Shown here one piece after another: positions 1 to 33,729 of a stretch of 33,729 bases of DNA (position 1 is its first letter; every line of letters begins with the position of its first letter). The DNA is from Acidobacteriota bacterium. GTDB taxonomy: Bacteria > Acidobacteriota > Polarisedimenticolia > J045. The notes beneath the pieces were generated by a model. The model did no database searches. It was not told where the DNA came from and saw only the letters and a program-made list of their open reading frames with translations. The position numbers and the translations under genes were made by a program. The stretch spans positions 1-33,729 of the forward strand of contig JANTFM010000005.1 of the NCBI GenBank assembly GCA_024763475.1, given 5' to 3'.

Positions 1-7
1 CGGCCAC
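1..7 (-). CDS. Possible start of a further gene, cut by the window edge
   Basis: On the minus strand a GTG at bases 7-5 follows a good ribosome binding site, GAGGAG at 19-14, with six bases between them. It would be the next gene after cheX in the chemotaxis operon, about 65 bases downstream of the cheX stop. Only two codons lie in the window, so no product can be named. The call rests on the ribosome binding site alone and could be chance. Confidence 0.25.
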
Positions 8-72
8 GCGCGGCTCCTCGGTCAGGGGTGGCGCGTATCTTGACAGAGCTCTCGTGCGGGGTCCACGTGGGG

Positions 73-534
73 TCAGGTCTGCAGGCCCTTGTCGATCGCC
101 AGAATGAGGTGAGCGTGCCCCTCATCGACGGCGAAGCTCATCTCGAAGTTGTGCGGGGCTTCAGCCGTGTCAGTCGGCGGCGTGTGTGGCGAATCGATCC
201 GGTAGACGTCCTCGCCCTCCTTGATACCGGGAAGGACGACGCCGCAGATGATGTTGATCATCTCTCCGAGCGCATCGATCTGGTCCTCCTCAGAGGGCGT
301 CTCATCTTCTCCCATGATGTTGGCGGCAAGCTCCGGGAGGAGTGAACGGCTGAGCCTGAGGGTCATTCTCCCTTTGAGCGGGCCAGAGAACTCGACGCAG
401 GATGAGGTCCAGGCGACGTCGTCGGGAGAAAGATCCTCACCAGGCACGGCGGTCATGAAGGCCGTGTCGGAGAAGGATCTCTCGACGGCCTCCGCGATCA
501 GGTCAGAAACTGAGGCTTGAGTCTGCTGTGTCAT
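73..534 (-). CDS. cheX: CheX-like chemotaxis phosphatase (CheC/CheX/FliY family)
   Basis: A 153-residue protein of the length usual for CheX. The region GEMINIICG carries the E-x2-N pair that in CheC/CheX phosphatases inserts into the CheY active site and removes phosphate from CheY-P. Only one such motif is seen, which is more like CheX than the two-motif CheC. I chose the ATG at 534 because GGAG lies seven bases upstream; an in-frame start further upstream lacks a good site. The gene begins inside the 3' end of the preceding response regulator gene (32-base overlap), so the two are probably translated together. In the cell it would act in the cytoplasm to end the signal carried by the neighbouring CheY-like protein. 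Family assignment is fairly sure; the direct pairing with that CheY is inferred from position. Confidence 0.8.
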   Translation of the reverse strand: MTQQTQASVSDLIAEAVERSFSDTAFMTAVPGEDLSPDDVAWTSSCVEFSGPLKGRMTLRLSRSLLPELAANIMGEDETPSEEDQIDALGEMINIICGVVLPGIKEGEDVYRIDSPHTPPTDTAEAPHNFEMSFAVDEGHAHLILAIDKGLQT

Positions 535-928
535 GGACGGTCTCCACCTTGTCGCGGTCATCGATCAGGGAGTCGAGGATCTCGCGGAGCTGGCTCGGGT
601 TGAAAGGTTTCTTGATGAATGAGGCGTCGAGAACCTCGAGACGATGAACGCGGGCCGCGCTTCCTTCACTGGAGATGACGACGACGGCCGTATCCGCGAG
701 CTCGACGACCTTCCTCATTTCCGTGACGACCTCCTCGCCGTTCATCAGGGGCATGTTGATGTCGATCAGCAGCAGGTCGATCGCTTCGCGCCGCATGAGC
801 TCGAGTGCTTCAATGCCATTCTTGGCCTTGTGGATCTCTGCGATGTTCAAGCCACACATCTTGACGGCTTTCGTGACCATCGATCGCATGACACCGCTAT
901 CGTCGACTACCAGCACCTGGAGTGCCAT
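503..928 (-). CDS. cheY: Single-domain CheY-like response regulator
   Basis: A 141-residue receiver domain without an output domain. The acidic pair D9-D10, the phospho-acceptor D56 (in LLLIDINMP), a serine in VVVISSEG and the lysine of FIKKPF are the standard receiver residues, all in order. The C-terminal 20 or so residues are a charged tail beyond the usual receiver fold; this stretch overlaps the start of cheX in another frame. It lies 17 bases after cheD. It would be phosphorylated by a CheA kinase, which is not encoded in this window, and dephosphorylated by the CheX-like protein encoded next. Whether its target is the flagellar motor or another output cannot be told from the sequence. 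Confidence 0.9.
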   Translation of the reverse strand: MALQVLVVDDSGVMRSMVTKAVKMCGLNIAEIHKAKNGIEALELMRREAIDLLLIDINMPLMNGEEVVTEMRKVVELADTAVVVISSEGSAARVHRLEVLDASFIKKPFNPSQLREILDSLIDDRDKVETVHDTADSSLSF

Positions 929-945
929 GATCGCCTCCCGGGCCC

Positions 946-1446
946 CTAGAGGGGCACGTCCTTCCCGTGAATCAAGAGAGTGGTCTCTCCGGTTGCCAAG
1001 TACAGATACATCGTTCGGGACATGTCCCCTCCGACACTCTCAGCAGAGATGCTGATCCCGTTCTTCCAGAGGAGCTTCTTCAGCATCGTGATGTTTCGCT
1101 TGCCGATCTTGAACAAATCGTTTGCGCCCCGCGTACTCGCCCCGCCCGCAACCTTGACGACGATGCGCTCCTTCTTCGCGCCCGCGGCGTAGGCCTGGCG
1201 AAAGAGCTGCGGAATCCCCGTGTCGACGAAGATGTAAGGGTTCTTCTCGGCTTTGGCCGAATCCACGGAGGAGTTCGGGAGCATGGCATGCAGCATGCCT
1301 CCGACCTTGGTCACAGGGTCGTACACTGTCACGCCGAGGCAGCTGCCCAGTGCGTGGGTCACGATTTGCTCGACCCCGCCAGACGAGATCTTGAGATCGC
1401 TCACTCCGACGCTCAGCTTTCCGCTGACGGGTGTGACAAGATTCAC
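946..1446 (-). CDS. cheD: CheD, chemoreceptor glutamine deamidase
   Basis: A 166-residue protein that keeps the whole CheD signature. T30, C36 (in GSCLGV) and H53 (in GGMLHAMLP) have the same spacing as the catalytic Thr-Cys-His triad of Thermotoga CheD. The family deamidates specific glutamines of methyl-accepting chemotaxis receptors to glutamate, and its activity is often tuned by binding CheC or CheY-P. Its ATG overlaps the stop of cheR by four bases, so translation is coupled. With cheR upstream and cheY and cheX downstream, this forms a receptor-adaptation module. Confidence 0.92.
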   Translation of the reverse strand: MNLVTPVSGKLSVGVSDLKISSGGVEQIVTHALGSCLGVTVYDPVTKVGGMLHAMLPNSSVDSAKAEKNPYIFVDTGIPQLFRQAYAAGAKKERIVVKVAGGASTRGANDLFKIGKRNITMLKKLLWKNGISISAESVGGDMSRTMYLYLATGETTLLIHGKDVPL

Positions 1447-2279
1447 CGGAGCTTCCTGTAGGTGGCTGGCTGAATGTACTGGTAAGCGTGATCAAGACCA
1501 TTGATGGACTCCGAGTGGCCGATCAGGAGGTATCCGCCGGGTCCAAGCAGGTCATGGAAGCGATTGATGAGCTTCTCCTGGGTTGGCTTGTCGAAATAGA
1601 TCATCACGTTGCGGCAAAAGATCACGTCGAAGGGGCCGCTCATCGGCCAGTCCCCCATCAAGTTCAAGTGCGCAAAGGAGACCGGTGTTCGCAGCTCGGG
1701 CTTGACCTGCCATTCGTCGTACTGACTGTTCTTGATAGGAACGAAGTGTCTTCTCAGGAGTTCCTCGGAGACATCGCCAAGCGCCTTGCGTTCGTAGACA
1801 CCTTGCCGGGCCTGGTCGATCACCCGGTCCGAGAGATCGGTGGCGAGGAGGCGGAAGTCCCATGCCGCATACTGTTTCAGGGTCTCCCTGAGCACCATGA
1901 CGATCGTGTAGGCCTCCTGTCCCGTGGAGCAGCCGGCGCTCCAGATTCTCAGTGAGCGTCGACCCTGGTCCAGTTCGGGAACGATCGTCTCTCGCAGGAA
2001 CTGGAAGTGGATCTCCTCGCGGAAGAAGCTCGTCTTGTTCGTGGTCAGCACGTCGATCATTCGACGCAGTTCGTCTCCCGAGCGCTCTGCGGAGACAAAG
2101 TCGAGGTACTCCCCGAATTCGGGGAGCGAGCAGGCGCGCATTCGCTTGCGCAGACGCGCCGCGACCAGGGCTTGTTTACCGTCGTTCAGAGCGATGCCCG
2201 CATGCTTGTAGAGTAGATCGACAACCCGCCGAAACTGGGTCTCATCGAGATCTGGGCTCGCTAGCAGAGAGGATTCCAT
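1443..2279 (-). CDS. cheR: CheR, chemoreceptor glutamate O-methyltransferase
   Basis: A 278-residue protein with the two-domain CheR layout. A helical N-terminal part (about residues 10-75) is followed by a SAM-dependent methyltransferase fold with WSAGCSTGQEAYT (SAM-binding motif), LATDLSD, and FDVIFCRNVMIYFD near the active site. It transfers methyl groups from SAM to receptor glutamates during adaptation. I chose the ATG at 2279; GGAGG lies about ten bases upstream, and the longer reading frame adds only a low-complexity stretch. It heads the cheR-cheD-cheY-cheX operon. No CheB methylesterase, CheA, CheW or receptor gene is in the window, so the rest of the pathway must be encoded elsewhere. 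Confidence 0.92.
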   Translation of the reverse strand: MESSLLASPDLDETQFRRVVDLLYKHAGIALNDGKQALVAARLRKRMRACSLPEFGEYLDFVSAERSGDELRRMIDVLTTNKTSFFREEIHFQFLRETIVPELDQGRRSLRIWSAGCSTGQEAYTIVMVLRETLKQYAAWDFRLLATDLSDRVIDQARQGVYERKALGDVSEELLRRHFVPIKNSQYDEWQVKPELRTPVSFAHLNLMGDWPMSGPFDVIFCRNVMIYFDKPTQEKLINRFHDLLGPGGYLLIGHSESINGLDHAYQYIQPATYRKLR

Positions 2280-2588
2280 GCCCACACGACCTCCACATCC
2301 ACGAGAGTCGGCATCGCAGGACAGTCCCACGATTCCCTCTCCCGGTGTTCGTCGTATCGACCGCGGGCCGCGCGACTTAATTCAGAGTGTTGACGAAGAG
2401 ATCGCGTCGACGAAGCGATCCCCGAAGAAAAACGGCCGGGGTCTCTGGCCCGACCGTCAGTCTTGCAACCACTTTGGCTCCGCGCCACCAACAAGGTCTC
2501 TGTGCTATCGACAACACCACCGACACTGCCCCACAGGGGGCAGACTCTTGCTCAACCTATTGGTATGCGAGCTCTTCGATCCTCCGTG
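2280..2588. other. Gap between cheR and the HU gene
   Basis: About 310 bases without a convincing gene. It holds the HU terminator, listed separately, and must hold the cheR promoter. Two further hairpins are visible: TGCCCC-acag-GGGGCA at 2527-2542, which lacks a T-run on either strand, and a GATCGC...GCGATC pair near 2400-2420. The short reading frames here have no ribosome binding sites or recognisable content. Confidence 0.6.
2425..2456 (-). terminator. Intrinsic terminator downstream of the HU gene
   Basis: Read on the minus strand, the stem CGGTCGGG / CCCGGCCG (eight pairs, one of them G-T) closes an eight-base loop and is followed at once by TTTTTCTT. It lies about 130 bases past the HU stop and upstream of cheR. 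It would separate HU from the chemotaxis operon. Confidence 0.7.
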
Positions 2589-2864
2589 CTAACTGTTGAG
2601 GATTTCCTCGAGCTCTTTGCCCGCACGGAACTTGACCACATTCTTCGCCGGAATCGGAATCTCTGCGCCGGTCTGCGGATTGCGGCCCATGCGACCCTTG
2701 CGCAGGCTCATCGTGAAGGTGCCGAAACCGACGAGAGTCGTGCGCTCGCCCGCTTTCAGGGAATGTGCGATGCCATCCACCATCGCCTCGATGGTCTTGG
2801 CAGCGGCTGCCTTGGTGATCCCGGCATCAGCAGAGATTTTGTCGATCAGCTCAGACTTGTTCAT
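2589..2864 (-). CDS. HU-family DNA-binding protein
   Basis: A 91-residue protein matching HU/IHF along its whole length. It has an N-terminal helical dimerisation part (MNKSELIDKI...), the conserved GFGTF turn near the middle, and the DNA-gripping arm with GRNPQTGAEI and the proline of IPAKN, then FRAGKELEE. HU dimers bend and package DNA without strong sequence preference. The ATG has AAGGAG six bases upstream. It is a single-gene unit on the minus strand, with a likely promoter and a terminator. Telling HU-alpha/beta from IHF by eye is not safe, though GRNPQTG and the short N-terminus favour HU. Confidence 0.95.
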   Translation of the reverse strand: MNKSELIDKISADAGITKAAAAKTIEAMVDGIAHSLKAGERTTLVGFGTFTMSLRKGRMGRNPQTGAEIPIPAKNVVKFRAGKELEEILNS

Positions 2865-2946
2865 AACCGCTCCTTGGCGTTTGGGACGACTGACGCGCGC
2901 AGTTCAGGCTCGCTGGCGTCGCGTTCGCACCGTCCTGTATCGGGTT

Positions 2947-2976
2947 TGTCTATCATGGGTTGCCCTAAGAGGTCAA
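2947..2976 (-). promoter_or_regulatory. Possible promoter of the HU gene
   Basis: On the minus strand TTGACC (2976-2971) and TAGACA (2952-2947) are separated by 18 bases. This resembles a housekeeping sigma promoter with a good -35 and a poor -10 element. It would give a leader of about 75 bases. Assigned by eye only. Confidence 0.35.
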
Positions 2977-3070
2977 TGGTATCGCGTAAACGTTGACTGG
3001 CCCGGAGTCAGGGCCCGAGCCGCTATTGCAGGTCTGGGCCATGGTGAGCCAGGGCGAGTAGAATGCCTCC

Positions 3071-3835
3071 ATGGACAAGAAACGACTCGAGGCGCTACTC
3101 CGCCAGGTCAGCCAGGGATCCCTCTCCGTGCGATCCGCCGCCGAGCGTCTCGCGGCTCTCGAGACCGCGAAGCTCGAGACGGACAAGCTCGAGTATGCCC
3201 GCATCGATCATCATCGACCTCTTCGAAGGGGTATCCCGGAGGTCGTGCTTGGCGAGGGAAAGTCCCCAGGCCAGATTCAGGGGATCGTCGAGCATCTGAT
3301 CGAGAGAAGAGCCCCGGTTCTCGTCACACGCCTCGAGGCTTCCGTCGGCGAGACGCTCGCCGAACGGCATCCGATCGGCCGCTACGATCCGCTCTCCCGC
3401 ACCTACTTCGCTCGTTCGGCGAAAACAAGACGTAAGCCAAGGCCGGGCTTGGTGATCGTTTCCGCTGGAACCGCAGACCTCCCGGTGGCAGAAGAGGCGG
3501 CGGTGACGGCCGAGGCGTTCTCGCTGGTCCCCGATCGTATCTATGATGTGGGCGTGGCCGGCCTGCACCGGCTTCTCGAGCACCTCCCGCGCCTGCGTCA
3601 GGCGAAGGTCGTGATCGTCGTCGCGGGGATGGAGGGCGCGCTACCCTCTGTCGTTGCAGGGCTTGTGGAGGCTCCGGTGATCGGAGTGCCGACCAGCGTG
3701 GGCTACGGGGCTGCCCTGGCAGGGTTCACTGCGCTGATGGGTATGCTCAGCTCCTGTGCCGAGGGTTTGACCGTGGTCAATATCGACAATGGCTTCGGGG
3801 CGGCCTGCGCGGCGAGGGTCATCCTCCAGCGCTGA
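3071..3835 (+). CDS. larB: LarB, pyridinium-3,5-bisthiocarboxylate nickel-pincer cofactor biosynthesis
   Basis: A 254-residue protein, the usual LarB length. The C-terminal half resembles the PurE (AIR carboxylase) fold: VIVSAGTADLPVAEEAA, then VAGMEGALPSVVAGLVEAPVIGVPTSVGYG. The N-terminal part (about residues 1-95) is the LarB-specific extension. LarB carboxylates and hydrolyses nicotinic acid adenine dinucleotide to make the precursor of the nickel-pincer cofactor used by lactate racemase and relatives. The partners larC and larE and any LarA homologue are absent here, so the gene stands alone between HU and dnaG. The ribosome binding site is weak, but the ATG fits the family start. Confidence 0.9.
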   Translation: MDKKRLEALLRQVSQGSLSVRSAAERLAALETAKLETDKLEYARIDHHRPLRRGIPEVVLGEGKSPGQIQGIVEHLIERRAPVLVTRLEASVGETLAERHPIGRYDPLSRTYFARSAKTRRKPRPGLVIVSAGTADLPVAEEAAVTAEAFSLVPDRIYDVGVAGLHRLLEHLPRLRQAKVVIVVAGMEGALPSVVAGLVEAPVIGVPTSVGYGAALAGFTALMGMLSSCAEGLTVVNIDNGFGAACAARVILQR

Positions 3836-3975
3836 AGCTAAGGCATGCAGGACCACACGAAAGCGGATCTTCGCGGAAGCTAAATCCCTAGACAAATTAG
3901 CCTTGCACGCTCGGTAACATCGAAGTAACATTCTGTCAACCGTGCTTTCGGCATCTGTCCGATCGGCGGGTTGGT
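3836..3975. other. Noncoding region after larB with a promoter candidate
   Basis: No gene is seen here. The stretch is richer in A and T than its surroundings and contains GTAACAT twice, 11 bases apart, next to the promoter candidate listed separately. No larB terminator hairpin is clear. Confidence 0.4.
3903..3931 (+). promoter_or_regulatory. Possible promoter for the dnaG region
   Basis: TTGCAC (3903-3908) and TAACAT (3926-3931) are 17 bases apart, the ideal spacing for a sigma-70 promoter, though each hexamer is only a partial match. It sits upstream of a possible small gene and dnaG. Confidence 0.4.
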
Positions 3976-4212
3976 ATGGGTCCTTGGGGGGGCCTATGCA
4001 GGATGATTATAGGGAACGATACGGTGAGGGGTCAGGGTATTTCCGCCCTGAAGAGGCAAATAGGTCGGGTACGAGGAGGGCTAGAGGCTCTGGCAGCAGC
4101 TTTCGGTGTGACGGGCGCCTCTGCGCTCTCGCGGGTGGACCTTGGAAGTCCCTCATTGGGGAATCCACAGGGTTTTGCGGACATCGGAGTCGCGCTTGAC
4201 CGCTTCGGCTAG
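3976..4212 (+). CDS. Possible small protein of unknown function upstream of dnaG
   Basis: A 78-residue reading frame ending five bases before the dnaG ATG. I do not recognise it. The C-terminal 55 residues look protein-like (ALKRQIGRVRGGLEALAAAF, then a glycine/serine-rich end), and the spacing suggests translational coupling to dnaG. Against it, no clear ribosome binding site precedes the ATG at 3976 or the in-frame ATG at 4003, the N-terminus is odd, and a competing frame (3942-4199) is also open. It may be a leader region instead of a gene. Confidence 0.3.
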   Translation: MGPWGGLCRMIIGNDTVRGQGISALKRQIGRVRGGLEALAAAFGVTGASALSRVDLGSPSLGNPQGFADIGVALDRFG

Positions 4213-4217
4213 GACTT

Positions 4218-6011
4218 ATGCCGGGACGCTCTTTCAGGGATTACGTCGAGGAGGTACGCGCCGCCTCAGATATCACCGACGTCGTCGGTGAATCCGTCTC
4301 TCTGCGCAAGGGTGGCAAGGACATGGTCGGCCTGTGTCCGTTCCATCAGGAGAAAACACCGAGTTTCCGCGTCGATCCGGTCAAGGGCGTGTTCTTCTGC
4401 TTTGGGTGCAATGCTGCCGGTGACGTCTTCAGCTTCGTGAGTCAGCTCCACGGCATCAGCTTCAAGGACGCTGTCGAGATGCTCGGTGAGCGACACGGGA
4501 TCTCTCCTCCGACGCAGAGAGCTCCCGAGGCCCAAGCGGCGGAGCGCAAGCGCCGCCGGGTTCTCGAGGCCTTGGAAGCGGCCAACGCGTTCTTCCAGTC
4601 TCGTCTTGGATCGCCGGACGGCGCTCCGGCCAGGGACTATCTGGCGCGCCGGGGCATCGATGAGGACGTGGTGCGTCGCTTTGGCCTCGGTTTCGCCCCC
4701 GACGCCTGGGATGGGCTGCTTCGCCACCTGTGCGGCCGCGGTTACGAGGTTGAGACCCTGCTCGATGCGGGGCTGGTTATTCCCCGCAAGGGTGGTCGCG
4801 GCAATTACGATCGCTTTCGCTCGAGGATCACCTTTCCGATCCGCGACACGGCCGCTCGCACGGTCTCATTTGGTGGCCGCACGATCTCGGATTCGGAGCC
4901 GAAGTACCTCAATGGACCGGAGAGCCTGGTCTACAGCAAGAGCCGTGTTCTTTTCAGGTATTCCGAGGTTGCCCAAGAGATCCGCAAGGGTGGCCGCGCG
5001 GTCATTGTCGAAGGATATTTTGATGCGGTGGGCTTGGCGGCTCGAGGTGTGCCGGCCGTTGTTGCGGTGTGCGGTACCGCGCTGGGCTCGGCGCACGCGG
5101 GTCTTCTCCGCCGGCTGACGGAGGAGGTCGTCTTGTTCCTGGACGGGGACCGTGCTGGTCGCCGGGCCGCCAGACGTGCGATGCAGCCTCTGATCGAGGC
5201 GGGGCTCGGGGTCCGCGTTGCCCTCCCTCCGGAGGGAGAGGATCCTGACGACCTTGCCAGGAAGGGCGGTCTCGCCGCCGTGATGGAATGCCTGGATGGG
5301 GCGATGGACATGCCGGAGTTCCTGGTGGCAGAAGCCAAGCGCGAGTTTGATGTCGAGACCCTTCGAGGCAAGGTTTCGGCTTTGGAGATGATTCTTGGTC
5401 ACCTCGTGCTGCTCCCGAGTTCGCTGGCACGTGCGGAGGCGAGCGATCGGGTGGCGGATGGACTGGGTGTGAAAGACGACATCGTCCGTGAGGAGTTGCA
5501 GCGGGCGGCCCGGCAGCGGCGAGGCAAGCTCCAGCCATCCCTGGGGGCGCCGGATACGGCCAGGCCGGAGTTCGCGCGCAGCGAGGCGGTTCTTCTCCGG
5601 TATTTTGGTGGAGAGGCCTCCACTCACGACGGGGAAGCGGCCGTCGAGTTGGCAAAGCAGTTACCAATGGCGGCCTTGAGCCATCTTTGCAGGAAGGCCA
5701 TCGAGCGTTGGCTCGAGGCCCGTTCGGAGAACGAACCCTGGACGCTCCGGCAGATGGCCGATGCGATCAGTGGACCTGAGGCTCAGCAGGTGCTTGCCTT
5801 GGCCTTCGAATCCGCGGCGGAGCCGGGAATCGAAGAGGCCCGGGGGTGTTTGCTCACTCTCAGGGAGCAGGGACTCAAGGCTCGATTGCAAGCGGTGCAG
5901 GAAGAGATCGACAAGACCCCGGGCACGGATGCTCGGGATCGCCTGGTCCAGGAGATGTTCCGTCTGGGCCGCGCAATCCAGGAACTCCACGGGGCGCCCA
6001 GCACCGGATGA
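4218..6011 (+). CDS. dnaG: DNA primase DnaG
   Basis: A 597-residue primase with all three parts. The N-terminal CHC2 zinc domain has C40, H43, C61 and C64. The catalytic core includes the TOPRIM motifs VEGYFDAVGL (acidic residue) and VLFLDGDRAGRRAA (the DxD metal site). The C-terminal region (about 440-597) is the divergent helicase-interaction part. DnaG makes RNA primers for replication forks together with the DnaB helicase. The start at 4218 gives the standard N-terminus, with a weak AGGA close upstream. It is followed by rpoD, the classic macromolecular-synthesis pairing found in many bacteria, although rpsU is missing here. Confidence 0.97.
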   Translation: MPGRSFRDYVEEVRAASDITDVVGESVSLRKGGKDMVGLCPFHQEKTPSFRVDPVKGVFFCFGCNAAGDVFSFVSQLHGISFKDAVEMLGERHGISPPTQRAPEAQAAERKRRRVLEALEAANAFFQSRLGSPDGAPARDYLARRGIDEDVVRRFGLGFAPDAWDGLLRHLCGRGYEVETLLDAGLVIPRKGGRGNYDRFRSRITFPIRDTAARTVSFGGRTISDSEPKYLNGPESLVYSKSRVLFRYSEVAQEIRKGGRAVIVEGYFDAVGLAARGVPAVVAVCGTALGSAHAGLLRRLTEEVVLFLDGDRAGRRAARRAMQPLIEAGLGVRVALPPEGEDPDDLARKGGLAAVMECLDGAMDMPEFLVAEAKREFDVETLRGKVSALEMILGHLVLLPSSLARAEASDRVADGLGVKDDIVREELQRAARQRRGKLQPSLGAPDTARPEFARSEAVLLRYFGGEASTHDGEAAVELAKQLPMAALSHLCRKAIERWLEARSENEPWTLRQMADAISGPEAQQVLALAFESAAEPGIEEARGCLLTLREQGLKARLQAVQEEIDKTPGTDARDRLVQEMFRLGRAIQELHGAPSTG

Positions 6012-6202
6012 GTTCCTCGGGACGGGTCGATTGGGCTTGCGACCAGCTGTGGCTGGGCGCGTGGTGGCCTCCAGGGCGGCGGATGGACCGCAAGTTCTGG
6101 AAGCAAAGGCAGTAGTTGCAGCTTTGGCAGGATAACAGTAGGGCTAGGCGATAGTGGGTACTTTCCGGCTCAGGAAATATCCGGGGCCCGGGAGATCGGA
6201 CA

Positions 6203-7942
<1,740 letters not shown>

Positions 7943-7977
7943 TCGGAACAGGCTGACAACGAACGAATCGTTGCATG

Positions 7978-8006
7978 AAAAAGGGCGGCCGCCTGGCCGC
8001 CCTTTT
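7978..8006. terminator. Strong bidirectional intrinsic terminator
   Basis: GGGCGGCC (7983-7990) pairs perfectly with GGCCGCCC (7995-8002) around the loop GCCT. It has AAAAA on the left and TTTTCTT on the right, so it can end transcripts from both sides: rpoD from the left and the ferredoxin gene from the right. Confidence 0.92.
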
Positions 8007-8057
8007 CTTGTGCGATTCCGAAGAGGAATCGGAGTGCCTGGTGCTGCAGGGATTCGG

Positions 8058-8291
8058 CTACTCGCCGTCGTCTCCGATGGCCTCGTCCGGGCAGGAGTCC
8101 ATGGCTTCTTCGCAGGCTTCCGTCTCGTCAGCGTTCTCGGGCTGCTTGAAGACGAGGGCGTGATCATCATCATCGTCCATCTTGAAGTTGTCGGGAGCGG
8201 TGCTCACGCAGACCTGGCAACCGCTGCAATTCTCATCCACATAGAACTTGCCGGGTACGTTATCGTCTTGCTTGGCAGACTTGTCAGCCAT
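8058..8291 (-). CDS. Small acidic single-cluster ferredoxin
   Basis: A 77-residue protein. C22, C25 and C28 (CSGCQVC) and the distant C67 followed by proline form the ligand set of a single [4Fe-4S] cluster of the Fer4_13/Fer4_15 type. An extra cysteine at 60 is unlikely to be a ligand. Between them is a run of five aspartates (39-43), and the C-terminus is strongly acidic. Such proteins are soluble low-potential electron carriers; the partner is unknown. I chose the inner ATG at 8291, which has AAAGG nine bases upstream and gives the usual N-terminus. It is a single-gene unit facing rpoD, sharing the terminator between them. Confidence 0.88.
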   Translation of the reverse strand: MADKSAKQDDNVPGKFYVDENCSGCQVCVSTAPDNFKMDDDDDHALVFKQPENADETEACEEAMDSCPDEAIGDDGE

Positions 8292-8648
8292 GAGGTCGGC
8301 CTTTCTCGAGATCATCCTCGAATTTGACCCCGGTCTTCGCCCTGGGTCGGTAGATAAGGGTTGAACAATCCAGCGCTAAGTTAGCCCGATTCGTCCCAAA
8401 AAACCAGATCTAGTAGGCCGCTGTTGGCCAGAAAAACTTACGCGGAGAAAGCAGTAAAGCGGTCGCCATGGCAAGACTCCAGGGAAGGGCGACGAACACG
8501 AGTGCGGTGAGATAGAGATTCGTCACATTCTTCGCCGGTCGAGAGTGCCCTTGGCTGCGTTGGGCCTCCGCCACATACTCCCGGTTTCGCGTCGTCGGCC
8601 CGCCTTGTCAGAGACGCCGTTGGCTCGCCGAATCGTGCGACGGGTTTT
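8292..8648. other. Gap between the VWFA-like gene and ferredoxin
   Basis: About 357 bases in which I see no gene. It should carry the ferredoxin promoter on the minus strand, but no convincing -35/-10 pair with correct spacing was found. A weak GGCC-aacagc-GGCC hairpin on the minus strand near 8418-8431, followed after 13 bases by a run of six T, might end the VWFA-like transcript. A reading frame at 8438-8734 overlaps the VWFA-like gene end, is low in protein character and was not accepted. Confidence 0.45.
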
Positions 8649-10925
8649 CTAGGTTTCCGAGCCTTTTGGTGCAGGGAAGGAGGTTGGGGAGCCACCGACC
8701 TCGAACTCAACCCGTCCGGCCGTGATGCCTTCACTCATGAGCCGATCGAGGTCCGCGCGCGACTCCGCCTTCAACGAGCGCTCGAAGAGGGCCAAAGTGT
8801 ACTCTCCGGGAGGCAGCGTATTGGCCGGCACGACGGCTTCGTATTCTTGACAGGACCACTGGGCATGACGAATTGCGCTGCGACTCGAGGTCAGGACTTG
8901 GTACATCGCCCTTCTCTCAGGTGGGGAGGAGGATTCCGTTGGCCCCGGGCTCGCCGTCTCTGTCGCGGTCTTCTGGAAGAGAACGACACGGGGCGGGCCA
9001 TTCCGTCCGCAGCTCACGAAGCGCAGCGCGAGCTGGTCACTTCTCGCGAGACGCTCTCCGTCTCGGATCGGAATGAAGCCCCGCCGGGATGCGTCTCGGG
9101 GGATCTCGAGCTGCGGCTTGCCTTCGTCGCGGAACAGGAAATCGCGGCCGCTGTTCCTTCCGAGGCGCAGGGCTGACAGCTGGGCGATGCGGTCGGCAGG
9201 TGAGGGAATGCTCACAAGTGCGCTGGAGGCGCCGACGTCACCGGTGAGCAGGTCCTCGACAACCACGCGAATCTCGTAGTTCCCTGGTCCGGGCAGCTGG
9301 CAGTGGGACTCGAGCACCAGCATGGCGGGAGGATGCCGGGTGGGAGGACGGGGTGCTCGGATGATTCGTGCAACGCCGTCTCCGAGGCGACAGAGCTCGC
9401 GTTCCTTCTGGTCGGTCACAACACCTTCCCATGAGATGCGTGCCAGGTAGGAGTGCCCCTCTCCACCGGGCTGGAAGAGCAGGTCCGTCAGCAGCACGGA
9501 GACCTCGACGGGTGTGTCGAGTTTTCCCCCGTTCAGCGCCGGATAGGCTGCGGTGACCCTGACCTCGGGGAAGTTGTGAGAGCTGGGCTCGATCAGGGCG
9601 GCCAGGCGGTGTTGCTCTCGAGTTGCATTCTCGCCGAGCAGGGTAAAACCCGACGGTGTGCGGACGCGGTAGCGCCAGAACTCTGGATGGGTCTTCGTAT
9701 CGAGATCGACGAGCACCGTGTGCCTCTTGGAGCCCTTTCGGGGCGGGTCGACGGGCACGCTGAAGAGGTAGTAGCAGGAAAGCTGGGAGAGGGCCCTCTC
9801 GAAGCTGATGGCGAGTCGTCCGGCGGAGTGGATGGCCTCTCCTCCCGTATTCGAGGCCATGTAGCTCATCAGGCGAGAGTTTCTTGCGAGGGAGCGGTCC
9901 CCGGAAAGGCCCCGCGCATCCACCGGCCAGATCGTGAAGCCTTTCTGGGCCGCGTGGAGAGTCTCCGTGACCTGCGTCAGCCAGAGCTCCTCGCTGAGAT
10001 CAAACCACCCGCTGGTGAAAAGGACCAGCGCCTTGCGCCCGGGAATGGACGCGTGGGCGATCATCACGCTTTCGAGCGCAGCGATCGAGGGCCTGGGGTC
10101 GACATCGAGGCGGGCCAGCGACATTCCCGGTGCTGCTGGAAGAGCTTGACCCATCTCCACACGGTTCGAAAAAATGTCGATCGCAGAACTCTCGATCTTG
10201 ATCGCGGGCACACCCCTCACGAAATCCGGAGTGTCATCACTGGTGGCTCCTGAAAGCGCATCCGGAGACGTGAAGGCTTCTTCTGAATTCTGCTCCAGCT
10301 TGCCGGAAACAGACGAGTCGGTGATCCGAGAGGGCCCTACCGAAACCAACGTTTCGAGGGTGCGGGCGGCTTCTCGAATGGCCTCGGGTTGACTCGTGAA
10401 ACCCTCTGTTAGAGGAAGGAGTTTCCTCGAGTAGACCAGGATCTTCACTCGGAGCGATACCTGCTCGCTGCGCTGCGCGAGCTCGTCGAGCGCCTGAACC
10501 ACGGCATGCCGCATGTTGGGTGCGAGGAAGTTCAGGTCTATGAACACGATGAGCGTAGGTTGCTCGCTTGCCAGAAAGCCCTCGCGCTGAGCGGGCGCGC
10601 TGCCGCAAACCTCATCGAACTCCACCTTGTCGGCGGCCTCGCCTTCGAGCAACTTGCCGTCGAGGCGCAACTTGAACACCTCTCTCGAGAGTCCTTTCAC
10701 CGAAGCCCAATCGCTCCCCTTGGGGTCGATCACCGAGACGTCGATCTGGACGCGATTGACGCTCTCCCGCTCGATATGGGGGGTTGCAAAAGGCGGAGGG
10801 TCCTCGGCGCGAGAGTAGGGGCCCGAAGCCCATGGCGCGAGACCGGCCAGGACGAGCACTATGGGCGGAATGACAGTGGCGAAGAACCGCTTTACGTGTG
10901 ATAAACTGTGTGTTTTGGGGTCCAT
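8649..10925 (-). CDS. Secreted VWFA-related (acidobacterial-type) domain protein
   Basis: A 758-residue protein. A basic start followed by a hydrophobic run (VIPPIVLVLAGLAPWASG, about residues 18-35) looks like a signal peptide. The part at about 55-400 matches the layout of the VWFA-related Acidobacterial domain (TIGR03436): RVQIDVSVIDPKG, a beta-strand TLIVFIDLNFLAP where the von Willebrand metal site would lie, and GRKALVLFTSGWFDLSEE. The DxSxS metal motif is degenerate (FIDLN), as is common in this group. The C-terminal half is beta-rich and not recognised. Its function is unknown; the family is exported and often sits in Acidobacteriota genomes. The start codon lies inside a tRNA gene on the other strand and has no Shine-Dalgarno sequence; the next possible start (a GTG at codon 23) would cut the signal peptide. 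Confidence 0.8.
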   Translation of the reverse strand: MDPKTHSLSHVKRFFATVIPPIVLVLAGLAPWASGPYSRAEDPPPFATPHIERESVNRVQIDVSVIDPKGSDWASVKGLSREVFKLRLDGKLLEGEAADKVEFDEVCGSAPAQREGFLASEQPTLIVFIDLNFLAPNMRHAVVQALDELAQRSEQVSLRVKILVYSRKLLPLTEGFTSQPEAIREAARTLETLVSVGPSRITDSSVSGKLEQNSEEAFTSPDALSGATSDDTPDFVRGVPAIKIESSAIDIFSNRVEMGQALPAAPGMSLARLDVDPRPSIAALESVMIAHASIPGRKALVLFTSGWFDLSEELWLTQVTETLHAAQKGFTIWPVDARGLSGDRSLARNSRLMSYMASNTGGEAIHSAGRLAISFERALSQLSCYYLFSVPVDPPRKGSKRHTVLVDLDTKTHPEFWRYRVRTPSGFTLLGENATREQHRLAALIEPSSHNFPEVRVTAAYPALNGGKLDTPVEVSVLLTDLLFQPGGEGHSYLARISWEGVVTDQKERELCRLGDGVARIIRAPRPPTRHPPAMLVLESHCQLPGPGNYEIRVVVEDLLTGDVGASSALVSIPSPADRIAQLSALRLGRNSGRDFLFRDEGKPQLEIPRDASRRGFIPIRDGERLARSDQLALRFVSCGRNGPPRVVLFQKTATETASPGPTESSSPPERRAMYQVLTSSRSAIRHAQWSCQEYEAVVPANTLPPGEYTLALFERSLKAESRADLDRLMSEGITAGRVEFEVGGSPTSFPAPKGSET

Positions 10926-10994
10926 AGCTCAGATGGTTAGAGCGGCTGACTCATAATCAGCTGGTCCCAGGTTCGAGCCCTGGTGGGCCCACCA
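10918..10994 (+). tRNA. tRNA with CAT anticodon, probably tRNA-Ile2 (lysidine type)
   Basis: A 77-base cloverleaf reads cleanly. The acceptor GGGTCCA pairs with TGGGCCC (one G-T), the D arm is GCTC/GAGC, and the anticodon stem GCTGA/TCAGC carries loop CTCATAA. The T arm is CCAGG TTCGAGC CCTGG, followed by discriminator A and an encoded CCA. The loop excludes initiator tRNA, whose stem has three G-C pairs. Elongator Met and Ile2 (where TilS converts C34 to lysidine so it reads AUA) share this anticodon. The acceptor and T arm look more like bacterial Ile2, but this is by memory and not certain. Its first eight bases overlap the start of the minus-strand VWFA-like gene. Confidence 0.93.
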
Positions 10995-11122
10995 AGCAAT
11001 AGGACCCGCCTCACGCTCGTGATGAGTACGACTCGGGACGATCTTTGGGACTCGCGCGCCGCGAACGACCGTGACGAGTTCAACTGTTCGGACCCGTAGA
11101 ATGCTCTTTCGGAGGATCGGCA

Positions 11123-11908
11123 TTGAGAGAGAATATTCGGAATCTTGTGCGCTTGCAGGAAATTGCTTTTGAGATGCGCGATCTCGAGGCGAGGCGTGCC
11201 CAGGCTCCCGCTGCTCTCGCGGAGCTGGAACTTAGCTTCCAACAGACGCGAGAAGAGATTGGTGCAGCTCGTTTGAAGCACGAGTCTCTGGTCGATCAGA
11301 GACATCAGTTGTCCGAAGAGCGACAAGAGGCCGCTGAAAGACGTGCCAAAGCCCAGAAGAAGCTCATGACGGTCAGCAATCAGCGCGAATACAGTGCGGT
11401 GCTGAACGAGATCGATGCTACCGAGGCCCTCCTCGCGAAGTTGGACGAAGACATCACGCAATGCAACGTGGAGATCGAGCAACTCGAGGGCCCGGCGACG
11501 GAGGCCGATACGCACATCGCTGTCGAGCAGGAGAAGCTCGAAGCGGCGAAGGCACGGATCGAGAAGGACTTGGGGGTTGCGGTCACGCGCCTCGACGAAC
11601 TCGTCAGTCAGCGCGAAACGCTGGTCATCGAGTTGCCGGTGGCTGAGGTTCGCCGCTTCGACGCGGTGTTCCGTGCCCGTGGTGGGATCGCCATGGCTGC
11701 GGTTGAGAAGGGTGCTTGCTCAGCCTGCCACGTTCGCCTCAGGCCTCAGATCATCTCCCTGGCTCGTCGCGGGACGGAGCTGGTGACCTGCGACAGCTGC
11801 CGCCGCTTCCTCTATGTAGCAGACAAGCCCAGCGGCGCGGACGAGATCGAAGAAGCACCTGCTGCTGAGAGCAGTGGGTCGGTCCGACAGCCCAACCAGG
11901 CTGGCTAG
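11123..11908 (+). CDS. Coiled-coil protein with C-terminal C4 zinc ribbon (zf-RING_7, DUF164 family)
   Basis: A 261-residue protein. About residues 10-165 form a long charged heptad-rich coiled coil. Near 199-230 two pairs of cysteines (CSAC and CDSC) make the C4 zinc ribbon, with RLRPQIISLARRGTELVTC between them. This is the conserved bacterial family often annotated as C4-type zinc ribbon protein; its role is not settled, and a link to nucleic acids is suspected from the fold. The start is a TTG at 11123, fixed by GGAGG seven bases upstream. It lies just after the tRNA gene and before the RNase HI gene. Confidence 0.88.
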   Translation: MRENIRNLVRLQEIAFEMRDLEARRAQAPAALAELELSFQQTREEIGAARLKHESLVDQRHQLSEERQEAAERRAKAQKKLMTVSNQREYSAVLNEIDATEALLAKLDEDITQCNVEIEQLEGPATEADTHIAVEQEKLEAAKARIEKDLGVAVTRLDELVSQRETLVIELPVAEVRRFDAVFRARGGIAMAAVEKGACSACHVRLRPQIISLARRGTELVTCDSCRRFLYVADKPSGADEIEEAPAAESSGSVRQPNQAG

Positions 11909-11990
11909 TGTCCTCACGCGGGCCCTTGGTCCGCGTTGTTCTGGTCGCGAAGACTCTGCCGTGCAGGCGCCTGAGGGATGGAGAGATCGC

Positions 11991-12413
11991 ATGAAGGTCA
12001 AGGCATGGGTTGATGGCGGCGCTCGCGGTAACCCGGGTCCAGCGGGCTGGGGGGCCTACCTCGTAGCGATGGATGGCTCGCCGCTCAGCCAATGCTGGGG
12101 CTTTCTCGGTAAGGCTACGAACAACGTGGCGGAGTACCAGGGGTTGATCGAGGCGCTGTCCCTGGCATTGGAGCTAGGTGCCAGCGAGATTGAAGTCCGG
12201 ACGGATAGCCAGCTAATCGAGCGTCAGGTCAAGGGTGTGTACCGGGTGAAACAGCCTCATCTGCGCAAGCTTTATGATGAGGTGAAAGTGCTCGCGCAGC
12301 GTTTCTCCTCTTTCGTGATCCTGCATGTGCCTCGGGAAGAGAACAAGGATGCCGATGCGTTGGCCAATCGTGCGATGGATGAGCGTGCCTCCGGGAAGGA
12401 GTCGTTGGTCTAA
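11991..12413 (+). CDS. rnhA: Ribonuclease HI
   Basis: A 140-residue type 1 RNase H. D8 (in WVDGGARGNPGP), E48 (in NNVAEYQGLIEAL), D72 (in VRTDSQL) and D122 (in NKDADALANRAMD) form the four-acid metal centre. It cuts the RNA strand of RNA-DNA hybrids such as R-loops and Okazaki primers. The short form lacks the basic handle of E. coli RnhA, as in many RNases HI outside the Enterobacteria. The ATG at 11991 has GGAGAG five bases upstream; the longer frame runs back into the zinc-ribbon gene and was not used. Confidence 0.93.
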   Translation: MKVKAWVDGGARGNPGPAGWGAYLVAMDGSPLSQCWGFLGKATNNVAEYQGLIEALSLALELGASEIEVRTDSQLIERQVKGVYRVKQPHLRKLYDEVKVLAQRFSSFVILHVPREENKDADALANRAMDERASGKESLV

Positions 12414-12517
12414 GAGTCGTCTCGATAGGGGAACATGAGGCGCTCCCGGCCTCTGCTCCGGTCGGCTTGCCCGCGAGTGTTCCGGCGCGCAGACTCAGTT
12501 GCCGAAGGATGGAAGAC

Positions 12518-13213
12518 ATGGACGCGAAGGATCGTCTCCGGGTTGTCGAGGGCAGAATCGCAGCCGCTGCGGAGCGTGCGGGCCGGGATCCGGCCACCGT
12601 CCAGCTCGTTGCGGTGAGCAAGACCCATCCGGCGGGTTCTGTGCGGGAGCTTTCCGCAGCAGGAGCCGCTCTCTTCGGTGAGAGCCGTGTGCAGGAGGCC
12701 GCGGATAAGATCCCTGGAGCCCCTGGGCTGCGCTGGCACTTTATCGGCCGGCTTCAGCGCAACAAGGCCCGCAAGGCCGTACAACTCTTCGAGCTGATTC
12801 ATTCCGTGGATTCCCTGCGCCTCGCGAACACGCTCACGCGGCTGGGCGAGGAGAGGGCGGAAGCCGTTGAGGTCCTGGTTGAGGTCAAGATCGGCGGAGA
12901 GACGAGCAAGGGAGGCGTTCGTCCTGCGGATCTCGAGGCGTTTCTGCGGCAGCTTCAGGGACGGAGCGGGCTGCGTGTTTGCGGCTTGATGACGATTCCT
13001 CCTCCCGTACGTTCCGCAGAGGACCAGCGTCCGGCGTTTCGCCGCCTGGCAACCCTCGCGCAAGAGATGCGGAAACTGGAACTCGAAGGCGTATTGATCA
13101 ATGAGCTCTCCATGGGCATGTCGTCCGACTATGAGATCGCTGTCGAGGAAGGAGCGACTCTCGTCCGCGTCGGCACGGCACTCTTCGGCCCGCGTCGCCC
13201 CTGGCCCCGGTAA
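12518..13213 (+). CDS. YggS/PLPBP family pyridoxal phosphate homeostasis protein
   Basis: A 231-residue alanine-racemase-fold protein without a second domain. K35 in LVAVSKTHP is the PLP lysine. FGESRVQEA, WHFIGRLQRNK, and the phosphate-binding end MGMSSDYEIAVEEGATLVRVG are the family signatures. It binds PLP and helps keep vitamin B6 and amino-acid pools balanced; no enzyme reaction is known. The start could be ATG 12509 or 12518. I prefer 12518 because AAGGA is then about eight bases upstream. A DivIVA-domain gene follows about 100 bases later, in line with the frequent linkage of yggS-type genes to cell-division genes. Confidence 0.93.
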   Translation: MDAKDRLRVVEGRIAAAAERAGRDPATVQLVAVSKTHPAGSVRELSAAGAALFGESRVQEAADKIPGAPGLRWHFIGRLQRNKARKAVQLFELIHSVDSLRLANTLTRLGEERAEAVEVLVEVKIGGETSKGGVRPADLEAFLRQLQGRSGLRVCGLMTIPPPVRSAEDQRPAFRRLATLAQEMRKLELEGVLINELSMGMSSDYEIAVEEGATLVRVGTALFGPRRPWPR

Positions 13214-13313
13214 GTGAAGAGCAGGTCGTCTACGGGCTCGTTCGCCGTTGCAAGTGTCTTTACACGCTCACGCTATGGTCTTATCGTGGGCGGGTTCACA
13301 GCGGAGTGACCCC

Positions 13314-13838
13314 ATGCCTTTGACACCTCTCGACATCGAGTCCCGTTCCTTCAAGAGAGAATTCGGCGGATATCGTCGTTCGGAAGTGGATGCGTTCCTC
13401 CGCTCCAGCGCGGACGCGCTGTCCCATGCCGTTCTCGAGCGGGATGATCTGGGACGGCAGCTACTTGCTGCTCGGGAGGAAGTCGACGGGTTCCGGCAAA
13501 GGGAACGTACACTGATGGAGGCGTTGTCCTCTGCGGAACGACTGGCCGAGGAGCGCAAAGCGATGGCCGAGACGGAGGCGGAGCGCATCGTGGCGGATGC
13601 CCGCCGTCATGCCGAGCAGATGGTCATGCGAACCCGTGGCGAGGTCACCCGCATCGAGCAGCAGATTCTCCGGCTGAAGGTCGAGCGCGAGACCTTCGAG
13701 AACAGGCTTCGCGGCCTGCTCGACGAGCATCGTCGCTTGCTCGAGGTCCGTAAGCAGGAGGTTGGCGTCGCAGAAAAGCTGCGTTCGCGGTCGACTCTTC
13801 CTCCGCCGTCCAGCAGTGCCGGCCCGGAAACGCTCTGA
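13314..13838 (+). CDS. DivIVA-domain protein
   Basis: A 174-residue protein. The N-terminal PLTPLDIESRSFKREFGGYR and RSEVDAFL are the membrane-curvature-binding start typical of DivIVA-domain proteins. The rest (about residues 35-155) is a continuous charged coiled coil, then a short Ser/Pro-rich tail. DivIVA proteins recruit partners to poles and division sites; in lineages outside the Gram-positives the exact role varies. The ATG at 13314 has GGAG seven bases upstream. It is 22 bases ahead of hutI in the same direction, so the two may be cotranscribed even though their roles seem unrelated. Confidence 0.88.
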   Translation: MPLTPLDIESRSFKREFGGYRRSEVDAFLRSSADALSHAVLERDDLGRQLLAAREEVDGFRQRERTLMEALSSAERLAEERKAMAETEAERIVADARRHAEQMVMRTRGEVTRIEQQILRLKVERETFENRLRGLLDEHRRLLEVRKQEVGVAEKLRSRSTLPPPSSSAGPETL

Positions 13839-13860
13839 CCCCGATCAGGAACAGGAGACC

Positions 13861-15132
13861 ATGACCAGCAAGCCCTCGGCAGACTTTCTCCTCGTGGGGG
13901 CCTCGGAACTCGTCACCTGTGCCGGAAACGCGCCGGCTGTCGGTGCGGAGCAGTCGCGTGTCGCGGTCATCGAGAACGGTGCGATCGCGGCACGCGATGG
14001 CATGATCGTCTGGGTGGGTAAGGAGAAGAACATCGACGCCGAGGTCGATGTGGCGGCGGAGGCGACACGTCTCGATGTGGGCTTCCGTGCGGTGCTGCCG
14101 GGCCTCGTGGATACCCACACGCACATGGTGTGGGCGGGTGATCGCGGCGATGAATTCGACAGGCGTCTTGAAGGGGCTACCTACTCGGAGATCCTGGCTG
14201 CTGGTGGCGGCATCCTGCGTACGGTCGACGCGACGCGCCAGGCGACCTTCGAGGCCCTGCTGAGTGCCGCAGGCGCCCGTCTTGAGAGAATGTCCCGCTG
14301 GGGAACCACTTCTGTTGAGGTGAAGAGCGGCTACGGTCTTGAGCCGGCGAGCGAGTACAAGATGCTCGAGACCGTGCTGGAACTTGGCAAGCGCCATCCC
14401 CAGGAACTCGTGCCGACCTTTCTTGGCGCCCACACGCTGCCCAGGGAGGCGCGCGGGTCGCAGCGGGCCAGGGAGCGATACGTGGATCTCGTCTGTGAGG
14501 AGATGATTCCCACGGTTGCCAAGCGGCACCTGGCGCGTTTCGTTGACGTGTTCATCGATGAGCATGCCTTCGGTCTCGCGGAGGCTCGGCGGGTGTTGGA
14601 GTCTGGGCGCCGGGCAGGACTCGGGTTGAAGATTCACGCGGACCAGCTCAGTTCGGATGGTGGTGCGGAACTCGCGGGAGAGCTCGGAGCGGTGAGTGCG
14701 GACCATCTGGAGCATCTCTCCCCCGAAGGCATGTCGGCCCTGGCCCAGTCCGGTACGGTCGCGGTGATGCTCCCGGGCGCGACGCTCTTCCTTAGGTCCC
14801 ACGCGTACGCGAACGGGCGGGCCCTGATCGAGGCCGGTGTCCCCGTGGCGGTCGCGACGGATGTCAACCCGGGCAGTTGCCCGAGCGAATCCATGCCGCT
14901 GATGATGCAGCTCGCGTGTTTGTACTGTGGGCTCTCGGTCGATGAGGCGATCGTCGCGGGGACGGCGAATGCGGCTGCGGCATCCGGCCTCGAGGATCGC
15001 TGTGGGAGCCTCGAGCCTGGGAAGCGCTGTGACCTGCTCGTACTCGATGCCCCGGAGCGTCGGCAGCTGATCTACAAGCTCGGTTCTCCGCAGATCCACA
15101 TGGTCGTGGCCCGCGGTCTCGTGCTTAGCTAG
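13861..15132 (+). CDS. hutI: Imidazolonepropionase
   Basis: A 423-residue amidohydrolase. LPGLVDTHTHMVWAGDR holds the first metal-binding His-x-His, and DRRLEGATYSEILAAGGGI is the signature that separates HutI from other amidohydrolases. A further metal site is suggested by KIHADQL and SADHLEHLS, and ATDVNPGSCPSESMPLMMQL carries the last metal-binding aspartate. The enzyme opens the imidazolone ring in histidine breakdown, giving N-formimino-glutamate. HutH, HutU and later enzymes are not encoded here. The start ATG at 13861 has GGAG three bases upstream and AGGA about ten upstream; the longer frame runs inside divIVA. Confidence 0.93.
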   Translation: MTSKPSADFLLVGASELVTCAGNAPAVGAEQSRVAVIENGAIAARDGMIVWVGKEKNIDAEVDVAAEATRLDVGFRAVLPGLVDTHTHMVWAGDRGDEFDRRLEGATYSEILAAGGGILRTVDATRQATFEALLSAAGARLERMSRWGTTSVEVKSGYGLEPASEYKMLETVLELGKRHPQELVPTFLGAHTLPREARGSQRARERYVDLVCEEMIPTVAKRHLARFVDVFIDEHAFGLAEARRVLESGRRAGLGLKIHADQLSSDGGAELAGELGAVSADHLEHLSPEGMSALAQSGTVAVMLPGATLFLRSHAYANGRALIEAGVPVAVATDVNPGSCPSESMPLMMQLACLYCGLSVDEAIVAGTANAAAASGLEDRCGSLEPGKRCDLLVLDAPERRQLIYKLGSPQIHMVVARGLVLS

Positions 15133-15159
15133 AAAAGACGAGCGGCCCCGAAGGGCCGC
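15131..15159 (-). terminator. Terminator between convergent genes
   Basis: GCGGCCC (15142-15148) and GGGCCGC (15153-15159) form a perfect seven-pair stem. On the minus strand the loop is a UUCG tetraloop closed by C-G, which is very stable, and the stem is followed by TCGTCTTTTCTAG. It best serves the minus-strand gene on its right; on the plus strand there is no T-run after the stem. Confidence 0.65.
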
Positions 15160-15193
15160 CCGATGTCCGCGTCATCCCGCCACGAAATGAGCG

Positions 15194-15559
15194 CTACATG
15201 CGGAAACTCTGGAAGGTCTCATCGTAGGCCCAGACCCACTGGTAGACAGCGAGATCGACCTCGACCTTGTGCTTGACTTTCAAGACCACGGCGTTTTTTG
15301 TGCGATCCACCTTGATCTGCTTCTTGCTGACCGGGATACCGATTTCAATGCTCTTGTCGTAGATCTCCTTCGCGAGTGCGTCGGCGCTGAAGCGCCCTCC
15401 ACGGGTTGCTGCAAAGCGCGTTCGCTGTTCGCAGAAGTCGTGGAACTCGTAAACGGAAATCTTTACCGGAATAATACGAACGGCTGAGAACACCGATGCT
15501 GCCATGATGGCGAGCCAAATGATGACGCCTACTCGGCCGTTGCCGCTTTGGTTGCGCAC
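15194..15559 (-). CDS. Small single-pass membrane protein, DUF4845-like
   Basis: A 121-residue protein. Residues 9-30 (RVGVIIWLAIMAASVFSAVR) are one transmembrane segment near the N-terminus, followed by a small alpha/beta domain of about 85 residues. The length and layout recall DUF4845 membrane proteins, but I cannot confirm the family by eye. The start is a GTG at 15559 with GGAGG six bases upstream on the minus strand. It is monocistronic, facing hutI across a terminator. Its function is unknown. Confidence 0.7.
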   Translation of the reverse strand: MRNQSGNGRVGVIIWLAIMAASVFSAVRIIPVKISVYEFHDFCEQRTRFAATRGGRFSADALAKEIYDKSIEIGIPVSKKQIKVDRTKNAVVLKVKHKVEVDLAVYQWVWAYDETFQSFRM

Positions 15560-15901
15560 AGAAACCTCCCATCTCGATCTCCAGGCAATCTAGGAACCAG
15601 GATCCTCCCGCGCCACCCGCCTTTTTCCAGAGCGTGCTGCCGGCCAAGGATCTTCGCTCGGCATCCGTGTATTCCGGAAAGGGCTGCATGCCCCGTGGAG
15701 CGAAGAATCTTGCACGCCACTTCTGGCGATGAAATCGTTCCATTGAGTGCCGTATTTGTTCGATACATGGCGCGTAGCGGCATGAATCCTCCGAGTCGGC
15801 GAGGTGCAACATTCTTCGCTCCACGGTGGGCTGCGTGCCAAGGGAGGGTCGCCACCCATCGAGCTATGCCCATCTTCCTCGACGAGGGATAATGCCTCGC
15901 G
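15560..15901. other. Noncoding region between divergent genes, with an inverted-repeat element
   Basis: About 340 bases between the minus-strand membrane protein and squalene synthase. Reading frames cross it on both strands but none has a convincing start or protein character, and several run through the inverted repeat. Apart from the repeat element at 15681-15839 it should hold two divergent promoters, which I could not place. Confidence 0.5.
15681..15839. repeat. MITE-like inverted-repeat element with flanking direct repeats
   Basis: Arms of 21 bases at 15695-15715 and 15804-15824 are reverse complements with a single mismatch, enclosing 88 bases. Just outside them, GGGCTGCATGCC (15681-15692) and GGGCTGCGTGCC (15828-15839) form a direct repeat with 11 of 12 bases the same, like a target-site duplication. 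Inside there is also GCCA-cttc-TGGC at 15716-15727. There is no transposase gene, so if mobile it would need one in trans. It could instead be a structured RNA element in the leader of the squalene synthase gene. Confidence 0.55.
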
Positions 15902-16975
15902 ATGAATGTGCCCCCGCCAGGGACTGTCTCGGATCGTGAGATCCTCCGCCGGACCTCCCGGAGCTTCGCGCTGTCCATCCAGGTCCTCCCACGGGGCCTG
16001 CGCGCGCCTGTCGAGATCGCTTACCTGCTCGCCAGGGCAGCGGACACGGTTGCAGATACGGAGCTGGCGGCGCGGGAGACTCGGATCGGCCTCCTCTCGG
16101 AACTGCAGTCCTCCCTCGGGGCCGGGGCGTCGGATGTCACCCCGCGCCTGGAGCAGCTGGGTGAGCGCGGGCTGTCCGGTGCGGGAGCGGAGGATCCTAC
16201 GATTCGCGCCGAGGCCGCCCTGTTGGGGCAGATCGCGCCGCTACTGCAACGCTTTCGTGAGCTCTCGCCCGCGGATCGCGAGGATGTGGCTGCGGTGGTG
16301 GAAGGTCTGGTGGAAACGATGCAGGGTGAGCTCGCGTTCTTTGGTGGCCGCGGGATCGTTGCGTTGCCTGAGGCTTCCGCGCTTGTGGCCTATACGGAGG
16401 GCATCGCCGGTTGTGTCGGCGCATTCTGGACCCGTTTGGCCGTTCGGCATTGCCGAGGACTGCGTGAAAGCATCGCGACCTCCCTGGAGATCGAGGGCCG
16501 GCGTTATGGCCGAGGCTTGCAGCTGGTCAACATCCTCCGCGATCTGCCTCGTGATCTGCGTCGCGGCATCTGCTTTCTACCCGCCAGCGAGCTTGCGGAG
16601 CTCGGACTCGAGCCGGCGGATCTGCTCGATGCCAGCGTGGCAACCCCTCTCGTGCCGCTCCTGGGCCGTTGGGAGCGCCGTGCTCATCGCGGCCTCCTGG
16701 CTGGTCTGGTCTACACCGCGCGTTTGCCTCGGAACGCCTGGTCTCTGCGCTTTGCTTCCGCCCTTCCCGCCGCAATCGGTCTGGCAACTCTGCGCCACCT
16801 GAGAGAGAGCCCCCATCGGCTCGACCCCAGCGTCAAGATTCGAGTTGGCCGTGCTGAGCTCAAGTGGATCCTGCTGCAGACCGCAGCGCTGGCGGCTTCC
16901 GGCCGTGGCGTCCTTCGCCTGGCGAGGCTGGGGAAACGAGCTCCTCGAGACGAGGGGCCCCGGAAGCGGGTATGA
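15902..16975 (+). CDS. Squalene/phytoene synthase family protein
   Basis: A 357-residue all-helical prenyl synthase. The first Asp motif is D48-x3-D52 (RAADTVADT), the second D214-x3-D218 (NILRDLPRD); both bind the magnesium-diphosphate groups of two prenyl diphosphates. SRSFALSIQVLP near the start and YTEGIAGCVG before the second motif are typical. The family joins two farnesyl or geranylgeranyl diphosphates head to head, making squalene or phytoene. Squalene is somewhat more likely given the general look, but no hopanoid or carotenoid genes are nearby to decide. The C-terminal 60 residues are basic and more variable. The ATG at 15902 has only a distant GAGGG upstream. Confidence 0.85.
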   Translation: MNVPPPGTVSDREILRRTSRSFALSIQVLPRGLRAPVEIAYLLARAADTVADTELAARETRIGLLSELQSSLGAGASDVTPRLEQLGERGLSGAGAEDPTIRAEAALLGQIAPLLQRFRELSPADREDVAAVVEGLVETMQGELAFFGGRGIVALPEASALVAYTEGIAGCVGAFWTRLAVRHCRGLRESIATSLEIEGRRYGRGLQLVNILRDLPRDLRRGICFLPASELAELGLEPADLLDASVATPLVPLLGRWERRAHRGLLAGLVYTARLPRNAWSLRFASALPAAIGLATLRHLRESPHRLDPSVKIRVGRAELKWILLQTAALAASGRGVLRLARLGKRAPRDEGPRKRV

Positions 16976-17057
16976 TCCGGCCGCGGACTGGCAAGTTTTG
17001 GTCCCAAGGAACGTAGAAAGACTGTGCAGCCACGAGACTGCTTAAAAGGAGAAGGTC

Positions 17058-18089
17058 ATGTCCAACGGTCCCAGCTGGCCGAATTCCCCCCCCGAGATTC
17101 GACTTCCCAAGCTTCCCAAGCTGCCGGGCCAAGCAATCGTCTTGGGTGTCATCGTCGTTTTCCTACTCCTCCTTTCCTGGAATTCCATCTACCAGGTTGG
17201 TGCCGAGGAGGAAGCCCTGATTCTTCGCCTGGGACGCTACACCGGGCAGACATACGGGCCGGGGCTTCACGGGATGATTCCCTTCGTAGACCAGGTGATC
17301 AACGTCCCGGTCCGCCGCCAGCTCAAGCAGGAGTTCGGCTATCGAACGCTGGAGGCGGGACGCAGGACGCAGTACGACACCCGAGACTACGCCCAGGAGT
17401 CCCTGATGCTCACTGGAGATCTCAACGTCGCAGACGTGGAATGGATCGTGCAGTACAAGATTGACGATCCCTACAAGTTCCTGTTCAAGGTCCATGACGT
17501 GGAGAGCACCTTCCGGGATCTCTCGGAAGCGGTGATGCGTACAGTGATCGGTGATCACAGCGTCGACGAGGTCTTGACCATTGGCCGCAGCAAGATCGCG
17601 GCCGAGGCGCAGCTCATGCTTCAGAAACTCTGCGACAGGTACGACACGGGCATCAGTGTCGAGCAGCTCGTGCTCCAGGATGTCAACCCCCCGGACAAGG
17701 TCAAGCCGTCTTTCAACGAGGTGAACCAGGCCATACAGGAGAAGGAGCAGCTGATCAACGTTGCGCGGGCCGAGTACAACAAGGCCGTTCCCCGGGCCGA
17801 GGGAGAAGCCCAGGAGCAGATTCGCCGGGCAGAAGGATACGCGCTCGAGCGTGTAAACAACGCCGAAGGAGACGCCGCACGCTTCCTCGCACTCTACGAG
17901 GAGTATCGCAAGTCCCCCGTCGTGACCCGGCGCCGCCTCTATCTCGAGACAGTTGCCAAAGTTCTCCCGCGCCTGGGGGAAAAGATTATCGTCGATGAGC
18001 GGCTCAAGAACATGTTGCCGGTGATGAACCTTTCGGGAGCCGGGTTCAAGCCGCCGGTTGCCGCATCCCGGAAGGGAGGTGCGAAATGA
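17058..18089 (+). CDS. hflK: HflK, FtsH-associated SPFH-domain membrane protein
   Basis: A 343-residue protein. It has a short Pro-rich cytoplasmic start, one transmembrane helix (about 27-46, AIVLGVIVVFLLLLSW), then the SPFH/band-7 domain (EEEALILRLGRYTGQTYGPGLH onward) and a coiled coil rich in Ala and Glu (EGEAQEQIRRAEGYALERVNNAEGDA). HflK and HflC build a large cage around the FtsH protease in the inner membrane and restrain or steer its action on membrane proteins. AAAAGGAG lies seven bases before the ATG. It overlaps hflC by four bases, the usual coupled pair. The N-terminus lacks the long Gly-rich stretch of the E. coli protein. Confidence 0.94.
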   Translation: MSNGPSWPNSPPEIRLPKLPKLPGQAIVLGVIVVFLLLLSWNSIYQVGAEEEALILRLGRYTGQTYGPGLHGMIPFVDQVINVPVRRQLKQEFGYRTLEAGRRTQYDTRDYAQESLMLTGDLNVADVEWIVQYKIDDPYKFLFKVHDVESTFRDLSEAVMRTVIGDHSVDEVLTIGRSKIAAEAQLMLQKLCDRYDTGISVEQLVLQDVNPPDKVKPSFNEVNQAIQEKEQLINVARAEYNKAVPRAEGEAQEQIRRAEGYALERVNNAEGDAARFLALYEEYRKSPVVTRRRLYLETVAKVLPRLGEKIIVDERLKNMLPVMNLSGAGFKPPVAASRKGGAK

Positions 18090-19015
18090 AAGCCCTCGTC
18101 GCCCTCATCTTCATCGCGATCCTGCTGCTGATCGTTGCGCCCTCGTTCATGTATGTCGTCGATGAGCCCACGCAGGTGATCATCACCCAGTTCGGCAGAC
18201 CAATCGGCGGAGTCGTCAATACTCCCGGTCTCAAGTTCAAGCTGCCGGTCATGCACACTGTCAACCGCTTCGACAAGCGCTGGCTTGCCTGGGACGGGGA
18301 TCGGAACCAGGTCCCGACACGGGACAAGAAGTACATCGAGATCGACTCCTTCGCTCGCTGGCGTATCGCGGATCCCCTCAAGTACTTCCAGGTGGCCAAG
18401 AACGAGCGCCGGGCGCAGACCCTGCTTGACGATGTCATCGACGGCAAGACCCGCGACGTCATTGCCTCCTACGACCTGCTGGAGGTCGTCCGCTCCACGA
18501 ACCGGCCCTTCGAGATAAGCGACGATCTCAAGGAAATCGCGGTCACCGAGATGCCGAAGATCACTGCGGGCAGGACCGGAATCGAGACGGAGGTGCTGCA
18601 GCTGGCCGCAGACAAGGCCACGGAATACGGGATCGCACTGGTCGATGTTCGTTTCAAGCGCCTCGACTACATCGAGTCGGTCCGCCAGAAGGTCTATTCC
18701 CGCATGATCTCCGAGCGGCAGAGAATCGCCGAACGCTATCGCTCGGAAGGGGCGGGTCATAGCGCCGAGATCCGCGGCCAGATGGAGCGGGAGCTGCGCA
18801 AGATTCGGTCCGAGGCGTACAAGATCGCCCAGACCCTCGAGGGCGAAGCAGACGCCAAGGCCACGACGATCTACGCCAAGGCGTACAACCGCGATCCGGA
18901 GTTCTACACGTTTATGAAGACGATGGAGACGTGGGAGAACTCCCTCCGCAGCGACAGCAAGCTCCTGCTGACGACGGAGAGCGAGTTCCTGAAGTTCATG
19001 AAGAAGGCTCGTTAG
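18086..19015 (+). CDS. hflC: HflC, FtsH-associated SPFH-domain membrane protein
   Basis: A 309-residue partner of HflK. It starts with a transmembrane helix (about 4-24), followed by the SPFH domain (VDEPTQVIITQFGRPIGGVVN, with FARWRIADPLKYF and LDDVIDGKTRDVIASY). A helical stretch, RSEGAGHSAEIRGQMERELR, leads to the C-terminal EGEADAKATTIYAKAYNRDPEFYTF motif that is typical of HflC. The AUGA overlap with hflK means translation is coupled. Together the two cap FtsH in the membrane; ftsH itself is not in the window. Confidence 0.95.
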   Translation: MKALVALIFIAILLLIVAPSFMYVVDEPTQVIITQFGRPIGGVVNTPGLKFKLPVMHTVNRFDKRWLAWDGDRNQVPTRDKKYIEIDSFARWRIADPLKYFQVAKNERRAQTLLDDVIDGKTRDVIASYDLLEVVRSTNRPFEISDDLKEIAVTEMPKITAGRTGIETEVLQLAADKATEYGIALVDVRFKRLDYIESVRQKVYSRMISERQRIAERYRSEGAGHSAEIRGQMERELRKIRSEAYKIAQTLEGEADAKATTIYAKAYNRDPEFYTFMKTMETWENSLRSDSKLLLTTESEFLKFMKKAR

Positions 19016-19149
19016 TGTCCCGCCGGAGCTGTCGTCGCCTTGCCGAAGACTGTGGCAACGCTAGCTGATGGGACGTTCGACATGGCGCGGGGCGCGGCAA
19101 TCCGTGTCCCCGCCACGATTTTGGGCCCCGCCTGGGGGTAGAGGAATCC

Positions 19150-20058
19150 ATGATGGGGCCCGAAGTTTTCGTTTCGACAGCGTCCGCTCGCAATCCGCGC
19201 GATCTTCCCAGAGTTCTCGACCGATTCCTGCGCGCGGGAATCTCAGCGATCGAGCTGTCCGCTCCCCACCCGTATCTGGGAATCACAGAGATCGAATCGC
19301 TGTTGAAGGCTTCCCAGGACAGGGGAGCTAAGTTTATTCTTCATAACTACTTTCCTGCTCCGAAGGAGCCAATCGTCCTCAACCTTGCTGCAGTGCGCGA
19401 TGACGACCATGAAGCGACTCTATCGCTTGTGCGGGAGGCTCTGACCCTCGCAGAAGAGACGAAATCAACACTCTATACCTGTCACGCAGGCTATCGAGCC
19501 CACGCGATCTGCCCAGCAGGCGGACAATTCAAGTTTGAACGATTAGATGTAGATGCAAAATTACGAGCGAATCACCGCCAGCGGCAGAGCCTAGCCTCGA
19601 TCCTCGAGACTCCGGCCCTCCGCTCCGGCGCGCTTCGCTTCGGCATCGAGAACCTCTTCCCCTGCGAGTCCGGCGGCGAGAACGTCAGCTACTGCTGCAC
19701 TCCGCCCGAAATTCTGGAGCTTCTGGACCACTTCGCGGATCAGCATCTCGGGCTGCTCCTTGACCTCGGCCATCTCTCCATCACGGCCACCCTGCTCGAC
19801 TGCGACCCCGATCAGCTCCTCGACGAGGTGATCAGACTCTGCGGCGATCGTATCCTCGAGGTTCATCTCTCTGGCAACGACGGCATGCGGGATCTCCACC
19901 ACCCCCTTGAGCCCACGGCGTGGCAACTCCAGGTTCTCCCGCGTCTTGCTCACCTCCCCGGCACCGGTGACGGCCTCTTCTTCACCCTCGAGGCCAGAGG
20001 CCTAAGTGAAGACGAATGTCTCACCCAGGTTGATTTGATCCGAAGTGCTCTCCGTTGA
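19150..20058 (+). CDS. TIM-barrel sugar phosphate isomerase/epimerase family protein
   Basis: A 302-residue protein of the xylose-isomerase-like TIM-barrel superfamily (AP_endonuc_2 type). LHNYFPAP, CHAGYRA, FGIENLFP, LLDLGHLS and ILEVHLSGNDGMRDLHH carry the Glu, Asp and His residues that normally bind the divalent metal. Members isomerise or epimerise sugars, but the substrate cannot be read from sequence. GAGG lies five bases before the ATG. It is the first gene of the plus-strand glycan run and may act on the sugar made there. Its last dozen codons (from LTQVDLIRS) lie inside the first copy of the left repeat array, so the 3' end may have been shaped by the repeat. Confidence 0.8.
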   Translation: MMGPEVFVSTASARNPRDLPRVLDRFLRAGISAIELSAPHPYLGITEIESLLKASQDRGAKFILHNYFPAPKEPIVLNLAAVRDDDHEATLSLVREALTLAEETKSTLYTCHAGYRAHAICPAGGQFKFERLDVDAKLRANHRQRQSLASILETPALRSGALRFGIENLFPCESGGENVSYCCTPPEILELLDHFADQHLGLLLDLGHLSITATLLDCDPDQLLDEVIRLCGDRILEVHLSGNDGMRDLHHPLEPTAWQLQVLPRLAHLPGTGDGLFFTLEARGLSEDECLTQVDLIRSALR

Positions 20059-20456
20059 GACTCCTGCGATGAGAAACACTAAGTCCCTTTATAGCAACGT
20101 GCTAACCGAAGTCGACAACGGCACCCCGGGTGATTCCTTTCTCACCCAGGTTGATTCGAAGGGGGCTGCAGAGCGTCCTGCGACGAGAATCACCGAGGCG
20201 ACTCGCAGCACCGCAATCACCAGGGACGGCCACCGCACCCGGGTTGATCTGCGTCTCACCCAGGTTGATTCGGGGCGGCGATGAAAAGCGCTGGATCGGG
20301 TCCTCTTGAGGAGAAAACCAAGAGTGACAACCCCACCCAGGTTGATTCGCGTCGGGTCGTAGCTTCGGACGGAGAGGGGCAACGTGTCGTTGACAACCCC
20401 ACCCAGGTTGATTCGCGTCGGGTCGTAGCTTCGGACGGAGAGGGGCAACGTGTCGT
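20021..20456. repeat. Left repeat array, core CCCAGGTTGATT
   Basis: The exact core CCCAGGTTGATT occurs five times: near 20024, 20145, 20259, 20335 and 20401. Variants such as CACCCGGGTTGAT (20236) and CACCCCGGGTGATT (20122) also occur. The first two intervals (20021-20141 and 20142-20255) are diverged copies of one unit of about 115-120 bases, sharing the core, a middle part beginning TCCTGCGAYGAGAA, and a second core near the end. The last part is an exact tandem duplication of 66 bases (20325-20390 and 20391-20456). The array runs from inside the 3' end of the isomerase gene into the 5' end of the dehydrogenase frame. The same core, reversed, forms the array at 33505-33648. Confidence 0.9.
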
Positions 20457-21753
20457 CGTGGTCGGCCTCGGTTTTGTTGGGCTTACCTTGGCGCTCGCGC
20501 TCGCGCGCAGGGGTCTTGACGTGCGAGGTGTCGACACGAATCCCGAGACCCTGCGTTTGCTCAGGCAGCGGAAAGCTCCGTTTCATGAGAATGGGATACA
20601 GGAGTGCATCGAGGATCTGGTGGGGCGACGTTTGATCGTTTGCGACTCGCTTGAAGAGGCACAGGGGGATGCCTATATCGTGGCGGTTGGCACACCGCTC
20701 GAGGAGGACGGCCGCACGCCCGCGCTAGGAGGGTTGAGAGCAGTCTGTTCCCAGGTCGGCCACGTGCTTCAGGAGGGGAACCTCGTGGTGCTGCGTTCGA
20801 CGGTGCCGGTCGGAACAAGCCGTGAGGTCGCGCTTCCGGTGATCGAGGAGGCGTCCGGTCTTCGCTGTGGCAGGGGCTTTCGTCTAGCCTTTGCGCCTGA
20901 GCGCACCGCCGAGGGGCGCGCACTCCACGAGCTGGCGACGAATCCGCAGATCGTTGGTGGACACACGAAGCCGGCCACCGAGTCCGCGATGCGCCTATTC
21001 GAGAATCTGAGCGAGGCCGTGATTGATGTGGGCTCCCTCGAAGCCGCCGAGTTGAGTAAGCTGATCGATAACTCCTACCGTGACCACGTCTTCGCCTACG
21101 CGAACATGCTGGCGCCCCTGACGGAGAGATTGGGCCTTGATCTCCACCGGATCGTCGATGCGGTGAACTTCTCATACGAGCGCAACCGCGTTCCGCGCCC
21201 GTCTCCCGGAGTGGGAGGCCCTTGCTTGTCGAAGGATCCGCTGCTTCTCGCAAGCGTCTACGAGCGTCACGGTCTCTCCACCCAGATGATCGAGGAGGTC
21301 CGGAGGATCAATACCCGCGGACCAGGGCTCGTTTGCGACAAGCTGCTCCGCTTACTCGATGCTGCGGGAAAGCAAGCCTCGATGGCTCGTGTCAGCCTGG
21401 TGGGCCTTGCTTTCAAGGGCGAGCCGGAGACCTCCGATCTGCGGGGTTCGACCTCGCTCGCGCTTCTCGCGCAACTGCCGGAGATCGGGCAACTGCGCGG
21501 CTACGATCCCGTCGTTCCCGCAGAAGCGATCGCAGGCCTTGGGCTGCTGCCCGTCTCGCTGGAGGAGGCGTTCGAGGACGCGGATGCGCTTCTCGTGCTC
21601 AACAATCACGCGAGCTACAGGGAGTGGAAGCTGCCGACTTTGCTCGATAGGATGCGCAAGCCGGCGGTTTTCATCGACTGCTGGCACCTCTTCGAACCCA
21701 CGGTGATCAAAGGCGTGGAGAGAATCCTCTACGGTGGAGTTGGCAATGACTGA
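20281..21753 (+). CDS. Nucleotide-sugar dehydrogenase (UDP-glucose/GDP-mannose dehydrogenase family)
   Basis: A 490-residue protein. After a 57-residue tail, VVVVGLGFVGLTLALALA is the NAD-binding Rossmann start. LRSTVPVGT, LAFAPERTAEG, AELSKLIDNSYRD and GVGGPCLSKDP (with the catalytic Cys) follow, then the C-terminal UDP-binding domain (FKGEPETSDLRGS, VLNNHASYREWKLP). These enzymes oxidise C6 of a UDP- or GDP-sugar to the uronic acid; the exact sugar is not known. The tail (about residues 15-58) comes from repeat DNA and contains a 22-residue segment twice. The only in-frame starts are ATG 20281 and GTG 20458; the GTG has GGAGAGGGG 12 bases upstream but would remove most of the first beta strand, so I chose the ATG. 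Confidence 0.85.
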   Translation: MKSAGSGPLEEKTKSDNPTQVDSRRVVASDGEGQRVVDNPTQVDSRRVVASDGEGQRVVVVGLGFVGLTLALALARRGLDVRGVDTNPETLRLLRQRKAPFHENGIQECIEDLVGRRLIVCDSLEEAQGDAYIVAVGTPLEEDGRTPALGGLRAVCSQVGHVLQEGNLVVLRSTVPVGTSREVALPVIEEASGLRCGRGFRLAFAPERTAEGRALHELATNPQIVGGHTKPATESAMRLFENLSEAVIDVGSLEAAELSKLIDNSYRDHVFAYANMLAPLTERLGLDLHRIVDAVNFSYERNRVPRPSPGVGGPCLSKDPLLLASVYERHGLSTQMIEEVRRINTRGPGLVCDKLLRLLDAAGKQASMARVSLVGLAFKGEPETSDLRGSTSLALLAQLPEIGQLRGYDPVVPAEAIAGLGLLPVSLEEAFEDADALLVLNNHASYREWKLPTLLDRMRKPAVFIDCWHLFEPTVIKGVERILYGGVGND

Positions 21754-22741
21754 GATCCTGGTCACGGGGGGGTCCGGGTTCATCGGCTCCGCAATCGTTG
21801 AGCGCCTTCTTCAAGGGGGCCACAGCGTGCGGGTCCTCGACGATCATTCCCGTGGAACACCCAGGGCGCTCGAGCGTTTTGGTTCGCGGATCGAAGTCGT
21901 CTGCGGGGACGTTCGTCGCTACGAGGATGTGGCTCGCGCGATGGACGGCGTGCGTACGGTCTACCACTTGGCATACGTCAACGGGACGCAGTTCTTCTAT
22001 ACGAAACCCGAACTGGTGCTGGACGTGGGTGTACGTGGCCAGCTCAACGTGCTCGACGCGATCGAGAGCAGCCGCAGCGTCGAGACCTTCCTCTATGCGA
22101 GTAGCTCCGAGGTCTACCAGACCCCAAGCGAGATTCCCACCGGAGAAGACGTGCCAGCCGTTGTCCCGGATCTCGCGAATCCCCGCTATTCCTACGGTTG
22201 CGGCAAGATCGTCAGCGAGATGATGACGCTGCACTACCTGCGTCGCCCCGGCGTCCGGAGGGTCATCGTTCGTCCCCACAACGTGTATGGGCCGCGCATG
22301 GGCTACGAGCACGTGATTCCCGAAGTGATGCGCATGATCGGAGACGAGAGCCGGGGTTTTTCGGCGAAGCAGGTGACGATCCGGCTGCAGGGAAGCGGCG
22401 AGGAGACGCGGGCCTTCTGCTTCATCGACGATGCGGTCTCCGGCTTCATCCGGGCTGCCGAGAGGGGGGAGGACGGGCAAATCTTTCACTTGGGAAACGA
22501 GGACGAGATCACGATTCGCGAACTGGTCGGCGAGATGGCCCGGATCCTGGGCATCGAGGTCACCGCCGAGCCTGGTGCACCCGCGCCGGGAGCGACGCCC
22601 CGCCGCTGTCCCGATATCCGCAAGCTGCGGGCCTTGGGCTATGCGCCGGGAGACAGCCTGGGAGAGGGCCTGAGGTGCACGGTCGAGTGGTACCGCGAGG
22701 ATTACCTCCGGCGCACCCAGTGCAAGCCCGGAGTCTGCTGA
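21746..22741 (+). CDS. NAD-dependent sugar epimerase/dehydratase (extended SDR)
   Basis: A 331-residue extended short-chain dehydrogenase. TGGSGFIG (7-14) binds NAD, YASSSEVY holds the active-site serine, and Y150-x3-K154 (YGCGK) is the catalytic pair. RPHNVYGPRMGYEHVIPEVM is the family's substrate-binding part. Such enzymes epimerise, dehydrate or decarboxylate nucleotide sugars at C4 or nearby. The serine motif SSSEVY is nearer to epimerases and decarboxylases than to the STDEVY of 4,6-dehydratases, but this is a weak guide. I chose the ATG at 21746, with GGTGGAG seven bases upstream; it overlaps the dehydrogenase stop by eight bases. Its product probably feeds the aminotransferase encoded next. 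Confidence 0.87.
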   Translation: MTEILVTGGSGFIGSAIVERLLQGGHSVRVLDDHSRGTPRALERFGSRIEVVCGDVRRYEDVARAMDGVRTVYHLAYVNGTQFFYTKPELVLDVGVRGQLNVLDAIESSRSVETFLYASSSEVYQTPSEIPTGEDVPAVVPDLANPRYSYGCGKIVSEMMTLHYLRRPGVRRVIVRPHNVYGPRMGYEHVIPEVMRMIGDESRGFSAKQVTIRLQGSGEETRAFCFIDDAVSGFIRAAERGEDGQIFHLGNEDEITIRELVGEMARILGIEVTAEPGAPAPGATPRRCPDIRKLRALGYAPGDSLGEGLRCTVEWYREDYLRRTQCKPGVC

Positions 22742-22750
22742 GGAGATCTC

Positions 22751-23857
22751 TTGTTCATGGAGCGCATTCCGATTTCCAACGCCACGCTCGGCCGGGCTGA
22801 GGCGGAGGCCGCCAGTCGACAGATTCTTTCCGGTTGGGTTTCGATGGGTGCCCGTGTGCGGGAGTTCGAGGCGCGCTGCGCGGACTACCTCGGCGCGCGC
22901 CACGCGATCGCCTTCTCGAATGGTACGGCGTCCCTGCACGCCGCTCTCCTCGCGCTCGGAGTGGGGGAAGGCGACGAGGTCATCGTGCCGAGCCTGTCCT
23001 ACATCTCTTCGGGCAACGCGGTGCTCTACTGCGGGGCCAGGCCCGTCTTTGCGGAGGAGGACGAGCGGACCTTCAACGTCGATGCCGAGGAGATCGCACG
23101 GAAGATCACGGATAAGACCCGCGCGATCATGACCGTCGACCTCAAGGGCATGCCGGTCGACTACGACGCGATCAATGAGCTGGCCGCGGCGCGTGGAATC
23201 CCGGTGCTCGCGGATTCGGCGGAGTCCTTTGGCGCACGATACGGAGGCGAGCTCGTCGGGAGCCAGTGCGACGCGCACTCCTTTTCTTTCTTCGCGAACA
23301 AGAACATCACGATGGGCGAGGGGGGGCTCGTCACGACCGCCAGCGACGAGATCGCGGAGGCTTGTCGCTGCGTGCGCAACCAGGGCCAGAGCGAGCGATA
23401 CCGCCACGTGATCTTGGGTCACAATTACCGGCTGACGGACATTGCCGCGGCGATTGGTATCGAGCAGCTCGGGCGCCTCGAGGCGGTTCTGGACGCCAAG
23501 GAGCGGATCGCCCGCATCTACACTGAGCACTTTTCGGAGATGGGTCGTGTCGAGCCGCCCTATCTGCCGCCCTATGTCGGGCGTCATTCCTGGTACATGT
23601 ACTCGATTCGTTTCGATCAGAGCGTCTGTCGTGACGATCTGCGCCAGCGCCTCGATGTGGATGGGATCGACACGCGACTCTCCTTTCCGCCGATCCCGCT
23701 CCAACCCTACTACCGGGAGCGCTTCGGCTATCGAGAGGGTGATTTTCCCCGGGCGGAGCGGATCTTCCGTTCCTTCCTGGACATTCCCTGCTGGGCAGGT
23801 ATGAATGACGGTCAGATCGAGCGGGTGATATCGGCCGTGGAGCGAGGTATTTCATGA
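22751..23857 (+). CDS. DegT/DnrJ/EryC1 family PLP-dependent sugar aminotransferase
   Basis: A 368-residue protein. SNGTASLHAALLALGVGEGDEVIVPS is the PLP phosphate-binding start in other words of the family (split here as SNGTASLHAALLALG and GDEVIVPSLSYISS). DSAESFGARYGGE carries the Asp that holds the pyridine ring, and K184 in FFANKNITMGEGG is the Schiff-base lysine. RNQGQSERYRHVILGHNYRL completes the signature. It would transfer an amino group from glutamate to a keto-sugar on a nucleotide. The start may be TTG 22751 (AGGAG five bases upstream) or ATG 22757 (11 bases). It follows the epimerase gene closely and overlaps the oxidoreductase gene by four bases. Confidence 0.92.
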   Translation: MFMERIPISNATLGRAEAEAASRQILSGWVSMGARVREFEARCADYLGARHAIAFSNGTASLHAALLALGVGEGDEVIVPSLSYISSGNAVLYCGARPVFAEEDERTFNVDAEEIARKITDKTRAIMTVDLKGMPVDYDAINELAAARGIPVLADSAESFGARYGGELVGSQCDAHSFSFFANKNITMGEGGLVTTASDEIAEACRCVRNQGQSERYRHVILGHNYRLTDIAAAIGIEQLGRLEAVLDAKERIARIYTEHFSEMGRVEPPYLPPYVGRHSWYMYSIRFDQSVCRDDLRQRLDVDGIDTRLSFPPIPLQPYYRERFGYREGDFPRAERIFRSFLDIPCWAGMNDGQIERVISAVERGIS

Positions 23858-24855
23858 AGATCGTCGTCGTCGGGTCGGGATCCATCGGAAAGCGTCACAT
23901 GGGAAACCTGATCGCCAAGGGCTTCGCCCCAGGCGAGATTCACGCGGTGGACCCGCGGCCGGATCGCCGGGCGGAGGTCGCGAGCCGTCTCGGAATCACC
24001 CAGACCCATTCGTCCTTCGAGGAACTGATCGGCCTCGGCGCGGAGATCGTCGTGATCGCCTCCCCGACGTCGATGCATCTCGAGCACGCCGCCCGCTTCG
24101 CCGAGACGGGGGCCACCCTGCTGATCGAGAAGCCGTTGGATGCGAGCCTGGAGGGTCTCGACGAGCTTCAGGGAGCGATCGCGCGAGGTGGCAGCAAGGT
24201 GCTGGTTGCCTATCCCTTCCGTTTCTCACCTGCGGGTCGCAAGCTCAAGGAGCTCAGCGACGGGAATGCTGCGGGGCGGCCGCTCTATCTCCGGGGTGAG
24301 TTCTCCGAGTACCTGCCGGACTGGCATCCCTGGGAGGACTACCGGGAGTTCTACATGGCCAAGGTCGCACTCGGAGGCGGTTCTCTCCTCGATCAGAGCC
24401 ACATCATGGATCTCGCCCACTGGCTCCTTGGAGAGGTCGAGGGGGTTTTTGGATACAGCGGTCGTGTCTCGGATCTCGAGGTCGAGACCGATGACTTGGC
24501 GGAGATCCAGGTGCGTTTCCGCTCCGGGGTCATCGCCACGATTCACCAGGACATGTTCGGCCGCCGCCACCAGAAACTGCTCGAGATCAAGGGGACCCTG
24601 GGGAACATCACCTGGAACGCCTACGACTTCTCCGTGGAACTCTTCCTCCGGGCGGCGGGTGAGACCCGGCGATGGGAGTTCGCCAAGGACCATCAGGTCA
24701 TGTATCACGCGCTGATCGATCACCTGCTCCAGGTGCACCAGGGAGAGCAGGCGCCGGGATGCACTCTCGACGAGGCGATTCACGGCATGCGCATCATCGA
24801 GGCCGTGCGCCGCTCGGCCGTTTCTCTTCGTCAGGAGACCCTCGAAGCTTCATGA
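23854..24855 (+). CDS. Gfo/Idh/MocA family NAD(P)-dependent oxidoreductase
   Basis: A 333-residue protein. It has an N-terminal Rossmann domain (IVVVGSGSIGKRHMGNL), the EKP motif with K93 (LLIEKPLDAS), and a C-terminal beta-sheet domain with GGGSLLDQSHIMDLAHWLLG, where the family's catalytic His-Asp pattern lies. It oxidises or reduces a hydroxyl of a sugar or nucleotide sugar. Its place after a DegT aminotransferase and before an SDR and a NeuB-family gene is like the PtmF position in Campylobacter legionaminic-acid loci; that comparison is from gene order, not from alignment. The AUGA overlap with the aminotransferase gene shows tight coupling. Confidence 0.9.
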   Translation: MKIVVVGSGSIGKRHMGNLIAKGFAPGEIHAVDPRPDRRAEVASRLGITQTHSSFEELIGLGAEIVVIASPTSMHLEHAARFAETGATLLIEKPLDASLEGLDELQGAIARGGSKVLVAYPFRFSPAGRKLKELSDGNAAGRPLYLRGEFSEYLPDWHPWEDYREFYMAKVALGGGSLLDQSHIMDLAHWLLGEVEGVFGYSGRVSDLEVETDDLAEIQVRFRSGVIATIHQDMFGRRHQKLLEIKGTLGNITWNAYDFSVELFLRAAGETRRWEFAKDHQVMYHALIDHLLQVHQGEQAPGCTLDEAIHGMRIIEAVRRSAVSLRQETLEAS

Positions 24856-25032
24856 ATCCTCCGGGATCTCGCCCGCCAGCTCGCACCCGATAGACGCCTG
24901 CTCATTGACGATCCCGCTCGCGGAACCCACATTTCGTGCAGGATCTTTCGAAGCCGCTCGCAAGTGTTCAGCGGCGGACGGAGACCTGTCCCCGGCATAG
25001 CTGGATCTCAACAGCGGGGTGAGGGAACGCGC

Positions 25033-27963
25033 ATGGATTCTGCTCTGCGAACCGGGTTTGCGGCGAGTGCCTGGCCAGATCATCACTTCGGACTGAGCGA
25101 GGAGCGCTGGAGTCTCCTGCGCGGCAAGGCGGTCTGGCTCACGGGCGCCGGCACGGGTTATGGCCGTGCGATCGCCTGCATCCTCGGCGCGGCGGGATGT
25201 CGCGTCTTCCTGACGGGGCGGCGCAGAGCCAAACTGGAGCAGACCATCGAGGCGGCCCGAGCGTTGGGTGCTTCCAAGGAACGTTTCGTGCTGGTCCCTG
25301 CGGATCTCGCTGATCCCGCAGAGATCAACCGCGCCGCCGCGAGGATCCGGGAGGAGGCGACCGAGCTCTTCGCCCTGATCGCCAATGCGGCGCTTCCAAG
25401 CTCCGGGCGACTCCCCCTGCTCGAAGGAGACCTATCCCGCTGGGACGACATGATGGCGGTCAATCTGCGAGCACCCTGGCTGCTGACCCGAGCTGTTGCG
25501 GGATCGCTCGCTGCGGCAGGTTCCGCGCGTGTCCTGTTCATCAGCTCGGAAGCCGGTTGGGCGGACACTGCTGGATTCGGGGCCTACAACGTCTCCAAGG
25601 CGGGTCTCAACAGCCTCTGCCACTCCTTCGCACGGGAGTTCGCTACGGCTCATCCTGGAGCAGACATCCAGGTGAACGGGATTCTGCCCGGTGAGGCCGA
25701 GACCGAGATGAACCCGGAGTCCAAGGCGAGCCCCTTCCGCATCGTTGCCACGCTTCTCGAGCTGCTGACCCAGGACTGGGGTGGGCCGAGCGGCCGTTTC
25801 TTTCACGCCGACGGCCGCTCTCTTGCGTTTGGCCACAGTCAGGCCTGGCAGCCCGCTCTGGACGCGAGGCCCGCGCACGTTGCGCAGACCCTTCTGCACC
25901 AGATGACTGAGGCTGGAAAGCAGTTCTTCCTTCCGCGCAGTATCTGCTTCGACCACGGTCCGCGGGATCTGAGGATTCTCAGCCTCGTTGCCAACCGTCT
26001 CGTGGAGAAGAAACGATCTCTTGCGTTCTACGGCGCGGGCAAGCTGTGTCGCTATATGCTCGAGCGGGTTCCCCGGCTCTGTGAGCATATTCGCTGCATC
26101 GTTGATGACCACCCGTCGAGCCAGGGTCAGGCGGTGTGCGGAATCCCCGTACTCCCCGCCAGCGAGCTACCCGGGGAGATCGAGACCGTCTTCTTCTGCA
26201 CGACCGACTTGTCCACGATGGTTCGTATGCTCTTCCGTGCGGCGACGCGGAAATGGAAGATAGAACGCGTCAGCCTCGATGTGATCCAGGAACTCGACCC
26301 TCGTTTGATTCCCGAGGAGGGGTGGCAGAAGCCCATCGCCTCGATCTACCCCAAGCAGATACCGGAAATCGTGTTCGAGAAGGGGCAGGACATGATCCTG
26401 CTCGAGCTCCCCCCCCGGTACCAGCCGCTCGTTCCGAACGGAATCGGCTACGTCAACAACATCCTTCGCACGACGGGGATTCGTTTCCAAACGATGGATC
26501 TCAACATCATCTTGTACCATCGCTTCCACCAGCGGCGAATCCTCAATCGTCTGGATTCGACGGCCGGCCCAGAGGGCCAGCGAATCCCGGAAGATCCGTG
26601 GGCGATCGTCGAGTGCCGCGGATGGGAACAGCCCGAGGTTCTCAAGTACTTCGCGCGCGACATCGAGGAGATTGTGAGCGGCCTCATCAAGGCCAAGCCC
26701 AGGATACTGGGCATCTCCCTAAGTGGGTTTAACCGCGAGCTCGCCAAGACGATCGTTCGCCGGGTAAAGGAACAACTCCCTGAACTGATCGTGATCGTCG
26801 GGGGATACGACTGCATCCGTCCGCTTCCGGGAAAACGTCACTTTGCCGATTTCGACTACATGGTCATCGGAGAGGCCGAGGAGACTCTCGGTCCGTTGAT
26901 CGCCGCGCTAATGCGCGGAGAGCGACCGATGGACCAGCCGGGAATCCTTTCCCGCCACGACTCCGCGCAGCGCGTCTTCGAGTACGGTCCCAAGCCAACG
27001 GATCTCGACAAGTACGGCTACCCCCAGTACGAGTGGGCGGACTTGAAGCTCTACCAGGCCCACGGGGGGCAGTACTTGATTCCCGTTGCGGCATCCCGTG
27101 GATGCGAGTGGTCCCGCTGCCGCTTCTGCTCGGAGTGCTTCACGTTCCGCGCGCGCGATCCCCAAAAAGTCGTCGACGAGATCGAGTTCATGACGGGGCA
27201 AGGTTTTCGAGCGATTCATTTCAATGACAGTGACATGAACGGAGATCCAGCGATCCTGCAGCAGATCTGCGAAGGCGTCATCGCGCGGGGCATCAAGACG
27301 GCACTCGTCGGTCAACTTCGCATCGACCGCCGGAACACGCCTGAGTTCCTGGACAAGCTGAAGCGGGCGGGATGCGCGCATTTGCGCTATGGCGTGGATG
27401 GCTGGAACGACCGCGTGCTGCGCCTCCAGGCCAAGGGTTACAGCATGAAAGTCGTAGAGCAGGTGCTGAGGGACAGCCACGCTGCCGGTTTCTACATTGG
27501 TGTGAACGTCGTGCTAGGACTTCCGGGAGAGACCGAGCAAGATGTCGATGAGATGATCGAGAACTTGATTCGACTCTCACCCTACTACGACATGGTCGAG
27601 AATATTCATACGTTGATCCTCGGTGTCGGCAACCAGTACTACGCGAACCCGGAGAAGTACAAGATCCGCTTCCGCTCGGATCAGCGTGAACTCTATCTAT
27701 CACATGTTGACTCCATCCCAACAGACCAGTGGTACAGCGAAGACCCGTACATCGACCAACAGGTACGTGTCGAGCGGCTCGAGCGGGTGGCAAAGGCGCT
27801 AAGCGGCGCTGCGATCGAGCTTGGAGGTTATGCAAAGCATACGGTCGAAAGGCTGGCGCGACAGGCACAGGACGTCACGCTCGCGTCACAGGGGAGAAAG
27901 GGTGAAGCTCGACTCACCCTCCCGCCCGCCATGCCGAAACCCGTGGCGAACACGGCCCTATAA
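25033..27963 (+). CDS. Three-part fusion: short-chain dehydrogenase, Rossmann-like domain, cobalamin-type radical SAM enzyme
   Basis: A 976-residue protein. Residues 30-285 are a classical SDR: TGAGTGYG (37-44) binds the dinucleotide, ISSEAG has the serine, and Y185-x3-K189 is the catalytic pair. Residues about 325-430 hold a second Rossmann-like part (SLAFYGAGKLCRYML, CIVDDHPSSQGQAVCGIPVL) like the PglD N-terminal or C-methyltransferase C-terminal domains. About 440-640 resembles a B12-binding domain (ILGISLSGFNRE, IVIVGGYDC), though no DxHxxG histidine motif is seen. Radical SAM cysteines are C691, C696 and C699, with C-x4-C-x2-C spacing, followed by FNDSDMNGD and VVLGLPGETEQD. The ATG at 25033 has GAGGG seven bases upstream; an earlier GTG (24964) does not. 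It lies just before the NeuB-type gene, so it likely modifies the same sugar. Confidence 0.85.
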   Translation: MDSALRTGFAASAWPDHHFGLSEERWSLLRGKAVWLTGAGTGYGRAIACILGAAGCRVFLTGRRRAKLEQTIEAARALGASKERFVLVPADLADPAEINRAAARIREEATELFALIANAALPSSGRLPLLEGDLSRWDDMMAVNLRAPWLLTRAVAGSLAAAGSARVLFISSEAGWADTAGFGAYNVSKAGLNSLCHSFAREFATAHPGADIQVNGILPGEAETEMNPESKASPFRIVATLLELLTQDWGGPSGRFFHADGRSLAFGHSQAWQPALDARPAHVAQTLLHQMTEAGKQFFLPRSICFDHGPRDLRILSLVANRLVEKKRSLAFYGAGKLCRYMLERVPRLCEHIRCIVDDHPSSQGQAVCGIPVLPASELPGEIETVFFCTTDLSTMVRMLFRAATRKWKIERVSLDVIQELDPRLIPEEGWQKPIASIYPKQIPEIVFEKGQDMILLELPPRYQPLVPNGIGYVNNILRTTGIRFQTMDLNIILYHRFHQRRILNRLDSTAGPEGQRIPEDPWAIVECRGWEQPEVLKYFARDIEEIVSGLIKAKPRILGISLSGFNRELAKTIVRRVKEQLPELIVIVGGYDCIRPLPGKRHFADFDYMVIGEAEETLGPLIAALMRGERPMDQPGILSRHDSAQRVFEYGPKPTDLDKYGYPQYEWADLKLYQAHGGQYLIPVAASRGCEWSRCRFCSECFTFRARDPQKVVDEIEFMTGQGFRAIHFNDSDMNGDPAILQQICEGVIARGIKTALVGQLRIDRRNTPEFLDKLKRAGCAHLRYGVDGWNDRVLRLQAKGYSMKVVEQVLRDSHAAGFYIGVNVVLGLPGETEQDVDEMIENLIRLSPYYDMVENIHTLILGVGNQYYANPEKYKIRFRSDQRELYLSHVDSIPTDQWYSEDPYIDQQVRVERLERVAKALSGAAIELGGYAKHTVERLARQAQDVTLASQGRKGEARLTLPPAMPKPVANTAL

Positions 27964-27965
27964 TG

Positions 27966-28001
27966 ATCCTCCCCAGCGCAGAGGGCGCGGGTGAGGAGGA
28001 T
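27966..28001 (+). promoter_or_regulatory. Hairpin that masks the ribosome binding site of the NeuB-family gene
   Basis: ATCCTCC (27966-27972) is the exact reverse complement of GGAGGAT (27995-28001), which is the Shine-Dalgarno site for the ATG at 28009. A nested GCGC/GCGC pair lies inside. The left arm starts three bases after the stop of the preceding gene, so a ribosome finishing that gene would open the hairpin. This suggests translational coupling; function is not shown. Confidence 0.45.
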
Positions 28002-28008
28002 TGCTGAG

Positions 28009-29079
28009 ATGCCCAGGACTTTCCAGATTGGCGACGCGAGCATCGGTTCGGGAGAAAAGACATTCATCATCGCCGAGGCCGGGGTGAACCACAACGGTGA
28101 CCTCGCCATGGCCAAGGAACTGATTCGCCAGGCCAAGGTGGTCGGGGCCGACTGCGTGAAGTTCCAGACCTTCATTGCCGAGCGGCTTGTGACCAGGAGC
28201 GCCCCTAAGGCCGATTATCAACTCAAGACCACCGATCCGGGCGAATCGCAACTCGCGATGCTCAAGGCACTTGAGATGAGCTATGACGCGTACGAGGAGT
28301 TGATCGCACTGGCACGCGAGCTAGGTATCGTATTCCTGTCTACTCCCTACAATCCCGAGGACTGCGACTTTCTCGAGGCGTTCGGTCTTCCCGCATTGAA
28401 ACTGGCGTCAATCCACTGCGTCGAGCCCCCGATGCTCGAGCACGCGGCACTCAAGGGCAAGCCGCTGATCCTCTCCACAGGTATGGCGGATCTTGGCGAT
28501 GTGGAGCAGGCCGTAGGGGTGATCCGTGATGCTGGGTGCGAGGACTTTGTTGTCCTCCAGTGTACAACAGACTATCCGTCTCGGATCGAGAATACGAACC
28601 TCCGGGCGATGGGGACCATGAGAGAGGCGCTGGATGTCCACGTGGGCTACTCGGATCACACGCAGGGCGCGAGTGCTTGCATTGCTGCGGTTGCTCTGGG
28701 CGCGCGAGTCATCGAAAAGCATTTCACTCTCGACAAGTCCCTACCTGGGCCCGATCAGTCGAGTTCGTCCGACGTGGACGAGTTTCGTGCCCTAGTTCAA
28801 GCGATCCGTCAGACCGAGGCTGCGCTCGGGGATGGCATCAAGCGTCCTGCGGCCATCGAAGTGGAGAACGCCCGGGGCATGCGGCGCAGCCTCGTGGCCC
28901 GACGGAATATCTTGGCGGGAGAGATTCTGGAGCAGGGGATGGTGGGTTTCATGCGGCCGTCGACAGGTGTGCTTCCGCGGGACTGGTCCCGGGTGGCAGG
29001 GGTGAAATTCGCAAGAGATGTTGCGGCTGGCGAGGTGATCGTCTGGCCGGACCTGGGGCTCGAACGTGAAGAACGCTAA
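28009..29079 (+). CDS. NeuB-family nonulosonic acid synthase
   Basis: A 356-residue protein with the complete NeuB layout. The TIM barrel carries FIIAEAGVNHNG, VKFQTF, STPYNPED, LKLASI, ILSTGMADLGD, CTTDYPS, GYSDHT and IEKHFTLDKSLPGPDQ. A C-terminal antifreeze-like SAF domain (about 290-350, ARRNILAGEIL and FARDVAAGEVI) covers the active site. NeuB, LegI and PseI condense phosphoenolpyruvate with a 6-carbon amino sugar to give sialic, legionaminic or pseudaminic acid; by eye I cannot tell which. The ATG at 28009 has GGAGGA eight bases upstream. No CMP-sugar synthetase gene is nearby. Confidence 0.92.
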   Translation: MPRTFQIGDASIGSGEKTFIIAEAGVNHNGDLAMAKELIRQAKVVGADCVKFQTFIAERLVTRSAPKADYQLKTTDPGESQLAMLKALEMSYDAYEELIALARELGIVFLSTPYNPEDCDFLEAFGLPALKLASIHCVEPPMLEHAALKGKPLILSTGMADLGDVEQAVGVIRDAGCEDFVVLQCTTDYPSRIENTNLRAMGTMREALDVHVGYSDHTQGASACIAAVALGARVIEKHFTLDKSLPGPDQSSSSDVDEFRALVQAIRQTEAALGDGIKRPAAIEVENARGMRRSLVARRNILAGEILEQGMVGFMRPSTGVLPRDWSRVAGVKFARDVAAGEVIVWPDLGLEREER

Positions 29080-29863
29080 GTATGTCTACTGTGGCTATGG
29101 CTACGCGGGCCGGATGGGCCTGTGGCGCATGATGACAGAGTGCGCGATTCCGGCGAGGAATATCCTCGCCTACACCTACGACTCGGAAGAAAACCGCTCA
29201 CTCTTGGACCTCCTGGAGCAGAGCGGCATTTCCTATCACCTGAACCGTATCGCCGGAGAAGGCGCCAGAGACGAGGTGCAGGCCTTCGGGGCCGACTTGC
29301 TCGTTTCCGTCTACTATCGTCACCGCGTGCCCAATTCGGTGCTCTCCCTCGTTCGCCGGGGGGGCATCAACCTGCATCCCTCCCTTCTTCCTGAGTACCG
29401 GGGGACCTTCTCCGGTCCGTGGGCGATCATCAACCGTGAGGAAGAGACCGGAATCAGCTGGCACGTCATGACGGAGGCCTTCGACGAGGGTGCATTGCTC
29501 TTGCAGGAGCGCTTTCCACTGGCCGAGCGAGAGGATGGCTACACGCTCTATCAGAAGCTCGTGGCCACAGGGACTCACTGGATCGGCGAGGCAATCAGCC
29601 GTGCGCTGGACGAGAGCTTCGTGCCCCAGGACCAGAAGGGTCAGGGCAGCTACTACCCGCGGGAGCTGCCATGCGGGGGAAAAATCGATCCGTCCTGGCC
29701 TCGGCAGCGGGTCGATGCGTTTATTCGCGCGCTTCGTTTCCCGGGAAAGCCCTGCGCGCATCTCACGCTCGAGGGGATGGAGTTCGAGGTGGAGAGTATC
29801 GAACAATACGATCTCATTCTTGAGCAGGTCCTTGCGGCGGATGAAGAGGGCGTCAATCCATGA
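29066..29863 (+). CDS. ArnA/methionyl-tRNA formyltransferase-like sugar N-formyltransferase
   Basis: A 265-residue protein. N102 and H104 in GINLHPSLLPEYRG and D140 in AFDEG match, in spacing and even number, the catalytic Asn-His-Asp of the formyltransferase domain of E. coli ArnA. The family moves a formyl group from N10-formyltetrahydrofolate to an amino group. In a glycan cluster with an aminotransferase, the likely acceptor is an amino sugar, not methionyl-tRNA; the short C-terminal part also lacks a clear tRNA-binding domain. It starts with GTG 29066, inside the 3' end of the NeuB-family gene (14-base overlap), and overlaps the next gene by four bases. Confidence 0.87.
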   Translation: MKNAKYVYCGYGYAGRMGLWRMMTECAIPARNILAYTYDSEENRSLLDLLEQSGISYHLNRIAGEGARDEVQAFGADLLVSVYYRHRVPNSVLSLVRRGGINLHPSLLPEYRGTFSGPWAIINREEETGISWHVMTEAFDEGALLLQERFPLAEREDGYTLYQKLVATGTHWIGEAISRALDESFVPQDQKGQGSYYPRELPCGGKIDPSWPRQRVDAFIRALRFPGKPCAHLTLEGMEFEVESIEQYDLILEQVLAADEEGVNP

Positions 29864-31947
29864 TTCCCGTCAACGAAACTCTTCCAGGGAAGCTGAACGC
29901 TCTCGCCCGCTGGCCCGATCTCGGCCAGGTTCATGACAAGCGGGTCCTCGTCTTCGGGTTCTCGCCGCACTGGATCAACTACTTCGCGTTGATCAGCATG
30001 GTTCTCGTCCATCGGGGCTGCCGGGTGGACTTCGTCTGGACACCCGTCTACGAGCACGACAACGCCGATGTCGTGGCGCATGCGGAGAGCGTGCGGGAGA
30101 TCTTTGAGCCTGCATTCGCCTCCGTGTCTCACGATCGATTTCGCGCGTTCAACTTGCGCGACCTGCCGATGGCTCAGCTCAGCGACGAGATGCTGGACGA
30201 GGTCCGCGCGCAGAGTCGCGAAGATGTCACGCACTTCACTAGGGAGGTCAAGACGGATCCCGAGCGGGATGCCCCGCGGCTCTTCGGACGACGCCAGCAC
30301 TACAATCACGAATGCATGGCGTCGCTGTTGAGCCTGTTCCAGAAAAACGAGTACGACCTCGTTTTGGAGCCGAACGGCAAGGTCTACGAGTGGGGCATCG
30401 TCTACCGGCTCGCGAGCATTCTCGGCGTCGCGGTGAGTTCGGTTGAGAGCTTCCGCTGCGGCTTCGACCAGGCCTTCGTGCACTCTTTCGAGCATCCCGC
30501 GATCCTCTGGAACGAGGAGACGATCGCAGCCGCCTGGAAGGCGAACGAGCCTCATATCGCGAGTGACCTGACGCGGGAGCGCGTGCGCAAGCTCCAGGAG
30601 CGCTTCGACGCACCGGACAAGGATCTCTCGCTGCAGTTCTGCGAGGGAGGCCAGGCGGACACCTTGCGTGAGCGTCTCGGTCTCGATCAGGATCGACCGA
30701 TCGTGCTGCTTCTCCCTAGCCTGGGCTACGAGAAGTTCTACCGCTTGGAGCACTACTGCTTTCGGGACGGTGTGGACTGGTATCTCGAGAGCCTGAACTA
30801 CCTTGCGGGGCGGGATGACTGCTATCTCGTGATCCGCTCCCATCCCTTCCCCTACGGTGACGGCCGGGAAGACCCGATGAACCACCGGTCCTCCGGAGAG
30901 ATCCCGGAGCGGCTGATGGAGGAGCACTTTGCCAAGTTACCCGAGAACCTACGCTTCATCTCCGCCACCGAGGAGATCAACACCTACGACTTGATGGCGA
31001 TCGGCGACTGGGCCCTGTGCTACAGCTCGGTCACGGGTCTCGAGATGGCGCTTGCAGGAAAGTCTGCCGTCGTTCCGACATCGATTCACTACAACGGCAA
31101 GGGGTTCACGCGAGCACCCCGTACGCACGAGGAGTACTTCGCCGCGATCGACACGCTCTTGGCCGATCCCTCCCGCGGCCGGCTCAACCCGCGGCAGATC
31201 GAGTTGGCGCAATGCTACGTGGAGGTCTTCTACTACCTCTACCCCAGCCCCTTCCCCTGGAATATCAGCATCGGCGGCTTCCTCTACGAGGAGTGGCCGC
31301 TCGAGCGTGTTTTGTCTCTTGAGGGCCTGCTCTCACCCTTCATGGACACCTTCGATGCACTGGTGGAGCGCCGGCCGCACACGGATGCACAGAAGCTGGC
31401 AGAGTTGAGAAGCTATCTCGCGGCGATCGCGGGGAGCGCAGGGTCGGGCGACTTCGCCTCGACCACGCGCCTGCTCGGGCACCTTGAGGAGGTCGACTTT
31501 AGCGCGCTGGCGGCTCGTTACCCGGAGAGTTCTGCGCATCTGGTGCAGCGCTGGACGGCGCTGGCGGAACTCGTTCGCGGTTGCCGGGGCGCGGAGGACT
31601 TCGCGCGGCTTGCCGAGGCGACGGCGCAGGCGACCGGCACGGAGGAATGGTTCGCCCAGGAGCTGCTCAAACTGCGCCCCCTGCGTGTCGAACAACGTCT
31701 CGTCAAGGGCACGGCGCTCTACCGGGAGCGTGACGTCGATGGCGCGATGGTGCTCTTTCGCGAGGCTCTCGATCTCGACCAGAACTGTGCACAGGCCTGG
31801 AATAACATCGGCGTCATCCTGCATGGCAGCCATCAGCAGGACGCGGCGCTCAAGGCCTTCGAGACCGGTCTCGCAGCGGATCCGGGGAATGTAGACTGTC
31901 AGCGGAACTATGCGGCGTTGAGGATGGAACTTCAGCCGACGAGCTGA
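29860..31947 (+). CDS. Capsule-type glycosyltransferase with C-terminal TPRs
   Basis: A 695-residue protein. Residues about 25-430 have a GT-B look similar to capsule synthesis (KpsS-like) and CDP-glycerol transferases. RVLVFGFSPHWINYFALISM is the N-terminal Rossmann start, YDLVLEPNGKVYEWGI and LVIRSHPFPYGDG follow, and IGDWALCYSSVTGLEMALAGKSAVV is the donor-phosphate region. A helical linker leads to a C-terminal TPR part (about 605-690; GTALYRERDVDGAMVLFREAL, then NNIGVILHGSHQQDAALKAFE). It probably transfers the cluster's sugar to a glycan or a protein; TPRs often bind the acceptor protein. The exact donor is not known. It is the last gene in the operon. Confidence 0.75.
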   Translation: MIPVNETLPGKLNALARWPDLGQVHDKRVLVFGFSPHWINYFALISMVLVHRGCRVDFVWTPVYEHDNADVVAHAESVREIFEPAFASVSHDRFRAFNLRDLPMAQLSDEMLDEVRAQSREDVTHFTREVKTDPERDAPRLFGRRQHYNHECMASLLSLFQKNEYDLVLEPNGKVYEWGIVYRLASILGVAVSSVESFRCGFDQAFVHSFEHPAILWNEETIAAAWKANEPHIASDLTRERVRKLQERFDAPDKDLSLQFCEGGQADTLRERLGLDQDRPIVLLLPSLGYEKFYRLEHYCFRDGVDWYLESLNYLAGRDDCYLVIRSHPFPYGDGREDPMNHRSSGEIPERLMEEHFAKLPENLRFISATEEINTYDLMAIGDWALCYSSVTGLEMALAGKSAVVPTSIHYNGKGFTRAPRTHEEYFAAIDTLLADPSRGRLNPRQIELAQCYVEVFYYLYPSPFPWNISIGGFLYEEWPLERVLSLEGLLSPFMDTFDALVERRPHTDAQKLAELRSYLAAIAGSAGSGDFASTTRLLGHLEEVDFSALAARYPESSAHLVQRWTALAELVRGCRGAEDFARLAEATAQATGTEEWFAQELLKLRPLRVEQRLVKGTALYRERDVDGAMVLFREALDLDQNCAQAWNNIGVILHGSHQQDAALKAFETGLAADPGNVDCQRNYAALRMELQPTS

Positions 31948-32022
31948 GTGCCGGAATTCCGCGTCACCGAGTGAGTGAAGTCGCCAGGCCACCAGCCTGT
32001 ATCGGAAATCACCGTGCAGCGG

Positions 32023-33204
32023 TCAGTGCAAGGGGATCCGGCCGGTAAAAACGGCCTTGTGGCCGCTCCAGTACATGTAGGGAAGACTCGACGCGTCGGC
32101 GTTGAGCTTCCAGACGGTGTTGGCGATCGAAGCGTCGCCTGTGTCGGTGACTTGCTGAAGTGGGCTCCAGGCGGAGGTGGCTGGGTCCCAGCGTGCATAC
32201 CAGATGTTACTGTGGCCTGCTTCGGCTTCGTCGAGGGTGACGAGCAGGTGGACCTCGTCGCCCCGCGTCGTGATCATGGGGGTGAAGTCGTACTCGCGTT
32301 GGGTCTTGTGCTTGACGAGATCCTGGTACTTCCAGTGGCGCTTCTGGCCCAGGCGCTTGTAAGCATGCTCGACCTGCGTGTGCGTGCAGGTCCAGACGAC
32401 GTGAAGCGTGTTGTTGTCGGTGACGGCGAAGGAGAACTCCCGGGTTCGCTCGCCGCGGTCGCAGCGGCGACCATCCGCGAGGTCCCAGATCAACGAGTCC
32501 TTGGGCTTCTCGAAGGAGCTGCCGTTCCAGCGGAAGTAACGCAGGCTTGTGTCGTTGGCGCTTCCCGACCACACCATGACGAGAGGCTTGCCGTCCGCAT
32601 CCAGCGTTGCGCCGATGCGGATGTTCTCCTTGTCCATGTTCTCCACGAAGCCGGACTCGAGCAGCTCACCCTCGTGGGTGTAGCGGAAAAAGCGCAGGTT
32701 GCCCGCCTTGTCGCGCGAGGTGCGGGTGAAGACGAAGAGCTCCTTGTCCGTGGCGACGAGGCTGGAACGCTTCCCGATGCCGGGATCGGTCTCGATCTCC
32801 CAGCCTGGTCCAATGTTTTCGGTCGACGTCGCGGGACTCACGATCGTCTTGACGAAGACCCTGCGGGCATGGGGGTAGGTGACCCAGAGCTGGTCCCCGC
32901 TACCACTCAGCGCGGCGTGGTTGTCGAGCCATGCACTGACCTCGCCGCCCTTGTTGCTGTCGTAGATCTTCCGCGCGTTGTCGCGAAAGCCGGCATAGCT
33001 CTCGCCACCGTCTTCCGAGAGGAAGAGTTGGTCCCGATTGTCAGCGATCAGGAGCCAGACGCGGGAGCTGTCCGCCGGATCCATGTACATCTTCCAGCGC
33101 GGAATGCCCCGGGTGGGGTGTTGCTGCTCGGTCTTGACGAGCCGTCCATCGCCGAAAGCGGGCAGGGTGATGAGAAGTGTCAGCAGGATCGCTGGCCAAC
33201 GCAT
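32023..33204 (-). CDS. Secreted Asp-box (BNR/sialidase-like) beta-propeller protein
   Basis: A 393-residue protein. Residues 1-18 (MRWPAILLTLLITLPAFG) are a signal peptide, so it is exported. One clear Asp-box, S63-x-D65-x-G67-x-x-Y70 in LSEDGGESY, and many short beta strands with aromatic residues suggest a beta-propeller such as those in sialidases. The sialidase RIP motif and catalytic Arg triad are not obvious, so enzyme activity is unproven. The ATG at 33204 has GGAGA six to seven bases upstream; the longer frame adds only a low-complexity tail. It points toward the glycan operon (convergent, 75 bases from its end), so a link to that sugar is possible but inferred from position. Confidence 0.75.
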   Translation of the reverse strand: MRWPAILLTLLITLPAFGDGRLVKTEQQHPTRGIPRWKMYMDPADSSRVWLLIADNRDQLFLSEDGGESYAGFRDNARKIYDSNKGGEVSAWLDNHAALSGSGDQLWVTYPHARRVFVKTIVSPATSTENIGPGWEIETDPGIGKRSSLVATDKELFVFTRTSRDKAGNLRFFRYTHEGELLESGFVENMDKENIRIGATLDADGKPLVMVWSGSANDTSLRYFRWNGSSFEKPKDSLIWDLADGRRCDRGERTREFSFAVTDNNTLHVVWTCTHTQVEHAYKRLGQKRHWKYQDLVKHKTQREYDFTPMITTRGDEVHLLVTLDEAEAGHSNIWYARWDPATSAWSPLQQVTDTGDASIANTVWKLNADASSLPYMYWSGHKAVFTGRIPLH

Positions 33205-33446
33205 GGTCTGTCTCCGATTTCCCGCCGGAGTTTCCGGCGAAAACTGCGGGGGAAGAGCCTCCCGCCTGCTTCTACTAGTCGCATCCCACCGGGCCCAGCG
33301 CAAGCCCCGAGGCCGCTCCATCGCAGATCAGATTGGCCCCAGTATCAGTATTCGCTACATTGCTGGGAGCGAGAGCAGCTTGGGTGGAGCCGAATCGCCC
33401 CGTTCCCAGAGGAGATAGCGGGGGATCCGCGTCTCGTGCAGCCTGC

Positions 33447-33475
33447 TTGCAGTGGAGGAAATATGCATATATACA
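33447..33475 (+). promoter_or_regulatory. Possible promoter upstream of the 24-bp array
   Basis: TTGCAG (33447-33452) and TATACA (33470-33475) are 17 bases apart, within an A/T-rich patch. If used, the array would be transcribed as the leader of the gene starting at 33693. Matches are partial and by eye. Confidence 0.35.
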
Positions 33476-33504
33476 CGCAAATACAGACAATATTGGACAC
33501 AACG

Positions 33505-33648
33505 GAATCAACCTGGGACCCCGTCTCAGCATCAACCTGGGACCTTTTCTCAGAATCAACCTGGGACCTTTTCTCAGAATCAACCTGGGACCTATTCTCA
33601 GCATCAACCTGGGACCTTTTCTCAGAATCAACCCGGGACCTTTTCCCG
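33505..33648. repeat. Right repeat array, six tandem units of 24 bp
   Basis: Units start at 33505, 33529, 33553, 33577, 33601 and 33625, an exact 24-base period. The shared part is GAATCAACCTGGGACC, with GCATCAACC in two units, followed by a TTTTCTCA-like linker. The first linker and the last unit (AACCCGGGACC) are diverged. The 12-mer AATCAACCTGGG is the reverse complement of the left array's core. Because 24 is three times eight, both strands stay open and read as an octapeptide repeat (STWDLFSE on plus), but nothing else suggests translation. Confidence 0.95.
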
Positions 33649-33692
33649 GACTCTGTCGAGGAGTGGTGCGTGGCCGCCAGAGGAGGCAACGG

Positions 33693-33729
33693 GTGATACG
33701 GTTTTCGAGATGGATGGTCCTGCTGCTAG
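33693..33729 (+). CDS. Start of a gene cut by the window end
   Basis: A GTG at 33693 has a perfect AGGAGG (33681-33686) six bases upstream. The twelve codons present read MIRFSRWMVLLL, a basic start followed by hydrophobic residues, as in a signal peptide or membrane anchor. Nothing more can be said about the product. It starts 45 bases after the 24-bp array. Confidence 0.55.
   Translation, partial: MIRFSRWMVLLL

Follow-up and report, generated by a model that had tools for sequence, protein, structure and literature searches.

An SDR fused to a B12-dependent radical SAM enzyme in a nonulosonic-acid-like locus of an Acidobacteriota bacterium

The window analysed here (33,729 nucleotides, contig JANTFM010000005.1 of assembly GCA_024763475.1, Acidobacteriota) carries a run of predicted sugar genes, identified by Pfam and NCBIfam matches and all on the forward (+) strand. 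A nucleotide-sugar dehydrogenase (20281–21753; above the cut-off of NCBIfam TIGR03026) is followed by an NAD-dependent epimerase/dehydratase (21734–22741) whose nearest model is LegB, below the cut-off, a DegT/DnrJ aminotransferase (22751–23857) nearest to the PseC, ArnB and LegC models, again below their cut-offs, and a Gfo/Idh/MocA oxidoreductase (23854–24855). Farther downstream lie a NeuB-family nonulosonate synthase (27991–29079) that passes the N-acetylneuraminate synthase model TIGR03569 (406.7 bits, cut-off 399.65), a gene for a formyltransferase domain protein (29066–29863), and a gene for a 695-aa protein with C-terminal TPR (29860–31947) that, from weak matches, is possibly a glycan-transfer protein. 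Judged by its predicted genes, the locus is nonulosonic-acid-like; neither a CMP-transferase nor a hydrolysing epimerase was recognised among the genes of the window. The formyltransferase gene after the NeuB gene suggests an N-formylated amino sugar. Inside the 5' end of the nucleotide-sugar dehydrogenase ORF, positions 20325–20456 form a perfect 66 bp tandem duplication holding AATCAACCTGGG, and the true start of this gene is probably later than listed, after the duplication.

Between the Gfo/Idh/MocA and NeuB-family genes, an ORF at 24964–27963 (+) is open throughout, and from the ATG at 25033 it encodes a protein of 976 aa (25033–27963, +). A sequence-only reading of this DNA had proposed a single 976-residue frame joining an SDR to a radical SAM enzyme within a nucleotide-sugar/NeuB locus. 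Frame, joining and placement all hold: no stop occurs within 25033–27963, the neighbours are those given above, and a Pfam search of the protein finds three domains (SDR, B12-binding and Radical_SAM), each above its curated threshold. With the small domain recognised by NCBIfam and modelling, the architecture is SDR, Rossmann, B12-binding, radical SAM.

The SDR domain (residues 28–277; 25114–25863, +) was delimited by Pfam and by alignments of three and of six SDRs, and the adh_short match (1.2e-37) covers residues 32–231. It is a classical SDR, as the same reading had said: the nucleotide-binding motif of the TGxxxGxG type is TGAGTGYG at residues 37–44, and the Ser-Tyr-x3-Lys catalytic residues S172, Y185 and K189 are invariant across the six aligned homologues. 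The family motif GGPxGRFFHxDG lies near the C-terminus of the domain.

A linker at about residues 279–295 (25867–25917, +), placed by alignments, leads into a small Rossmann domain (residues 296–436; 25918–26340, +). No Pfam family matched this middle domain, and the NCBIfam match to the NeuD/PglD family is weak (E 7e-4, 19 bits against a cut-off of 160.8) and spans only residues 35–83 of the domain, its first part. The structural model of the domain (pLDDT 85) has a Rossmann-like fold, with modest matches (TM about 0.5) to Rex repressors, TcaB9, KijD1, a protein called UDP-quinovosamine 4-dehydrogenase and perosamine N-acetyltransferase; by their entry names, all of these except Rex act on nucleotide sugars. 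TcaB9 and KijD1 are TDP-sugar C3-methyltransferases, and we take the likeness to lie in their C-terminal domain from a reading of fold families, not from the match table. The earlier description of a PglD-like part therefore stands only in part, since the domain resembles the Rossmann half of the NeuD/PglD sugar acetyltransferases but lacks their left-handed beta-helix acyltransferase part, and the domain that follows it is B12-binding.

For the B12-binding domain (26392–26950, +; Pfam and alignment), the Pfam match covers residues 536–619 (2.7e-9, 37.3 bits against a gathering threshold of 32.1), and the domain probably starts at about residue 454. The SxL and GG motifs are present and DxHxxG is absent, a combination that is common in this group. 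The radical SAM domain (residues 688–843; 27094–27561, +) is recognised by Pfam Radical_SAM (2.3e-15, 57.6 bits against 29.5), and the proposed C-x4-C-x2-C cysteines, a variant of C-x3-C-x2-C that places the protein in the radical SAM superfamily, are confirmed by alignment, with C691, C696 and C699 invariant in all ten core homologues, as are many other residues. Having an N-terminal B12-binding domain, the enzyme belongs to class B, the B12-dependent radical SAM enzymes. The C-terminal region of this part (27562–27960, +) aligns by a conserved WYSExPYID..VR.

The nearest solved relatives of the core, which we define as the part of the protein after the SDR, are by profile the five PDB matches TsrM, OxsB (second best), TokK, AprD4 and MgmA, and MgmA is also the best structural match of the radical SAM part (Foldseek). 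TsrM, TokK and MgmA are cobalamin-dependent methylases, and OxsB forms an oxetane ring. The top NCBIfam model, over residues 539–878, is TIGR03975, a RiPP maturation radical SAM C-methyltransferase, but the score of 112.4 bits lies below the cut-off of 281.85 and no RiPP precursor context was seen. A full-length AlphaFold model (7 sequences) has a pTM of 0.48, too poor to tell whether the two active sites are turned towards each other; matches of this whole model to malonyl-CoA reductase in Foldseek were attributed to SDR domains.

Using the core as a profile, we found homologues of 38–42% identity at loci L047 (bacterium DP16D_bin.2), L048 (Acidobacteria MAG, G006), and L049 and L050 (both Planctomycetota). 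Further profile searches added L099 (G809), L100 (G879), L101 (G1262, ended by the contig end), and L102 and L103 (both G1240). Pfam also finds the B12-binding domain in L010/L048 and L102, with borderline matches in L099 and L100. The small Rossmann domain is absent from L100, L102 and L103, and present in the window although the window core groups with these three (93/90). Carriers are rare, amounting to 1/348, 3/298 and 3/297 genomes in three groups and to 2/396, close relatives, in the phylum of the window. A search of that phylum using the radical SAM part as query returned numerous generic B12 radical SAM proteins of 25–33% identity, with no SDR of the subfamily beside them in the neighbourhoods examined. 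Viral contigs gave distant radical SAM matches only and no such SDR, and the plasmid search gave one distant match. The core subfamily is small and rare, and apparently unnamed.

Several core homologues differ from the window protein at the C-terminus, where they carry repeats that it lacks. The repeat, of ~60 residues with the pattern YNIIxYxxxYYAxxxxxGxxD and no Pfam family, is found at the C-termini of proteins in L047, L048, L049, L050, L100 and L101, in core homologues as well as in neighbouring glycosyltransferases, sulfotransferases, methyltransferases and other radical SAM proteins.

The SDR is linked to the core well beyond this window. At L047 an SDR gene lies upstream of the core gene, in the same frame, with an 84 bp gap; at L100 it lies upstream with a 29 bp gap, at L102 upstream with a gap of about 150 bp, and at L048 downstream, in reversed order, with a 33 bp gap; over the four loci the gaps run from 29 to 152 bp. 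The window SDR is 41–47% identical to these four and at most 36% identical to the other SDRs compared from the same genomes. A sixth member, in G398, has a core in the same genome, the two lying apart. All six SDRs form one clade with support of 100/99, in which L047, L048 and G398 group apart from the window, L100 and L102; the core tree suggests the same with moderate support. Across two surveys of 267 genomes each, chosen independently of the core, the SDR subfamily occurred in 3/534 genomes, all three of them core carriers. Like the core subfamily, that of the SDR is small, rare and apparently unnamed. The partner SDR at L048 (9289–10644) has an N-terminal TIR-like (ThsB_TIR) domain, seen on the overlapping locus L010.

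Because the genes adjoin in four genomes, the SDRs form one clade and every survey carrier of the SDR also has the core, we conclude that SDR and core are very probably partners, working as a pair on one unusual sugar; the adjacency at L047, L048, L100 and L102 likewise supports the joint role that the sequence-only reading had suggested. Three core-bearing genomes (G397, G809 and G1262), which may be incomplete, yielded no SDR of the subfamily, and this counts against the pair in that the core may act alone. A split transketolase, named from sequence, lies directly before or near the core at L047 (1–1558), L049 (8061–9892) and L099 (7233–9055), in three genomes of which two are without the SDR, and may point to another partner for the core. 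Several core loci hold many glycosyltransferases, nucleotide-sugar genes, sulfotransferases and polysaccharide exporters: L047, L049 and L099–L101 are glycan loci, and L048 and L102 have surroundings that are not clearly of this type. None of the other SDR-core loci has a match to the NeuB of the window, so the pair has no exclusive tie to nonulosonic acids.

The alignments show two conserved active sites in one chain, drawn from rare subfamilies whose genes usually lie side by side. Our leading, still tentative reading is that the fusion joins two partner enzymes that tailor one sugar of a surface glycan, most likely by C-methylation, with the product passing into the nonulosonic-acid or amino-sugar pathway encoded around the gene. 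With NAD(P), the SDR domain would turn a hydroxyl of the sugar into a ketone, or reduce a ketone back, and the small Rossmann domain may help to hold the nucleotide-linked sugar. The B12/4Fe-4S part with SAM would generate a 5'-deoxyadenosyl radical, and through it an unactivated carbon of the sugar would be made reactive and most likely receive a methyl group from methylcobalamin. Either the SDR step or the radical step may come first, and the fusion would prevent loss of the keto or radical-modified intermediate. A bolder form of this proposal, which we regard as doubtful, is a new two-enzyme system that modifies nucleotide-linked surface sugars by radical chemistry: a keto-sugar would be handed on between the SDR and the B12 radical SAM enzyme, in this protein inside a single chain, towards a C-branched or otherwise unprecedented nonulosonic-acid precursor.

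Methylation is suggested by the core, since most of its structurally known relatives are B12-dependent methylases, and sugar tailoring by the weak resemblance of the middle domain to the TcaB9/KijD1 domain (TM about 0.5). GenK and GenD1, cobalamin radical SAM enzymes like the core, methylate sugar carbons and offer a precedent (PMC5461906). Compared with TsrM, TokK, MgmA and GenK/GenD1, the fused protein carries an attached SDR and a Rossmann domain of sugar type, has C-x4-C-x2-C cysteines and lies in a surface-glycan locus, and its activity is predicted only. The relatives OxsB and AprD4, which do other chemistry, speak against methylation.

AprD4 provides the first alternative. In this scheme a sugar diol would lose one hydroxyl through the radical SAM part, and the ketone so formed would be reduced by the SDR. 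AprD4 itself dehydrates a diol as a radical SAM enzyme and is partnered by AprD3, a reductase that depends on NADPH (PMC5461906), the same arrangement of a radical enzyme and a dedicated NAD(P)H reductase on a sugar as is proposed here, and such deoxygenation would account for the SDR as the usual partner. AprD4 is indeed among the five PDB matches of the core profile, but the match (6fd2, E 3.9e-5) covers the radical SAM domain only and falls well below TsrM and OxsB, whereas the window protein has a B12-binding domain that exceeds its Pfam threshold, and both partners in a single chain. We tentatively favour C-methylation and consider deoxygenation less likely. Much the same low standing belongs to other B12 radical chemistry coupled to SDR redox, such as epimerisation, oxidation or an OxsB-like ring change: the rank of OxsB among the PDB matches fits it, and the split transketolase beside some homologues suggests carbon-skeleton chemistry, but no specific feature points to it and most structurally known relatives methylate.

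The surroundings of the SDR raise a further question, whether it belongs with the PtmA-type enzymes that make legionaminic acid and was joined by accident to an unrelated radical SAM gene next to it. In a described legionaminic locus, ptmA is found close to ptmF, with leg genes alongside (PMC4481668), and the window likewise has an SDR next to a Gfo/Idh gene, with LegB-, LegC- and NeuB-like genes close by. The PtmA-like position noted in the sequence-only reading is accordingly real as gene order, and the likeness is one of position only. The 254-aa PtmA is a protein on its own (PMC4481668), whereas the window SDR is fused and groups with radical-SAM-linked SDRs. Its closest relatives found adjoin radical SAM cores in loci without a match to the window NeuB, and the lack of a recognised CMP-transferase or hydrolysing epimerase in the window also counts against a chance fusion of this kind, which we judge quite improbable.

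An artefact behind the fusion is unlikely, since the linker is short and free of stops, the GC content by codon position is unbroken across it, and the SDR and core sides each align in the same frame to separate families; an assembly or sequencing error that erased a stop codon between two adjoining genes is thus very improbable, although homologues are separate genes, the L047 pair shares a frame and the fused form comes from one MAG only. The linker corresponds in the L047 alignment to the SDR stop, the short gap and the core start, and so marks where the two genes join. The sequence-only reading had said that homologues always encoded as separate genes, joined here by a sequencing or assembly error, would count against the fusion. 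The homologues are indeed separate genes, but as adjacent genes of the same subfamilies they strengthen the functional link and argue for a true fusion of partners.

The fused form was found in the window only, and no other member of its genus was among the genomes searched. Within what was searched, the protein is a new combination of building blocks from known superfamilies. The literature searched, with incomplete journal coverage, gave no paper describing an SDR joined to a B12 radical SAM enzyme, and none placing radical SAM enzymes in the synthesis of nonulosonic acids. A few antibiotic pathways are known to employ B12 radical SAM enzymes on sugars. If our reading is right, radical chemistry on sugars extends to bacterial surface sugars in Acidobacteriota, Planctomycetota and other uncultured bacteria, and the fused protein offers a single gene for testing both the partnership and the reaction.

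Two minor features of the window lie outside the fused gene. A xylose-isomerase-like TIM-barrel gene (19150–20058) has a counterpart at L101 (10831–11673, 29% identity). There are 11 copies of AATCAACCTGGG (0.02 expected), in two clusters of opposite orientation at 20024–20413 (-) and 33506–33637 (+), one on each side of the sugar locus; just past the second, the contig ends.
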